Source: a virus
IMG/VR virus record: IMGVR_UViG_3300019871_000002
Span: 1 to 55,529 of that record
Length of the DNA: 55,529 bases
Strand: one strand, 5' to 3'
Made by a program: the position numbers and the translations under genes. Position 1 is the first letter of the stretch; every line of letters starts with the position of its first letter. Below are positions 1-55,529 of the stretch, one piece after another. A model generated the notes under the pieces. The model did no database searches. It worked only from the letters and a program-made list of their open reading frames with translations, and had not been told where the DNA came from.

Positions 1-149
1 TCACGACTGCGAAACGCTCGCACCCACTCATAGCGTTTCCAGAACGGTCTCGAGTCGACACGCTTGCGCGCTTGACTCAGTTCGGGCAGGCTGACGGTCC
101 CGCGTTGGGGACAGTGGCAGCGTGGGAAGTTTGGGCACTGTGTCGTCAT
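1..149 (-). CDS. Small Cys-rich protein, 3' end outside window
   Basis: An open frame starts at an ATG whose ATGA overlaps the stop of the gene before it and runs off the left edge after about 49 codons. The N-terminus carries three closely spaced cysteines plus histidine (C5, C11, H12, C13), compatible with a small metal-binding knuckle, followed by a basic, Trp/Arg-rich stretch. The family is not recognised. The ATGA coupling matches every other junction in this operon, which is the main reason to believe it is translated. Confidence 0.5.
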   Translation of the reverse strand, partial: MTTQCPNFPRCHCPQRGTVSLPELSQARKRVDSRPFWKRYEWVRAFRSR

Positions 150-439
150 CGGCGCATCGGCAACGTGTCGACCCAACGGGTCCCGACATGCGCGTTTGGT
201 CCGCGCTCCCAGCCGTTGCGCTCCATGAGCTTGAGCAGCTCGATCGCGAGAACGACGGCCTCCTCGACCATGCGTTTCATGTGTGATCGTTCGTTGCCCC
301 CTGATCGCACGATATACTCGGATTGCTCAACATACTCCGATATGTGGTTTCGGGACCCTAGTCGTGTTGCTAGGTTTTCAGCGACGATCCAGACTGTCAT
401 GTCGTGAACGTCTTTCGAAGTGAAGTCCATGTTAGCCAT
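146..439 (-). CDS. Small hypothetical protein (97 aa)
   Basis: No family recognised. The ATG at 439 is preceded by a purine-rich stretch (AGAGAGACGGGG). The protein looks soluble and helical, with mixed charge and a C-terminal helix rich in Met, Leu and Glu. It is the penultimate visible gene of the leftward operon of tiny genes that begins at 2054. In tailed phages such operons commonly hold early host-takeover proteins; that role is inferred from layout, not from sequence. Confidence 0.55.
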   Translation of the reverse strand: MANMDFTSKDVHDMTVWIVAENLATRLGSRNHISEYVEQSEYIVRSGGNERSHMKRMVEEAVVLAIELLKLMERNGWERGPNAHVGTRWVDTLPMRR

Positions 440-453
440 TTGCCCCGTCTCTC

Positions 454-687
454 TTATGTTCGCGTCGCCGCGTTCGCAATGAATTGAAGGCAGCGCTTGC
501 ACGTCACGAGCTCCACCTCCCCCGTCAGTTTCATGTCATCCCCCTTGACCGGCTTCGCGAGTACGATCTCGGCCATATCCCCTTCGGTGTCGAAAGGCAG
601 GCCATTGATACCGCACGACGATCGCACCCCCTCAGGTCTCGTGACTGCGATCATGTGTATCTTCTTGCTGCTTACTCTGCTCACCAT
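454..687 (-). CDS. Small hypothetical protein with C-terminal CxxC (77 aa)
   Basis: The ATG at 687 follows a good SD (GGAAAGGAAG) and overlaps the stop of the upstream 48-aa gene as TAATG. An in-frame extension upstream exists but runs through that gene. Near the C-terminus is a CKRC pair (Cys-x-x-Cys) preceded by a beta-like segment, and another Cys lies mid-protein, so a zinc-ribbon fold is possible. No family is recognised. Confidence 0.6.
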   Translation of the reverse strand: MVSRVSSKKIHMIAVTRPEGVRSSCGINGLPFDTEGDMAEIVLAKPVKGDDMKLTGEVELVTCKRCLQFIANAATRT

Positions 688-833
688 TATCTTCCTTTCC
701 ACGTCGAACTCACCAACAGGTACACAGCGAGACCGATGCACACCCCCTGCACAAGAGACCACAGCACGCGAGACTTCCAGTCGTGGTGCAGATGTTCACG
801 CTCCCATCGCTGCCAGCGTTCCTTAAGTCTCAT
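687..833 (-). CDS. Small membrane protein (48 aa)
   Basis: The N-terminal 20 residues are very basic and Trp/His-rich. They are followed by one hydrophobic helix (about residues 24-43) and a short polar end, so it should be a single-pass inner-membrane protein. The start overlaps the previous stop as ATGA and its own stop overlaps the next start as TAATG, strong evidence of coupled translation. Function unknown. Confidence 0.6.
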   Translation of the reverse strand: MRLKERWQRWEREHLHHDWKSRVLWSLVQGVCIGLAVYLLVSSTWKGR

Positions 834-1042
834 TTGTATTGCTCCAGCTCTTGCAGGAACGCGGCGTACTCTCCGGTCGCTGACACCTCGGCGGGGTCCC
901 CGACATGATGCAGTATTTTGTCGACGACCCTGATCACGTCACCTTTCACTTTAGCCGACGCGTGATGCGGTGGGCCACCGCCGACATCGTAGTGGTTGCG
1001 CAACCACAGGATCGTCATGACGAGAAAACGTTCCCTGCTCAT
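830..1042 (-). CDS. Small hypothetical protein (70 aa)
   Basis: Soluble-looking protein with a hydrophobic/aromatic N-terminus, a Gly-Gly-Gly-Pro-Pro-His-His turn and a helical C-terminal half rich in Val, Leu and Glu. It is joined by ATGA overlaps to the genes on both sides. No known family or catalytic motif seen. Membership of a tightly coupled operon is the main support for expression. Confidence 0.55.
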   Translation of the reverse strand: MSRERFLVMTILWLRNHYDVGGGPPHHASAKVKGDVIRVVDKILHHVGDPAEVSATGEYAAFLQELEQYK

Positions 1043-1248
1043 TTCTCCTCCGGCACTGGCACGAATGGGAACATGCCCTCGAGCACGGAGATCGCGTATC
1101 GCGCCTGCTCCGGGTCCAACTCATGAGTGTTGCTCTTGGATATCGCTTTGGGTTGTTCGCGTTTGATCGTCGTGTCCCACACCTGACCCTCAGGCCCCTT
1201 GAGTCCCCACACGTAAACGAAAGCATGCTTCATCTTATTTTCAGACAT
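1039..1248 (-). CDS. Small hypothetical protein (69 aa)
   Basis: The start ATG at 1248 overlaps the stop of the 32-aa membrane peptide gene (TGATG). The sequence has a short beta-rich N-terminal half with aromatic residues and a helical C-terminal half (a DPEQARYAI-type helix), suggesting a small alpha/beta fold. Family not recognised. Its stop overlaps the next start as ATGA. Confidence 0.55.
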   Translation of the reverse strand: MSENKMKHAFVYVWGLKGPEGQVWDTTIKREQPKAISKSNTHELDPEQARYAISVLEGMFPFVPVPEEK

Positions 1249-1346
1249 CACAAACCCACAGCCAGACGAATGATGATCACGAGAACAAGGGCGCCTGCCA
1301 ACCCCTCGATCCCGTCAATGAAGTCCGTGCGCAGCCACACCCTCAT
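1248..1346 (-). CDS. Membrane micropeptide (32 aa)
   Basis: A 32-codon frame exactly fills the gap between its neighbours, with an ATGA overlap at its start and TGATG at its stop. Residues about 14-32 form a hydrophobic helix rich in Leu, Val and Ile, so a single transmembrane segment is expected with a short charged N-terminal tail. No family assignment is possible at this length. Precise coupling on both sides argues that it is real. Confidence 0.5.
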   Translation of the reverse strand: MRVWLRTDFIDGIEGLAGALVLVIIIRLAVGL

Positions 1347-1591
1347 GATGACTCCGTGCAGTCTGAGCGATGCACGATATAGGGGCACAGCTCGTACCAC
1401 GTCAGCGGGCCTCCTCCCATTTTGTGCCGCAACTCAAACGTGCGATTTTCATACTCGACAAAGCTGGGCACGACATGTTCGCCGGCACGAGGCAAATGAC
1501 CCGTCAGCTTGCCCGTATCGACGAAGTTGCCGACCCATTTCGCGATCACGATGCCGAACGCGTTGACTAGTTGACATTGTGTCGCGGCCAT
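1343..1591 (-). CDS. Small hypothetical protein (82 aa)
   Basis: ATG at 1591 with TGATG overlap to the upstream stop. The protein has two central Gly/His-containing segments and a C-terminal stretch with two cysteines and several Tyr/His residues. It contains beta-strand-like hydrophobic runs but no recognisable domain. It is part of the leftward small-gene operon. Confidence 0.55.
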   Translation of the reverse strand: MAATQCQLVNAFGIVIAKWVGNFVDTGKLTGHLPRAGEHVVPSFVEYENRTFELRHKMGGGPLTWYELCPYIVHRSDCTESS

Positions 1592-1824
1592 CACCAATAC
1601 CCCTTAGTCGGACGGCCGAGCGTGCCGTCTGGTTTGATCGTCGCCCAATGAAAGTGGTTGGAGACGCGGCCCCCGATCTCGTAGTCTCCCGATATGATGT
1701 AGACCAGCTTACCCCTGCGATATATCGCGCAACCCTTCAAGGGCTTGTGAACGATAGGGACTCGCAGCCGCTTGATGACGACGCTGGTCTTTAACGCGAC
1801 ATCCTTGGGACGATCGGGCCTCAT
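1591..1824 (-). CDS. Small basic hypothetical protein (77 aa)
   Basis: ATG at 1824 overlaps the previous stop as ATGA. The predicted product is basic with alternating hydrophobic residues, suggesting a small all-beta fold (SH3/OB-like), and ends in a Gly/Trp-containing tail. No family recognised. A nucleic-acid-binding role would fit the charge but is speculative. Confidence 0.55.
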   Translation of the reverse strand: MRPDRPKDVALKTSVVIKRLRVPIVHKPLKGCAIYRRGKLVYIISGDYEIGGRVSNHFHWATIKPDGTLGRPTKGYW

Positions 1825-2054
1825 CGCACCCAACCTGTTTGCGCATACCATCGGTCCCGTCCTTTGACGTAGCGAGTGTCCTCGCGGTTATCTATGAATG
1901 TCTCGATGACGTCAATATCCGGGTCGATGTCATTCACGAGCGCGATGGCGCCGGCCATATCCACACAACCGCCTGTGGTGTGTATCGACGCGCATTGATT
2001 GTTAAAGTCTACCGACAACGACTTAACATCGCACATGAGTCTATTGTGGAACAT
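1821..2054 (-). CDS. First gene of the leftward small-gene operon (77 aa)
   Basis: The start at 2054 has a good SD (GGGAGA, about 5 nt upstream) and no gene precedes it, so it heads the leftward operon that runs off the left edge. The protein has two cysteines in the N-terminal third and an acidic central segment rich in Asp and Ile. An internal Met (residue 7) could also serve as start but lacks an SD. Family unknown. Confidence 0.55.
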   Translation of the reverse strand: MFHNRLMCDVKSLSVDFNNQCASIHTTGGCVDMAGAIALVNDIDPDIDVIETFIDNREDTRYVKGRDRWYAQTGWVR

Positions 2055-2225
2055 TCGTTTCTCCCATTGCTACCGCACTCCTGTTGAGGGGGAATGCAAT
2101 ATTGCAAATTTAAGGGGTACGATCAAGGGGGCCTTAAACGTGCGTTTTGTTGACGTTCGTGTCAGTACTCAAAATCAGATTGCATTACTACATCATAGGA
2201 ACGCTAGGTTACCCATAAGGATTAT

Positions 2226-2256
2226 TTTATAGATCAAACAGGAACTGAGGGTGCAA
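2226..2256 (-). promoter_or_regulatory. Possible leftward sigma70-like promoter
   Basis: On the minus strand, a TTGCAC hexamer (2251-2256) lies 19 nt upstream of TATAAA (2226-2231), about 170 nt before the first leftward gene. The spacing is longer than the usual 17 nt and the -35 box overlaps a large inverted repeat. It is the best match I see in the AT-rich section, but it remains a guess without mapping. Confidence 0.25.
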
Positions 2257-2310
2257 GGCCCCCAGCGCTATGTCACTCTTTCGAATGAACACACTGGGGA
2301 CCCTGCACCC
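2249..2310. repeat. Long imperfect inverted repeat (17-bp arms)
   Basis: The arms 2249-2265 and 2294-2310 are complementary at 15 of 17 positions and enclose a 28-nt loop. As RNA either strand would form a stable stem. There is no T-run after it on either side, so it does not look like a simple terminator. It lies between the two divergent transcription units and may be a leader RNA structure or protein-binding site. Confidence 0.6.
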
Positions 2311-2422
2311 CCGACATCAAACCGTCACGTCGGGTGCTCCACATTTTACGAAGGTGTCATGAGCATGGAGTACTCATTCGCTGGCGACACTGGCCCTGCT
2401 AGTAGCGATTGGTCTTATCGAA

Positions 2423-2451
2423 GCCTGACCTAGGGGGGCGCCCCGTCAGGC
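2423..2451. repeat. GC-rich hairpin
   Basis: Perfect 7-bp outer arms (GCCTGAC at 2423-2429 and GTCAGGC at 2445-2451) enclose a G-run/C-run pair that can extend the stem. No T-tract follows. It is one of several strong inverted repeats in this non-coding region. Confidence 0.55.
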
Positions 2452-2610
2452 TAAGGCAATGTGTAGGGCCCCTAGAGCGTCCGGACATCGCAAGCATTGT
2501 GATATCAGAGGCCCCGGTGGCGATGTTCAATCCACGAACCGACGCTTGATCCCGATCAACGGGCTATCGTATCGCAGGTGACTCCTCCGCGGAACCAGCC
2601 ACCCGTAATG

Positions 2611-2647
2611 AAACATACTGCGATCATTTTTCGACTGCAGTATGTTT
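2611..2647. promoter_or_regulatory. Inverted repeat upstream of the HTH gene, candidate operator
   Basis: Perfect 11-bp arms (AAACATACTGC at 2611-2621 and its complement at 2637-2647) are separated by 15 nt. The right arm ends 6 nt before the SD TAGGAGG (2653-2659) of the HTH gene starting at 2668. The position and symmetry suit an operator for autoregulation by the small HTH protein, or an RNA hairpin affecting its translation. The binding protein is inferred, not shown. Confidence 0.5.
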
Positions 2648-2667
2648 GAGCATAGGAGGTACTCGAC

Positions 2668-2877
2668 GTGACATCGAAACAGCTACAATCAGTACTCAAC
2701 AAGCTATGGACAACTCAACACATCTGCAAGAAGTTCGAGGTGTCGGCAATGACGGTGGGGGCATGGCGCGCTCGCGGCTTGCCGCATATCGTGGTAAAGG
2801 GATCGGAGCGACCCTCAATTCGTTTCATCAAGAAGGAAGCCGCATCATGGATCAAACTTCACACGAAGCACGGATGA
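2668..2877 (+). CDS. Small HTH DNA-binding protein (69 aa)
   Basis: It starts at GTG 2668 with a near-perfect SD (AGGAGG, 8 nt upstream). Residues about 15-60 look like an excisionase/AlpA or MerR-type winged helix: a helix, a turn, a recognition helix containing MTVGAWRARG, a two-strand wing with an Arg/Lys patch, then a closing helix ending in a basic tail. Its likely role is transcriptional control, perhaps of its own unit through the inverted repeat just upstream. Its stop overlaps the aminotransferase start as ATGA, so the two are co-translated. It is one of only two genes on the plus strand. Confidence 0.65.
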   Translation: MTSKQLQSVLNKLWTTQHICKKFEVSAMTVGAWRARGLPHIVVKGSERPSIRFIKKEAASWIKLHTKHG

Positions 2878-4229
2878 AATATCAAACGCCAGCGATGCTG
2901 CATCGCAACGTCACGAGCCCGCCGCCCGTCGCGTCTGACTCGGCCGACACCTATTTCGTGACGCCCATCCTCGGAGACGAGGGCCGGCCGATCGCGCACA
3001 ACATGGTGCTAGACATTTCGTCCGGCGCCGGTGTGACATCGTTCGGGCACTCTGCGCCCGGCATCAAGGACGCGATCGTCAAGCAGGTAATGACGATGCC
3101 CTATGCACACTCGGGGCAATGGACGGCACCCATCATCGAGGACGCGGGTCGTGCGATCCTTGTGCGGTCCGGTCCTCGTTTCAGCATGGGCGGTGTGACG
3201 TTCTACTCAGGGGGTTCGGAGGCGGTCGAAGCCGCCTTGAAGTTCGGGGTGCAGATCTTGTCACGCGATCAGAGGCACACTCCGATCCTGTCACGCCGGC
3301 ATTCGTATCACGGAAATACGCTTGGCGCGTTGATGGTGTCTGATCACCCGCGGTGTGGCTTCGTTGACACGGCTTGGTTCCCGGGCGGCTACAATAATCA
3401 GTCGCAGAACGACTTCCGCTTCAATGCCTTCACACCCTCGCTCGTAGGGCAACCAGAAGGCATCCGACTGCATGAGCGCGAGGCGATCTGGTCGCTCGAG
3501 GGGAAGCTCAAGAGGTGCTACGAGGATTTCGACGCGAAGGCGATCGTTTTGATCGAGACGATTGGAGGCACCACGTTGGGCATCGAGCCGCCCACGATCG
3601 CATACCTGACGGGTGTGCGTTCAATGTGCGACGCATACGACGCGATACTGATCCACGACGAAGTGCTGTCTGGTAACTATCGCACGGGGCATCTACTCGC
3701 ATCGTCGCGCTACGGTTTGATGGGTGATTGCAATGTGGCGCCCGACATCGCGGTGCTCGGAAAGGGCATCACCGGCGGGTACTTCCCGATGTCGGCTGTT
3801 GTGTTGTCGTCGCGCTCGAGGGCGATCATGGAGCATTGCGGGAAGATCGCGCACACCTCGACAAATCAGAACCATCCGATCGGGTGTGCGGCTGTGGTCG
3901 CGGCAATGGATGCATACGACAACGCCTTGCCGATGATCAGGGCATTGTCAAAGCATCTCGAAACGGAGATCATGCCACGTCTCGCTTGCGTGAAGCACGT
4001 TCATTCGGTCAGTGGTGTGGGGACTCTTTGGGGGGTCAGGTTCGATCCCGAGAAGGATGGCTTGCACCTTGAGGTGAAGCGGCAGCTGATGGCTGCCGGG
4101 ATCTCATGTTACACGGATGGTAACATGGTCGATGGCAAAGGCAATATGTTGCTCTTTGCGCCTCCGTGCAATATCCACGGAGAAGACCTCGAAAGCTTCT
4201 GCTCTGCAATCGAGTCTTTGGAACTGTAG
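2874..4229 (+). CDS. Class III PLP-dependent aminotransferase
   Basis: A full-length fold-type I, class III transaminase (451 aa from the ATGA-coupled ATG; Met codons further upstream in frame, e.g. 2847, are alternatives). Visible motifs are SGGSEA (residues 112-117, phosphate/PLP pocket), SYHG (144-147), HDEV with the PLP-ring-binding Asp at 262, and GKG with the Schiff-base Lys at 297 followed by Gly-Gly-Tyr-Phe-Pro. All key residues are present, so it should be active. The family includes BioA, GABA, ornithine, diamine and glutamate-semialdehyde enzymes; the amino donor and acceptor cannot be told from sequence. A transaminase is unusual cargo in a phage. It sits alone with an HTH gene, opposite to all other genes. 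Confidence 0.9.
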   Translation: MKYQTPAMLHRNVTSPPPVASDSADTYFVTPILGDEGRPIAHNMVLDISSGAGVTSFGHSAPGIKDAIVKQVMTMPYAHSGQWTAPIIEDAGRAILVRSGPRFSMGGVTFYSGGSEAVEAALKFGVQILSRDQRHTPILSRRHSYHGNTLGALMVSDHPRCGFVDTAWFPGGYNNQSQNDFRFNAFTPSLVGQPEGIRLHEREAIWSLEGKLKRCYEDFDAKAIVLIETIGGTTLGIEPPTIAYLTGVRSMCDAYDAILIHDEVLSGNYRTGHLLASSRYGLMGDCNVAPDIAVLGKGITGGYFPMSAVVLSSRSRAIMEHCGKIAHTSTNQNHPIGCAAVVAAMDAYDNALPMIRALSKHLETEIMPRLACVKHVHSVSGVGTLWGVRFDPEKDGLHLEVKRQLMAAGISCYTDGNMVDGKGNMLLFAPPCNIHGEDLESFCSAIESLEL

Positions 4230-4246
4230 ACGATCGGGCAGAGGGG

Positions 4247-4268
4247 CAGGGGGCGCGTTCGCCCCCTG
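4247..4268 (+). repeat. Perfect 9-bp hairpin after the aminotransferase
   Basis: Arms CAGGGGGCG and CGCCCCCTG with a 4-nt loop lie 18 nt after the aminotransferase stop. No T-run follows. It precedes a stronger terminator, and together they may ensure complete termination or protect the 3' end. Confidence 0.55.
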
Positions 4269-4287
4269 TCACGTGTCGATCACGCAA

Positions 4288-4318
4288 GGCCCCCTGCTCA
4301 CGCGACAGGGGGCCTTTT
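4288..4318 (+). terminator. Rho-independent terminator
   Basis: A 9-bp GC-rich stem (GGCCCCCTG / CAGGGGGCC, 4288-4296 and 4306-4314) with a 9-nt loop is followed directly by TTTT. It closes the rightward HTH/aminotransferase unit in the convergent gap facing the leftward structural operon, whose last gene ends at 4352. On the minus strand the T-run is weak, so the function is mainly rightward. Confidence 0.8.
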
Positions 4319-4351
4319 GCCGGGGCCCACGCCCCCAGCAGAGGGGCCCTG

Positions 4352-4759
4352 CTAGGAGTCTGATCCGACGTTGAACGTTATTCCGCCGGCGAGGAATTTG
4401 ATCCCAGCCCCCGCGACAACGGGCAGGGCACCACCCACAAGCGCCTTTGACGCGATCAGGTTGCCCGCTGATGCGGCATCGAACATTGCGAGGTGTGTCA
4501 GCGTCGTGGGGCCTGCCGCAGCCCCGAAGTCGACAGCCGCACTCGATGACATCGTGTGATCGGCGCCCAATGCAAGAGTCGTGAACGGGCACTGCACGCG
4601 GCCCGCCGTGCGCACCGTTGTCGTGACCTCGGTGCCGGTCGTCTTGGGGTTGCCATTGTAAAGGGCAATGAACAGACCCGTGGGTGGCGTCGGCATCGGC
4701 GAGTCGTTGTTAAGCCAGCGGCAGAATTTGTTGCCGATGTAGGCGGAGAGATCGGACAT
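4352..4759 (-). CDS. Putative minor virion/tail fibre-type protein (135 aa)
   Basis: The last gene of the leftward late operon, with SD AAAGG before ATG 4759. The sequence follows a common small phage virion-protein pattern: a short N-terminal helix containing LSAYIGNKFCRWL, then a segment reading LFIALYNGNP and Gly/Ala/Thr-rich beta strands. Such proteins are usually annotated as putative tail fibre or head proteins without proof. Its position next to lysis genes rather than the fibres gives little extra help. Confidence 0.5.
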   Translation of the reverse strand: MSDLSAYIGNKFCRWLNNDSPMPTPPTGLFIALYNGNPKTTGTEVTTTVRTAGRVQCPFTTLALGADHTMSSSAAVDFGAAAGPTTLTHLAMFDAASAGNLIASKALVGGALPVVAGAGIKFLAGGITFNVGSDS

Positions 4760-4772
4760 TTCGTTTTACCTT

Positions 4773-5243
4773 TCAGTATCCATGGAGATCGAGGATGTGG
4801 GATATGGTGACGAATGCGACTGCGGACATCCCTGAGCCCAGCCACATATACCGTTTGATCGGAGGCGGTGTGAATATGAACGTTGCACGCAACAAGCCGA
4901 ACATCAGGATCACGCCGCACAACATATAACCGAGCGTTGATTGGAGGCTTGCGAGCGCGAACACGCCCAGAGCGGAGACGTCATGCTCCTCGCCCGATCG
5001 ATAAAGGCTCCATACAGACCCAGTTCGATAGGCTTCGGACGCGAATATCCACCACAGCGCGCAAGCCGTAGGCACGCCGGGTATCTTCGTCCAGCTCTCA
5101 TTGCCGTAGTGTGAGTACCAAGCCTGATAAAGGAACGTCACGATCATCAGAGTAAGGTTCAAGAACAGGATCATGCAAGCTCCGTTGATGCTCTCGCGTA
5201 TGATGGCCTGATTTGCGATGATCTCTTGGTAGATGCTATTCAC
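4773..5243 (-). CDS. Multi-pass membrane protein (156 aa)
   Basis: I chose GTG 5243 because AAAGGAGG sits 8 nt upstream and the start overlaps the previous stop; a longer ATG start at 5264 is possible. The protein has about four hydrophobic segments (around residues 22-42, 58-72, 92-116 and 130-150). It lies in the block with endolysin and spanins, so a holin or membrane-stress role is plausible, but 156 aa with four segments is not a standard holin. Superinfection exclusion is another option. No family recognised. Confidence 0.55.
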   Translation of the reverse strand: MNSIYQEIIANQAIIRESINGACMILFLNLTLMIVTFLYQAWYSHYGNESWTKIPGVPTACALWWIFASEAYRTGSVWSLYRSGEEHDVSALGVFALASLQSTLGYMLCGVILMFGLLRATFIFTPPPIKRYMWLGSGMSAVAFVTISHILDLHGY

Positions 5244-5496
5244 GTCGGCGGCCTCCTTTGGCATTAACCAACTCTTCCATGTCCGCAAAAGAATTGGTTC
5301 GAGTCTTTGCGTCGGATAGAATGTCGCGAAGTCGTTCGTTGGTTGATCGTCGCTTATTAGTCTCCTCACGCACTTCTTGTGCTACGACTTCGAAGTCATG
5401 CAGTTTATTGTCGGTTTGTGCATTCAACATTTCGTTCTCGTCGAATGCGGGGGCGATACCCCACCGCTTCAATTGTCGTTCTATCCAGCCAATCAT
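5236..5496 (-). CDS. Charged helical protein (86 aa)
   Basis: The start overlaps the preceding stop (TAATG). After a short amphipathic N-terminus with Trp residues, the protein is a long highly charged helix (about residues 25-80), probably coiled-coil. The last codons (Gly-Gly-Arg-Arg-Arg) also encode the SD of the next gene. Function unknown; co-localised with lysis genes. Confidence 0.55.
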   Translation of the reverse strand: MIGWIERQLKRWGIAPAFDENEMLNAQTDNKLHDFEVVAQEVREETNKRRSTNERLRDILSDAKTRTNSFADMEELVNAKGGRRRE

Positions 5497-6095
5497 TATT
5501 GGCCTTTCGGTCTGGTTTGAGTAATGATGCGCTTCTTACGTTGCACGATCGTAAGATCATTGCCCAGCTGCTGGCGGAAGTCCGCCGCTACAGCTTGTGC
5601 TCCTGCGCCAACCGCCGCTTTGACGTTGTTCTCTAGACCATCTAGCCGGTTCAAGATCTGACCCAGCATCAGACCGTAGTTGTTTTTATTGTCAGACACC
5701 ATTGACGAAAGCTGACGTATCGCGTCCGCCATCGCCGTGACGGCTTGCGATGCCGCCATTTGATGCTCTCTGATATTCTCATACTGACCAACAACTGACG
5801 CTTTTAATAACTCAAACGCATAGATTTGTTTAGATATAAGTTCGCCCTGTTCCTCGGTCAGGTCGTTTCGATCACGAGTCGCGTCTAGCATGTCCTTCAA
5901 GACTTGCGCGGCGTCAGTCAATGCCTTGTTCAGTGTGTCGCGTTCGGCAAGACGATATCCATAGACCTTGTCGGCCTTGGTTTGCATCGACTTGACATAG
6001 GCGACAAGCCCCGCGACCGCCATCATCAAAACGAAGATGATAGCGCCCGCGAGGCCCATACCTTCAAGGATCTTCACGATCCATTCTGGCATCAT
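5496..6095 (-). CDS. Membrane-anchored coiled-coil protein (199 aa)
   Basis: One transmembrane helix (about residues 12-34) near the N-terminus is followed by about 150 residues of charged, heptad-like helix and a basic tail. The start overlaps the o-spanin stop as ATGA. The layout resembles large i-spanin-like or holin-accessory proteins, but a separate spanin pair lies next door, so the role is open. It is probably anchored in the inner membrane, with the helical part on one side. Confidence 0.55.
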   Translation of the reverse strand: MMPEWIVKILEGMGLAGAIIFVLMMAVAGLVAYVKSMQTKADKVYGYRLAERDTLNKALTDAAQVLKDMLDATRDRNDLTEEQGELISKQIYAFELLKASVVGQYENIREHQMAASQAVTAMADAIRQLSSMVSDNKNNYGLMLGQILNRLDGLENNVKAAVGAGAQAVAADFRQQLGNDLTIVQRKKRIITQTRPKGQ

Positions 6096-6313
6096 TTGTG
6101 TTTGAACGCCGGGCAGTGCAGGGACGAACCGTACTCGTCGTTCTTCAATATCGCCCTCGCAGTCGTGTCGGTTAGCTTGTCTTCCTTCTTAATGTAGACG
6201 GGCTCCCAGCCGGTACACACCGAGCCCCCACACCCAGCTAAGCTAATCGCTAGACCAACGATCACGAAGCTGCTTCTCAGCGCCGCCCTCCGGCAGCTTG
6301 TCCACAGTGACAT
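6092..6313 (-). CDS. Outer-membrane spanin lipoprotein (Rz1-like)
   Basis: A 73-aa protein starting at 6313 has a basic N-terminus, a hydrophobic stretch and a lipobox ending LAGC, with cleavage expected before that Cys. The remaining sequence is short and periplasmic. The gene begins out of frame inside the end of the preceding membrane/coiled-coil gene, the classic embedded Rz/Rz1 arrangement. It would link outer and inner membranes and fuse them at lysis. Longer in-frame starts exist upstream but would disrupt the lipoprotein signal. Confidence 0.75.
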   Translation of the reverse strand: MSLWTSCRRAALRSSFVIVGLAISLAGCGGSVCTGWEPVYIKKEDKLTDTTARAILKNDEYGSSLHCPAFKHK

Positions 6314-6572
6314 CGATTTTGTCCCTCGTTTCCTGCGCCTGCGCATCGCGCCGACGCTCTTCCTCTTCTGCGTCACGACGTCCCTTGACTCGACCACCCA
6401 TTACTGCAAGGAACATTGCGACAATGAACCCCAGTGTCCATTTCAGCCACGAAGGCATCAAGTTCCACAGAGGCAAGATAATGGGGCTGAAGAAATACAT
6501 GAGTGCGCCAGCCCCCGCGCACCCAACGACCACATAGACCCAAACGGGGATGTGGTCGATGATGAAGTTCAT
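6243..6572 (-). CDS. Inner-membrane spanin/holin-like protein (109 aa)
   Basis: ATG at 6572 begins 3 nt after the endolysin stop. Two transmembrane helices (about residues 9-35 and 42-62) are followed by a highly charged helical tail (about 63-109), probably coiled-coil. The Rz1-like gene overlaps its 3' end in another frame, which points to an i-spanin partner. Two membrane segments instead of one also allow a holin-type reading. The endolysin - Rz - Rz1 order supports a lysis function. Confidence 0.65.
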   Translation of the reverse strand: MNFIIDHIPVWVYVVVGCAGAGALMYFFSPIILPLWNLMPSWLKWTLGFIVAMFLAVMGGRVKGRRDAEEEERRRDAQAQETRDKIDVTVDKLPEGGAEKQLRDRWSSD

Positions 6573-6574
6573 GA

Positions 6575-7597
6575 TCAAGCGGCCGCCTTTTCCTCGGGTG
6601 CTGCGGGTGGGTTGACACGGACTTCGGTGTCGCCTGCCGTGCGACCCGATGTCGTCACGACGCCCGGGGCAATGTTGCCCGTCTCCGATCCCGTTGCTTT
6701 GGGATCCACATACTGCGCCTTTACTGCTTCGGGCACAATGTCGTTATCGTTGTCAGCTTTGACAGGTGCGAGGTCCAACGCATCGGTCAGGGCTGTGTTC
6801 TTCGTGCGTGCGTAGTAGGACCACGCAAACCCGAAGGCCGTCGCGAGGCCGCCGAACACAATCAGGCCCAGCAGGATTTGATCAAGCAGCGCTGAATGCC
6901 CCTGCAATGGCGCCAGCGTCGATTGCGCAGTCGTGAGCACCGTCGTGACCGTACCACCGGCGGCCGTCGCATCCGCGGGTGCCGTTGACACAAGCGGGAG
7001 CGCATCCACGATCGTCGCCTTCTTGTTCATGTTGTCCTGCCAGACGATCTCGGGACCAACTGAACCGGACGCCCACAACTGCCCAGTCTTTAGGAGTTGC
7101 GCTATGCGTGACAGCCAGCCCTTGCCGAAATGATAAAACGTCTTGAGCGATTTCAGAAACGCGTTGCGACGAGCGATGATCTTCGCGATCAGGTCATCGT
7201 CATCGGGGTACTGCAAAACGGCCTGCAGTGTGATGTTACCCATCACCCCCGTCGCCGACACACCCAAGCAACGCTGCAGCCATTTGATGGACTGCGACAC
7301 ACCCGAGTTGATTGCGCCGTCGAGCACGACTAGATCGATGCCCGGTGGCAGCTGCGTGAACCAGACCTTGTCGCCGTAATTCTCCTTGTAGATTTGATCG
7401 CGTTCGGCATCGGTCATCGTGAACACGTCACGGTTGGGCTTGCTGTTCGCTTTCAGCCATGCGGAGAACTCGCGCTGGATCACACCCTGATTGGTGCGGC
7501 CCCCCGGGTCGACAGGGTCGTTGTCCTTGCCGCCCTCGAACTTGTACTCAATCTTCATTGCATCCACGAAGGAATGCTGTTTTGCAATAGCTGGCAT
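6575..7597 (-). CDS. Endolysin, GH108-type muramidase with C-terminal membrane anchor
   Basis: The N-terminal domain (about residues 8-95) has the GH108 signature: FEGG at 20-23 with the presumed catalytic Glu 21, then a Pro-Gly-Gly-x-Thr-x-x-Gly segment. Next comes a peptidoglycan-binding helical domain (about 96-190). It should cut the glycan backbone of murein. Unusually, a Thr/Ala-rich linker is followed by a hydrophobic segment (about 240-262) and a 75-residue polar tail, giving 340 aa where about 180-200 is typical. The SD AGGAAG precedes the ATG. No N-terminal signal is seen, so export would need a holin or the C-terminal anchor. Confidence 0.85.
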   Translation of the reverse strand: MPAIAKQHSFVDAMKIEYKFEGGKDNDPVDPGGRTNQGVIQREFSAWLKANSKPNRDVFTMTDAERDQIYKENYGDKVWFTQLPPGIDLVVLDGAINSGVSQSIKWLQRCLGVSATGVMGNITLQAVLQYPDDDDLIAKIIARRNAFLKSLKTFYHFGKGWLSRIAQLLKTGQLWASGSVGPEIVWQDNMNKKATIVDALPLVSTAPADATAAGGTVTTVLTTAQSTLAPLQGHSALLDQILLGLIVFGGLATAFGFAWSYYARTKNTALTDALDLAPVKADNDNDIVPEAVKAQYVDPKATGSETGNIAPGVVTTSGRTAGDTEVRVNPPAAPEEKAAA

Positions 7598-7598
7598 T

Positions 7599-10500
7599 TT
7601 ATCTTCCTGTGATGATAGCTACGGTCTGGGTGACCATTGACGGCAAAATGTCATTGGAGAAAAATTCGATATCGCCGCCGTCATCGATATCAAACCGTAA
7701 GAAGAAGCCCGGAGTCACGGTCAACGTTGCCGTGAGACCATCCGTGACATCATCGCTTAGTGCTACCGCGAATGGTGAGCCGGGTGGCAGGAAGTTCGAT
7801 ATGTCGAACCCGAACGAGTCACCAACATCACCGTCGGAGAAATCGATCGAGACGAACTCACCCTGATTACCTCGATCGGTCAGATTAAACACGACCTGAG
7901 CAAGGTTGGGTGACGACCCGAACGCTGGCCCGGAGTTGAGCACCATTCGCCAAATGACATGGCCTGTGGTGTCCCCAGCCGCTGTCAGATTGAACCCCTG
8001 ATTGGTCGAGGGTACTAATGGGTTCAACGCCTGTTGTCGCGGAGCGATCATCGCGTGGCAGTTTTCGGTGAACGACCACGGATCTCCGATCGCGGTGAAG
8101 TGTGCGTTGTCGTCTGAGAATTCCCAATGCCACGTACCATAGTGATCCGGTACACCGGGTACGGTGTAGCTCTCGAGCTGGTTGGGTGTCCAGAAGCACA
8201 AATGGTTCGGTGTGACGGAACGCGGGAACGTGAATTGTATCCATTGACCTGCGTTCGTGATCGCACCGCCGCCCGATGTCGCTTGAAAATGCGAATAGTT
8301 TCCCTTGGGCCCTGCTGCTCCTGCGTTCTGATAATCATACACGCCGTCGAGCAGCCCGCTGTACGGGAGATCGCTGCCCGGACTGATGCCCGAGGACGTT
8401 GTGATCACGACATGTTTGTCGGACCTCATGCCGCTGAGGTTTCTACGATCGCCGCCGTCAAGGTTCGAATGCGCGATTTTGATAAACAACTCGTCAGCCA
8501 TAAAGCCGCCGGGGAACGATGCGTTATGGCTCGAGTTAACCAACGCATACATGGGCCACGGTATGGGACTCTTGGGTGTGAACTCTATCTTACCAAGATT
8601 TAGATTGAATTGATTGGGCTGCGACCACTGCAGGCCATTGAACTCGTTGGCGTAGGATCCGGGGAACGTTGCACCCGGCCGCAGACCGCCTTGCAGCTGC
8701 CAGATGTCCGCGACTGTCGCGGCCTGGCCAGATGCACTAACCCATTGCAATCCGTGTAGTTCGACGCCCCAACTGCCGAAATGAAACCACCAGTTGGCAC
8801 CGGCGGGGAGGTCCCCCGGGTCTGAGCTGAAATGATCGCCAGCAGCCGCAGAGAAGTTATTGTTGAATGCGCTCGTTGGTGTGCCGCCCTTCAAGCCCCC
8901 ATTAACTCCCGTCGCAAGCATGCCATTCGCGATGCGGTCACCTCGACCCCATACCGAGTCGTAATCGGACTCGATGAAGCGCAGCGAGCTATTTAGCGCG
9001 AATTGAAACTCAACAAGCTTATCGCCATTTGGACCGTCGTTCTTACCGAAGATCAGCCGGTAGTAGCGATACTTAAGAGACGGGTCAATACCAGTCGCGA
9101 TCGGAACACCGGACGATAAAGCTGCACCATTGACAAACCCGAGATCGACATCCGGAATGACTTGACCTAATGCGTCCAACCCCATGAAAGCGTGCGCTTG
9201 ATCATTAGCATCCAAATTTGATGCGATAATGTGCGAATCTCCGAGCGAGTCTCCAGCAAGGTTGGTGCCGCTCCAGACATCGAAGCCAAGTGGTGGAGTT
9301 TCTATAAACGCACTGGGACTCAGCGCGAGTGTCACATGATTGACGACCGAAACAGTCGTGGTCGTGGTTTGCAAGAAAAATTGGGTGCCAGCCGGATAGT
9401 TCGGTCTAAAATTAAATCCACCGACACCTGTAGCCGGATCGGCGGTAGCACTATTGTTCCAATTACCATTGTTGAGTCGGCCCCAAATCATTCCCGCATC
9501 GAAGTCGATTGCGTAGCTAAGAGTCTTGCCGGATGGATCACCGAATGCGCCACCACTGATCGCCAGTGTGTTAGCACCCGATCTCATGAAGTTCCCGGCT
9601 TGAGTCACACCCATAAAGCCGCCCGTACCGGCGTCCGCTTGCTGACCAAGAGCAGTTGTTATTTGACCAAAGCCGATCCAGTTTGCTCCGGAATGGAAGT
9701 CACTGGCGATGGCGATGTTCTGAAACTCGACATAAAATTTGCCGGTTGACATTGAAGTGGTAGAGCGGACACCGGAGAAGTTATTACCGGGCCAAGTCGC
9801 GGTCAGATTATTATTCGTCAGATTGACATTAAGTTTATCGGCGGGGTTCCATGTTGCGTTAGAGCCGGACGATGTCTTATCGACATCTAAAAAGAGCGCG
9901 GCTAGCGAAACGCTCTCCCCGAAGTCAAATTGAATGAAGGGCAAGTTCCCCGGGTTCGAGGTCAGGGGGTCACTCGTTAGCACAGCAGACGACGTAAACG
10001 AAGACGCCAACGGTGTGTACGACGTGCTGAAGTCCCCATCGACCATGTTAAATACTGGGTCGTTCGAGGAGAACCCCACCTGCTTGATGGCGACCGAGTA
10101 GTCGGGGCTGATGTCGGACATCAACAGACCCGGCGAGATCGGCAAAGTACCGGCGGGCATCAAACGCATATATCGGAACAGGCCGGTCGTCAGCGGCATT
10201 GTATAGTAACCAATGTTAGGCTGACCTGGCGATACCACGATGCCCTCGATTTGGGGAGCGCCAGTGCTGCCGGTAAAAATATTGATGGTGCCTTCATAGT
10301 TGGGATCAGGAGGTGAGCCGGTATCGATGTCGCGGAACACTCCTGTCACGAAGTCATCGGGGCCGACCGCATCGGACCCATTGGTCGCGGGGTTATTCGA
10401 CAACACGACCTTGAAGTCGCCAAAGCCAAACGCCTGCTTCTGCAGACGGAAGAACTTCAGTTTCACCGGGTACCCGAAGTCGACTTGGATCCACGAATTG

Positions 10501-10622
10501 TTCGCAAGACCCGATGGGTTATCGAAGCCCCAGAAGGTCCCGGAATTCCCGTCAGCGATATTCGCGACCGAGTTCGCTAGATTGCGGAACCCGAATTGCG
10601 AGATGGCAGCAATAGCACCCAT
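7599..10622 (-). CDS. Large tail fibre/adhesin with discoidin-like and SPRY-like domains (1007 aa)
   Basis: The N-terminal about 150 residues look like an F5/8 type C (discoidin) fold, with a Trp-rich start and a segment reading IQVDFGYPVKLKFFRLQ. A second similar strand pattern is near 230-250. Residues about 260-420 resemble a SPRY domain (Gly-Lys-Phe-Tyr-Val-Glu-Phe, then Gly-x-Gly and Trp-Gly-Arg motifs). Further discoidin-like segments follow and the end is Asp/Gly-rich. All are carbohydrate- or protein-binding folds, so this is the best receptor-binding candidate. It sits between the hub-region genes and the endolysin. The stop is 3 nt before the endolysin start, and the SD is weak. Confidence 0.7.
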   Translation of the reverse strand: MGAIAAISQFGFRNLANSVANIADGNSGTFWGFDNPSGLANNSWIQVDFGYPVKLKFFRLQKQAFGFGDFKVVLSNNPATNGSDAVGPDDFVTGVFRDIDTGSPPDPNYEGTINIFTGSTGAPQIEGIVVSPGQPNIGYYTMPLTTGLFRYMRLMPAGTLPISPGLLMSDISPDYSVAIKQVGFSSNDPVFNMVDGDFSTSYTPLASSFTSSAVLTSDPLTSNPGNLPFIQFDFGESVSLAALFLDVDKTSSGSNATWNPADKLNVNLTNNNLTATWPGNNFSGVRSTTSMSTGKFYVEFQNIAIASDFHSGANWIGFGQITTALGQQADAGTGGFMGVTQAGNFMRSGANTLAISGGAFGDPSGKTLSYAIDFDAGMIWGRLNNGNWNNSATADPATGVGGFNFRPNYPAGTQFFLQTTTTTVSVVNHVTLALSPSAFIETPPLGFDVWSGTNLAGDSLGDSHIIASNLDANDQAHAFMGLDALGQVIPDVDLGFVNGAALSSGVPIATGIDPSLKYRYYRLIFGKNDGPNGDKLVEFQFALNSSLRFIESDYDSVWGRGDRIANGMLATGVNGGLKGGTPTSAFNNNFSAAAGDHFSSDPGDLPAGANWWFHFGSWGVELHGLQWVSASGQAATVADIWQLQGGLRPGATFPGSYANEFNGLQWSQPNQFNLNLGKIEFTPKSPIPWPMYALVNSSHNASFPGGFMADELFIKIAHSNLDGGDRRNLSGMRSDKHVVITTSSGISPGSDLPYSGLLDGVYDYQNAGAAGPKGNYSHFQATSGGGAITNAGQWIQFTFPRSVTPNHLCFWTPNQLESYTVPGVPDHYGTWHWEFSDDNAHFTAIGDPWSFTENCHAMIAPRQQALNPLVPSTNQGFNLTAAGDTTGHVIWRMVLNSGPAFGSSPNLAQVVFNLTDRGNQGEFVSIDFSDGDVGDSFGFDISNFLPPGSPFAVALSDDVTDGLTATLTVTPGFFLRFDIDDGGDIEFFSNDILPSMVTQTVAIITGR

Positions 10623-10626
10623 GTGA

Positions 10627-11406
10627 TTATACTCGGTTGAACAGTAGGGTCAGCTGCAAGTCGCGAGCGTTTAGATCGATCGCGACAGGGGGCCCGACCT
10701 GTATCTCGTCTCCGACCGCGAATGCGACATCGGATGCGAATGTGAAGGTGGGGGTCGATGCGCCAGATGCGAAGTCAATAGACCCGATCAACGTGCCGTT
10801 GCCGTACAGGGGGAACGACAACGCAGCCGAACACGCGATGCGCAGCGATGCCTCAGAACCCACGAGGCCTGCGGCGATGGTCGTGGCTCGCACGAACTTG
10901 TGAGCGAACATATAGCCATCGGCTTGAATACCGATGCCCGGCTTGCCCGGATAGAAGAAGCCGACATCGTACACAAGAGTGTCGGCACCAAACACCTGAG
11001 TGAACAGCTTGTTGCCCGAGCCATCGACCGCATCAGGATTGAATGGGTCGTCCGTGTCGGTGTTCGCGACCAAGGTCATGAACAGGCCTTGGTTCGGCAC
11101 GTCGATTAGATCGAGGTCCGCGAGTATCATGCCCGGGATGTAGTCGCCTCGAAAGTTCAGCTTGGCAATCGGCAGTGTGAACGGGCCGAACGTCGACGCA
11201 TCGGTCAGAGTGATCAGGAGTTGTGAGCCGTTGACCGCAATGTTCGAAATCGACACGGCGGTCGGCGGCGATGTCTCCAACGCTTTCAGTCGCGTGTAGA
11301 GCTCGAAGAAATTATCGTCTGCCTCGTCTACCGTGAGAGGCGAGCCCTTGCCGGCGTTGCGCGGTGCCGGATGATCGTTTACATAGACAATGCCGTCGAG
11401 TGCCAT
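10627..11406 (-). CDS. Tail fibre/tip protein (259 aa)
   Basis: The SD AAGGGAA precedes ATG 11406. The N-terminal 60 residues contain a helical segment (DEADDNFFELYTRLKALE-type) typical of fibre attachment or trimerisation. The rest is beta-rich. The last 60 residues resemble the C-terminus of the collagen-like fibre encoded at 19769: a hydrophobic strand, Asn-Gly-Thr, an Ala-Gly or Ala-Ser-Gly turn, the pattern VA(F/W)A(V/I)GD, then G-P-x-A-I-D and a Leu-Leu-x-x-Arg end. That suggests a shared receptor-binding or trimer tip. Confidence 0.6.
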   Translation of the reverse strand: MALDGIVYVNDHPAPRNAGKGSPLTVDEADDNFFELYTRLKALETSPPTAVSISNIAVNGSQLLITLTDASTFGPFTLPIAKLNFRGDYIPGMILADLDLIDVPNQGLFMTLVANTDTDDPFNPDAVDGSGNKLFTQVFGADTLVYDVGFFYPGKPGIGIQADGYMFAHKFVRATTIAAGLVGSEASLRIACSAALSFPLYGNGTLIGSIDFASGASTPTFTFASDVAFAVGDEIQVGPPVAIDLNARDLQLTLLFNRV

Positions 11407-11417
11407 TTGCTATTCCC

Positions 11418-11813
11418 TTAGGTGGAAGACTTGCGAACGTTGCCACGGGAGATGACTTCCGTGTTGTCGGTGTTGGTGTTGGTTGCGTACCGCAGTGTGA
11501 TGCGGGATTGATCGATCTGGTTGCGGGCCTGATACTCCGTGACGGCCTCGACATCCACGAACGTCGAATGATCGTCGGGGTTAAACACACGCACCACGTC
11601 AAAGGTGCGCTGGATTTCATCCGACTTGGGCCACTGCGTTGGCGGCGCCTTCTGATTGATCGATGCGCTCAACTGGAATGCGTTCTGTCCAGCCGACCCC
11701 CACACCGTCGGAACGTTGGGCTTCGCGACTACGGGGAACTGCAGACCGATCGGGGCAGGCGGGCGGATCGCACCTGCAACATACGGTCGAACAATCTGCT
11801 CAAGCTTAGTCAC
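11418..11813 (-). CDS. Minor tail protein (131 aa)
   Basis: I chose GTG 11813 because GGAGG sits 6 nt upstream; the start overlaps the end of the hub gene. The protein is Pro/Asn/Thr-rich with beta-strand character and no recognisable domain. Its position between the hub-like protein and the distal fibre suggests a tail-tip structural part. Confidence 0.5.
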   Translation of the reverse strand: MTKLEQIVRPYVAGAIRPPAPIGLQFPVVAKPNVPTVWGSAGQNAFQLSASINQKAPPTQWPKSDEIQRTFDVVRVFNPDDHSTFVDVEAVTEYQARNQIDQSRITLRYATNTNTDNTEVISRGNVRKSST

Positions 11814-13668
11814 TCGGTGCCTCCAAATTGATTTGTTGTGGAACTATCAGGTCGGAAAGGCCAATCGCGACTTCCTGCTTGAACGGCCCGCCGGACATCG
11901 GGGCCATTAGCAGAGAGACCGTCGTCGGTATCGTGCCTAGGAGTGTCGATATCGCGGCCTGATCACCGTACACTCCTGAGATCGCCAAGATCGCGGCCTT
12001 CTGCACGTTCGCGTCATTCTTCACCGTGATGTCGAGCACGGCTTGATTGTTGCTCAATCCCCCTGCGAAGTTCAGACCGTCGTCGAATACGACACTGGGA
12101 TCCAACTGGAATTGCACGTCGCTTGTCGGGGTCAGACTGATTTGATTGTTGTGCTCTTGATACGCCGGATCGACATAGGCATCATCGACCCATGCGCCAG
12201 TGCCCGGAGATGAAGTGAAGGAGCCCCCGAAGCCGACAGCGCAGGCGATCGTCAGTGATGTCAGGGGGGTGCCGTCGCTGCCGTCGAGGTCGTGTGAGTA
12301 CGAAGTGATCTTGCCGATCGCTTGACCGCCGGGTAGACGCGGGTCGTGGATCAGAGCGTTCATGCGCAATGAGCACGGCAAGCCCAAATCGAATGTGGTC
12401 TGGTAGGTGATCGTGATCGCGCGTGCTTTCGCGAGCAGGTTCGCACGAGCGACCATGATCAAGTATTCGACGGACTGACGACCTCGGGCGCTATGCACAT
12501 AATCACGACCCGTCAAAGCACCCAATGGTATCGAGTCGTCAAAGGTGATATCCGATACGGGGTTCGCCGACAGCGTGAGCGCGATCGTCTCATCCGCATC
12601 ATCGTCGGTCATAAGCTCCTGCATGTCGGCCGACAACGTGAAGGTGACGACCTGCGCATACTGGACACCGCGCGTATATTGCAGCACGAGTTCGGGCACG
12701 CCCCACCCGATCGGTACGACGACGATTGTGTCCGTCCCCTGAATGCTGGCGCCATCCACGCCAGAATACGTCGTGCCCGTGAAGCCAATCGGGAACACGA
12801 TGGAACCCGTTGCAACTGGCGTGATGTCGCTGGTGTCGAATATGCCCGGGAAGATCAGAGGGGCCGCCGGCACTGACAGGAACGATTGATCCAGCAACTC
12901 GCCTACAGTCACGACCCAGCCATCGCCGATCGATGCGCCCGGCTTCGGCCATGAGCTCGCAAGACCCGTGAACGTAAACGAGGATATCTGTTGAAACTTC
13001 TGGCTTTCGAAGTTGCCGAAGAAGCCTAACACGTCTCGACCGAGATCAACGCTCCCCGTCGCAGACTGCTGCCACGGGATCGTTGCTTGCATCGTCACAG
13101 TCGACACGGGGGAGGCCTGCAGATTGACCTGCACGCCATCGTAGAAGATGTCGGATTGCTGGAACTCCACGACGCTATCGCCGACGATGATATCGGACGA
13201 AGTGACTTCATGCGTCACAGGATCGATATGCCACAACTCCGAACGCGCCTCGAGCACGGTGTCGTCATCGGACCACGAGTTTGGTGTGATGAAGATCGGA
13301 TCCCAAAAAGGCAGGTTGCGCATGGTAGCGGCCAATGCGGCCTTGCGCGCCAAGAAGTCCGAAGGCTTCGCGGTGAATACGAGCGTGATGGTGGTATCGA
13401 ATAGGTTGTCGGGCAGCGCGACTAGACGCCCCAACAGTCTCGGCACGATGGCAGTGCCGTTGAACCATGAAAACCACAACCATTGTTTGCGACCGGGTGC
13501 AAGCAATCCAATCTTCGGGTTCTTGATCGTGACCGACAATTGCGCAAAGTCACCCTCGGCCTGTGACATCGAGAACGAAAAAACGTCGAGGTCATCAACG
13601 TTGTGGATCGTGGGGTCGAATGCTGTGTCCGGGTCAACAAATGCGAAAAAGAAATTCCTCACCGACAC
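11806..13668 (-). CDS. Putative tail hub/tip protein (620 aa)
   Basis: GTG 13668 has a strong SD (GGAG, 7 nt spacing). This large, beta-rich, Ser/Thr/Asp-rich protein follows the tape measure and a distal-tail candidate, the usual place for the baseplate hub. The N-terminal 100 residues have alternating strands similar in spacing to hub domains that bind the tube. No peptidase or lysozyme motif is visible. The assignment is by order and size rather than by a clear motif. Confidence 0.55.
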   Translation of the reverse strand: MSVRNFFFAFVDPDTAFDPTIHNVDDLDVFSFSMSQAEGDFAQLSVTIKNPKIGLLAPGRKQWLWFSWFNGTAIVPRLLGRLVALPDNLFDTTITLVFTAKPSDFLARKAALAATMRNLPFWDPIFITPNSWSDDDTVLEARSELWHIDPVTHEVTSSDIIVGDSVVEFQQSDIFYDGVQVNLQASPVSTVTMQATIPWQQSATGSVDLGRDVLGFFGNFESQKFQQISSFTFTGLASSWPKPGASIGDGWVVTVGELLDQSFLSVPAAPLIFPGIFDTSDITPVATGSIVFPIGFTGTTYSGVDGASIQGTDTIVVVPIGWGVPELVLQYTRGVQYAQVVTFTLSADMQELMTDDDADETIALTLSANPVSDITFDDSIPLGALTGRDYVHSARGRQSVEYLIMVARANLLAKARAITITYQTTFDLGLPCSLRMNALIHDPRLPGGQAIGKITSYSHDLDGSDGTPLTSLTIACAVGFGGSFTSSPGTGAWVDDAYVDPAYQEHNNQISLTPTSDVQFQLDPSVVFDDGLNFAGGLSNNQAVLDITVKNDANVQKAAILAISGVYGDQAAISTLLGTIPTTVSLLMAPMSGGPFKQEVAIGLSDLIVPQQINLEAPSD

Positions 13669-13669
13669 G

Positions 13670-14119
13670 TCAAATCTCCTCCGCTGTCATCGACCACGAC
13701 ACCGTTCCATCCCACTCGACGTGCGAGCCGGTAAAGGCTGTGATCATCATAATCAGAACGGGTCGATAGTACGTGTAATCCCCCTCGACCCGTGGTGACC
13801 CCGACACCGCTGGCCGCGCTGGGTGTACCACAGACACGTCGCTTGTCAGGTACGCGAGCTCTGCCGAGCAATGCACCTCGATCTGATCCCCCGGCCACAC
13901 CCCGTCAAGCGCTGGGGCTTCGACGTCTTGGCACGAGATCGTGGTCCTGTATTTCTTGAAGCCATCGAATGCGATGTTCTTCAAGTTGCCGTTGACCGTG
14001 CGCTTTACGTTTGCCGCTTGATCGATATGCTCAAGCGTCTGTGTGAGACCACGGGCTGAGTAAGGCGCGAGCCCCTGACCCAGTATCGTGAGTAGCGTCG
14101 AAAATCCCGGACCCGGCAT
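13670..14119 (-). CDS. Putative distal tail protein (149 aa)
   Basis: The start ATG 14119 overlaps the tape-measure stop as TAATG; an upstream ATG (14140) lacks an SD. A central Cys-containing strand (a TTISCQDVEAP-type segment) and a beta-rich C-terminus ending in a Trp-Ser-Met strand fit a small tail-completion or distal-tail protein. Position directly after the tape measure and before the hub supports this; similarity is not strong. Confidence 0.5.
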   Translation of the reverse strand: MPGPGFSTLLTILGQGLAPYSARGLTQTLEHIDQAANVKRTVNGNLKNIAFDGFKKYRTTISCQDVEAPALDGVWPGDQIEVHCSAELAYLTSDVSVVHPARPAVSGSPRVEGDYTYYRPVLIMMITAFTGSHVEWDGTVSWSMTAEEI

Positions 14120-16143
14120 TATTGTTGACCCCCAACCCATGCGGGCTTGCGCCCAGCTGATGATACTTGTTTTGCGACTGCGAACTTCGTCATGCGGTCG
14201 GCGACGGCCTCGGGCATCTGCAGGCCTTGGAACGTCTCTCCCCCGATCGTCAAGTTCAGAACGCGATTAGACTTCGCGACAGACCCACCAGACGCGAAGC
14301 GCTGGATCGGCATCGTCGTCACAAGACCGCCGTTCGCAAACCCGGGGATTACGCCAGACAAATCCAACGCACCATTGTTGATCGCCTTCATGAAACCAAC
14401 ACCGTACTTCGCGACGGCCTTCGCACGAACCACGAACTCGTTATTGGACAGCCATGCAGGGATCGAGTCCGAGGTCTCTGAACCCGCGCCCCTGATCAGA
14501 CCACCACCCGCAGCCGAGACCGTGTTGCTCGAGTCGCCTCCTTGCGCGCCGTCCGATACCTGACCTTGTAGGCCAAGCAACGTCTTCGCTTTATCGATCA
14601 GGTCGCCGAAGAAGCCTTTGACCGTGTTCCACATGTTGGTCGCGCCAGACGTGATCTTGTCCCAACCAGCTTGGAACGCGGCCCCGATCGCGTTGCCGAC
14701 ATCAACGGCCATTTGCACAAGACTGTTGAAACCATCGACCAGCTGCTGCCACAATGCCTGCGCACCAGCAACGACCGCCGCCCACACGATCGCAAGGTTG
14801 CCCGGGAACGACGTAAAGAAACTCAGCACTGAATTGATCGCGTCAATTCCCGCAGTCTTCAACGTGTTGAACGCGGCTTGGATCGATGCGCCTAACGCCT
14901 TCCAGTCAACTGACACAGCGAGGGCAACGAGTGCCGCCGTGATCAACACGACTGCGATGATCAGTGGGCCCGACATGAACAACTGCAACACGCTGAACAC
15001 CTGCACGCCGATATTGATCACAGCAAACAACGCCGTAAAGCCGCCGGTCATCTGCAACACGACCGCAAGGATCAGGAGGAAGTTACCCGAGATGTTCGTG
15101 CCGAATGTATGGTTAATGAAGTCCGCGACCGTTTGCAGGATCGCGAGGAAGCCCTTGAAGGCCGGGACAATGACAGTCTGCACGACCTGAACCGCAGACT
15201 TGCCCATGTCGATCAGGAACACCGTGACTTGCTGGATCGACGGACCCGATGTCGTGACCAACTCATTCAAGGACTTTGCGGCCGTGTTGATCAGGGTGTT
15301 GATCTGCGGCATCGCTTGATCAATAAGGTTGATGATCTTGTCGACCAGCGTTGACAAGATGGGACCGAACGCATCACGCAAGGACTTCTGCACGGACAAC
15401 GACTGCTTGCCCAACGTGATCAAGGAGTTCGTCAGGTCGGTGCCGTAAATCTTGACCAGATGATTGAAGGCTTCGGTCTGCTCAGCCTGAATTTGCAACT
15501 TCTGGTTCTGCTCGAGGGTGACGCGCTGCGCTTCTTGCAACGCCTCGTGCGCCCGCTCCTGATCCTTGAACTTCTGGTTCAGGTCGGTAACAGCCTGACC
15601 ATAGGTGACGTAGTTCAGCTTGCCAGCCGCGAGGTCACGGTTGAGCCCTTGGATGCTGTTGTCGTATTCGACGGCCTGAGATGCGTTGCTCGCAACCTGC
15701 CTATTCAGTTTCTCCTGCTGCTTCGTCAATTCGGCGGTGAGATCCGTCGGAGCGCGCGTTGCGGCCGTGATCGATTGCGCGAACTTGGCAAGACCCGTGA
15801 TTGCGCCTAGAGCAGCCACGCCCACGCCGGCTATTTTGACGCCGAACGATGTCACGTCCCCCACGCCAGTACGCACAGCAGAGCCCAAGCTACGGGCGGC
15901 AGCTTCGATCGACGCTAAACGGTCAGCAGCACTGCTATCGGGGACCGCGTTTTGCACGCCCGATAGTGACTTCGTGATCTGGTCGGAGGCGCTCCCAACA
16001 GCATCAGCTGATTTCTGCGCGCTGGCCGCAAGCTTGTCGAGGGCGGCCGCTCCCTGATCACCGACGTTCTGCAGAGTGGCGACAGCATCGTCGCCGCCCG
16101 TGATGCTGATATTAGAAATTAGGTCTGGTGTGTCGTCAGCCAT
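14119..16143 (-). CDS. Tail tape measure protein (674 aa)
   Basis: Long helical protein with an Ala/Ser/Asp/Gln-rich N-terminal third, a coiled-coil (about residues 135-225), then a hydrophobic central region with several membrane-compatible segments (about 345-420). Repeated Ala/Trp-rich helices and a Gly-rich tail with Gly-Gly-Leu/Phe-Ala-Asn-Gly-Gly motifs follow; the latter are typical of tape measures. It sets tail length and may help DNA cross the inner membrane. At about 0.15 nm per residue, tail length would be near 100 nm (inference). It lies just downstream of the tail chaperones and a connector gene, as usual. Confidence 0.9.
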   Translation of the reverse strand: MADDTPDLISNISITGGDDAVATLQNVGDQGAAALDKLAASAQKSADAVGSASDQITKSLSGVQNAVPDSSAADRLASIEAAARSLGSAVRTGVGDVTSFGVKIAGVGVAALGAITGLAKFAQSITAATRAPTDLTAELTKQQEKLNRQVASNASQAVEYDNSIQGLNRDLAAGKLNYVTYGQAVTDLNQKFKDQERAHEALQEAQRVTLEQNQKLQIQAEQTEAFNHLVKIYGTDLTNSLITLGKQSLSVQKSLRDAFGPILSTLVDKIINLIDQAMPQINTLINTAAKSLNELVTTSGPSIQQVTVFLIDMGKSAVQVVQTVIVPAFKGFLAILQTVADFINHTFGTNISGNFLLILAVVLQMTGGFTALFAVINIGVQVFSVLQLFMSGPLIIAVVLITAALVALAVSVDWKALGASIQAAFNTLKTAGIDAINSVLSFFTSFPGNLAIVWAAVVAGAQALWQQLVDGFNSLVQMAVDVGNAIGAAFQAGWDKITSGATNMWNTVKGFFGDLIDKAKTLLGLQGQVSDGAQGGDSSNTVSAAGGGLIRGAGSETSDSIPAWLSNNEFVVRAKAVAKYGVGFMKAINNGALDLSGVIPGFANGGLVTTMPIQRFASGGSVAKSNRVLNLTIGGETFQGLQMPEAVADRMTKFAVAKQVSSAGRKPAWVGGQQ

Positions 16144-16702
16144 TTGCAAATGCTTCCTTATAGAACTGAGATATGCGTGAAGCTACAGAGCGCGCGACAT
16201 CGCGCAAATGAAACTTGCGCGGGATCGTGACGTGATCCTTGCCGAAGTACTTGGCCTCAGCGGGCTGACCCTTGCCCTGCGACGCCATCAACAGCGGGGC
16301 CTTGCCCGGGCGATCGACACGAAACAGGTCCCCCGAATAATCGCGCGCCCTGACACCTTGCGCGTCGTCGGCGAATGACAGGGGAATCCACAGCATCGGC
16401 TTGCCCTGAATTGTCGCTCCAAACTCGAACACCCTCCAGAAGGTGACGGAGTGTGTAAATCGAATGTTGATATCAGATCGCGACTGAAACGAGACCTTCG
16501 CCTGCAGTCCCTGCTGCCATCGATCGGACGTGAACTTGCCGCTCGAGGCCATGTCGGCTTGACCTTCGGAGATAAGAGTGTCCGCAGCCTTTTGGGCTGC
16601 GGTCTGTGCGGCGACAATTTGGCGCTCACCAAATCGCTGCGTTCGGTTTTTAAACTGACGCCCGATCTGGTCCATGTTGTCAAAGCTGATCTTGATCGTC
16701 AC
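16136..16702 (-). CDS. Minor tail/completion-type protein (188 aa)
   Basis: The GTG start at 16702 overlaps the stop of the frameshifted chaperone as GTGA. An N-terminal helix with Gln/Ala repeats is followed by a beta region with VFEFGA-like and WIPLS segments, matching the small tail-completion/HK97 gp10-like or DUF6441-like pattern. It ends in a basic helix. It sits between the tail chaperones and the tape measure, an uncommon slot for a gp10-type protein, so the exact role stays open. Confidence 0.5.
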   Translation of the reverse strand: MTIKISFDNMDQIGRQFKNRTQRFGERQIVAAQTAAQKAADTLISEGQADMASSGKFTSDRWQQGLQAKVSFQSRSDINIRFTHSVTFWRVFEFGATIQGKPMLWIPLSFADDAQGVRARDYSGDLFRVDRPGKAPLLMASQGKGQPAEAKYFGKDHVTIPRKFHLRDVARSVASRISQFYKEAFANG

Positions 16703-17315
16703 TTTGCTTCCTCAGCTTGCTTCTTGATCCACTCCATATAGGAGCGGTCGTTGGCTTGCGCCATTCGCGCGACACGAGCGCCATTGATCTCCTCGCGCAG
16801 CTCCTCGCGGTAGATTAGTTCGGTCCACGCGGTGAGCTGCTTCGGAGTCATTCGCCAGCAGTCTCGGATGTCGTGGCCGTGCTTGACGAGTCGGGAGATG
16901 GCGCGGGCGACTTCGTAAGCGGGACCTTGCCACGCACGCCGGCCAAGTCCGCCGCTCTTGCCAGCGCGTCGAGAAAAGACTTTGGGCCCTTGGGGAACGT
17001 GAGCTCGAATATCTTCTCGACGATTTCGGTCTGCTCACCAAGACCTAACTGAGTCATCGCGAACGCGATCGTTGAGGGGTCGCCCTGCATGCCCACACCC
17101 ATCGCGATGATCTCGCCGACCGTGTAGCCGAAGCGCGAGATCAGGCCCTTGAGTTCGGCCTGTTCGATTGCGACACCTGCGAACGCCTTCTGCAATTCGG
17201 GGAATGTCTGAAGCAGATGCACCAGACCGTCAGCCGTGATCCCCGATACTTCGAGGTCGGAGCCGCGGATCGTGACGGTCTTTTTGTTCGGTGCGATGTC
17301 AAGTAGCGATACCAT
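16699..17315 (-). CDS. Tail assembly chaperone fusion (G-T type) made by -1 frameshift
   Basis: The zero-frame protein stops at 16848, but the -1 frame stays open from the slippery site (16980-16989) to TGA 16699-16701. In that frame the sequence reads like real protein, with a stretch like ARAISRLVKHGHDIRDCWRM and then a helical, charged C-terminus ending in Gln-Ala-Glu-Glu-Ala-Lys. The product would be about 205 aa. Frameshifted G/GT chaperones are conserved in long-tailed phages: they bind the tape measure and recruit tail tube subunits. The T part also has an ATG overlapping the G stop, so independent initiation is an alternative. Confidence 0.75.
16848..17315 (-). CDS. Tail assembly chaperone (G type), zero-frame product
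   Basis: A 155-aa protein lies between the tail tube and the tape measure, with SD AGAGAG before ATG 17315. The N-terminus is a short beta segment, followed by an all-helical core and a flexible Ser/Thr/Pro-rich tail from about residue 130, which is where the frameshift product diverges. It is the major product expected without frameshifting, needed in excess over the fusion. Confidence 0.8.
   Translation of the reverse strand: MVSLLDIAPNKKTVTIRGSDLEVSGITADGLVHLLQTFPELQKAFAGVAIEQAELKGLISRFGYTVGEIIAMGVGMQGDPSTIAFAMTQLGLGEQTEIVEKIFELTFPKGPKSFLDALARAADLAGVRGKVPLTKSPAPSPDSSSTATTSETAGE
16980..16989 (-). promoter_or_regulatory. Programmed -1 frameshift slippery site
   Basis: On the minus strand the sequence is GGGCCCAAAG, read in zero frame as (AA)G GGC CCA AAG. 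This holds two overlapping X-XXY-YYZ heptamers in the correct phase, GGGCCCA and CCCAAAG. It lies 129 nt before the zero-frame stop, in the gene class where -1 frameshifting is conserved, and the -1 frame is open and protein-like afterwards. GC-rich sequence follows and could form a stimulatory stem. Confidence 0.75.
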
Positions 17316-17377
17316 TTGGTTCTCTCTTTGTTGCGTTCACTGCACAATGCAGCGTAGTGTTGCCCACAATGGGCGGA

Positions 17378-17929
17378 TCAGGAGCCGGGCGCGACGTTCG
17401 TGAAGGTCACGAGTCCGAACTTGCCCACGTTCACGCCATCGGTGGCAGCGAGGACGTCGGCTGTGGTCTCCATATTGCCGAAAGCATCGGAGATAAAATC
17501 GATCGCGCCGGTCGGCGTGAACGACACATTGTAGAGATCGACCGTCATCTGCGGACCGACCTCGTTGGTGCCGACGAACTTCAATTCGCCGTTGATCGCA
17601 TCCTCGCTGAAGATCTCGACCGTCGGGTGCCCGCCGACTGCGAAACCGTCAGCGTCACCACAGAGCATCAGACCGAGGTTGTCGGCCGTGAACTCTTCCA
17701 TGACGATCTTGACCGTCGAGGCCTTCTCCAAGATGATCGTCAAGTCTTTCAGCTTGGTACCGGCGCGCGACGTGAAGTGGTCTAGCGTCGTAATGTTCGG
17801 GGTCAGCGTCATACCCGTGACGTTGCCCAGATCGCGGAAGGTGTCAGACCCTTCCTTCTTGAATGATAGAATCCCCTTGCCAACTTGAAGGTTGCCAATG
17901 TTCGGGGACGTCGTGCTGGGTGTCGGCAT
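17378..17929 (-). CDS. Major tail tube protein (183 aa)
   Basis: SD AAGGAG precedes ATG 17929. The protein follows the siphovirus tube pattern: a Gly-Lys-Gly-Ile-Leu-x-Phe strand near residue 20, a Thr-Pro-Asn-Ile-Thr-Thr-Leu-Asp-His motif near 45, then alternating strands with aromatic residues and a Phe-Thr-Pro-Thr-Gly turn. It would stack as hexamers around the tape measure. The gene order tube - chaperone - tape measure supports it. No sheath gene was found nearby. Confidence 0.85.
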   Translation of the reverse strand: MPTPSTTSPNIGNLQVGKGILSFKKEGSDTFRDLGNVTGMTLTPNITTLDHFTSRAGTKLKDLTIILEKASTVKIVMEEFTADNLGLMLCGDADGFAVGGHPTVEIFSEDAINGELKFVGTNEVGPQMTVDLYNVSFTPTGAIDFISDAFGNMETTADVLAATDGVNVGKFGLVTFTNVAPGS

Positions 17930-17947
17930 TGTCGTAGTGCTCCTTGG

Positions 17948-18415
17948 TTAAAATTGCAGAACGTAAGTGAGCTGGTAGTTCATGCGGATCGTACCGCCTA
18001 AAACTGAACCAGATTTTAGATCAGTGGTCGTGGAGTAATACACGATGGTTCCATTTGGCCCGATCAAGCCCCGTAGCGTCGCATCGTTCGCGATGGCCGC
18101 ATATAGTTTGAAACGGAGAGCGTTGACCTGTTGCCCGACTTGATCATTCTGCGGGCGCGCTTCCGGTAGGAGGAAATACATCTCAGGAGTCATCGTCATG
18201 AGCTGTGGTGTGACGCCCCCGTAGTTTGAACGCGAGGGCGGGCCGAGCTTGGTGGGAAGCTCGTCCCCATCAAGTAGAACGAAGGCGGGGCGGTCATCAG
18301 TTGACAGCAGACCGCTGTTGCGTCGCTTCGTCTTGACTCCGTCGATCGTGGAGCCGATCGCGAACAGCTGCGCTAGAATGAGTTCGCGTTTGTCAACCAG
18401 GTCTGGCATGTTCAT
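17948..18415 (-). CDS. Putative tail terminator/neck protein (155 aa)
   Basis: The start at 18415 overlaps the upstream stop as ATGA; Met codons at 18409 and 18424 are alternatives. N-terminal helix, then a beta segment reading PAFVLLDGDE, a proline-rich loop, and a helical/beta C-terminus. Size, fold pattern and place just before the tail tube gene match tail terminator or minor tail proteins. Confidence 0.5.
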   Translation of the reverse strand: MNMPDLVDKRELILAQLFAIGSTIDGVKTKRRNSGLLSTDDRPAFVLLDGDELPTKLGPPSRSNYGGVTPQLMTMTPEMYFLLPEARPQNDQVGQQVNALRFKLYAAIANDATLRGLIGPNGTIVYYSTTTDLKSGSVLGGTIRMNYQLTYVLQF

Positions 18416-19767
18416 AGCATCCATACTATTTGAGGGTGCGGTGGTGGGGCGGCGGCAGCAGCGACCTGAAAACCATGCGTAGCTGCGATCCAGCCCAGAA
18501 AAGAAGATGGAGAACTTACTAGCTGATCCGCTGCCAATGGTACGTGATTGACTCGCTTGGTGCCGACCCACAAGTTATTTGTGAAAGTGGCGTTTGGAGA
18601 TCGGTAGGCTTCCAAGAAACCATGCGCGGTGTCCGGGAGCAAGCTACTGGCGGCTGTGCTATCTCGGCCGCACGTCATGCCAATGATAATTTGCGAGGAC
18701 GCCGTACTAGATATGCCCGCGCCTACGGCGGTTGAGTTGTCAATTGCGGTCTTGGCAGTGGTGGAGCTATGAAACGACGTCGCGTCGAATTGTACCGTGG
18801 CCGAACCATGAACGCCTCCCGGGACAACGATCACGACGGCGGCTGGCTGCACCACCAGCCCCGCACCGCTGGTCGTAAAAGTAGAGGTCAGTGTCTCCCC
18901 GTTGATGTCGCGCGATGCTTGCATCTCGTCTAGGAAGCACCCGGTGATCGCGCCATCGTTGGCAGAGGTCCCGGACACAAATTGTGTTACAGCTCCAGAA
19001 CTTCCTCCGGAGAGTGTATGAGCCGCCGCAGGAAAACCGGCCGTGACGGTGGCAGACCACGCTATTAATATCAAGTCTCCAGATTTCGCTGTCACTGTGT
19101 TCGTGACCGGATTAGGATTAGCGGTCGCTGATGATTGGTTCGCGAAGGTCTTTAGAGCCACGATCGATGGGTCGAAGTCCCATGATGCGAAGCCTGCGGG
19201 CATCGCAGTCACGAACGGCCCAGTGAAGTTAGCTGTCATGGGCTGGCCGACGCTGCCCCCGCCACCCCAGCCAAAGAAGGGAACAAGCGGCGTCGCTGTG
19301 ATAGACAAGCCACCAACGTTGGTGGCGGGATCTGCTCCTGCGGTGGGTTGGTTCCAAGGACCAGCCTTGGTGATATTCTTGAACCAGACCTTCATATGGT
19401 CCAAGTCGACAGCGACGCCGATAACATCGGTCGCAGACGGGGACCCATTGATAGTGACGCCGGTGTTCGATCCACTTATAAAGATCGCGCCAGAGCCGCC
19501 TTGATATAGACCGACACCACCCCCGCCGCCCCCGACCGTGACTTGGTTCGCGATGGTCGATGAAGGCGTGTTGAGACCGACGCTTGATTGCGAGCCGCCG
19601 TTGGTCGAAAGACCCCTTACCTCGAAATACCACTTGCCTGAGGACTTGGCGTCGGCTGCGAAGCCCTTACAGCCGGAGGGATTTGCGGTCGAGGTGTTTG
19701 TGCCGGTCAGGCCGCCGTTCGATAGCGTGACGTTGATAGCGGTAGACGGATCGAACTGGATAGTCAT
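18412..19767 (-). CDS. SPRY-like fibre or decoration protein (451 aa)
   Basis: SD GGGAG before ATG 19767. Residues about 10-190 look like a SPRY domain: a Gly-Lys-Trp-Tyr-Phe-Glu-Val strand near 43-49, a Gly-rich loop, then a Trp-Phe-Lys strand. This matches the SPRY region of the 1007-aa fibre in layout, suggesting a shared origin. The C-terminal half is a Ser/Thr/Ala/Gly-rich beta domain. SPRY-like domains in virion proteins probably bind ligands on the cell surface. Its location among connector and tail genes, next to the collagen-like fibre, is unusual. Confidence 0.6.
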   Translation of the reverse strand: MTIQFDPSTAINVTLSNGGLTGTNTSTANPSGCKGFAADAKSSGKWYFEVRGLSTNGGSQSSVGLNTPSSTIANQVTVGGGGGGVGLYQGGSGAIFISGSNTGVTINGSPSATDVIGVAVDLDHMKVWFKNITKAGPWNQPTAGADPATNVGGLSITATPLVPFFGWGGGGSVGQPMTANFTGPFVTAMPAGFASWDFDPSIVALKTFANQSSATANPNPVTNTVTAKSGDLILIAWSATVTAGFPAAAHTLSGGSSGAVTQFVSGTSANDGAITGCFLDEMQASRDINGETLTSTFTTSGAGLVVQPAAVVIVVPGGVHGSATVQFDATSFHSSTTAKTAIDNSTAVGAGISSTASSQIIIGMTCGRDSTAASSLLPDTAHGFLEAYRSPNATFTNNLWVGTKRVNHVPLAADQLVSSPSSFLGWIAATHGFQVAAAAAPPPHPQIVWML

Positions 19768-19768
19768 A

Positions 19769-21583
19769 TCAGCGACTCCCTAGCAGATACCAATCGATAT
19801 CGGCCATGGTCGTGTCAATGGCGGCTGGCCCCGTGACGGTCATGACGTCTCCGATCGCCCAAGCAACGGCCGAACTAACCACTGTCGCGGTCGCGCTACC
19901 AGCTGCATAAGTGACCGTCACAACCGTGGTGCCATTTTGCTTGATCAGGAACACGGCGCTCGCGGTTGGGGCCGTGCCGCATTCAAACTTAGAGCCGACC
20001 ATATTTGCCGGCCAATTAAAAGCTCTTCCGAGCTTCGTGCGGAACATCAGCTGCGTCGCGGCTACGATCTTGCCGGGGAAGAACATCATCGCATCTGCGA
20101 CATTCAGCGCGGGGGTCCCGGGTGACCCATCAGCTCCCGCTGGGCCCGGCGCACCCTTGATGTTCGAAACAGGCGAGCCCCACGACGTACCCGACCACTG
20201 GTATATGTCGTCATTCGTAGAGTTCAGGTACAGGTCATTGGTGAGCATCGTCGAGATGCCGGAAGATGTTGGCACACCAGCGTGTACGAACCAGACCGAT
20301 CCGCGTACACCATCTGCCCCGGGAGCGCCATCAGTACCATCAGTACCATCCGTTCCGGGAGCACCGTCAGCACCCGCAGGTCCAGCCGCACCCGGCTCAC
20401 CCTGATCACCTTTCACGCCCTGAGGGCCGGGGTCTCCCTGATCGCCTTTCAGCGACCCGAGGTCTTCCCAAGCTCCGGCCACTTTATTGAAAAGATGCTT
20501 TGAGGTGGTTTGGAAGTACTCGTCTCCGTCATTCCCCAGCGACGGATCAGGATCGACTGAACCGACGATGATCGTCGCGCCATTCGCACCATCCGCCCCC
20601 GGTGTGCCCGTGTCACCCTTGTCGCCTTTCGGACCTGCGACTCCGGGATCACCTTGATCTCCTTTGGCTCCGGTTGCTCCTCGTAAGTCTCCTTCGTCGG
20701 CCCACGCTCCTGCGGACTTGAAGAAGAGGTGCTGTCCAACTGAGTCGAAGGCAACATCCCCATTGTTGCCAAGACTGGGGGATGGAGTGCCGGAGGTGAT
20801 ACGGATGGTAGCGCCGTCTTGTCCGACAATGCCATCCGCGCCTTTAATATTTCCTTTAGCGACCCATGTTCCCGCAACCTTCGAGTAGTACTCGAATGTG
20901 TCAGTAGCAATATACAAGTCGCCATTAGCGCCAAGACCATTGCTAGGAACACCAACGCCAGTGAGTATTTTAGAACCCGCCGTTCCCGCTGGACCGGGAG
21001 CGCCGTCTGACCCCGCATCTCCTGTGTCACCTTTGTCTCCCTTCAACCCTTGGACGCCTTGCGACCCAGTATCGCCTTTGTCACCCTTGAGACCAGCCGG
21101 ACCCGGAGCACCTTTGATGTTCGTTTGAAGCGTCCAGTGGCCCGACAACTTCTTGAAAATGTCGTCCGACACCGTGTCGAGGTACAGCTGATTGTCGATA
21201 CCAAGGGTGTCGGCTGGTGCTCCTGCACCCGTGAGGATGTCGGTCTCGCCCCCGATCACGACCGTACCGTCTTTGCCTGCGGGGCCCTGTTCACCCGGCA
21301 CGCCCTGCCCACCGCGGATATCGACGGCGTCTGCGATGTCAGCCACCTCGCCCGTGGCCCCGATGTACGCGCCGGCTGCCGGCTTCGTACCCCCGCCTCC
21401 GGTCCAATCGACAATGCGTTGCACGTCGCGCGCACCATCTGCGACGACAGCGAGCACGGGGGTCCAGCCATCACCCCCTTGCGTGCCGGGGACTCCGATC
21501 GGATCGAGGACGACTACACCGCCAGTGGGCGGCGTCACCGTTATGACAAGAACCTTGGTATCGTTGACTGTGATGTCTACCAT
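19769..21583 (-). CDS. Collagen-like fibre protein (604 aa)
   Basis: After a roughly 90-residue N-terminal domain come several Gly-X-Y collagen-like blocks (with Gly-Pro-Ala, Gly-Asp-Lys and Gly-Ala-Pro triplets), broken by globular repeats of about 45-50 residues (Asn-Gly-Asp-x-Tyr/Phe and Leu-x-Phe-Lys patterns). The globular repeats recur about five times. The C-terminal 100 residues form a separate beta domain similar to the end of the 259-aa protein at 10627. It is expected to be a trimeric fibre for surface binding. The repeated DNA may recombine and change fibre length. Confidence 0.8.
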   Translation of the reverse strand: MVDITVNDTKVLVITVTPPTGGVVVLDPIGVPGTQGGDGWTPVLAVVADGARDVQRIVDWTGGGGTKPAAGAYIGATGEVADIADAVDIRGGQGVPGEQGPAGKDGTVVIGGETDILTGAGAPADTLGIDNQLYLDTVSDDIFKKLSGHWTLQTNIKGAPGPAGLKGDKGDTGSQGVQGLKGDKGDTGDAGSDGAPGPAGTAGSKILTGVGVPSNGLGANGDLYIATDTFEYYSKVAGTWVAKGNIKGADGIVGQDGATIRITSGTPSPSLGNNGDVAFDSVGQHLFFKSAGAWADEGDLRGATGAKGDQGDPGVAGPKGDKGDTGTPGADGANGATIIVGSVDPDPSLGNDGDEYFQTTSKHLFNKVAGAWEDLGSLKGDQGDPGPQGVKGDQGEPGAAGPAGADGAPGTDGTDGTDGAPGADGVRGSVWFVHAGVPTSSGISTMLTNDLYLNSTNDDIYQWSGTSWGSPVSNIKGAPGPAGADGSPGTPALNVADAMMFFPGKIVAATQLMFRTKLGRAFNWPANMVGSKFECGTAPTASAVFLIKQNGTTVVTVTYAAGSATATVVSSAVAWAIGDVMTVTGPAAIDTTMADIDWYLLGSR

Positions 21584-21585
21584 GA

Positions 21586-21975
21586 TCAGGACGCCACTTC
21601 TTCGTCGTCATTGAGACCGCCGATTGCGGCGATCGTTCCCAAGAGGTAGACCTGCTCGTCAAGGCCGTTGCGCACCTCGACCTCGTAAGAGTTCTTGCCC
21701 GTGGTGCCATCGTTCGGGGTCTGCGTCAACGATCGCGTTTGAAACGAGGTCGGGATAAACGACACGTCGCCCGGCGCGTTCTGCAACACGGTGCCGGGGT
21801 TGCCGGTCGTGTCGAGGTCTTGCGTGATCGACAAACGAAACGCCAGCGTCTTGCCTTTGTAGACCGACAGGCGAATGTCATCGTAGGGAATTGCCACGTT
21901 ATCGACCATGAAGGACAGACGAAGCGGCGTCGTCGACCCCCGTACCCAAGTGAAGTCATATGTTGCCGGTGTCAT
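21586..21975 (-). CDS. Small structural protein near the neck (129 aa)
   Basis: SD GGAGGG lies 4 nt before ATG 21975. The protein is beta-rich with a Trp-Val-Arg-Gly-Ser/Thr-Thr-Pro-Leu-Arg-Leu start, reminiscent of the N-terminal anchor folds of baseplate or fibre adaptor proteins. It sits just upstream of the collagen-like fibre gene, so an adaptor for that fibre is a reasonable guess. Confidence 0.5.
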   Translation of the reverse strand: MTPATYDFTWVRGSTTPLRLSFMVDNVAIPYDDIRLSVYKGKTLAFRLSITQDLDTTGNPGTVLQNAPGDVSFIPTSFQTRSLTQTPNDGTTGKNSYEVEVRNGLDEQVYLLGTIAAIGGLNDDEEVAS

Positions 21976-21977
21976 GA

Positions 21978-22673
21978 TTACCCTCCGGAGTCCGTGCCAG
22001 TGTGATCGATCATTTTGTGGTTGATGGTATCGATAATGTATATGTCCGTTGTGACCCGCGTTCGCAGCGTGTCGGGTTTTGTGCTATCGAAACCTATATC
22101 GCTGCCACCCGCGACCGTGAAAGCTTTGCTGTTCGGAGGTGTCACCGCAAGCAGGGTTTTCTTTATCGTAAAATTATCGACCTCGCTGGAAGCCGATGAA
22201 CCTGCGCTGTTACTTCCTGTGGTTGTGAACGTTCCGATGGCCTGTGCCATATTCCGCGCGTTGACTTCTAGGTTCTTACTTAGAAGCCCATTATCTTTAG
22301 ACGGAAGTATCATCGTGACGGCAGTGGCGATTTTTAGCAAGGTGCTCGTTTTGGGATCGTTACTGCTATGCACCGATAACACGGTGATCGGTCCCTTTTG
22401 CAAGTCTTTCAAACTGAACAACGTGCTGATATCAAAATCATCGCTAGAGACCTGCACCGTCTTGCCAGCACTCGGGCCAGATGCGGAGCCGACGCCGGCA
22501 GCTACAGCGAATAAGTTATCACCGAGACTTGTAAAGCTCGAGCCGCCGACAATGGCCCCGTGATTCCCACGCATTGTCACGCTGGCGGACATCTGCAATA
22601 TCCAAAGGCCGTTAAAAGAGACCGAAGAGATCCGTGACTTCGTGTCTTGCTGCAGGTTTGTAGGTGCGACCAT
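21978..22673 (-). CDS. Hypothetical virion-region protein (231 aa)
   Basis: The start overlaps the upstream stop (TAATG). Ser/Thr/Gly-rich, with predicted beta strands and no clear motif. Its codon use appears somewhat less GC-rich than its neighbours by eye. Position between head-tail connector and fibre genes suggests a virion component. Confidence 0.5.
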   Translation of the reverse strand: MVAPTNLQQDTKSRISSVSFNGLWILQMSASVTMRGNHGAIVGGSSFTSLGDNLFAVAAGVGSASGPSAGKTVQVSSDDFDISTLFSLKDLQKGPITVLSVHSSNDPKTSTLLKIATAVTMILPSKDNGLLSKNLEVNARNMAQAIGTFTTTGSNSAGSSASSEVDNFTIKKTLLAVTPPNSKAFTVAGGSDIGFDSTKPDTLRTRVTTDIYIIDTINHKMIDHTGTDSGG

Positions 22674-23011
22674 TAGACTGCGGGTCCCGCGTACATCGTG
22701 ATAGCAGTCCAGAACACAGTCGTGCCGTCAGGCGTCGGGCCCGACACTGGCAGAATGATGCGGAACAACTGGCCCTTGAACTGAATGATGTCCTGCTCGT
22801 GATCGGGGCCGGTCACGAGGTCGAATGCTGATATTGCGAACTTGTTCGAGCCGTCAACATACAAGCCGCGCTCGGTCGGCTTGATCTCCATGCGCGCGAT
22901 CGTGCAGGGGCGCTTCGCTTGCGATCGAATGAGGAAGCCGTTCTTGGCCTTACCGCCCCACCGCACGATCATTTGGTGGGCGTCTCTTTGTAGTCGCTTG
23001 GTGTCGGGCAT
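22673..23011 (-). CDS. Head-tail connector-type protein (112 aa)
   Basis: TAATG overlap with the upstream gene. It is a small beta-rich protein with an Arg-Trp-Gly-Gly-Lys segment and an Ile-Gln-Phe-Lys-Gly-Gln-Leu-Phe-Arg-Ile strand, similar in size and pattern to head closure/stopper proteins. It follows the DUF4054-like adaptor, the usual order for connector, stopper and terminator. Exact subunit role is inferred from order. Confidence 0.55.
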   Translation of the reverse strand: MPDTKRLQRDAHQMIVRWGGKAKNGFLIRSQAKRPCTIARMEIKPTERGLYVDGSNKFAISAFDLVTGPDHEQDIIQFKGQLFRIILPVSGPTPDGTTVFWTAITMYAGPAV

Positions 23012-23400
23012 TAGATTGCCACCACGCCGGGCTTGTTGCGTATGGCCATCTGCAGGAAGCGGCGACCATAGACTGTAGTGCCGAACATGTCAGACGACGC
23101 GATTGCGCTAGAGGAGCCGCCTTGTCGATATGAGACCGACATGCCCCCGAAGCTTTCGGAGGCGATCATGTTCGAGCCGAGGTCACCGATCTCCGGCTCG
23201 TCTCCCGCCGTCGTGTTGTCGGTGGCGAACAGATGGGCGGCAAGGTACATGATGGCCGGTTGATAGTCGGTCTCGATCCAGGTGTTGTCTACGGAGTTCG
23301 CGGCCTCCGCAATTATGGCTGTGATCGTGTCGGCATCCGCGTCCTCGAAAATGGGGAAGCGCGCGAAGAACTGATCACTCGTTGGCAACGTGAAGGGCAT
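23011..23400 (-). CDS. Head-tail adaptor, DUF4054-like (129 aa)
   Basis: SD GAGGAG before ATG 23400. The N-terminus FFARFPIFEDADADTITAII and the following helix with Ala-Ala-His-Leu are typical of DUF4054/gp6-like adaptors: a helical bundle that docks below the portal. The C-terminus has the expected Tyr-Gly-Arg-Arg-Phe-Leu-Gln segment. It sits downstream of capsid genes and upstream of connector and tail genes. Confidence 0.75.
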   Translation of the reverse strand: MPFTLPTSDQFFARFPIFEDADADTITAIIAEAANSVDNTWIETDYQPAIMYLAAHLFATDNTTAGDEPEIGDLGSNMIASESFGGMSVSYRQGGSSSAIASSDMFGTTVYGRRFLQMAIRNKPGVVAI

Positions 23401-23507
23401 ACGTCAATTCTCCTCGATTTGAAGGGGCCGTCCCTTGGAGCAGGGCCGGCAGCGATTGATTTGGGGACGTGCCCCGATGCATCGTGCGTTCGCAGGGGCC
23501 AGCCGCC

Positions 23508-24278
23508 CTACGCCTCGATTTTGACACGCTTCTTTTTGCGGGTCTTCGAAACTGTTTTGTCGCTCGATCGAGCGTGGGGTTTCTCCTCCGCCGGGGGCTT
23601 GTTCGTAAGAGGCTTCTTCGCGGCCTCCGCCAAGAATGCCGTGACCGCGGCCTCATTGTCGTGCCACGTCTTGCCTTCGTCGATCGAGAACTTGCCGTCC
23701 ACAGACTTCAGGCCGGGCAGGCCGTCGATCAGGCACGGGACAGGGGCGATCACATCCTTGAGCACGCCGTCGCTGTTGTCGTCTTTCGTGCGATCGGGGG
23801 CCGGCGGGCGCTGTTCGGTCGGCTTGTTCGCAGGAGTCGGCGTACGGCGCGGGTCGTCCTTTGACGGCACCTGCTCTTTGATCACAACCTTCTGCGCCTT
23901 GAATGCGACATCCTTGAGCAGCAACGAAAGCTGGCCGCGTGTCGGGCGCTGCTGACCAACGGCCTCGGCTCCAACCAACGCAATCGTGCGTGTCAGGATC
24001 GAGTCGTAGTCCTCAGTCGTGATCTTCGACAGGATCGACAGGCACTCTTTGGTCTGATTGTCGAGCTCGGTGCTGGTCTCGAACACGCACAGCGGATCGG
24101 TCGCCATCGCCTTGCGAATGAAGCGGATCGTGACATCGGGCAGGCACGCACGCTTCACTTCACCCGGCTGCACGCGCACGGGTCGTTGATCGATGTCGAG
24201 AATAATGCGGAGATTGTCGCCGAAGTTCACGAGCGCGCAGTTCGCTTCGGGCAGTTGACGCTTTGCAAGCGGATCCAT
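23508..24278 (-). CDS. Hypothetical structural-region protein (256 aa)
   Basis: SD AAGGAT before ATG 24278. The N-terminal 130 residues appear globular, then comes a Pro/Lys/Thr-rich linker (about 135-170), a small C-terminal segment with Gly-Lys-Thr-Trp-His, and a strongly basic end. It lies between the capsid and the head-tail adaptor genes. No family recognised; a role in head completion or DNA contact is possible given the basic tail. Confidence 0.5.
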   Translation of the reverse strand: MDPLAKRQLPEANCALVNFGDNLRIILDIDQRPVRVQPGEVKRACLPDVTIRFIRKAMATDPLCVFETSTELDNQTKECLSILSKITTEDYDSILTRTIALVGAEAVGQQRPTRGQLSLLLKDVAFKAQKVVIKEQVPSKDDPRRTPTPANKPTEQRPPAPDRTKDDNSDGVLKDVIAPVPCLIDGLPGLKSVDGKFSIDEGKTWHDNEAAVTAFLAEAAKKPLTNKPPAEEKPHARSSDKTVSKTRKKKRVKIEA

Positions 24279-24322
24279 TTTGATATCCTTTGACCCTCAG
24301 GTCGGTTTGATTGAAGAGCAGC

Positions 24323-24350
24323 CCCCGCGCATAGGGAAGTATGCGCGGGG
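24323..24350 (-). repeat. Perfect 11-bp hairpin downstream of the capsid gene
   Basis: Arms CCCCGCGCATA (24323-24333) and TATGCGCGGGG (24340-24350) enclose a 6-nt loop. It lies 34 nt after the capsid gene stop, in a 105-nt gap. No T-run follows on the minus strand, so it is more likely a 3'-end stabiliser or attenuator that favours abundant capsid mRNA than a full terminator. Confidence 0.6.
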
Positions 24351-24383
24351 ACCTCTCACGTGTGCTCAGACTATTGGGACGTC

Positions 24384-25343
24384 TTAGCTGAGCTCGTCGG
24401 CGGTCAGGATACCGTCGACGTACCGCACGGAGCCCGGGCGCCGGATCTCCAGACCCGCGAGTCGGAAGATGCCCGGAACGTCGAACACCATCGGTCCGGT
24501 CTGGAAGACAGGCAGGAACTGATGCGGCATCGGGATGTGCATCTTCAGGATTTGGGGATCCCGACGATATGCGATCATACGGCCCGATCCACCCTGACCA
24601 GCAGTCTCAAGACCGCGAACGCCGCGGATCGTGAGGGGTTGACCGGTGGTGAGGGTGTACACGTTCTTGGTCATGATGTAATCCAGAGCACTGATTGCAG
24701 TGTTCGGGATACGGATCGTACCCAGCAGCGTCAGGCAGGCGACGGGCAGAAGGATGGTGTCCGCCATTTCGATCTGCAACGTGCTGACGTAGATGCCGGT
24801 GAGCGCATCATTGATATCCTTGATGATGCCGTCAGCCGACTTCAGGTTCCAGACAGTGTGGCCGGCCTCGATCGATGCGAGGACGGTCGTAATGCCCGGG
24901 TAGTTGATCAGGCCGTTCATACCCTTCTCGGCCTTACCACGAAGTGCACAATCGTCCACGAACTCTTCGTAAGCACGAGTCGCGGCCGTCGCACGATCCG
25001 CCGACAAGTTCATGCCGGGGATCATCATCGCCTGCCCGATTTCCTCGAGCGTCCAGCGATAACCGATGTCGGCCATTTCGATGCCGACCTCGTTCTTCGT
25101 GCGGTCGATGTCAGCGACGTGAATGTCTTTCGCGTAGCTGTGGAACCAACCGGCCCGACCCATCTTGTCGGAGCTGTAGTAGGTGACGGACTTCGCCCAC
25201 TGATTGGCCGACGTGTCGACCGGGATCAGATTGGGGTACTGAATATCAGGGTACTGAACCTGATAGACCTGCGTCTCGATGTACGCAGTCTGGGAAATAG
25301 CAAACCCAAGGGCCTGCTGAGCGTCTACCATTTGACGTCGCAT
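24384..25343 (-). CDS. Major capsid protein (DUF2184-like, 319 aa)
   Basis: A strong SD (AGGAG, 10 nt spacing) precedes ATG 25343. The pattern matches DUF2184-type HK97-fold capsid proteins: an N-terminal Tyr/Pro-rich arm, a MADIGYRWTLEEI helix region near 90, a spine-helix region near 110-135, and a C-terminal beta segment reading IPMPHQFLPVFQ. It follows the protease-scaffold and cement genes and is flanked by hairpins, as expected for a highly expressed gene. Confidence 0.85.
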   Translation of the reverse strand: MRRQMVDAQQALGFAISQTAYIETQVYQVQYPDIQYPNLIPVDTSANQWAKSVTYYSSDKMGRAGWFHSYAKDIHVADIDRTKNEVGIEMADIGYRWTLEEIGQAMMIPGMNLSADRATAATRAYEEFVDDCALRGKAEKGMNGLINYPGITTVLASIEAGHTVWNLKSADGIIKDINDALTGIYVSTLQIEMADTILLPVACLTLLGTIRIPNTAISALDYIMTKNVYTLTTGQPLTIRGVRGLETAGQGGSGRMIAYRRDPQILKMHIPMPHQFLPVFQTGPMVFDVPGIFRLAGLEIRRPGSVRYVDGILTADELS

Positions 25344-25418
25344 AGTCTTTGTTCTCCTGTGCGCCCTCTAAGCGCGAATGGTTTAAGTCTGAAAAGGCCC
25401 CCTTAGGCGCCCGGTTGA

Positions 25419-25916
25419 TTACGCGTTGCCGGTGGCCTTCTTGCCAGCCGTCGCTTCGAGGATCGCAGCACCGCCGACGCCGCACGAGGTCTTGTAGCGC
25501 CATCCCGGCACGGGGCCGACAATGTTGCTGCCAGCGGCCGCCATGAACACGCCGGAGACGGTGTTGTAGAAAACATCGCCGTTCGCGACGACAGCGGCAC
25601 CCGGGGCTACCCAGATGTCACCTTCCTCGAGAACCGCCATGTTGTTCGGCGCCTGATAGTGATCGACATCGGCGAGCGCAACATCACCACGGAGGGTGAT
25701 GTCGCGAACACTGACGCCAACGAGGTGTGCGAGAGCGCCGCCGAGGACGGCACCTCCGTCGGAGAGCGCGCCCTGCCCAACGGCAAGACCGAAGCCAATG
25801 CCCGGCTCTGCGGTCTCGCAGATGCGGGAGTTGACTTTCGCCGAGTCCAAGTTCCCGGCAATGACGCCGGGTACCGGGGGGCGAATGTGCTCAGAATAGG
25901 TCGTCTGCGTGGTCAT
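25419..25916 (-). CDS. Capsid cement/decoration protein (165 aa)
   Basis: SD AAGGAA upstream of ATG 25916. The beta-rich, Gly/Ala/Val-rich sequence with VAVLEEGDIWV-like strands near 95-105 fits the capsid-stabilising structural cement family (DUF2190-like). It sits between scaffold and capsid genes, the usual location. It would bind the outside of the expanded capsid. Confidence 0.7.
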   Translation of the reverse strand: MTTQTTYSEHIRPPVPGVIAGNLDSAKVNSRICETAEPGIGFGLAVGQGALSDGGAVLGGALAHLVGVSVRDITLRGDVALADVDHYQAPNNMAVLEEGDIWVAPGAAVVANGDVFYNTVSGVFMAAAGSNIVGPVPGWRYKTSCGVGGAAILEATAGKKATGNA

Positions 25917-25986
25917 TGTGTCAAATTCCTTTTGACAGGTTGAAGGGACTTAGAGGGCGCATTGCGCGATACTGGGTATTCATGCA

Positions 25987-26010
25987 ACCAGCGCGACTCC
26001 GCGCGCTGGT
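25987..26010 (-). repeat. 9-bp hairpin between scaffold and cement genes
   Basis: ACCAGCGCG (25987-25995) and CGCGCTGGT (26002-26010) with a 6-nt loop, just after the scaffold stop. No T-run follows. Likely an mRNA stability or processing element separating low- and high-level head genes. Confidence 0.55.
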
Positions 26011-26033
26011 CGATATCGGTATTCCGAGGACGC

Positions 26034-26675
26034 TTAGTGGGCCGGGGTCGGGCCGCCGGCAGTCTTCCAAGCGTTCTGCAAGCGCTGGTCGCGATCGTTG
26101 AGCGCCTTGTCGACCGCATCGTTCTGCTGCACGGTCGGTGCGGAGAACGCGCGGGCCGTGTCGAGGACGCCACCGCGGCCGTCGGTCGTGGTCAGCTTGG
26201 TCAGGTCGATGCCGGCAGTCAGGGTATCGAAGGACACCTTGACCTGGTCGGCGGACCAGCCCTTGGCAGCGTCGCCCAGCTTCGCGGTCACGACCTGCGA
26301 ACGAATTTCGTCGTCGGTCTTGCCGTCGATAACGAGGGTCGAAGCCTTGTCGCCCATGACGAACCGTGCCTTGTCGGCGACGACCTTGCGGTCGGCAACG
26401 AGGGCATCGAGCTTCGCAGGGGTAACGACCGCATCCTTGAGCTGCGACTCGAGGGTGGTCACCTTGGTGGAGGCCGTCGCGAGGTCGGTGGTGAGCTTTG
26501 CGATCTCACCATCCTTCGCCGCAACCACAGTGTTGTGGGTCGTCGTGGCAGTCGTGAGGCGGCCAGTGAGGTCGGTGACGCTATCGCTCAGGGTCCGGAT
26601 ATGACGCTGAATGATCTCGCCATCGTTGCCGTCGCCGACCTGCACGGTGATGCCGTCGATTACCATGGTCTTCAT
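26034..26675 (-). CDS. Nested scaffold protein from an internal start (213 aa)
   Basis: Inside the protease-scaffold gene an in-frame ATG at 26675 is preceded by GAAGGA with 9-nt spacing. It would make the coiled-coil scaffold alone (residues 290-502 of the full protein). Nested scaffolds are known from lambda (C/Nu3). The SD is good and the domain border fits, but expression is inferred. Confidence 0.55.
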   Translation of the reverse strand: MKTMVIDGITVQVGDGNDGEIIQRHIRTLSDSVTDLTGRLTTATTTHNTVVAAKDGEIAKLTTDLATASTKVTTLESQLKDAVVTPAKLDALVADRKVVADKARFVMGDKASTLVIDGKTDDEIRSQVVTAKLGDAAKGWSADQVKVSFDTLTAGIDLTKLTTTDGRGGVLDTARAFSAPTVQQNDAVDKALNDRDQRLQNAWKTAGGPTPAH

Positions 26676-27542
26676 AGCTTTAGATCCTTCTGGGCTACGC
26701 CCCTTAGAATGATCGTCAACCGTGTGGCTGCGATCGATGAATGACAACACCGCATTGATCGCGGCAAGAATGTCCGCGTCTCCGAGTGCCGTCGCCGATG
26801 TTTGAGCGGCCAACAGATCGCTCATGTAGACTGTCCCGTCATTGAAGAACGGGAATTCCACTTTGCCGTCTTTCGCTTTCGCGACTCCTCGTGAACCCTC
26901 TGGTGCTTTGTCATGCAACGAAAGCTTACCATTCGAGATCGCCGATACCGCATCGATGATGGTCGCACGGTCAATGATGCTCGATGCAGCACCGTCGCCG
27001 ATCCTCAGGGCCGCACCACCTCGGGCCGCATCAACGACCGCAACGTGGTTCGCCGTGATATTCGATTGCACCGCGTCGTACTGGGTACCGTCAGGGGCGG
27101 TACCCGCCGTCATTGCGATGTCACAAGTGTAGCCAACAGAAAGCTCAGCCTTCCCGTCCTTGAACTTCTGGACTGCCTTCTTGTCCATCAACGCCATCGG
27201 GATGCGAATATACTCACCATCGCGAAGCACGTCGCCGGACAGCTGACCGGTCGCGTAGTCTTTCCAATTGTCCGCCGTCACCGGCACGGGCGGGTGATCG
27301 TCAGTCATCGGCTTGTATGCGAACGTCGATAACGAGGTCTGGTCGAACACTTCGGACTCGGGCCGATAGACCTTCATGACCTTGCGCGAGTCCTGACCCG
27401 TGAGGCCAAGCTCGGAGCCGTAGTACAACTGAATGCCCGTGCGTGCGATGCGCGGGGCTGCGGTCATGTAGCCGTCACGCGTGTAGTTCACATTCGACGC
27501 CTTGTCGATCACCAGCGTCTCAGTCAGGTTGCGGATAGCCAT
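26034..27542 (-). CDS. Prohead protease-scaffold protein (DUF2213-like, 502 aa)
   Basis: ATG 27542 overlaps the previous stop (TAATG). The N-terminal 180 residues look like a DUF2213/prohead serine protease: DDHPPVPV near 81-88, a Ser-Val-Gly-Tyr segment near 135, and a NHVAVVDAARGG motif near 165-175; His and Ser are the likely catalytic residues. A linker follows, then from about residue 290 a charged coiled-coil region typical of scaffolds. The protein would shape the procapsid and then cleave scaffold and itself. Confidence 0.8.
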   Translation of the reverse strand: MAIRNLTETLVIDKASNVNYTRDGYMTAAPRIARTGIQLYYGSELGLTGQDSRKVMKVYRPESEVFDQTSLSTFAYKPMTDDHPPVPVTADNWKDYATGQLSGDVLRDGEYIRIPMALMDKKAVQKFKDGKAELSVGYTCDIAMTAGTAPDGTQYDAVQSNITANHVAVVDAARGGAALRIGDGAASSIIDRATIIDAVSAISNGKLSLHDKAPEGSRGVAKAKDGKVEFPFFNDGTVYMSDLLAAQTSATALGDADILAAINAVLSFIDRSHTVDDHSKGRSPEGSKAMKTMVIDGITVQVGDGNDGEIIQRHIRTLSDSVTDLTGRLTTATTTHNTVVAAKDGEIAKLTTDLATASTKVTTLESQLKDAVVTPAKLDALVADRKVVADKARFVMGDKASTLVIDGKTDDEIRSQVVTAKLGDAAKGWSADQVKVSFDTLTAGIDLTKLTTTDGRGGVLDTARAFSAPTVQQNDAVDKALNDRDQRLQNAWKTAGGPTPAH

Positions 27543-28273
27543 TACAGTCTCCAATGATTGCGGACCCACGGGGTCTCGGCTTTGATTTCGGGATCCCACG
27601 GTTTGTAGAGGCCATGGAAGAAGTGGATAACGTTGTCGGGCTTGCAGCCTTGCAGTTTAGATTGCAGCGGATAGGACACGACCCGCGGGCTCTTGATGCC
27701 CACCGACCCGTCGCGCCCCATCAATCGATAAGACAACCACGCTTGATCAGAGCCATGGTAGCCAGCGTTCGCGGCTTCGATGCGTGACTCGTTTCCTTTG
27801 AACTCGTCCCATATGAACTGCAATGTGCCATCTGAGTTGAACATTTGCAGTGATCCATTGAACACACCACGCCCAGTGCGCCCACCAGGTAACTCCCATC
27901 CGATGTAGTCTCCCTTGATTGTAAACAAGTCAAATAGTGGCCCGCTCACAACCGCATCAACGTCGAGACCAACGATACGATCCCCGATCTTGATGCCGAG
28001 GTCGCGTTGGGTCTTCTGGTCGTATAGTTTCAAGCGTCGGTAACACGAAGGCAGGTAAGCCTTCGTGGCATTCGTCAGCATCCTGTGATCGTTCCACAGC
28101 TCGAACGTCTCGCATTCAACGCCGGTGGGATCATCGGTGATGCAAATGATGCGATGATCGCAGTCGAGGTGGCGCTTGATCATCGCGCACATGGTGTTGA
28201 TATGCACCGCGGTATAGACTCGATTGAGTCTCAGGTTCTCCTGATACCACTTCAACAACACGACTGTGATCAT
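27542..28273 (-). CDS. Glycosyltransferase, GT8-like (243 aa)
   Basis: Motifs of a GT-A retaining enzyme: Gly-Leu-Asp-Val-Asp-Ala-Val (a DxD metal site), Gly-x-Phe-Asn-Gly-Ser-Leu-Gln-Met-Phe mid-protein, and HFFHGLYKPW near the C-terminus. It probably transfers a sugar from a nucleotide donor. It is the last of five genes forming a cassette between the MuF-like protein and the protease-scaffold. ATGA overlaps its upstream neighbour and TAATG its downstream one. Confidence 0.75.
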   Translation of the reverse strand: MITVVLLKWYQENLRLNRVYTAVHINTMCAMIKRHLDCDHRIICITDDPTGVECETFELWNDHRMLTNATKAYLPSCYRRLKLYDQKTQRDLGIKIGDRIVGLDVDAVVSGPLFDLFTIKGDYIGWELPGGRTGRGVFNGSLQMFNSDGTLQFIWDEFKGNESRIEAANAGYHGSDQAWLSYRLMGRDGSVGIKSPRVVSYPLQSKLQGCKPDNVIHFFHGLYKPWDPEIKAETPWVRNHWRL

Positions 28274-28983
28274 AGCACGCGCTCATACGGCAGCCGCAGG
28301 GGATTCGACGCACGATAGGGCGTGCCTCGTCGTTTCTCCTCCAATGCCGGGTTAGAGGCCGCATAGTATTCACCCTCTTTGCGGGAGTACTTGCGCGTGT
28401 TCGCGTCCGGTATCTCGTCCGTTGTGAACTCGTACAAATAGAAGTCGGCCATCTGCTTCTCGATCAGACCAGCCCCCTTCGCACACTTGCGGAAGTTACC
28501 ATCGCTGCCATAGAAGCCAACGAAGTCTTCGTCGTAACCGCCCATGTCCCAGAAGTCGCGCCTATGGAACAGGAACGAGTTCGGGTGTGGGTGCTTGGGC
28601 TCACCTCTGCAAACACGGTTCGGCATATAGTAGGTCTTGCGTGTCGGCTCGAAGCGCATCAGCGTTGCGATCTGATCCGTGTTGACCATGTGATCCATGT
28701 CGGTCAACAATACCCAGTCAGTCTGCGCATGATGCATGCCGATATTGCGTGCCGCGTCCTGACCCCACGGCCTGTCCTCGAGCACGCGAAACAGCATCAG
28801 GTCGATACGACAGGCGCCATGCTTGCGCACGACATCGAGCGCGGGCGAGTCCGTTGATCCGTCGTCGACAATCAGAAACCGAACGTGCCCATAGATCGGG
28901 TCGTACTTCTTCCACTCGTCGAGATGCAGTCTGAGCATACCCGGGTTCTCGTAGTATGCCATGACGATCGTGACTTCGTTCAT
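28270..28983 (-). CDS. Family 2-like glycosyltransferase (237 aa)
   Basis: GT-A fold signature: N-terminal TIVMAYYENPGML, IVDDGSTDSP (nucleotide binding, near 38-47), an Asp-Met-Asp-His metal motif near 95-98, and GGYDEDF near 148-154 (acceptor region). No membrane segment, so a cytoplasmic enzyme. Acceptor unknown: virion protein, DNA or a surface glycan are all possible. ATGA overlaps on both sides tie it to the neighbouring glycosyltransferases. Confidence 0.85.
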   Translation of the reverse strand: MNEVTIVMAYYENPGMLRLHLDEWKKYDPIYGHVRFLIVDDGSTDSPALDVVRKHGACRIDLMLFRVLEDRPWGQDAARNIGMHHAQTDWVLLTDMDHMVNTDQIATLMRFEPTRKTYYMPNRVCRGEPKHPHPNSFLFHRRDFWDMGGYDEDFVGFYGSDGNFRKCAKGAGLIEKQMADFYLYEFTTDEIPDANTRKYSRKEGEYYAASNPALEEKRRGTPYRASNPLRLPYERVL

Positions 28984-29705
28984 GCTCGTCCCCGCCAGTA
29001 GTCGGTCTGCAAGTCAGGCCGAACAGGAGGATACCCAAGCGAGGAGTTGGCCTCGCCCATAACGTGGTTGACAAGACACGGCACGCGGAACGCGATCACG
29101 TGGCCGGCATTGTTGATGCACTCACCAATGATGCCGTCAATATTCTTGTCCTTCTTCGGGTCGTCAGCGTAGTGCTGGAACAGCGGGTTGGATAACAACG
29201 CCTTGGCCCAGTCGCGACGAAACAGATAGCACTGGGCGCCCCATGTCTTGCGACCATGCTGCATGCCCTCGAAATGATAACCGGGCATCAGGCCCAGACC
29301 ATGCGCCTTCGAATGACGACGCGGCAGATATAGACTGATGCAGCGCACGCGCCGGTTGTTATCGTCATCCCAATTGCGGCGATCGAGTTCAGCAATCAAG
29401 CGCTCCGCACAATTGGGCACCCACGTGATATCGTCTTCGCAGACCATCATCCACGGGTACGGATATTGACCCGAGTCCGCGATCACAATCATGGTACGAA
29501 GCGCGTTGACCCAGTTGCCCTTGTTACCAAGGGGTACCGCATTACGATAGACCGACACGCCATCGAGGTCGCAGGGGCCATCAGCGAACACCATGGCGTC
29601 GATCAACTGGAACCCCGCGAGTTCGAGCGATAGCAACGACTTCGCGATCGTGGGGCGCGGTCGCGGTGCTGTGATGATGCCGATTTGGATCAGCGTATCA
29701 CTCAT
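28980..29705 (-). CDS. Glycosyltransferase-like protein (241 aa)
   Basis: ATG 29705 overlaps the methyltransferase stop (ATGA). The sequence shows a GT-A layout: an N-terminal strand with Thr-Ala-Pro-Arg, an acidic CEDDITWVPN motif near 90-99 (DxD-like), then a Trp-Gly-Ala-Gln-Cys-Tyr-Leu-Phe strand near 160. It resembles GT25/capsule-type transferases. With the two other transferases in the cassette it could build a short glycan stepwise. Confidence 0.7.
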   Translation of the reverse strand: MSDTLIQIGIITAPRPRPTIAKSLLSLELAGFQLIDAMVFADGPCDLDGVSVYRNAVPLGNKGNWVNALRTMIVIADSGQYPYPWMMVCEDDITWVPNCAERLIAELDRRNWDDDNNRRVRCISLYLPRRHSKAHGLGLMPGYHFEGMQHGRKTWGAQCYLFRRDWAKALLSNPLFQHYADDPKKDKNIDGIIGECINNAGHVIAFRVPCLVNHVMGEANSSLGYPPVRPDLQTDYWRGRA

Positions 29706-30289
29706 AGCTGCACCACCCAATACGACGCCTCGAGTTTGTAGTTGCGCGGGTCACGCTTGCGATAGGTGATCTGCGCACGCTTGAGGAACGTTTCATCCAC
29801 GGCCTGCTTCACACCCGGCCACGTGTAGTCGTCGCCAGAGATCACACCATATGGCTTCATCTTCGGCAGCCACACGTCAATGTCATCGCGGACGGCTTCA
29901 TACGAGTGATCGCCGTCGAGCATCAGGAAGTCGACTGACTCGTCTGCGTGCTCGAGGGCAGCATCGACCGAGAACTTTCGGATCGGCTTGATGATGTCCG
30001 AGAACGGCTCACAGTTACGAAGGAACGTCTCATAGACCGAGCGCCCCTGCAACGCCTTGAAGTGTTCAGTCATGTTGAGGTCCGGGCCACCGTCGATCCA
30101 CGGATCGACGCATTCGAACTTGATGGCCTTCTCCGACTCCTTGATCAACTCGGCCATCAGGCATGCCGACTTACCAAGCCACGACCCGACTTCAACGAAC
30201 AACGCGGGGCCCTTCGTCTGGTCTACCATCTGCCGGTACAGCAGTTCGAATGCTGCCCAGCCGTCGACTGTCTTCCAATGATCTCTCAT
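29702..30289 (-). CDS. SAM-dependent class I methyltransferase (195 aa)
   Basis: The best start is ATG 30289: GGAG lies 7 nt upstream and it overlaps the previous stop (ATGA). A Rossmann motif FVEVGSWLGKSA lies near 31-42, and VDFLMLDGDHSYEAV near 107-121 matches the Methyltransf_24 family (often sugar or peptide O-methylation; also CmcI-type). Ends with Gly-Asp-Asp-Tyr-Thr-Trp, a catalytic-loop-like segment near 145. Likely modifies the product of the adjacent glycosyltransferases. Confidence 0.75.
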   Translation of the reverse strand: MRDHWKTVDGWAAFELLYRQMVDQTKGPALFVEVGSWLGKSACLMAELIKESEKAIKFECVDPWIDGGPDLNMTEHFKALQGRSVYETFLRNCEPFSDIIKPIRKFSVDAALEHADESVDFLMLDGDHSYEAVRDDIDVWLPKMKPYGVISGDDYTWPGVKQAVDETFLKRAQITYRKRDPRNYKLEASYWVVQL

Positions 30290-31170
30290 CCCCATACTCC
30301 GTTCTCGAGCTCGCTCACGAGCACATCCCACACTTGATTGCCCTTGTGGTCTTGGGCGTTCCCCTGCACGTCGAAGAACCGCGACTCGTAGTAGCCGTGC
30401 ATCGTCCACGCCACGCTGGTCTCGAGTATGAGCCAGCGCTTGGTGTTCCTGTCTTGCACCATATCGATGCAAGCCCACTTCAGCTGTTCATGATCGAAGA
30501 ACAGGTTGGCCTGCACCAGCGCCGACTCGATGTCGGGGCTTAGATTCGTGACTGGCGTGACATCACCAGCGCCGTTAGTGCCTTTGTTCGCTCGACGGAT
30601 GACGCATCGCTTGGTGCCGATAGCGAGTACTCGAACGTCGGCGTCATTGTCGGCGACGAACTCCTGCCACAACAGATAACCGCGTTGGGTCTGGCCGTGT
30701 CGACACTTAATGCCGACATCGGAGAAGGCGTGTCTAATCTCCAATCGCGCTTCGTCAATCGTCGATACCACTCGGACGTTATGGGAAGAGGCACCTTCTG
30801 ATCCTTTGCTCATGAACGGCAACGCGATCTGGTTCGCGTCGAGTGCGCGGCGTGCAGCGCCGGGTGTGTAGTAGACGTGGGTGCGCGGCATCCATCGTGC
30901 GAAGCGGCGTGCCTGTTCGAGCTTGTCATCGTAGAACACCGACGACTGATAATCTGGGATAAGTATCAACTCGGGGTTCATTGCCATGATCGCCATGACG
31001 CGCTTATGCAAGATGCGCACCGACGGGTGATGGTGCATATGCATGAACACATGCCCGAAGTCTGGCTTCCTCGGGTCGTCGAATAGGTGCGCGTCATGAC
31101 CGCGGGCTTGAGCGACCTGCGCAAGCTTGCTACCCCAGTCGTGGGCATCCTCAAAACACCACAGCTTCAT
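30286..31170 (-). CDS. ATP-grasp-like enzyme (294 aa)
   Basis: SD AAGGA upstream of ATG 31170. An N-terminal Rossmann-like half is followed by ATP-grasp elements: a Pro-Phe-Met-Ser-Lys-Gly-Ser-Glu-Gly loop near 137-145, LLWQEFVADNDADVRVLAIG near 185-204 (hinge and metal region), and a WLILETSVAWTM-like C-terminal segment. ATP-grasp enzymes (RimK, D-Ala-D-Ala ligase type) join a carboxylate to an amine. It may add an amino acid to a protein or sugar. It heads the sugar-modification cassette. Confidence 0.65.
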   Translation of the reverse strand: MKLWCFEDAHDWGSKLAQVAQARGHDAHLFDDPRKPDFGHVFMHMHHHPSVRILHKRVMAIMAMNPELILIPDYQSSVFYDDKLEQARRFARWMPRTHVYYTPGAARRALDANQIALPFMSKGSEGASSHNVRVVSTIDEARLEIRHAFSDVGIKCRHGQTQRGYLLWQEFVADNDADVRVLAIGTKRCVIRRANKGTNGAGDVTPVTNLSPDIESALVQANLFFDHEQLKWACIDMVQDRNTKRWLILETSVAWTMHGYYESRFFDVQGNAQDHKGNQVWDVLVSELENGVWG

Positions 31171-31206
31171 GACGCGCTATTCCTTATTGAGCCCGAAGGC
31201 TTCTCG

Positions 31207-31674
31207 TTACGCCCAGGTCTTCGCGCCGGTCTTGGGATCGATGATCGGCGTGTTCAGGTCACGAGCCTTGCCGATATGCGGAGGAAGCTTGCCTTCCTGC
31301 GCCTTCACGGCCTGGTCGTGGATCTTCTGCTGGTTGATATCGTGACCAGCCTCATTGGCTTCGTTGCGAGCGGCCATCGCCTTGTCCTGCACGGCCGCCT
31401 GCTTCACCGGGTCGACCACGTTGGTCTTGACGTTCTGGCGTTTCGCTTCCGCGTCGATATCGGCCTGAGTCTGTGCCGTGTTCGGTGCGGGAGCCGCCGG
31501 TGCCTTGCGCGGTTCGCCAGTCTTGGGGTCGATGCCCTGCGACGCGGCCGCACGATCGCGGTTGCGCTGCTCCTGTTCGGCCTTGATCTGGTCGAGAGAC
31601 TTGACACCGGGCTGAGGTGCCGTCTTCGATTGTTCAAGGGTCTTGGGTGCGTCGGTCATCGTTGTCTTCTCCAT
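31207..31674 (-). CDS. Disordered Ala/Lys/Gln-rich protein (155 aa)
   Basis: SD GAGGGG lies 4 nt before ATG 31674. The protein is rich in Lys, Gln, Ala, Pro and Asp with almost no hydrophobic core, so largely unfolded or forming loose helices; two Asp-Pro-Lys-Thr-Gly segments recur. It is located between the MuF-like gene and the sugar cassette. It could be a head accessory or scaffold-like protein; unproven. Confidence 0.5.
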   Translation of the reverse strand: MEKTTMTDAPKTLEQSKTAPQPGVKSLDQIKAEQEQRNRDRAAASQGIDPKTGEPRKAPAAPAPNTAQTQADIDAEAKRQNVKTNVVDPVKQAAVQDKAMAARNEANEAGHDINQQKIHDQAVKAQEGKLPPHIGKARDLNTPIIDPKTGAKTWA

Positions 31675-31681
31675 GTTCCCC

Positions 31682-32836
31682 TCAGGCGTCTTCGCGGGTC
31701 GGGGTTTTCCGCGCCTGTCTGTTATGCAACCACTTCATCAATTCGTTGTGGTTGCGCAATCGTGGTACTTCCCCCGGCCTGTTCACGAACTTGCCCGACT
31801 TGCGATGCCGCATCGGATTGGCGTCGTCGATCTCGTCACCGTTGTCAGCCTCGAACGTGCAGCGACAATCAGGGTGTGCGGGGATCAGCGATCGAGCTTC
31901 ATCTAGGGTGTACGGATTACCATCCTCGATGTCCTCGCATATCGGGCACACGTCATCGTCACCCGCCGTCACCACATTGACCGATGCCTTCGATCCCCCT
32001 AGTACACGCTCGACTTCGCGCTCCTGCGCCTTGATGCGATTGACTGTTGACTTCGACGGGCCGCCCTCAGTGTTTCGGCTTCGAGAACCAGCACCCTTTT
32101 TTGGCGCGTCGATCGTCCGGATGTCCTTCGTTTTGATGGGGTTACGCCCCTCGGCAACGAGCCCGACACGCGTTATTCCGGCGGCCTCGTATGTGTCCAG
32201 CGTTGCCCCTGCATGGGCCTTCGTGACGAGCAGCCCGATCATTGCGTTCGTGCGATTGATGCCGACAGTGTCGAGCACCCGCCAGATGTCACGCACGATC
32301 TCCATTGGTCTCGAGTTGTGCAACAACCCGTAGGCCACCGCACGTGAGGATTGCTGTGACACGGCCTCGATGATCCCTTGCAACTCGACAACCGACAACT
32401 GAAAGATTGTCTCGATACGATGGGCCGAGGCGGAAGACAATATGTTGCGGTTCAGTTTGTCTTGCGCCATCAAGCTGCCTGCGTTGTAGGCGTCGACGAT
32501 AAAGGGCCGCATCACGGAGCCATCGCGACCGAGCACCGTCTGCTCCAGCGCCATGTCGAACCAGCGCTGGAATGACTGCACTTTCATGCCACCATTGTTG
32601 ATGGCGGGTGCCTGTGCATTCATCAACCCGTGGCCTGAAAGACCCAGCAGGTCGTGATCGACGATCATTGACTTGACCTGTTGACGCAATGTCTGCCATC
32701 TGATCCTCATGGTGCCCTTGAATTTGTTTCGCAGGCTTTGGGTCTGAGTCGGGTCGACCAAGCGCTTCTTGTCCGACACGCAGCACGAGCACCGGGCTGC
32801 GGTATCGAACACGTGTCCCTGATATCGCAGCGCCAT
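31682..32836 (-). CDS. MuF-like head morphogenesis protein (384 aa)
   Basis: Next to the portal, as in SPP1 gp7/Mu F. The C-terminal third has the family signature: a DDDVCPICEDIEDG zinc-like Cys pair near 295-308, then IPAHPDCRC near 322-330. The N-terminus has a separate Cys-Ser-Cys-Cys cluster at residues 16-19. It is thought to bind portal and DNA and act during head assembly or genome delivery. No C-terminal toxin domain is apparent. Confidence 0.8.
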   Translation of the reverse strand: MALRYQGHVFDTAARCSCCVSDKKRLVDPTQTQSLRNKFKGTMRIRWQTLRQQVKSMIVDHDLLGLSGHGLMNAQAPAINNGGMKVQSFQRWFDMALEQTVLGRDGSVMRPFIVDAYNAGSLMAQDKLNRNILSSASAHRIETIFQLSVVELQGIIEAVSQQSSRAVAYGLLHNSRPMEIVRDIWRVLDTVGINRTNAMIGLLVTKAHAGATLDTYEAAGITRVGLVAEGRNPIKTKDIRTIDAPKKGAGSRSRNTEGGPSKSTVNRIKAQEREVERVLGGSKASVNVVTAGDDDVCPICEDIEDGNPYTLDEARSLIPAHPDCRCTFEADNGDEIDDANPMRHRKSGKFVNRPGEVPRLRNHNELMKWLHNRQARKTPTREDA

Positions 32837-32838
32837 TG

Positions 32839-34992
32839 TTACGACTCTTCCGTGTCGGTATTGTTGTCGAAGTCCTGCTTGATCTCCTCGAACATCTCAG
32901 GTCCGAGTTCGATCACGCCGGTGTAGGGCTTGACCTGCGAGAGATCGAGGTCGACGGGCTTCTTGTAGCTGATGGTGATATGCGGGGTGTAGTCATCAAA
33001 CGACCACGTCGCGCCTTCGCAGTTATCCATGATCGACATGTGGCGGTACTGCAATGCGGAGTTCGCTAACGCCATCACGGTCGCCTCACCGAACTGTTCC
33101 ATCACACGCGGTCCACCCGGCTTGATCGTCAGACCACCGTCGTCGTTCTCGCCACCCGACCATGAGTCGCCTGCCTTGAGCCAGTCAACGGGCGACTTGC
33201 TGTAAACGATAGTGACGTGCATATCGTCAAGCGATGTCGTGAACCCCTGCGCCTTGAACCACTTCTTGATGTCGTCTTGGTTCGTGACCATGCGACACAC
33301 ATACAGCGTACGCAGTGTCGAGGTTGCGTCGCCCATGCGAATGCGACCGGCCATGTCGCTGGTCTTACTGCCGCCTTTCGCAGGTGCACCCTTGGGCGTC
33401 GACTTGCTGGCCGGTGTCTTCGATGCGGGTGTGGACTTCGCGGTAGCACCCTTGGGTCCTGCCTTCGCGGGCGCCTTACTTGCATTCGGGTCAGCATTCG
33501 GATTGGTAGGAGCGCTGGGTGTGTTCGGGTTATTGGGATCTGCGACGACAGGAAGACCGGTCTCGGGATCGATCGCAGATGCAACGGGCGCCACAGGTGC
33601 CACGTAGTCCTCGCCGTACTCTTCGATCAAGGCTTCGAGGCCGGGGTAGGTGCCGTCATTGATCAGCTGTGCTTCGCGCGCCTTCTGCAGTACCAGCGGA
33701 GTAATGAGGCCTGCGTTGACATCGGCCGTGAACACCGTTGCCTTCTGAACCGCAATCGCAGCCGACTGCGCATCGTCCATCTGCCATAGCGGGTTCCAGT
33801 CGTACCACATGTCTGGCGGACGAGTTCCCAATGCAGACCGAATGATGACTTCATCGAGATTCTCCATCGCTGGTGTGATCGTCAACGACTGATCGGTTGA
33901 GATACGATCGTAGTAGTTGCGCGTATCGGAGTCGCCAGTTGCAGACATACCAGCAGGGGACTGCCCGAGGAAGCGAGTCGCAGGGATGTCGAATGCGCCA
34001 CAAACAATTAGCAGGTACATCTGAATGATCTGCGGCATCCCTTGGAAGTGTGCCTCGAGTCGATCCCATTCCTCCTCCTTGTCAACGATCAGCATCGAGA
34101 ACACGGACTTGACCATGTTCGCGACTGAGAAGCGTTTCTTCAATCGGTCTTCGTATGCCTGCGTCGTGATGTTCTCAGACAGGCCGGGTATCTTGACGAT
34201 GTCGATCTTCGCTTCCGAGATCAACTGCGCGATCGAACCCGATACCATCTGGGTCGACGTGATGGCATCAGTCACCGACTGCAGTACGGAGTCACCCCAA
34301 CCCATGGCGATATTGATGTCGGGGATCGCCTGACCGATGAACCGAACAACGCGCGACGGGTGCAGTTTGATCTGGCCGCCCGTTTGCAGATTGCCATTGA
34401 CTGCGACGCCCGTGGTGTTGTAGGTCGACTTCGTGTAGTAGGAGGGCTGACCGAAGTAGGGCGACATGATGTCCCAGTCGATCGGGCCTGCCCCTAAGTC
34501 CCACTTCGACACGACATGCAGGAACTTCAAGTCACCCTTCTTGACGTTCTCGACAACGAGCGGCTGGTCGCTGGTGCCTTGATCGACACCCATGATCAGA
34601 GCACCGCCGCCGTATAGGCGACCACGCTGTTGCGCAAGCATCACCTTGCGCTGAATGTTCATGTCCTTCTCGAGGGTTTCGATTGCGGTCAACGCATCGC
34701 CGTCTTCCTGCCATGTGCGCCATTCACGAGTCGCATCATAGGCCGGGATATCGATACCCTTGCGGGTGATCCAGTCGGATCGATAGGCCGCGTCCTGTTG
34801 TTCTTTCGACTGCTGATTGAATTGGTAGAACGTGTTCGCGAGCTTGTCCTTGTCGCCGCCCATACCCGTCATGGCGTTGACCAGACCGTCGGGGATCACG
34901 GCACTCAATGCCTTGATCATCGAGTCGTTGCTGAGGCCTCGCATGGTCGAGGGACGAGCCGCGCGCTGAGCACCTTTGGTTGCAGTCTTCAT
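32839..34992 (-). CDS. Portal protein fused to an Acb1-like 2H phosphoesterase (717 aa)
   Basis: ATG 34992 overlaps the terminase stop (ATGA). Residues 1 to about 480 match the DUF1073-type portal. A low-complexity Pro/Ala/Lys/Ser/Thr linker (about 480-545) leads to a C-terminal domain (about 563-710) with two His-x-Thr motifs: HVT at 592-594 and HIT at 671-673. That pair defines 2H phosphoesterases such as Acb1, which destroys cyclic nucleotides of CBASS anti-phage defence. In related phages DUF1073 portals are annotated as Acb1-family. Whether the domain is active when carried on a portal is the open question. Confidence 0.85.
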   Translation of the reverse strand: MKTATKGAQRAARPSTMRGLSNDSMIKALSAVIPDGLVNAMTGMGGDKDKLANTFYQFNQQSKEQQDAAYRSDWITRKGIDIPAYDATREWRTWQEDGDALTAIETLEKDMNIQRKVMLAQQRGRLYGGGALIMGVDQGTSDQPLVVENVKKGDLKFLHVVSKWDLGAGPIDWDIMSPYFGQPSYYTKSTYNTTGVAVNGNLQTGGQIKLHPSRVVRFIGQAIPDINIAMGWGDSVLQSVTDAITSTQMVSGSIAQLISEAKIDIVKIPGLSENITTQAYEDRLKKRFSVANMVKSVFSMLIVDKEEEWDRLEAHFQGMPQIIQMYLLIVCGAFDIPATRFLGQSPAGMSATGDSDTRNYYDRISTDQSLTITPAMENLDEVIIRSALGTRPPDMWYDWNPLWQMDDAQSAAIAVQKATVFTADVNAGLITPLVLQKAREAQLINDGTYPGLEALIEEYGEDYVAPVAPVASAIDPETGLPVVADPNNPNTPSAPTNPNADPNASKAPAKAGPKGATAKSTPASKTPASKSTPKGAPAKGGSKTSDMAGRIRMGDATSTLRTLYVCRMVTNQDDIKKWFKAQGFTTSLDDMHVTIVYSKSPVDWLKAGDSWSGGENDDGGLTIKPGGPRVMEQFGEATVMALANSALQYRHMSIMDNCEGATWSFDDYTPHITISYKKPVDLDLSQVKPYTGVIELGPEMFEEIKQDFDNNTDTEES

Positions 34993-36494
34993 AATGCGTC
35001 TGCCCACTTCATGGTTGTGTCATAGTTATATTGTTTGCCGATGGTCTTCGCGAACGCACCAGCGCCAGCGTCGACCTGATCCTTGTACTTGCCGGTCGGG
35101 AACACTTCGTGTTCGTCAACGTAGTCTTGGTTCCATTTGGCAACGACCAGCGATATGTTGCCACCCTGCCATTGTGCGGCGTACGGTTCGGCCCTGATCT
35201 CTTTCGCGCCCGTCACCTTGTCGATCTTCACGGTGTAGCCTGCGAGGTTCGCGACTGTGCGCTCCGCAGACTCCTTACCACCAGAGCCCGGCTCCTGTTC
35301 GATCCACGTTTCGAACCTGCCCCATTTCGCTTCGTCAGCCTCGGTCGTCGCCTTGATGTTCTGCTCACGCTCGAGGGCGGACCATTGGCCACGGACGACA
35401 TCGATCACGACCCAATCACCCTGATTGAGCAGCGCGATCAACACACCGCACGTGTAGGCACCACCACCACTGGTGCCCGCCTTGTCCCAATAGCGAATGA
35501 GCTTCTTGATCTCATTGTTGTTCGGTGCGTTGCGCACATACTTGATCTTCGCGACCGGGAACATGCCACCGCCCGACACGATCGGCGACTGCTGGTACAA
35601 CGACTCCCACGACGCAACGGTATAAGACTTCTTGCGTTCGTTCAGGAACGCTTTCGATTTGAACTGCGGGAACAGCGGCTCATGCTCTACCTTGCGCGGG
35701 TCCCATGCGTCATTGCGCAATCCCTCGCGTGGTTCGAGCACGGCCATCGCAGGATACTTTAGCACCACACACTCAGGGAAGTGCTCGATGAAGCGACCCG
35801 TCGGATCGTCAATGTGCCAACGGGTCATGGTGATGATCAGACCGGCCGCATCGTCAAAGCGGCTGAAGTAGTCGTCCATCAGCCAGTTCCACGTCTTATC
35901 GCGGATCGCTTTCGACTGCGCCTGTTCACGACCTTTCAATGGGTCATCGATCACGCCGAGGTCAAGGGACTTACCGTTGACCTGACCGTTGACCGTGACG
36001 TTGCGGAACGATCCCTTCTGCCCAACGAACTCTAACAGAGACGAGTTGCGCTGGTAGGCCGTGTCCTTGGATGCGTTGGTGCTGTTCAGTCTCGTGTCTG
36101 GAAACGTGCGGCGGTACTTGTCGTCATCCATGCGACGTTGCAGGAACGAGTTCGTGCTAACACCCAAGTCATCGGAGAACGATGCATAGATCGTTCGCAG
36201 GTGTGGACTCTTACCTGATGCCCACGACACGAAGTCTTGCAAGCCTCGGGTCTTGCCATGTTGCGGCGGCGCCTCGATCACGAGCTTGGGTCGTTCGCCT
36301 GCGATCAGCTTATTGTAGAACAGCTGGAACTGACGCGCGACTTCCTGAGGCCACCACCCCTTGATCATTGCCGCGTCCATGTACTGCCTGAATGCCCACA
36401 GATTCTCTCGGGCTTCGCAGGCATAGTACTCTTCGAGCAGGTCGATGTCGGACTCCGACCACGACTTGAACTCGTTTGGTGAGTGCTTATTCAT
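34989..36494 (-). CDS. terL: Terminase large subunit (501 aa)
   Basis: Walker A-like APPQHGKT at residues 75-82 and Walker B-like LGVIDDPL near 179-186 define the packaging ATPase. The C-terminal nuclease begins near RYWDKAG (about 327-333), with further acidic residues after it. It pumps DNA into the procapsid through the portal and cuts concatemers. Coupled by ATGA to both the GcrA-like gene upstream and the portal gene downstream. Confidence 0.95.
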   Translation of the reverse strand: MNKHSPNEFKSWSESDIDLLEEYYACEARENLWAFRQYMDAAMIKGWWPQEVARQFQLFYNKLIAGERPKLVIEAPPQHGKTRGLQDFVSWASGKSPHLRTIYASFSDDLGVSTNSFLQRRMDDDKYRRTFPDTRLNSTNASKDTAYQRNSSLLEFVGQKGSFRNVTVNGQVNGKSLDLGVIDDPLKGREQAQSKAIRDKTWNWLMDDYFSRFDDAAGLIITMTRWHIDDPTGRFIEHFPECVVLKYPAMAVLEPREGLRNDAWDPRKVEHEPLFPQFKSKAFLNERKKSYTVASWESLYQQSPIVSGGGMFPVAKIKYVRNAPNNNEIKKLIRYWDKAGTSGGGAYTCGVLIALLNQGDWVVIDVVRGQWSALEREQNIKATTEADEAKWGRFETWIEQEPGSGGKESAERTVANLAGYTVKIDKVTGAKEIRAEPYAAQWQGGNISLVVAKWNQDYVDEHEVFPTGKYKDQVDAGAGAFAKTIGKQYNYDTTMKWADAL

Positions 36495-37276
36495 CGAGCG
36501 GTATCATCCGTGAGCAACAGCGTTGCGCGTCGCCCGGTCAATGGATTGTCGAGACCTACCGACTGATACTGATCGGTCTTGCGGAACGATCGGTTGCGTC
36601 TCACGGTCGGCATGATGCGATAAGCGACTTGCGCATGGCGTACGCAATAGGCACCGACCTCGACATCAGCACCACATACCTCCATGCACTCGATATCGTT
36701 GCTGGTCGGCCACTGACAACACTCGCGACCACATTCAGAGACGGGTCGCGATGTCAGGGGGTGCTGTTCGATCACGCACGGCAGGTAGCCCTTCTTGCGT
36801 TCGACAAGCTTGGGGTCATTGCTGTTGAGCACGCGACGCTGGGGTGCGGGGTGCGATCCACGATCGCTCTCCGATCGCAGGATCACGGGGTCGAGCCCAG
36901 CCGCCGGCTGCTTGCGAGGACGCCCCATGCCCTTGCCTTTGCGCGGCTTCGCTTTCGCGGCGTCGTATGATTTGGGCTTACCATCGCGAAGACCCATGCG
37001 GTATGCCTTACCCAGCACAGAGTTGCGAGTCTTGGGTGCGGGGTTAGCGATCGGGTCAAGTGGGAAGCGTGCGTTGATCGCCTTTGCGATCTCGGAGTAC
37101 GACATCTCAGTCGAGCAGTACTCGACGAGTGCGGCCTTCATCTCAGGAGGCCAACCCTCGTCTGCCTGAGCACCACGACCAATGCCTTTTGATTTCGTCA
37201 TGTTGTTCCTCCCTGCACACCGCTTGCATACGGTATGCCCAAATGTGACTGAACGATCGCAGGTCGCACACTTCAT
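36491..37276 (-). CDS. GcrA-like regulator with N-terminal zinc ribbon (261 aa)
   Basis: The central HTH (about residues 42-97: Trp-Pro-Pro-Glu-Met, SEIAKAINARF, a TRNSVLGKAYRMGL helix) matches the GcrA DNA-binding domain. The C-terminus has the GcrA Cys-x-Trp-Pro (C187-P190), C201, C211 and H214 pattern that binds sigma70. GcrA activates promoters carrying methylated GANTC sites in alphaproteobacteria. Extra features are C3/C6/C17/C20 (zinc ribbon) and a Gly-Arg-Pro-Arg-Lys AT-hook-like patch near 118. An internal ATG at 37201 with a strong SD (GGGAGG) would give a form without the ribbon. Confidence 0.8.
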   Translation of the reverse strand: MKCATCDRSVTFGHTVCKRCAGRNNMTKSKGIGRGAQADEGWPPEMKAALVEYCSTEMSYSEIAKAINARFPLDPIANPAPKTRNSVLGKAYRMGLRDGKPKSYDAAKAKPRKGKGMGRPRKQPAAGLDPVILRSESDRGSHPAPQRRVLNSNDPKLVERKKGYLPCVIEQHPLTSRPVSECGRECCQWPTSNDIECMEVCGADVEVGAYCVRHAQVAYRIMPTVRRNRSFRKTDQYQSVGLDNPLTGRRATLLLTDDTAR

Positions 37277-37563
37277 CAAACGACTCCAGCAAACCGCAAC
37301 AGCACGATCATCATCATGCCACCGAACACGATATAGACCAGCCACGTCAACAGCTGACCCAACCGACCATCGGTCACGATCTTCGAGATACCCCACACTG
37401 AAAGGAGCATGCAGATCGCTAGCACGCCCTCGGTCATGAAGAAACGGATAACGGCTTCGGCTGACATGTCGACGTATCCTTCTGCTCGAGGTTGACGATT
37501 GCCGATCGGACCATGGAACCACCAATAGAGCATTCGCCATTGGTACTTGAACCACTCGATCAT
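37276..37563 (-). CDS. Small membrane protein (95 aa)
   Basis: Two hydrophobic segments (about residues 41-60 and 69-92) after a Trp/Tyr-rich amphipathic N-terminus. ATGA overlap with the upstream gene and TGATG with the GcrA-like gene. Function unknown. Confidence 0.6.
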   Translation of the reverse strand: MIEWFKYQWRMLYWWFHGPIGNRQPRAEGYVDMSAEAVIRFFMTEGVLAICMLLSVWGISKIVTDGRLGQLLTWLVYIVFGGMMMIVLLRFAGVV

Positions 37564-37817
37564 ATCGGTCTCACATTGTTGGCGCGCATCGGTGCGAACC
37601 TCAGCAACGCTTCATCGCTGAACGGTGTGATGTCCGTTCGTCCCGATGTCAGCGACGACCACAGCCTGATCTCCGTGTTATCGAACGTCCAGCATTCACC
37701 AGACCACAACAAGAAGCACACCCAACGCAGATGGTGCTCCGGACCGTAGTCGATCATGGCATATGCCATCGCATCGCCTGCGGGTGTCTCGAGGGGTATC
37801 GGAGGGTTTAGCTGCAT
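37560..37817 (-). CDS. Small hypothetical protein (85 aa)
   Basis: Starts at ATG 37817 or the in-frame GTG 37823; no clear SD for either. Soluble, with a Trp/Leu/Cys-rich central strand region (WVCFLLWSGECW-like) and a polar C-terminus. Its stop overlaps the next start as ATGA. No family recognised. Confidence 0.5.
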   Translation of the reverse strand: MQLNPPIPLETPAGDAMAYAMIDYGPEHHLRWVCFLLWSGECWTFDNTEIRLWSSLTSGRTDITPFSDEALLRFAPMRANNVRPI

Positions 37818-37888
37818 CGCCACATACTGAAACCCACGCAGCCAGTTAAGGCCACGTGGGTACGCAGTACTAAAGAATGTGCTTCGGC

Positions 37889-38359
37889 TTAGGCGCTCGG
37901 GGTCGGGGCCACGATGTTCGCGGTCGGGTCGGCCGGCGCTTGTGCAGCCGCGGTGGCTGCGGAGGCAACGGTCGGCAGGTGGCCCTGCAGTGCAGTAACG
38001 GCACCGGTCAATCCCGGGACGAGACCCTGCAACACCGCCACCTGCGCTTCGATCGCGTCCGAGTCGTCTTCGCCCTGTGCCGCAACCAGGGCATCGATCG
38101 CAGCACCAACGCTGGTCAGACCCGGGACGACCGTGTTGTTCACGGTATCGCCAAGGGCCTGCACAACAGCGTTGAGGTCGTCGGTAGCTTTCGTCATCTT
38201 CATCTCCTGTTGTGCGAGCTCAAGTTCGCCGGCACCCAGTACCGTCACGAGTTGCTTGAGGTCGCGTAGCTGGTCAAGTATTTGCGATATACCGTCTTGA
38301 CCGAACGGGCCGAAAACATTGATCGTGCTATGCACGTGAATCTCAATCGGGGTCGTCAT
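37889..38359 (-). CDS. Helical Ala/Val-rich protein (156 aa)
   Basis: SD GGACC before ATG 38359, overlapping the small terminase end. A short beta N-terminus with IHVHSTIN is followed by a long region of heptad-like helices (about 20-130) and an Ala/Pro/Thr-rich tail. Resembles helical virion accessory proteins (head fibre-like), but similarity is only by pattern. Confidence 0.5.
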   Translation of the reverse strand: MTTPIEIHVHSTINVFGPFGQDGISQILDQLRDLKQLVTVLGAGELELAQQEMKMTKATDDLNAVVQALGDTVNNTVVPGLTSVGAAIDALVAAQGEDDSDAIEAQVAVLQGLVPGLTGAVTALQGHLPTVASAATAAAQAPADPTANIVAPTPSA

Positions 38360-38828
38360 CACCTTGGTCCTTCTGTATCTCGGTGAACTGCGCCTCCTCG
38401 AATGTAGGAAACGCCTGCGGTGCAGGAAGCAAACTAGGAGGCAGCGGCAGACCTCGTTCCTTCAATCGCAACACCAGCTCCTCTTTCGTCGAGTGCTGCA
38501 ATTGCATTGGGCCGCCATCCTTGCCCGTGATCTGGTACGGCAGCAGCTTCTCAAGCAGTCGCATATACGCTACACGCTCAACGATCGCACACCGTTCGAG
38601 GTAGCCGACAAGACCACCCGTCCCATGCTTGAGGCTGGTCTTTGCGTTGCCCACATTCGACGCAGCAAGTATCAGCGCGTCCTTGAGCAGAGTCTTGACC
38701 TTGTTCTCCACACCCTTCTGACGACCAGCACCTTCTGGTCTCGGCTGACCCTTTTGAAAGCGATGCGGCTGCTTCTTCGGGGTCGGCTCAGGATCTTCCT
38801 CAATTCGAATGCGAACACGTGCTGCCAT
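38343..38828 (-). CDS. Terminase small subunit-like protein (161 aa)
   Basis: ATG 38828 with GAGG upstream; a longer ATG start at 38867 has no SD. The N-terminal motif FQKGQPRPEGAGRQKG, with its basic Gly-rich turn followed by helices, matches DUF5681-type small terminase/DNA-binding proteins. It would recognise packaging sites and load TerL. Four genes lie between it and TerL, an unusual separation. Confidence 0.65.
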   Translation of the reverse strand: MAARVRIRIEEDPEPTPKKQPHRFQKGQPRPEGAGRQKGVENKVKTLLKDALILAASNVGNAKTSLKHGTGGLVGYLERCAIVERVAYMRLLEKLLPYQITGKDGGPMQLQHSTKEELVLRLKERGLPLPPSLLPAPQAFPTFEEAQFTEIQKDQGDDDPD

Positions 38829-38896
38829 AACGACCTCAATCGACGTGGGGATCAGGGGCGTCCCCATATGTGCTTTTATGGAGCGTTCCCTGTTTG

Positions 38897-38924
38897 ATAA
38901 TACCCCGTTACTTTAATTGAACGA
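38897..38924 (-). promoter_or_regulatory. Possible promoter before the packaging/head operon
   Basis: On the minus strand a good -10 hexamer (TATTAT, 38897-38902) has a poor -35 (TCGTTC, 38919-38924) with 16-nt spacing. It lies in a 106-bp gap just upstream of the small terminase gene, a natural start for the late operon. A phage regulator (GcrA-like or NusG-like) could compensate for the weak -35; this is a guess. Confidence 0.25.
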
Positions 38925-38934
38925 CCCTCAGGTC

Positions 38935-39189
38935 TCAGTCTTCTCGCGCTCTCGGTACTGCCACAGACTTAGACTGCGGCGGCTTCGAGACCACGTTGGC
39001 CTGCTGCGCGCGACGTTGACGCTCGATCGCGTTCTCTTCATTGATCCGCGTCCACACGTACCACAGCGCTCTCACCCCCAAACATATCGCGAGCACGCAC
39101 AGCGCAATCGCGAACAACGTGATGATTGAGGCCGCCGTATACAGTGTGCCCCAAAACATTTGCTGTGTCGTCATCATGAACGTGTTCAT
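38935..39189 (-). CDS. Small membrane protein (84 aa)
   Basis: ATGA overlap with the upstream gene. One long hydrophobic segment (about residues 13-47) followed by a charged, basic tail, so a single-pass inner-membrane protein with cytoplasmic tail is likely. Function unknown. Confidence 0.6.
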   Translation of the reverse strand: MNTFMMTTQQMFWGTLYTAASIITLFAIALCVLAICLGVRALWYVWTRINEENAIERQRRAQQANVVSKPPQSKSVAVPRARED

Positions 39190-39380
39190 GTCAACACGTC
39201 CTTGTTGCGAATCCCTGCGAGCACTTCCTGTGCTACCGTCAGTCGTTCGAGGTTGGACAGTACTCTCGCACCGACTGACAGGATCTCCAACGGGAATGAA
39301 TTGGGGTCGGCCTTGATCTTGTTCGTGATCTGCACGAGGACATCAAGGTACTGCTGCTCCGTCATCGCCTTGTTCGCCAT
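39186..39380 (-). CDS. Small helical protein (64 aa)
   Basis: SD AAGGGAAA before ATG 39380. Two or three predicted amphipathic helices with regular Leu/Val spacing, possibly a dimerising coil. No family recognised. Lies among small membrane proteins. Confidence 0.55.
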   Translation of the reverse strand: MANKAMTEQQYLDVLVQITNKIKADPNSFPLEILSVGARVLSNLERLTVAQEVLAGIRNKDVLT

Positions 39381-39405
39381 GATATCGTTTCCCTTGCGAA
39401 TTGAT

Positions 39406-39507
39406 TTATTGAAACGGATTAGACTGCGTGAACGTGATCAGGTAGATCTGATACGCACAATACAGGATCAAGCCCCAGCCGACGGTCGCGAGTAGTAGCT
39501 TGATCAT
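39406..39507 (-). CDS. Membrane micropeptide (33 aa)
   Basis: ATG 39507 with SD CAGGAG about 9 nt upstream. Nearly the whole peptide is one hydrophobic helix (residues 3-25) followed by a short polar end. It overlaps the stop of the 17-codon frame before it (ATGA). Confidence 0.55.
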   Translation of the reverse strand: MIKLLLATVGWGLILYCAYQIYLITFTQSNPFQ

Positions 39508-39557
39508 TGCGGCTTCTCCTGCGCTTCCTGATATACGAGACTCGAGGCCGCGATCAT
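39504..39557 (-). CDS. 17-codon coupling ORF
   Basis: A 17-codon frame starts at an ATGA overlap with the 54-aa gene stop and ends at an ATGA overlap with the 33-aa gene start, bridging them exactly. It may be only a translational coupling bridge, since its own codons contain the SD of the next gene. A functional peptide is not claimed. Confidence 0.3.
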   Translation of the reverse strand: MIAASSLVYQEAQEKPQ

Positions 39558-39718
39558 TTCGGCGGCGTCGTCGTACCCTTCACCTTGGCTTCGATTGCGT
39601 CGACGCCTGCTTTTGCCTTTGCCCATATCCACGCGGTCGCGGCCTTGGCCCAGCTTGGCTGCGGAAATTGCCAACCGATCAGCACTCCGACGATTAGCGC
39701 GACTGATAGACTTAGCAT
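39554..39718 (-). CDS. Small membrane-anchored protein (54 aa)
   Basis: N-terminal hydrophobic helix (residues 2-18) then a Trp/Ala/Lys-rich amphipathic segment and a Thr/Pro tail. The start lies 12 nt after the previous stop, with AAAGGG upstream. Single-pass topology likely; function unknown. Confidence 0.55.
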   Translation of the reverse strand: MLSLSVALIVGVLIGWQFPQPSWAKAATAWIWAKAKAGVDAIEAKVKGTTTPPK

Positions 39719-39730
39719 GACGTTGCCCTT

Positions 39731-39925
39731 TCATGTGAACGCCTGATACAAAAAATAGATGACCGACACCGATATGGCACACGACAACGGCGCGCCGATG
39801 ATCAGCAGCCAATTCAGTCTGCGTTCATGGCGTCGGTCATCGCGTGGCTCGAATGTGCCGTGCATCGACTCTTCCATCAGTTGTTTGTGAGACGCTACCG
39901 CAGGGGAGGGCGTTGTCGCCTTCAC
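39731..39925 (-). CDS. Small membrane protein (64 aa)
   Basis: A polar, basic N-terminal 37 residues precede one transmembrane helix (about 38-62) at the very C-terminus, suggesting a tail-anchored topology. The GTG start at 39925 has AGGGGA too close to be ideal; ATG at 39877 or 39865 are alternatives. Function unknown. Confidence 0.5.
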   Translation of the reverse strand: MKATTPSPAVASHKQLMEESMHGTFEPRDDRRHERRLNWLLIIGAPLSCAISVSVIYFLYQAFT

Positions 39926-39935
39926 TCCCCTGCGA

Positions 39936-40547
39936 TTACTTTTGAACGGGTGTCACCTTGTGTCGTTCGATCTCGTAAGGAATTTTGTTCCCCATGAACT
40001 CAAACAACATCTTGATACGCTCGTTCGGTGTGTCCTCAATATACACACCCTTGATATTTTTGAAAGACCCCGAATTGATTTCCACAGTCTCCCCCTCGAC
40101 AAGCTTGCGACGATGGGGGAGCACGATGATGCCCTCCTCGTCCTGCAATCGTTGCAGGTCCTCGATTGCGCCATCGGGTACCTTGTCCCATTTGTCCCCG
40201 GTGCCGATAACACCGACTATACCCCGCGTATTGAGGAGGAACCCACAATCGCGATCACGTGGGATTTGCACGAACAGGTAACCGGGGAACAGGGGAGCGA
40301 GTGTCCATTTCTTGTTGTCGGGCACGTATCGGGCATTGAGCACCCGAAGGCCCTGCTGTTCACAGTTCTTCGCTGCCAGATTTTCCTGTTGGTACTTCGT
40401 GATCGCGCACACCCAATAGGGGAGTCGGACGCGATGTCGCACGGCGCGACGTTTCGACGCCCTCTTGCCCCCCTGATGCTGCACGGCAGGGCGTTGTTTC
40501 GTTCGTTTGTTGGGCGATTGCGTGTCATCGTGCGTTGTCATGCTCAT
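39936..40547 (-). CDS. NusG/RfaH-like transcription factor (203 aa)
   Basis: After a basic 40-residue N-terminal extension comes an NGN domain (about 43-140) with the hallmark LFPGYLFVQ (86-94), then a KOW domain (about 148-178: EGETVEINSGSFKNIKGV). NusG proteins bind RNA polymerase and Spt5-type partners, aid elongation and couple to translation; paralogues such as RfaH and LoaP act on specific operons. A phage copy could drive antitermination across the long late operon that follows. ATGA overlap with the SbcC-like gene. Confidence 0.85.
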   Translation of the reverse strand: MSMTTHDDTQSPNKRTKQRPAVQHQGGKRASKRRAVRHRVRLPYWVCAITKYQQENLAAKNCEQQGLRVLNARYVPDNKKWTLAPLFPGYLFVQIPRDRDCGFLLNTRGIVGVIGTGDKWDKVPDGAIEDLQRLQDEEGIIVLPHRRKLVEGETVEINSGSFKNIKGVYIEDTPNERIKMLFEFMGNKIPYEIERHKVTPVQK

Positions 40548-42379
40548 TGCCCTCGTGCTCCGTCATATTCGGTCGTGATCGTTGACAGCCCCTTGGTCGA
40601 TCGCGTCACAACGATGTCGCTTGCAAATCGGTTGGAGGCGCGCGCCGTGTGATCGACGTAGAATATCTGCATGTCCTTTGCGCGATCGCACAGGAAGTCT
40701 ACCGTCATCATCACGCCCTCAGGCGATAGATGCTTCGTCGGTTCATCGAGTACCATCATGTCGCATTCGACACCCGCGTGTCGTAACAGCACCTCACTCA
40801 ATGCCATCGCACCGAGGATACGCAAGCGCTGACCCTCACCACCCGACCACGCTTTCCAATTGACGGGCTTGCCATCATCCATCGTGATCGTGACATTGAG
40901 GCCGGACGTCACGTTGCCCGACTTCGTTTCCTTTTCGATCGCATACTCGACTTCCCACCCGTCGAGTCCGATCATCGGCAACATCGAGTTCGTGACTCCC
41001 TGCAATTCATCAAGCACTTCCTCAAGCAGGTACAGTCGTACATTCTTGAACCCGTCGATCCAGTACTTAGTTCGCACGAGCTTGCGGTTGGCCCGGTTGA
41101 TCGTGTCAATGAGCTCCGACAGCTGGCTCTTGAACTCCCCGATTTCTTTGCGGGCTTTCGTCATCATGTGGGTGTAGGGGTTCTCGCCCACGTCATCAGT
41201 CTGTTTCTTCAAGGCCGCTAGATCGGCTTTGGTTTGCGACACGGCTGTCTGTGATCTAGTGCGCGCGTCGATCGCGCTGTTACTCTTCTCCGTGAAGTCG
41301 TCCTCATCCTTGCGCAGTTTCGCGATACGACCACCCAATGTGTTCTTCGCCTCGATTGCCTTCGTCCACTGCGTGTCACAAGCCGTCAGTCGTTTTTTCT
41401 GTTTATTGATCTCGATCAGGGCATGTTCCGCGCGTGCCTTTTTGTCCTTGATAACTTGACCGCATGTCGGGCACTCACCTCCCTTCGAAATCTCCTTGAG
41501 TTCGGCGACTCGTGCTTCGATCGCGTCAAGCGTCACCTTGATATCAGATGCGACTGCGGACGCTTGGGAGAAGTCACGACCAGCTGTGATCAGTGATCGC
41601 CTGATTGCTCGTAGCTCAGTCTCGGCGCCATCATAGGCGAGGTCGGCGGCGCCCAGCTCATTCATTTGTTTTTCGAGACGTTTGGTCAGCGCCTTGGTCT
41701 CATCTTCGCGCTTAGCCGCGCGATCTGCAATATCGCTCTCCCACTCAGAACTCTTGGTCTTGAAGTCCCGCATGTCGTGGCGACGACGCAGCAGCTGCTC
41801 CTCAGTCTTTACGACTACAGCTTCCTGCACCTTGATCGCAGACTCAATTTCTTTTGTGGCTTCGCGTGCGCGCTTAGACCTGACGTCCCACTTGTCGAGG
41901 TCGAGGCATTCGCTCAGGATCTCCATCTTGCCGGTAGGCTTCAAATCGAAGAAGAGTTCCTGCCCCTGCCCCAACAGCAGCGTGTGGCGTAGAGTAAGGT
42001 CCGTCAATCCGATAAGACGGTAGATCTCCTCTTGACTCACCACCTTGTCGTCGATCCACAAGCCATTCGAAATAGTAGACCTCTTGATCACGTGGACCTT
42101 TGAGTCGATGCACGCGGATACCGAAACCGTTGTAACGGCTTTCGAAGACCACGGCCGAACTTCCGTAGACTTCAAACCGCTCAACGTGCTGCCCGTCAAG
42201 CACCACGACATCGCGTTCCACATACTGGACTTCCCAACCCCGTTGGAACCCAACGCCGGCTTGAACTTGTTGACTCCCCTCACGAAGTGAACGCCATGTC
42301 CTAATCCAGCGAGTGGTACCTTTTGCGTTTTCAGGCATCCGTAGTTTTCCATCTCCAGTGTTTCAAATTCAAGCTTCAT
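40544..42379 (-). CDS. SbcC/Rad50-like recombination ATPase (611 aa)
   Basis: SMC-type ABC ATPase: Walker A GSNGVGKSS at 44-52, a coiled-coil arm, a zinc hook CPTC (303-306), the second coil, signature WSGGEGQRLR at 511-520 and Walker B MMVLDEPTKH at 541-550. It forms a complex with the SbcD-like nuclease encoded two genes upstream (T4 gp46/gp47 type) to process DNA ends for recombination. Somewhat short, with short coiled-coils, as in T4 gp46. Confidence 0.95.
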   Translation of the reverse strand: MKLEFETLEMENYGCLKTQKVPLAGLGHGVHFVRGVNKFKPALGSNGVGKSSMWNAMSWCLTGSTLSGLKSTEVRPWSSKAVTTVSVSACIDSKVHVIKRSTISNGLWIDDKVVSQEEIYRLIGLTDLTLRHTLLLGQGQELFFDLKPTGKMEILSECLDLDKWDVRSKRAREATKEIESAIKVQEAVVVKTEEQLLRRRHDMRDFKTKSSEWESDIADRAAKREDETKALTKRLEKQMNELGAADLAYDGAETELRAIRRSLITAGRDFSQASAVASDIKVTLDAIEARVAELKEISKGGECPTCGQVIKDKKARAEHALIEINKQKKRLTACDTQWTKAIEAKNTLGGRIAKLRKDEDDFTEKSNSAIDARTRSQTAVSQTKADLAALKKQTDDVGENPYTHMMTKARKEIGEFKSQLSELIDTINRANRKLVRTKYWIDGFKNVRLYLLEEVLDELQGVTNSMLPMIGLDGWEVEYAIEKETKSGNVTSGLNVTITMDDGKPVNWKAWSGGEGQRLRILGAMALSEVLLRHAGVECDMMVLDEPTKHLSPEGVMMTVDFLCDRAKDMQIFYVDHTARASNRFASDIVVTRSTKGLSTITTEYDGARGQ

Positions 42380-42609
42380 GATGCTTCTCCGAAGAATGCC
42401 GCGCGCAAATTCTTTTCAGGATATTCATCCAACACCATCCGAACAGGTTCGAAGTAACGTCGGATCATGCGTCGTGCGTCGCTCTCGTAACCGTGCGCTT
42501 GGACGAACTCGACCAAGCGGTGATTGTAGATGTCCTCAAGCGAGACCCATCGGTATCGCATGAAGCGCGCTTTCAGTCTGCGCCTGGATGGTCGCTTGCG
42601 CCTATTCAT
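42376..42609 (-). CDS. Small basic protein between SbcD and SbcC genes (77 aa)
   Basis: The ATG at 42609 lies within the SbcD end (8-nt overlap), and its stop overlaps the SbcC start as ATGA. The first 20 residues are almost all Arg/Lys, so it probably binds nucleic acid; the rest forms helices with aromatic residues. No family recognised. T4 has small genes in the same 46/47 gap, but similarity is not evident. Confidence 0.55.
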   Translation of the reverse strand: MNRRKRPSRRRLKARFMRYRWVSLEDIYNHRLVEFVQAHGYESDARRMIRRYFEPVRMVLDEYPEKNLRAAFFGEAS

Positions 42610-43582
42610 CGCACAGCGCCTTTCCAACGTTGAGTGTGTTGTTTGTCAGGTCGTGACGTTTGCCGTACTGCTCGAGGAGTTCGAGGTCGTCGGCTTTCGA
42701 CGTGACCTTGTAGCGCTTGACCTTGCGCTTCGACATCAGCACCGGCTTGATCAAGTTCGCAATCAGGCTGCGCTTCGAGCACCACTCGATAACGTAGTCA
42801 TGGGCTTCCTTCCAACGCTCCATGCTTTCGACGGTGACGCGCACCTGCACGATGTCGCCGGCGTTTACATGCTTTGACGCCCCGTCGAGCTCGGCCAGTA
42901 ATGCGACTTCGATAAGCCGCTTCTGAGGATATCCATCGACGATGACAGACTTGGCCTTATCGTGTTCAAGTAGTAGGAGTCTAGCACGGTAGTCGTCGCC
43001 ATAATCGACAGTGTAGGGAGGCCCCACATAAGTGACAGGTCCAAGGCGCTGCGGCTTGTGAACATCGCCCGCGACGACGCGAATGGTTTCGGGGAAGACA
43101 TCGAGCGGTATGCCTTCAAGCCCTCGACCAAAGCCAATCTCCGCTCCTGTAAAAGTGTTATGTGCGAAGACCCATTGATGCCCAGTGAGTTTGACATTGG
43201 CCCAATCCTTTTTGTAGTTGCGAGTGTGCGGGAGAAACAGGCACCCCGGCATCAGCCGATGTTCCTTGACGTGATCGACCCATATCAGCGAGGGGATCAA
43301 ATCGACAAAGGCGAAGAACGGGTGGCCTTCGTTGTGGTAGTCGTGATTACCCATCATGATGAAGACGGGGCATATCTCACCCAGTCGGTACAGCAGCCGC
43401 GCCATGCGATTGACGAGTCTGGCCCCGTGGTTGTCCTTTTCCTCAGTCAGGTCGCCCAGTATCACGATGCGGTCAAGCTTGCGGTTGCGCGCGATCTCCG
43501 CGAACTCGTCCATGAATTCCCATCGGTATTCGTCGCGGGGGTTGTCAGTCAGATGCAGGTCGGCTGTGACGAGCAGTCTCAT
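42602..43582 (-). CDS. SbcD/Mre11-like nuclease (326 aa)
   Basis: Calcineurin-type metallophosphoesterase: TADLHL near 6-11 (metal site, Asp-x-His), ILGDLTEE near 41-48 (Gly-Asp), GNHDYHN near 78-84 (Gly-Asn-His-Asp), then GDVHKPQ near 173-179. With the SbcC-like ATPase it would cut blocked DNA ends. Coupled by ATGA to the HAD phosphatase gene. Confidence 0.95.
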   Translation of the reverse strand: MRLLVTADLHLTDNPRDEYRWEFMDEFAEIARNRKLDRIVILGDLTEEKDNHGARLVNRMARLLYRLGEICPVFIMMGNHDYHNEGHPFFAFVDLIPSLIWVDHVKEHRLMPGCLFLPHTRNYKKDWANVKLTGHQWVFAHNTFTGAEIGFGRGLEGIPLDVFPETIRVVAGDVHKPQRLGPVTYVGPPYTVDYGDDYRARLLLLEHDKAKSVIVDGYPQKRLIEVALLAELDGASKHVNAGDIVQVRVTVESMERWKEAHDYVIEWCSKRSLIANLIKPVLMSKRKVKRYKVTSKADDLELLEQYGKRHDLTNNTLNVGKALCDE

Positions 43583-44148
43583 TTTCCCCTCGCACGTTCG
43601 AGTTCATCGATCGCCACGCGGTACATGGGATCCGATCCCGGCACGGCGGCCATGATGCGCAGGAACTTCAAGGGGTCCCCATTGTGATCACCCCTGTCTC
43701 GTATCGCCCAATCCGTGGCATCCGCCTGAATGCAGGGCACGTTGTTTCGTCGCCACATGTCAACGACCTCGGGTCGATCATCGATCGACAGGATCGGATT
43801 GTAATTCATTGCGCGCAACGTCGTCAGCATGTCGTGCTTCGCGACTGCATCCGATCGGTTGTCGTCCCTCTTGCGCATGATCAGTTTATCATGCGGCACT
43901 CGATTGTGTTGCAACCACTCACTGGTCTCACCGAGGTATTGAACGGGGCGGCCAGTTGCGAGAATGATGCGAGCGGACGAACCCATCCGAATGCACCACA
44001 GCAGAAACAGTATCTCCCCGAATACAGTGTCCTGACTCATGGCTGCGAAAAACTTGCCCCAGTCTTTCTTAGCTCCGCTCATGTGATGCTGACGGTGCTT
44101 GTTATTCGCCAGCGTACCGTCTAAGTCGCAGATGACGCAGTCAATCAT
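43579..44148 (-). CDS. HAD phosphatase, PNK 3'-phosphatase-like (189 aa)
   Basis: HAD motif I DLDGTLA (8-14), motif II as ATGRP near 63-67, a Lys in MRKRDDNRSDAVAKHD (about 91-106), and motif IV SIDDRPEV near 120-127. The arrangement, including the TGR and the Asn-Arg-Ser-Asp-x-x-x-Lys stretch, is like the phosphatase half of T4 polynucleotide kinase. No kinase P-loop is present, so it would clean 3' phosphates for repair, possibly paired with another protein. Nucleotide phosphatase is the alternative. Confidence 0.75.
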   Translation of the reverse strand: MIDCVICDLDGTLANNKHRQHHMSGAKKDWGKFFAAMSQDTVFGEILFLLWCIRMGSSARIILATGRPVQYLGETSEWLQHNRVPHDKLIMRKRDDNRSDAVAKHDMLTTLRAMNYNPILSIDDRPEVVDMWRRNNVPCIQADATDWAIRDRGDHNGDPLKFLRIMAAVPGSDPMYRVAIDELERARGK

Positions 44149-44861
44149 AGCTTGATCCTCACTCGTTCTTTTTTGGCGAGCTTGTAGTGTGCTTCGCGCT
44201 CGTCGTGATTAATGCTCTTGATCACGATGCGCTCGCGCTTCTTCTTGATCGACTTTGTCGAGGTCTGGCCCCAACGTTGCCAGTCGGCCGGTGTCGCGAT
44301 CGGCTGCTTGGTGAGTGAGTATTTAGCTGGCGCTTGGAACTGATGCTTCGTGACGCCTTCGAAGTCGTACAGGTCCGCCTTGACGCGATGTAGTCTCGCA
44401 ACCCATGCGGAAGGGTCGAAACGAAACGAGTGTGCCGTCATGCCGCGGGTCAGCATCGCTTCATGCGGCACGATCACGAACGTCTCCCCCCGGTCTTCGC
44501 GAACGATCAGCATGGGCACCCGATCGTGACTCACGGCTTGCTTGATGGCCTCCGCCCAGAAGCGGGCGAGCGGTCCTTGCTGTTTGCAGAGGAACGAAGC
44601 GAAGTTGAGATCGCCGTAGCGCTTGCACTCGACATAGAAATGGTCCGTAAGGACATGCCCGTCGGGGTGCGTGGCACTGATGTCGCCGGCATGTGCTGCG
44701 AGATCAAGTCCACGTTTCTTGCCAACTGTTGCGCGACCGCCTGACATCGCGGACCGCCAGAATAGGTCTTCCCGTTTTCCAAGAGACACCCACAGCGACA
44801 ACTGCTTGCAAACTTCCCGTTCATAGGCCGACCCCTTTTGTTTTCCACCACCCGGTCTCAT
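44145..44861 (-). CDS. PD-(D/E)XK nuclease, Holliday-junction resolvase-like (238 aa)
   Basis: The N-terminal 90 residues contain the pattern of archaeal-type resolvases: GSAYEREVCKQL (Glu 14), GDI (Asp 60) and VECKRYG (Glu 78, Lys 80), the metal and catalytic residues. The C-terminal about 140 residues are basic, and may bind DNA. Located directly after RecA and before end-processing genes, so a recombination or packaging-junction role is likely. Confidence 0.75.
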   Translation of the reverse strand: MRPGGGKQKGSAYEREVCKQLSLWVSLGKREDLFWRSAMSGGRATVGKKRGLDLAAHAGDISATHPDGHVLTDHFYVECKRYGDLNFASFLCKQQGPLARFWAEAIKQAVSHDRVPMLIVREDRGETFVIVPHEAMLTRGMTAHSFRFDPSAWVARLHRVKADLYDFEGVTKHQFQAPAKYSLTKQPIATPADWQRWGQTSTKSIKKKRERIVIKSINHDEREAHYKLAKKERVRIKL

Positions 44862-45859
44862 GCGTACTTGCTCCTGCTGGGTAGCATGGACTCCTCGATC
44901 TCATACCACTCACGTTGAACCGTATCGCGCAGCAGTTTGAGCTGGGCGTCAGCTTCATCGCGTGGCATGTCGAGGAGGTGGCGTAGATAGAACTTGCCCT
45001 GCTCAGGGGTGATGCCTGTCTGCTTCAGGGCCTTGATCTGCGTCAGCCAGTTAATGCAGGCTTGCGCGTCGTCGATACCGTAACCGAAACGAATGTTGAA
45101 CTCGGCTTCACGGAACGGCAGACCGACCTTGTTCTTATCGACCTTCGCTTTCACCTTAACGCCAGTCGCGACCTTGATGCCTCGAGTCGTGCCTGCGAGT
45201 TGGCCCAGATGCGCGAGCATCACGACCTGCGATGCATAGAAGTCGAGAGCGCGGCCTCCGGTGCGCTGGAACTTGCGACCGAACGTCGCGCCGATCTTGT
45301 CACGGATCTGACTGATGATCACGAGGGTGACGTGCTTATCATGCATCTGGCGAATGAGGCGTCGGAACATCTCCGATAGCTTCTTGGCCTTCTCCCCGCC
45401 GTATGATGCGGCATCGATGTCGCGATCGGACTCCGCACGCGATGACAGGGAGTCGAGGGAGTCCACGACTACCAGCTCCTGCGATCGTGCCCCCTTGATA
45501 ATGCGCTCGAGGTCTTCGAACATGTCTTCCACGGTCTCGAGTTGTTCGTCCCCGAAGTCGACGCGATCTAGCGGCATGCCCAAGGTCTTGGCGTACGGCT
45601 TGTCGAATGCAGACTCGGCCTCGCGGTATCGCACCTTGCCCTTGGGTCGCGACAGCACGAAGTTCGCGCACATCTCGATGCAAAGCAGGGTCTTGCCCGT
45701 TGCCTTGTCGCCGACGATATTGATCACTCGATCCTCGGCCCAGCCACCGCCCAGCGCGAGGTCAAGGTTCTTGCAGCCAGACCCGATGAAATGCAAATTG
45801 GTTTTGGGTGCTGCAAAATACGATCCACCACCCCCTATAATCTTAACTCGTTTGGCCAT
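44858..45859 (-). CDS. RecA-like recombinase (333 aa)
   Basis: Walker A GDKATGKT at 50-57, Walker B-like VVVDSLDSL near 130-138, and IISQIRDKIG near 172-181 (loop region), with the RecA core order preserved. It should form filaments on single-stranded DNA and exchange strands with help from the SSB and a mediator. A Glu-rich helix and a short C-terminal extension replace the E. coli C-terminal domain, as in phage UvsX types. Upstream of ATG 45859 are AGGGAAAC and a hairpin. Confidence 0.9.
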   Translation of the reverse strand: MAKRVKIIGGGGSYFAAPKTNLHFIGSGCKNLDLALGGGWAEDRVINIVGDKATGKTLLCIEMCANFVLSRPKGKVRYREAESAFDKPYAKTLGMPLDRVDFGDEQLETVEDMFEDLERIIKGARSQELVVVDSLDSLSSRAESDRDIDAASYGGEKAKKLSEMFRRLIRQMHDKHVTLVIISQIRDKIGATFGRKFQRTGGRALDFYASQVVMLAHLGQLAGTTRGIKVATGVKVKAKVDKNKVGLPFREAEFNIRFGYGIDDAQACINWLTQIKALKQTGITPEQGKFYLRHLLDMPRDEADAQLKLLRDTVQREWYEIEESMLPSRSKYA

Positions 45860-45885
45860 TGCCCTGTTTCCCTGTTGAAGAAGTA

Positions 45886-45909
45886 GGGGGTCGCACGATT
45901 GCGACCCCC
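45886..45909 (-). repeat. 9-bp hairpin between SSB and RecA genes
   Basis: GGGGGTCGC (45886-45894) and GCGACCCCC (45901-45909) with a 6-nt loop, in the 59-nt gap after the SSB stop. Only scattered T residues follow on the minus strand. Could partly terminate or stabilise the abundant SSB transcript. Confidence 0.6.
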
Positions 45910-45918
45910 AGTCTCTTG

Positions 45919-47160
45919 TTACTTGCGACGCTTGCGCGGCGGGGGAGCTTCGTCCTCCTCCTCTTCCTCTTCCTCCTCCTCGACTACCTTTTTCTTTTTC
46001 TTCGGGGGCGGAGCTTCGTCCTCTTCCTCTTCCTCCTCTTCCTCGACTACCTTTTTCTTTTTCTTGGGCGGAGGCGCTTCTTCTTCCTCCTCCTCTTCCT
46101 CCTCGACCACACGCTTCTTAACCTTCTTGCGCGGGGACGGTTCCTCCTCTTCCTCCTCCTCTTCCTCCTCCTCCTCCTCTTCTTCCTCGACGGGCGCCCG
46201 CTTCTTTTTCTTGGGCGCGGGTTCGTCCTCTTCTTCTTCTTCCTCCTCCTCCTCTACCGGGCGTTTCTTTTTCTTCGGCTTGATCTCCTCGACTTCCTCG
46301 TCCTCCTCTTCCTCCTCGACCGGCGCACGCTTGCGCTTGCGCGGGGTCTCGTCCTCGTCGTCCTCCTCCTCGACTACCTTTTTCTTTTTCTTCTTCGGCT
46401 TGTCGTCATCGTCGAGGTCTTCGTCCTTCTCCTCAGTGGAGCCGGCCAGTTGCTTTTCGATATGCTCCGCCGTGTCGTAGCGGAGCACGTCGGTCAGCGG
46501 GTTCTCCATGAGGAAGGCGAGGATCTCCTCCTGCTCGTCGGGGTCATCGGCCAGCGACGACGCTTCGCGGTCGATGATATATTGGTACTTGGTGCGAAGC
46601 TGCTTGCCGGTCTTCTTGACTGTGATGTCGTAACCGTCGTCAGGATGATCGAGTAGCAGGATTTTGCCGGTGTGCTTCGTGTGCGTGAGCGAGGAGATTT
46701 CGCGGTCTTGGTTCCACGACATGTCCCACACCTGCGGCATCGGCGGGTCGTTCTCGTCGTCGCGATCGATGACATAGACGAGCGTACGCTTCTGCGCCTG
46801 CATCTTCTTCATGTCCTCGTCTTCGCCGGCGTCCTTGAGTGCCTTCGCTTCTTCACACGCGGGGCAACGCTTGCCCAACATCTTGTTGAGGCAGAGGTAG
46901 TTGGAGTTGTCGGCGCCGATGAAACGATGCATCCAGACATCGAGACCGTAATGTTCGAAGTCGTCCCACGTCGGTGGGCACACGCGCAGTCGGCTTTCGC
47001 CGCTCTCGAGTCGCAAGACGTTCGTGCCCTGCTTGAACGGGCTATCGAACCGCCCACCCGATTGATCGATACGCTTCTTGACTTCTTCCGTGGTTCGCGC
47101 ACGGTATTTGAAGCCAGACGTTTTCGCTTTAACCTTCTTCTTACCGACTCTAGTGACCAT
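45919..47160 (-). CDS. ssDNA-binding protein with alternating charge-block tail (413 aa)
   Basis: Residues 1 to about 242 look like a gp32-type OB-fold protein: a basic N-terminus, C61, then C90-x8-C99-x2-C102 as a zinc site, and aromatic-rich strands. From about 243 to the end the protein has about eight alternating blocks of Lys/Arg and Glu/Asp, joined by Pro or Val-Val, ending in a basic cluster. Normal SSBs have one short acidic tip that recruits partners. This tail is about 170 residues, probably disordered, and could drive condensation or compete with DNA. Located between recombination genes. Confidence 0.8.
   Translation of the reverse strand: MVTRVGKKKVKAKTSGFKYRARTTEEVKKRIDQSGGRFDSPFKQGTNVLRLESGESRLRVCPPTWDDFEHYGLDVWMHRFIGADNSNYLCLNKMLGKRCPACEEAKALKDAGEDEDMKKMQAQKRTLVYVIDRDDENDPPMPQVWDMSWNQDREISSLTHTKHTGKILLLDHPDDGYDITVKKTGKQLRTKYQYIIDREASSLADDPDEQEEILAFLMENPLTDVLRYDTAEHIEKQLAGSTEEKDEDLDDDDKPKKKKKKVVEEEDDEDETPRKRKRAPVEEEEEDEEVEEIKPKKKKRPVEEEEEEEEEDEPAPKKKKRAPVEEEEEEEEEEEEEEEEPSPRKKVKKRVVEEEEEEEEEAPPPKKKKKVVEEEEEEEEDEAPPPKKKKKVVEEEEEEEEEDEAPPPRKRRK
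45922..46434 (-). repeat. Purine-rich repetitive tract encoding the charge blocks
   Basis: The coding strand is almost only purines for stretches of dozens of bases (runs of GAG/GAA and AAG/AAA), with imperfect repeats of about 55-65 nt; the last two repeats before the 3' end are nearly identical. Such homopurine tracts can form triplex (H-DNA) and promote slippage or unequal recombination. This also explains the long open frame on the opposite strand. Confidence 0.8.
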
Positions 47161-47293
47161 TTGGTTCTCCAGTTAGGTCCTTGATGATGGAACGCATGTA
47201 CTCACGTTTACGCTTATAGTGTACGCCTACAGATAACCGCACCACCGTGTACACCACCAGTGCTGCGAATACGATTAGGGCCGCCTGTTGCAT
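47150..47293 (-). CDS. Small membrane protein upstream of the SSB (47 aa)
   Basis: A strong SD (GAGGAGG, 8 nt spacing) precedes ATG 47293. A hydrophobic helix (residues 4-25) is followed by a basic, polar tail. The stop overlaps the SSB start by 11 nt. Single-pass membrane protein of unknown role. Confidence 0.6.
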   Translation of the reverse strand: MQQAALIVFAALVVYTVVRLSVGVHYKRKREYMRSIIKDLTGEPNGH

Positions 47294-47320
47294 TTCAGTC
47301 GCCTCCTCAATCAAACATAC

Positions 47321-47860
47321 TCACTTGCGTTTGACGCGCTCCGCCTGCATGTTCGCGCGTGCCGACGCGTGAGTGTTTTCTCTGGCTTGTTTAAGACCGC
47401 CTGAGTTGTTGGTGTAATACGACCCGAGGTAGAGCTGGGTCAGGTCTTGCAATGCGTATCGACGCATCGCGAAGGTTTCCTTGAGCGCCTGCAACCGCCC
47501 GATCGTGCGTTCGAAGCCGCGGAGTTTGATCTTCGCTGCCTTGACGCGCGAGTCGTCGGCGACCTCATTCTTGATTTGAGTCTCGGTCGGCTTCTTTTCG
47601 TCGTCGAGATGGTCCTCACGCACTTCCATGTCGACCTGCGCCATCAGCGAGTTCATGTCGTCTTTCGCCTCATCCCTCAGACTGATCTCGAGGGCAAGGC
47701 GGTCTGCGATGTCGGAGTAGTGTTGCGGCTGTTCGACCCACATGTCGTCAAGCGCATCGCGATCGATCAGCTTGGCGTTGCTCATTCGATCGAAAAATTG
47801 CTGCATGTCTTTTGACATCGCAGGAGTCTCGAGCGCGACGATTGGTACTCTCTTACCCAT
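47321..47860 (-). CDS. Helical recombination-region protein, UvsY-like candidate (179 aa)
   Basis: ATG 47860 has AGGAG 9 nt upstream. The protein is mainly helical: residues 40-75 and 105-155 contain long charged helices (ISLRDEAKDDMNSL; DSRVKAAKIKLRGFERTIGRL then AMRRYALQDL). This order and its place beside SSB and RecA resemble UvsY-type mediators, which load recombinase on SSB-coated DNA. The similarity is by pattern only. Confidence 0.45.
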   Translation of the reverse strand: MGKRVPIVALETPAMSKDMQQFFDRMSNAKLIDRDALDDMWVEQPQHYSDIADRLALEISLRDEAKDDMNSLMAQVDMEVREDHLDDEKKPTETQIKNEVADDSRVKAAKIKLRGFERTIGRLQALKETFAMRRYALQDLTQLYLGSYYTNNSGGLKQARENTHASARANMQAERVKRK

Positions 47861-47871
47861 TGGTTGTACTC

Positions 47872-48798
47872 CTAGTTCAACACGACTTGGCCGATCGACA
47901 TCAGAAGGGGGGCCATACCTTCCGACGCATTGTATTCTCCTGCGAACGCGGACAGGACTTCCAACGCCGCACCCGCAGAGTCGTTGGTCTTTGCGCCCTT
48001 GATCACGGAGCCGAAGTATCGGGTGACGATGATCCGAATGCCTTCCGGGTTCTCGTCCTCCAATTCCTTGATGATGCCCATTGCCATGGTCCAGCTCCCG
48101 GGCTTCATGAGGAAGCGGCACAGACGCATCACGGGGTCCGAATCCGATGCGACGTGCAATAGCCGCTCCGCTTCCTTCGCCGTTGTGCAGCCCCCTGCTG
48201 TTGCGAGGTTCGACAGGGCTTGACGGGCTGAGCCCCCGGCCTCACGCGCCAGTACTTGCATCACGCCCGGGGTGACCTCGAGTCCCTCGCGCTTAGCCAC
48301 ACGCGCAATCACCTTCTCGAGGTCAGCTTCCTTGAGCGGCTTGATCGCAAACTTCGTGCATCGATTGGCCGCCGTCGCGGGCACCTTCGAAAGGTTCGTG
48401 GTGCAAAAGAACCACAGCACAAATTCGTTAGGCTCTTCCAGAGACTTGAGGAGCACATCCCATGCCTGCTTTGACAGACCGTGGCACTCGTCGACGATCA
48501 CAGCGCGCTTCTCACCACCCCCGATCGGTCGGTACTTCATGGTCTGGCAAAGCTGACGCATTTCGTCCTTGCCCGAATATGTCGCGGCGTCGACCTCGAG
48601 TATGTCCCCGGGCGCACAACCCAACATGCTGGCCGCGATGCGCGCCAGTGTCGTCTTGCCGCAGCCCGTCATGCCGTGGAACATGAACTGCTGACTTGAG
48701 TCCTGTTCGATCACGCGCGTCATGGCCTTGATGGTCTCTGGCTGACCCACGACCTGCGCCACAGCCTTGGGTCTATGCTTGGTAATCAGTGATGACAT
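47872..48798 (-). CDS. Clamp loader ATPase, RFC/DnaX-like (308 aa)
   Basis: AAA+ signature: Walker A GMTGCGKTT near 43-51, Walker B AVIVDECHGLS near 98-108, sensor 1 FFCTTNLSKV near 134-143, and a following Asn-Arg-Cys (a Ser-Arg-Cys-like arginine finger). C-terminal helical domain for oligomerisation. It opens the sliding clamp encoded three genes upstream and loads it on DNA. A single subunit gene is seen; T4 uses gp44 with gp62. Confidence 0.9.
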   Translation of the reverse strand: MSSLITKHRPKAVAQVVGQPETIKAMTRVIEQDSSQQFMFHGMTGCGKTTLARIAASMLGCAPGDILEVDAATYSGKDEMRQLCQTMKYRPIGGGEKRAVIVDECHGLSKQAWDVLLKSLEEPNEFVLWFFCTTNLSKVPATAANRCTKFAIKPLKEADLEKVIARVAKREGLEVTPGVMQVLAREAGGSARQALSNLATAGGCTTAKEAERLLHVASDSDPVMRLCRFLMKPGSWTMAMGIIKELEDENPEGIRIIVTRYFGSVIKGAKTNDSAGAALEVLSAFAGEYNASEGMAPLLMSIGQVVLN

Positions 48799-48800
48799 GA

Positions 48801-49169
48801 TCAGTCCTTCTTCGGTTCGTCTGTGATAAAAATCTCCTGCAGTTGCATGGAGACGGTGGGGTGTCCGGGTACGTTCGTGTCGAGGACGAGCGACAACACG
48901 ACATCACGCTTCGGGTGCTTGGTCATTTCGCGAATGAACTCGCGTGCGTTGCGTGAGTTGATCATCCACGTTGACACGAACATCCCCGGAAATGTTTCTT
49001 TGACATACAGGGGGTGTGCTCCGCCCTCGCGGTGCTCGAGCTTGTCGCTGCCATCGAACTGCACGGGTCTGATCCGTGTGAACTTCTGCAATACAGCAGG
49101 ACCATGCTCGTCAGCCGGTCGCGCTCTCGTGTCCCATTTGGTCTTGCCGAACTTCTTGAAGATGCTCAC
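48801..49169 (-). CDS. Hypothetical replication-region protein (122 aa)
   Basis: I chose GTG 49169 because GGAGAG lies upstream and it overlaps the polymerase stop (GTGA); an in-frame ATG is at 49184. The protein is mixed alpha/beta with a helix near 75-85 (AREFIREMTK) and a beta C-terminus. It sits where T4-like phages place a clamp-loader small subunit or translational repressor, but no similarity is clear. Confidence 0.55.
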   Translation of the reverse strand: MSIFKKFGKTKWDTRARPADEHGPAVLQKFTRIRPVQFDGSDKLEHREGGAHPLYVKETFPGMFVSTWMINSRNAREFIREMTKHPKRDVVLSLVLDTNVPGHPTVSMQLQEIFITDEPKKD

Positions 49170-51802
49170 GACGCTGCTCTCCATGTGCCTGATAGTTGAC
49201 GGAACTTGCCTTTGGTGCCGACATTCTCGAACGACCCGACCTCCTCAGTCTCGAACCAGTTATCCCCGATCTTCATTTCGACAACCAGCGGCACTGGATT
49301 GATCCAGTCGAAGTGTGGCTTGACCATCTCCGAGATCACGACCTCTGCCCGCTTGTCGACTTCGTCTTTAGGCCAGAGGAAGGTCAGGTCGTCGTGGATC
49401 TCCATCATCGGCTGGTAGAGGTCCGGGTCGCGCTCATTCAGTTCCGACATCGCATTGAGCACGATCAAGGACTCGTCAGACTGAATAGGTGTGTTGATGA
49501 TTTCGTTCCAGCTGATCGGGGCATGACGACGGAAGCCCGAGAGCCCCGTGACATAGCCGTACTTCATGTAGAACGCATTCTGCTTCAGTTGCCACTTCTT
49601 GATCAGGGGGAAGCGGTCAAACAGTTCTTCCTGCATGGCCTCGACAACCTGCACACTGGGCGCGCGTCGACCTGAGTTGCCGAGGTTGGGTGCGATCGAT
49701 TTGGCGCCTGCGCCGAAGAACGAGGGGAATACGAATTGGTTCTTGACGCCACCCCGCACGTCTTTGAAGACCTTCTTGTCCGTAGCTAAGTTCGGCATCG
49801 CCCAGCCCGGGTCTCGCTTCGCCAAATTGCGCACCCAGTCCTGATGGATGTCATAGCCATCAATGAACGCTTTAACGAGTGTTGGATCTCGTGACTCCAT
49901 CGCGACGTTTCGAGCCTGCACACTGGCGTAGTCGAACGCGACGATCTTCATGTTGCGCTTCGCGACGACCCGACGGATGATCTTGTTGGGACCACGAGTC
50001 GGCCAGTTCTGGATGTTCGGGTCTTCCGATGACGTGCGCCACGTGCGCACCTTCGTCGTGCTGACGATCGGGTGAAGCTTCTTGTCGTCAAACATGTGCG
50101 GCGAGCCCGGCGTTATCGGGGCAATGTACGTCGACAGTACCTTGGATGCCTTGCGGTACTTCAAGAGTATTTTGCCGATCGGGTGCTTCAGCTTCTTGAG
50201 GAACGTTTGGTCGGTCCCGTCGCCACCACCCGCAGACTTCGGCATCTTGATGCCCAGCATGTTGAACATCTTGGGCAGGTCTTTGTTGGAGTCGGGGTTC
50301 ATCTCGACTTTGTAACGGGTCTTGTATTCATCCCAGCAGTCAAGCTTCTTTAGCTCTTGCATTGCTTGCGCGACGACCGCGGTGTAGGTTCTAGCGAAGT
50401 CCTTGCGCTCCGTTTGATCGATCGGCACGCCTTCCATCTGGCACAGCACCAGCGTCGGTATGCGGCGCTTCTGGTGCTGGTACACGTCGATCATGTCCAA
50501 CTCCTCGAGCACCGGCCACTGCGCCAGATGGAGATTGCGATGCCACTTCGCATCGCCCCCGTTGTATCGCAGGACCTTGGCAAGGGGTTCGTCATCGAGT
50601 CGTTTGCGATTGACGTCCGAATACTCCTTGATATTGAAACCGAAGTATTGCTGCGTCAGGCACTCGAGGGCGAGCAGACCCTGAGTTTCGTCAATGATGT
50701 ACGCTTCGGAGATCGTGTCTTCCCACTTGCTCCCTCGCAGTACCTCACGCCCGAAGTGAAATGCAGACCACTCCATTTCGAACGCCAGTTGGTGCACGAT
50801 CTTTTTCGGCTTGGGTGCGAGCAGGAACTCCTTGAACATCGCTTCCAGCTTGTCGAGCTCGCCGTGCGTCCACTTCGACTCCCGATGTTCGAACGGCCAT
50901 GCAAGGGTTCGTGTCTTGTGCGAGAGCGCGGCCGACAGCAGGTAGGCGTCATTGTTGTATGGGCGCAGAGCATTGGTCTCGTAGTCCATCCCAACGGTCA
51001 GGGAGTTAGCACACTCGTCCAAAAATTTTGCAATTTTTTTCAGGTCGGTTTGCCCATTGTCACCCATGCATATCTCCACTCCCTCGAAGATTTGTTCGGG
51101 TGTGATGATGCGAGGTGTGCCCGTGTCGCCCATGACATCGCGGCACGCATTGCGCAGCGCTACTCCGAAGGTGTGTTCTTTGTCGTCGATATGACCTTCC
51201 CACCGCCCTGAGTCTTTAACGGCGTCGATGGGGTCAACGAACGGGTAATACCAACAGGTATGTTCTCCCACTCGCACCGGAAGCCGACGTCCTTGCCAGA
51301 ACGAAGGATGAGTTTCGCGCAGTGCCCACCGCAGGGGCACTGATCCAAATCCGAATATGGCAACTGGTTTAGTCTCCTCAATGTCTTTGATGACTGACGG
51401 CCGGCAGCATTCGATCTCCGTCTCATTCGGTTCGCGGGGCATGTGATCGTACACGTTGCCCGACTTCGACTTGATCTCTGTTCCCGGCCCCGGGTACGTT
51501 CGGATGACATTGCCGAACCGCATACGTGAGAACATTTTCGAGGGTACGTACTTCTTCAGGATCGATCGCTCGATGCCTGACCACGATCGTCCGGCCTTGT
51601 CATCACGTTTCGAGGGGGCAGAGCCCAGCACGTAGACGAGGGCAGAGTCGTCGCCGTGCGGTTTCATTTTACCATGAGTGCAGTCCGCATGATTTAGCGG
51701 GCACGACTTGCACTCAGTGCGATGAAGCAGTTCGACGGAGGGCTTGTTACGGCCCCCCGTTGAACGCTTCGGAGCGTCAGGTTGCAGTCCGAAGAAACCC
51801 AT
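49166..51802 (-). CDS. DNA polymerase I with N-terminal UDG-like domain (878 aa)
   Basis: Residues about 20-230 resemble a family 4 uracil-DNA glycosylase with an iron-sulphur site (C31, C34, C41 and C132/C133) and a Gly-Ser-Ala-Pro-Ser loop near 60-64. Next is a 3'-5' exonuclease (DYE 273-275, an Asp at 417) and a family A polymerase: motif A FDYASVQAR (623-631), motif B RGGVK...FG (683-697) and motif C IHDDL (802-806). SPO1-type phages have the same fusion. ATG 51802 starts 3 nt after the clamp stop, so the longer frame is rejected. It is the replicative polymerase with the adjacent clamp. Confidence 0.95.
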   Translation of the reverse strand: MGFFGLQPDAPKRSTGGRNKPSVELLHRTECKSCPLNHADCTHGKMKPHGDDSALVYVLGSAPSKRDDKAGRSWSGIERSILKKYVPSKMFSRMRFGNVIRTYPGPGTEIKSKSGNVYDHMPREPNETEIECCRPSVIKDIEETKPVAIFGFGSVPLRWALRETHPSFWQGRRLPVRVGEHTCWYYPFVDPIDAVKDSGRWEGHIDDKEHTFGVALRNACRDVMGDTGTPRIITPEQIFEGVEICMGDNGQTDLKKIAKFLDECANSLTVGMDYETNALRPYNNDAYLLSAALSHKTRTLAWPFEHRESKWTHGELDKLEAMFKEFLLAPKPKKIVHQLAFEMEWSAFHFGREVLRGSKWEDTISEAYIIDETQGLLALECLTQQYFGFNIKEYSDVNRKRLDDEPLAKVLRYNGGDAKWHRNLHLAQWPVLEELDMIDVYQHQKRRIPTLVLCQMEGVPIDQTERKDFARTYTAVVAQAMQELKKLDCWDEYKTRYKVEMNPDSNKDLPKMFNMLGIKMPKSAGGGDGTDQTFLKKLKHPIGKILLKYRKASKVLSTYIAPITPGSPHMFDDKKLHPIVSTTKVRTWRTSSEDPNIQNWPTRGPNKIIRRVVAKRNMKIVAFDYASVQARNVAMESRDPTLVKAFIDGYDIHQDWVRNLAKRDPGWAMPNLATDKKVFKDVRGGVKNQFVFPSFFGAGAKSIAPNLGNSGRRAPSVQVVEAMQEELFDRFPLIKKWQLKQNAFYMKYGYVTGLSGFRRHAPISWNEIINTPIQSDESLIVLNAMSELNERDPDLYQPMMEIHDDLTFLWPKDEVDKRAEVVISEMVKPHFDWINPVPLVVEMKIGDNWFETEEVGSFENVGTKGKFRQLSGTWRAAS

Positions 51803-51804
51803 GA

Positions 51805-52878
51805 TCAGTTGCCCGTCGCTGACACCAGATAGACTAAGTCGTCTTTTTCTTTCGCATCGTTGATCATGGCGACGCAGTCCTTGCTGATCACGAAGCGATT
51901 GAAGTCGTCGAGTCCGTCCATGATACGACGCGGGTCGATGTATGCCGTGACATCGGGCTGCGCGTCGCCGACCTGCGTCATGTCGAACGCCTCCCCGCGC
52001 TCCGACACGCTTGTCATTGAGACCCTCTTCTCCTTGATCACGACCTTTGTCTTGGTCTTGTCGATCGCGCCTTCGGTGATGATGCACGCGCGTTCAAGCA
52101 TCGGTCGCAGCTTCTCCGGGATCGGCACGGCCTTCTGCCTGTGACTCGAGGTCATCAGCTCCTTGACCTGCGATACGAAGTCAAGGGGATTGTCGAGCTG
52201 TTCGAGACGGCCGAACAACGTCACACCCTCGTGACGCAGCACCGCGTGGTTGTCCGTGATCTCAAGGTTGAGTTCGCTCGCGCCCTTCGCAATGCGCACC
52301 AGCTGTTTGCAGAAGTCGGTCTTGAGGATCACACGTTCGAACTCGAGGGAGCCCTGATACTTGACGGACCCGTGACTGATCGTCGCGCGATCGGTGCTGA
52401 ACATCAGCAGTCGCTTCGCCTTTTCGTCATTGATCAGCGTGACCCCCAACAGGTCGGGGTTCGACGTGTCATTGCCGATCGATCGCAGGCACATCTCCAT
52501 CGACTGCATGAAGCGCGCGGCGTCGACGGGCATCGGTTCAGCGTTAGTGGCCTTGGGCATCTTGAAGATGAAGTCCGCAGGGGCCATCATCGCGAACTTG
52601 AACTTTGACGACGCGGCTTTGATATTCAGCATCAGGTCCGACGGTGTGAACTCGATGTCCTCAGCCTTGCTGGTGTTGAGGATCGAGAGCAGGGTGATGG
52701 GCACCGCCCCGCTGAACTCCGTTTCACACCCGACCGATATACCAATGTGGTCGTTGTATGCGAGGAGTCTCTTGCCCGTGAACCAGAAGTGATTGAGCAC
52801 GGGTATCAGTGTGTTCTTCGCGACCGCAGGCTCGACCTCCTGCAGCAGATCAATTATCTTGGCTCGCTTCATCAACAT
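51805..52878 (-). CDS. DNA polymerase sliding clamp, DnaN-like (357 aa)
   Basis: Three repeats of alternating helices and strands, about 120 residues each, with bacterial beta-clamp features: N-terminal helix then VLNHFWF, a central DRATISHGSV segment, and a C-terminal strand reading VAMINDAKEKDDLVYLVSA. It encircles DNA as a dimer and tethers the polymerase encoded next. DnaN-type clamps are less usual in phages than gp45-type. Alternative ATG at 52872. Confidence 0.85.
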   Translation of the reverse strand: MLMKRAKIIDLLQEVEPAVAKNTLIPVLNHFWFTGKRLLAYNDHIGISVGCETEFSGAVPITLLSILNTSKAEDIEFTPSDLMLNIKAASSKFKFAMMAPADFIFKMPKATNAEPMPVDAARFMQSMEMCLRSIGNDTSNPDLLGVTLINDEKAKRLLMFSTDRATISHGSVKYQGSLEFERVILKTDFCKQLVRIAKGASELNLEITDNHAVLRHEGVTLFGRLEQLDNPLDFVSQVKELMTSSHRQKAVPIPEKLRPMLERACIITEGAIDKTKTKVVIKEKRVSMTSVSERGEAFDMTQVGDAQPDVTAYIDPRRIMDGLDDFNRFVISKDCVAMINDAKEKDDLVYLVSATGN

Positions 52879-54061
52879 TGTTTCGTTCCATTCTTGCTAA
52901 GAGTTGCATCCGTCGGTTGGATTGATAGTGCTCGGACTTCCAGTTCTTCGCCTCCACACGTTTCGGCTTGTAGTTGGGATTGTCAGTGCCGTGGATGATG
53001 TAAGACTTCATCATCTTGTCGAGCTTGTCGCGGTTCTTTTCGAACAGCGGCAGCAAATCGAAATAGGACACGAGTCGGTGCACGCCCCCGGCCTCGGTCA
53101 GGATCTTGGAGAAGCCGCGATTGGCAACCATCGTCGCGAACATCACGGCCATGTGGCTGTGCATTGGGGGAGCTGCCACCTTGTCGACCCATGCTTTGCC
53201 GACTTCAACAGGAGTTCGATGCGTGAAAGCTTTGCGCCCCTGCGACTCGCAAAACTCGTTGAAGTATTTCACGTTCGCAATGCGGCGCGCGCCCGAGACG
53301 TTCGTGACCTGCTCGAGGGTTAGACCCCATCGTTCGATATTGCCCAAGACCCACTCGCGTTCAGTCGGGCCAAGCATGTCGTACTGACGACGCGCAGACG
53401 ACCACGATATCTGCTCGCGCCCCGACATGATCACGCGCATTGGCAACGTAGCATAGTTCGCAGTCTTGTTCGATCGCATGGCAGGCACATAGATCATGCC
53501 GAAGCCCGCAGCAAGCGACCACGTCGTGGAGTCGCAAGTGTACCACGGGTAGCGCAGCATGAACTGCACCTTCGTGATCCCGAAGCCGTGGGTCTTGACG
53601 AGCGGGTGCCCTTTGCTGTCTGACAAGATCGAAAACATCTGGTCGAGCCACGTCTCATGATAGTCCGATAGATCGCCCGGCATGTCCTTGGCCGTCGCAA
53701 GTCCGATGTAGGAGTCACCGTCCTTGAGGTAGCGCTCAAGGAATTTGAACGACTCCCCTTGGTGAAAGATCGGGATCGGCTTGAGGCCGGCGTCCTTCAT
53801 AACCTGATGATTGCGATAGCCGACCTCCGCCGACTTCGTGACATCGCTTGGTACTCGTGCGACCTGAGGGCGCCCGGGGATTTGGTCCATCGTCGCGTAG
53901 CAGAACAGGTCTTGCTCGTAGCGCTTGAGGAACGCGATGTAGGTCTTTAGGTCGAGCGTAAGGTTGCGAGACCACGCCCCGAACACTCCTGAGTCCATGA
54001 ACAGTTTGACCCGGGGCTTGCCCGGGTCTTGAACTGTTGTGATGCGCTCGCGCTTAGCCAA
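52850..54061 (-). CDS. DpdA-like DNA-guanine transglycosylase (403 aa)
   Basis: TGT-like TIM barrel with DpdA pattern: FMDSGVFGAW with Asp 23 (base recognition/general base), FHQGE near 99-103, HGFGIT at 158-163 and CDSTTW with the likely nucleophile Asp 177. DpdA enzymes swap guanine in DNA for a 7-deazaguanine precursor such as preQ0. Neighbouring FolE and QueC make that precursor. The modified base protects phage DNA from host restriction enzymes. Overlaps the clamp start by 29 nt. Confidence 0.8.
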   Translation of the reverse strand: MAKRERITTVQDPGKPRVKLFMDSGVFGAWSRNLTLDLKTYIAFLKRYEQDLFCYATMDQIPGRPQVARVPSDVTKSAEVGYRNHQVMKDAGLKPIPIFHQGESFKFLERYLKDGDSYIGLATAKDMPGDLSDYHETWLDQMFSILSDSKGHPLVKTHGFGITKVQFMLRYPWYTCDSTTWSLAAGFGMIYVPAMRSNKTANYATLPMRVIMSGREQISWSSARRQYDMLGPTEREWVLGNIERWGLTLEQVTNVSGARRIANVKYFNEFCESQGRKAFTHRTPVEVGKAWVDKVAAPPMHSHMAVMFATMVANRGFSKILTEAGGVHRLVSYFDLLPLFEKNRDKLDKMMKSYIIHGTDNPNYKPKRVEAKNWKSEHYQSNRRMQLLARMERNNVDEASQDN

Positions 54062-54734
54062 GATGCACCCCCGTCTGCAGGCCGATCAATCGATGGAACT
54101 CCGACTTGACGTCCGAAGCCTTTCGGAACAGGCCTCGCACGGCTGAGGTCGTCGTGATGGTGCCCGGCTTTTGCACACCACGCGACTCGACGCACATGTG
54201 GCGCGCTTGCATCACAACACCCACACCCTTGGCCTTGACGACCTTGTGTAGCGTGTCGGCGACTTGCGTCGTGATGCGCTCTTGCACTGTAAGGCGTCGC
54301 GCGAACGCATCAACGAGTCGCGGTATTTTCGACAGGCCGACGACGCCACGCTCACCCGGCATGTAGGCGACATGCGCGACTCCGAAGAACGGAGCGAGGT
54401 GATGCTCGCAGTGAGAATAGAACGGGATGTTGCCAACGAACACCATCTCGTCATACTTTTCCGACCCGTCCTTGAAGCACTTGAGGAGCTTGGTCGTATC
54501 AACGTGATAACCAGAGCACCATTCTTCCCACGCCTTCGCCATGCGCTCAGGAGTTTCATGTAGCCCCTCGCGGTCGGGGTCCGGATCGATCTGCATCAAC
54601 AGGTTGCGAAACGATTGCGTCACCGTGTGATCAACAATCGGGCCACGGGGGCCTTTGGCGTGGGGTTTTATTCCCTCACGCATTCGCGCGGCCCCCTGTT
54701 CGCGCGTCATGGCTTTACGATCACGTTTCGACAT
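54054..54734 (-). CDS. folE: GTP cyclohydrolase I (226 aa)
   Basis: SD AAAGGA lies 5 nt before ATG 54734; longer frames upstream are rejected. The family motifs are clear: HCEHHLAPF near 109-117 (Cys/His zinc ligands), a PGERGVVGLSKIPRLVD stretch near 126-142, and HMCVESRGVQ near 178-187 (catalytic His and zinc Cys). It makes 7,8-dihydroneopterin triphosphate from GTP, the first step to 7-deazaguanines. QueD and QueE would be needed next and are not in the window. Confidence 0.95.
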   Translation of the reverse strand: MSKRDRKAMTREQGAARMREGIKPHAKGPRGPIVDHTVTQSFRNLLMQIDPDPDREGLHETPERMAKAWEEWCSGYHVDTTKLLKCFKDGSEKYDEMVFVGNIPFYSHCEHHLAPFFGVAHVAYMPGERGVVGLSKIPRLVDAFARRLTVQERITTQVADTLHKVVKAKGVGVVMQARHMCVESRGVQKPGTITTTSAVRGLFRKASDVKSEFHRLIGLQTGVHLG

Positions 54735-54768
54735 AGGCGTCCTTTCGATTAGAGCGGTAAGGGGAGAT

Positions 54769-55529
54769 CTATTTGTTGAACGGGGGCATGTGTCGCCGGT
54801 AATACTCCTGATGCTCGTGCCGGGCCTTTGACAACGGGTCGTCAATACCGGCAAGCTTGAAGCCTTCGGCCCGTTTCAGACACGGTAGACAGTGCCCGCA
54901 GGGGGGCGTCGTGCCCTCGAAACAAGTCAACGTGTAGGCCAACGCTTCCACGCATTCGGGTATGCTGCGTGCAAGAGCGAGGCAGTCCTCTCGCGACATG
55001 TGGGTGGGCGTGTCGATCACGACGGGCCAACCGGGAACTGCGCAATTGATCGCAGCTTCAACCATGTCCTCGAACTGCGACGTGCAGTCTGAGAAGCCCC
55101 CGCGCAGTCCGGTCGTGATCGTGCTGCACCGCCATAGGAAAGCGTACATTGCGGCCTGTGACAGGAGTATCAAGTTGCGATAGGGAATGAACGAGTTGTC
55201 CTCGTCTCCATGCGCAGCCGCGTCGGCGATGTCGTGGTACTTCGTGACGGGCTCGCCCCCGATCAATGATGAACCGGGCACTAGCGGGAAATGCATTCGG
55301 TGGGTGACATGATTGCCCATCAGCGGGGCATATCGTTCGGACCGTGCGATACGACCGACGATCGTGCGGGCATAACCGAGCTCGTGCGAATGTCGCTGAC
55401 CGTAGGAAAAGGAGAGGGCGTGAACCCTCCCCCCGTTCCGACGTGCGACATCGAGCGCGTGGTAGAGTGCGATCGTGGAGTCCATGCCCCCACTGAACAG
55501 CACCAGCGTGTTGCGATCGATGTCAAAGG
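54769..55529 (-). CDS. queC: 7-cyano-7-deazaguanine synthase QueC, 5' end outside window
   Basis: The PP-loop ATP-pyrophosphatase motif FSGGMDST lies near the visible start and the frame stays open to the right edge (residues ...DIDRNTLVL before it), so a few N-terminal residues are missing. A C-terminal zinc motif is present: CFEG....CGHCLPC. QueC turns 7-carboxy-7-deazaguanine into preQ0 using ATP and ammonia. With FolE and DpdA it forms a DNA-modification pathway. A Thr-Thr-Gly-Leu-Arg segment near the middle is typical of the substrate site. Confidence 0.9.
   Translation of the reverse strand, partial: FDIDRNTLVLFSGGMDSTIALYHALDVARRNGGRVHALSFSYGQRHSHELGYARTIVGRIARSERYAPLMGNHVTHRMHFPLVPGSSLIGGEPVTKYHDIADAAAHGDEDNSFIPYRNLILLSQAAMYAFLWRCSTITTGLRGGFSDCTSQFEDMVEAAINCAVPGWPVVIDTPTHMSREDCLALARSIPECVEALAYTLTCFEGTTPPCGHCLPCLKRAEGFKLAGIDDPLSKARHEHQEYYRRHMPPFNK

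Follow-up and report, generated by a model that had tools for sequence, protein, structure and literature searches.

The C-terminal tails of single-stranded-DNA-binding proteins (SSBs) are organising hubs of the replication machinery, and condensation has been demonstrated for both T4 gp32 and Escherichia coli SSB. The E. coli SSB tail is not charge-blocky and ends in DDDIPF. The acidic C-domain of T4 gp32, about 48 aa long, folds back and blocks the protein's own ssDNA site (PMC5892887), and it mediates heterotypic contacts with other T4 proteins (PMC12893549); gp32 and UvsX each form condensates under crowding (PMC11951158). Condensation of E. coli SSB is tunable through its disordered linker (PMC12143593, PMC11947617) and needs Gly-rich regions, aromatic and positive residues, and OB-tip contact. 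In unrelated eukaryotic proteins, alternating charge blocks within disordered regions are associated with condensates or with DNA-mimic autoinhibition: such blocks drive the phase separation of Ki-67 (PMC9106583), and those at the C-terminus of CTCF include an acidic region proposed as a DNA-mimic brake that weakens DNA binding (PMC11667065). The charge patterns of Ki-67 and NPM1 are switched by phosphorylation.

The protein that we compare with these systems is encoded in the window, by which we mean the whole 55.5-kb stretch (55,529 nucleotides) of IMG/VR virus record IMGVR_UViG_3300019871_000002. Its gene (45919..47160, minus strand) is an intact reading frame of 413 codons that matches the PHROG profiles phrog_34306 (2e-38) and phrog_1192 (SSB; 9e-10), the latter of which is likewise matched by T4 gp32. 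A Pfam search with the full-length protein matched no family, the signal probably being swamped by the tail; when searched by itself, the core matched the gp32 family (PF08804) at 8.7e-6 with 26.3 bits, 0.5 short of the curated cut-off of 26.8, and 40 of 42 family cores from which the tail had been removed matched PF08804, the best at 3.3e-11. Residues 1–242 (46435..47160, minus strand) comprise a basic N-terminus and a core that AlphaFold2, using an alignment of loci from viral and genome contigs, models with a mean pLDDT of 86.9 as an OB fold of gp32 topology. The top six Foldseek matches of this model in the PDB were all T4 or RB69 gp32 (E 1.6e-7 to 4.7e-5), and these were the only matches below 0.001, the next lying at 0.017. 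Comparison of the core with a T4/Nickie gp32 profile by hhalign gave a probability of 98.3% (E 2.4e-14). The original prediction of an SSB-like protein is thereby borne out and can be narrowed to the gp32 family. No phage matched the locus in a Megablast search, and the sole result of a PDB sequence search, a glucocorticoid-receptor zinc match, was dismissed as chance.

Several finer features are shared with T4 gp32 despite a core identity of 12–14%. A putative zinc site, H78-C90-C99-C102 (46855..46929, minus strand), is recognisable from conservation in alignment A1, where each residue is kept in at least 90% of rows and the His is invariant, and from a profile alignment in which H78, C99 and C102 correspond to T4 gp32 H64, C87 and C90, with C90 falling near C77. 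The N-terminus is basic (KKKVKAK), with QKRTL near the position of the T4 KRKTS; the strict LAST motif, (K/R)3(S/T)2, which is described for T4 gp32 but is not known as a defining feature of the Pfam family, is present in only 2 of 46 cores. As in T4, the gene sits beside replication and recombination genes that include a UvsX-like partner. It is flanked by genes for a clamp loader (47872..48798; phrog_5846, 1e-60) and a RecA/UvsX-like recombinase (44858..45859; PF00154, 3e-39; UvsX-like phrog_97, 2e-52), and lies downstream of those for a family A DNA polymerase (49166..52087; PF00476, 4e-43) and a sliding-clamp-like processivity factor (51805..52878; phrog_947, 3e-29), all on the minus strand, and the same gene order surrounds the homologue in Edwardsiella phage vB_EpM_ZHS. 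The protein is the phage's own gp32-family SSB, encoded inside a polymerase, clamp, clamp-loader and recombinase cluster.

The similarity to T4 gp32 extends to having a disordered, charged C-terminal region, although its organisation differs. The 171-aa tail of the window protein, residues 243–413 (45922..46434, minus strand), alternates eight acidic blocks (residues 246–253, 264–271, 282–292, 303–313, 325–340, 353–361, 373–382 and 394–404) with eight basic blocks (256–261, 274–278, 296–300, 317–321, 344–350, 366–370, 387–391 and 409–413), each 5–16 aa long, with a period of about 21 aa and a charge autocorrelation of 0.64. Its local charge variance lies 15.4 SD above that of composition-preserving shuffles, and it contains 16 alternating blocks versus 4.9 in the shuffles. 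Acidic residues make up a fraction of 0.48 and basic residues 0.26, for a net charge of −0.22 per residue. The protein ends in PPPRKRRK, and the original prediction correctly located a tail of alternating charge blocks with a basic end; because the acidic C-terminal tip is absent, we call the protein a gp32 variant. The bacterial-SSB DDDIPF tip is also absent from it, as is any IPF-type motif. In the full-length AlphaFold model, residues 241–413 contain neither helix nor strand and 10-residue mean pLDDT is 44–54, so that the tail is predicted to be disordered. Among 48 other ORFs checked in the window none is comparable, the SSB having 14 blocks within its final 150 residues and the next highest ORF 4.

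To place this tail in a family, we assembled 44 distinct proteins with complete C-termini, consisting of the window protein and 43 non-identical homologues from other viruses (core identity 31–65%) collected from viral contigs, from phages in GenBank and from a single deltaproteobacterial MAG. A charged C-terminal extension of 55–236 aa is present in every one of them. The frame is intact, and a frameshift or an artefact of assembly can be ruled out, since homologues in independent contigs and in GenBank phages carry the same kind of tail built from different DNA. Neither of the outcomes named beforehand as refuting the prediction, a broken frame or homologues without the tail, was observed. 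At least six alternating blocks occur in the last 150 residues of 32 of the 44 proteins, versus none of 58 T4-type and none of 12 Nickievirus-type gp32 proteins, and in 30 of the 44 tails charge segregation exceeds that of the shuffles by more than 3 SD; in about one third of the family, mostly those with RD/RG-type tails, the charges are well mixed. Nearly all tails are net acidic. The C-terminal end is basic in 32 of 44 family members and in none of the 70 controls, most of which terminate in acidic residues as expected of phage SSBs (49/58 T4-type and 12/12 Nickie-type); in this lineage a basic end has thus for the most part taken the place of the acidic SSB tip. The claim that this layout is unknown among SSBs stands as far as its rarity is concerned (0/70 controls), but the window protein is no single oddity, since a whole viral lineage shares the trait. 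Proline is found at 91 of 166 junctions leading from acid to base but at 39 of 158 leading from base to acid (Fisher p 4e-8, junctions within one protein not being independent).

The described phages nearest to this family differ from the window protein in instructive ways. Homologues in Mardecavirus (Vibrio) and in vB_EpM_ZHS (phrog_34306) belong to the same family, occupy the syntenic position and have long charged tails, yet these are of the RD/RG type, less blocky, and harbour a mini-domain of about 45 aa; the Mardecavirus proteins in addition lack the zinc Cys. The SSBs of Nickievirus and Stenotrophomonas phages (phrog_1192) have a distant gp32-like core, but end in a short acidic tip (e.g. 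DDLDDLDELL) and have no charge blocks. In the open literature that we searched, outside of which most subscription journals lie, charge-block tails on phage SSBs were unreported. These proteins represent a real, conserved variant of the gp32-type SSB that is undescribed in that literature, with good support for both its identity and its conservation.

By analogy with T4 gp32, UvsX, E. coli SSB, Ki-67 and CTCF, we consider the best reading of this tail to be a brake combined with multivalent self-association. As a whole, the explanation that a gp32-type SSB uses a polyampholyte tail for autoinhibition and self-association through multivalent electrostatics is one that we hold tentatively, placing it slightly short of even. 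The acidic blocks would fold back onto the ssDNA trough and basic surfaces, as the C-domain of T4 does, and slow DNA binding until displaced by long ssDNA. Once freed, acidic and basic blocks might pair with those of adjacent SSB molecules, with nucleic acid, and with proteins of replication and recombination, while prolines at the acid-to-base junctions would keep the blocks as separate, flexible units. On replicating phage DNA this would give a dense and exchangeable network of SSBs, either a condensate or a layer resembling one. Charge statistics and the AlphaFold2 model indicate in the window protein a predicted-disordered region with alternating charge blocks, as in Ki-67- and NPM1-like scaffolds. 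Condensate formation or self-regulation by the tail is plausible from the precedents of T4 gp32 and E. coli SSB. Against condensation, the blocks are only 5–16 aa long, compared with the 30–40 aa reported for Ki-67-type proteins, and the net negative charge of the tail and the well-mixed third of the family count against the explanation as a whole. Moreover, in random-phase-approximation (RPA) polyampholyte theory the critical temperature of the window tail is about 1–2 SD above that of its shuffles and most relatives' tails are indistinguishable from their own, and block order barely matters in any of the variants used (salt-free SCD/RPA and screened RPA). Homotypic phase separation is therefore not expected to gain much from block order as such, and because simple theory does not show block order to contribute much beyond composition, the condensate reading remains a proposal.

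A serious rival, although we think it unlikely to be the full account, is that the tail serves autoinhibition and partner docking alone, the acidic blocks being a multiplied acidic tip that mimics DNA and docks the polymerase, recombinase or helicase, while the basic blocks merely neutralise and space them and no condensate forms. The autoinhibition and heterotypic contacts of the T4 C-domain, as well as the proposed acidic DNA-mimic region of CTCF, are precedents for such a role, and it accords with the net acidity of nearly all the tails and with the occurrence of SSB-Ct-like motifs inside 5 of the 44, where 0.17 would be expected. What it explains less well is that basic blocks persist as much as acidic ones and that 32 of 44 proteins end in basic residues, which is more than neutral spacing needs; nor does the window protein itself contain an IPF-type motif.

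The tail could instead be a largely neutral expansion: slippage or unequal recombination at the end of the gene would have lengthened a purine-rich tandem repeat, which was then tolerated as harmless. A 63–66-bp tandem unit (PPPKKKKKVVEEEEEEEEDEA) does make up the last tail repeats (45937..46170, minus strand; Tandem Repeats Finder, 3.7 copies, 79% matches), the window tail contains a 48-base purine run, and tail length varies widely among homologues. However, the longest purine run is only 8–16 bases in most relatives checked, which make the same layout from GAC/CGC codons, so that the layout does not follow from the purine tract. Glu codons are mixed in the tail (47:24) much as in the rest of the window (215:153), and the array is consequently not a fresh slippage product. 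Among the 31 non-GAG codons in the acidic blocks of the window protein, 23 are synonymous, 7 encode Asp and 1 is other, whereas about two thirds would be non-acidic without selection, a comparison biased against seeing such codons in that the block limits were chosen by charge. Synonymous codons have thus been scrambled while charge was kept. The residues themselves turn over: the window tail is of the E/K type, and its near relatives use D/K, D/R or D/RGR, the nearest being D/R (L019, L020), D/E with K/R (L021, L005) and D/E with R (L025). When mapped onto a maximum-likelihood tree built from the cores, the type of acidic residue switches at least 18 times and that of the basic residue 15 times; GC content does not explain the choice between E/K and D/R (Spearman p 0.15 and 0.75). 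Judged from these sequences, what is conserved is charge identity and its alternation, not particular residues. Together with the presence of a charged tail in all 44 proteins and its absence from the other window ORFs checked, these observations largely refute neutral expansion, which we consider improbable.

Tethering to RNA or double-stranded DNA is quite improbable as the principal role. The functional parts would then be the K/R blocks (RGR in relatives), with the acidic blocks tuning affinity, perhaps in translational autoregulation or packaging. The basic parts are indeed RG/RGR-rich in some relatives (L020, L014, L026), and gp32 is known to repress its own mRNA (PMC535899), but acidic residues outnumber basic ones in the window tail and the sequence gives no sign of a specific RNA target. 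A charged single alpha-helix of the ER/K type, acting as a rigid spacer, would suit the richness in E and K but was rejected as very improbable, given the proline junctions in most repeats, homopolymeric runs of E8–16 in place of E4K4 spacing, and a modelled tail devoid of helix.

Returning to the brake with multivalent self-association, a bolder form would be that in this phage lineage the acidic SSB tip gave way to a charge-block program under selection, which scaffolds a replication condensate and arose independently of the eukaryotic nuclear cases. We regard this as unlikely, though worth stating, because if true it would provide a case from bacterial viruses in which charge patterning, and not sequence, encodes function. 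The turnover of residues from E/K to D/R under a kept charge pattern amounts to a natural experiment on whether patterning alone carries function, and the family offers dozens of divergent natural tails for swapping onto one core. In addition, proteins of cultured Vibrio and Edwardsiella phages that are mostly annotated as hypothetical gain a gp32-like SSB annotation.

The tails and their relatives contain further elements of interest. Motifs of the form D/E-D/E-[ILV]-P-[FYW] (DEIPF or DDIPF), mostly internal in the five family tails that have them (L047, L049, L057, L058, L062), also occur in 9 of 58 T4-type gp32 proteins (L100, L102–L104 and others) versus about 0.2 expected from shuffles, and in gp32-type tails they perhaps dock host SSB partners. 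The mini-domain (PTWESVHEMTKSELEDLI...LADWICEEMKL) is conserved inside the charged tail of one sub-clade (L014, 5782–7152; L007, L029, L035, L038, L041, L043, L045, L054 and L015) and matched no Pfam family. One T4-type gp32 (L128, 1501–2382 and downstream) has a charged linker of its own (EDDDDEAAGGTRDRK...KPAKKEEAEE) while retaining the acidic tip, and may represent a separate beginning of this kind of layout.

Elsewhere in the window, the family A polymerase carries an N-terminal uracil-DNA-glycosylase-like domain (PF03167, residues 144–260), and a queuine tRNA-ribosyltransferase-like protein (52850–54061, minus strand; phrog_887, 4e-36) may point to DpdA-type deazaguanine modification of DNA. 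A class-III aminotransferase (2646–4229) is encoded on the opposite, plus strand and a collagen-repeat protein (19769–21583) on the minus strand. The portal protein (32839–35007, minus strand; PF06381) has a C-terminal anti-CBASS Acb1 domain (PF23474, E 1e-32, residues 566–714), an apparent fusion of a structural protein to a counter-defence enzyme.
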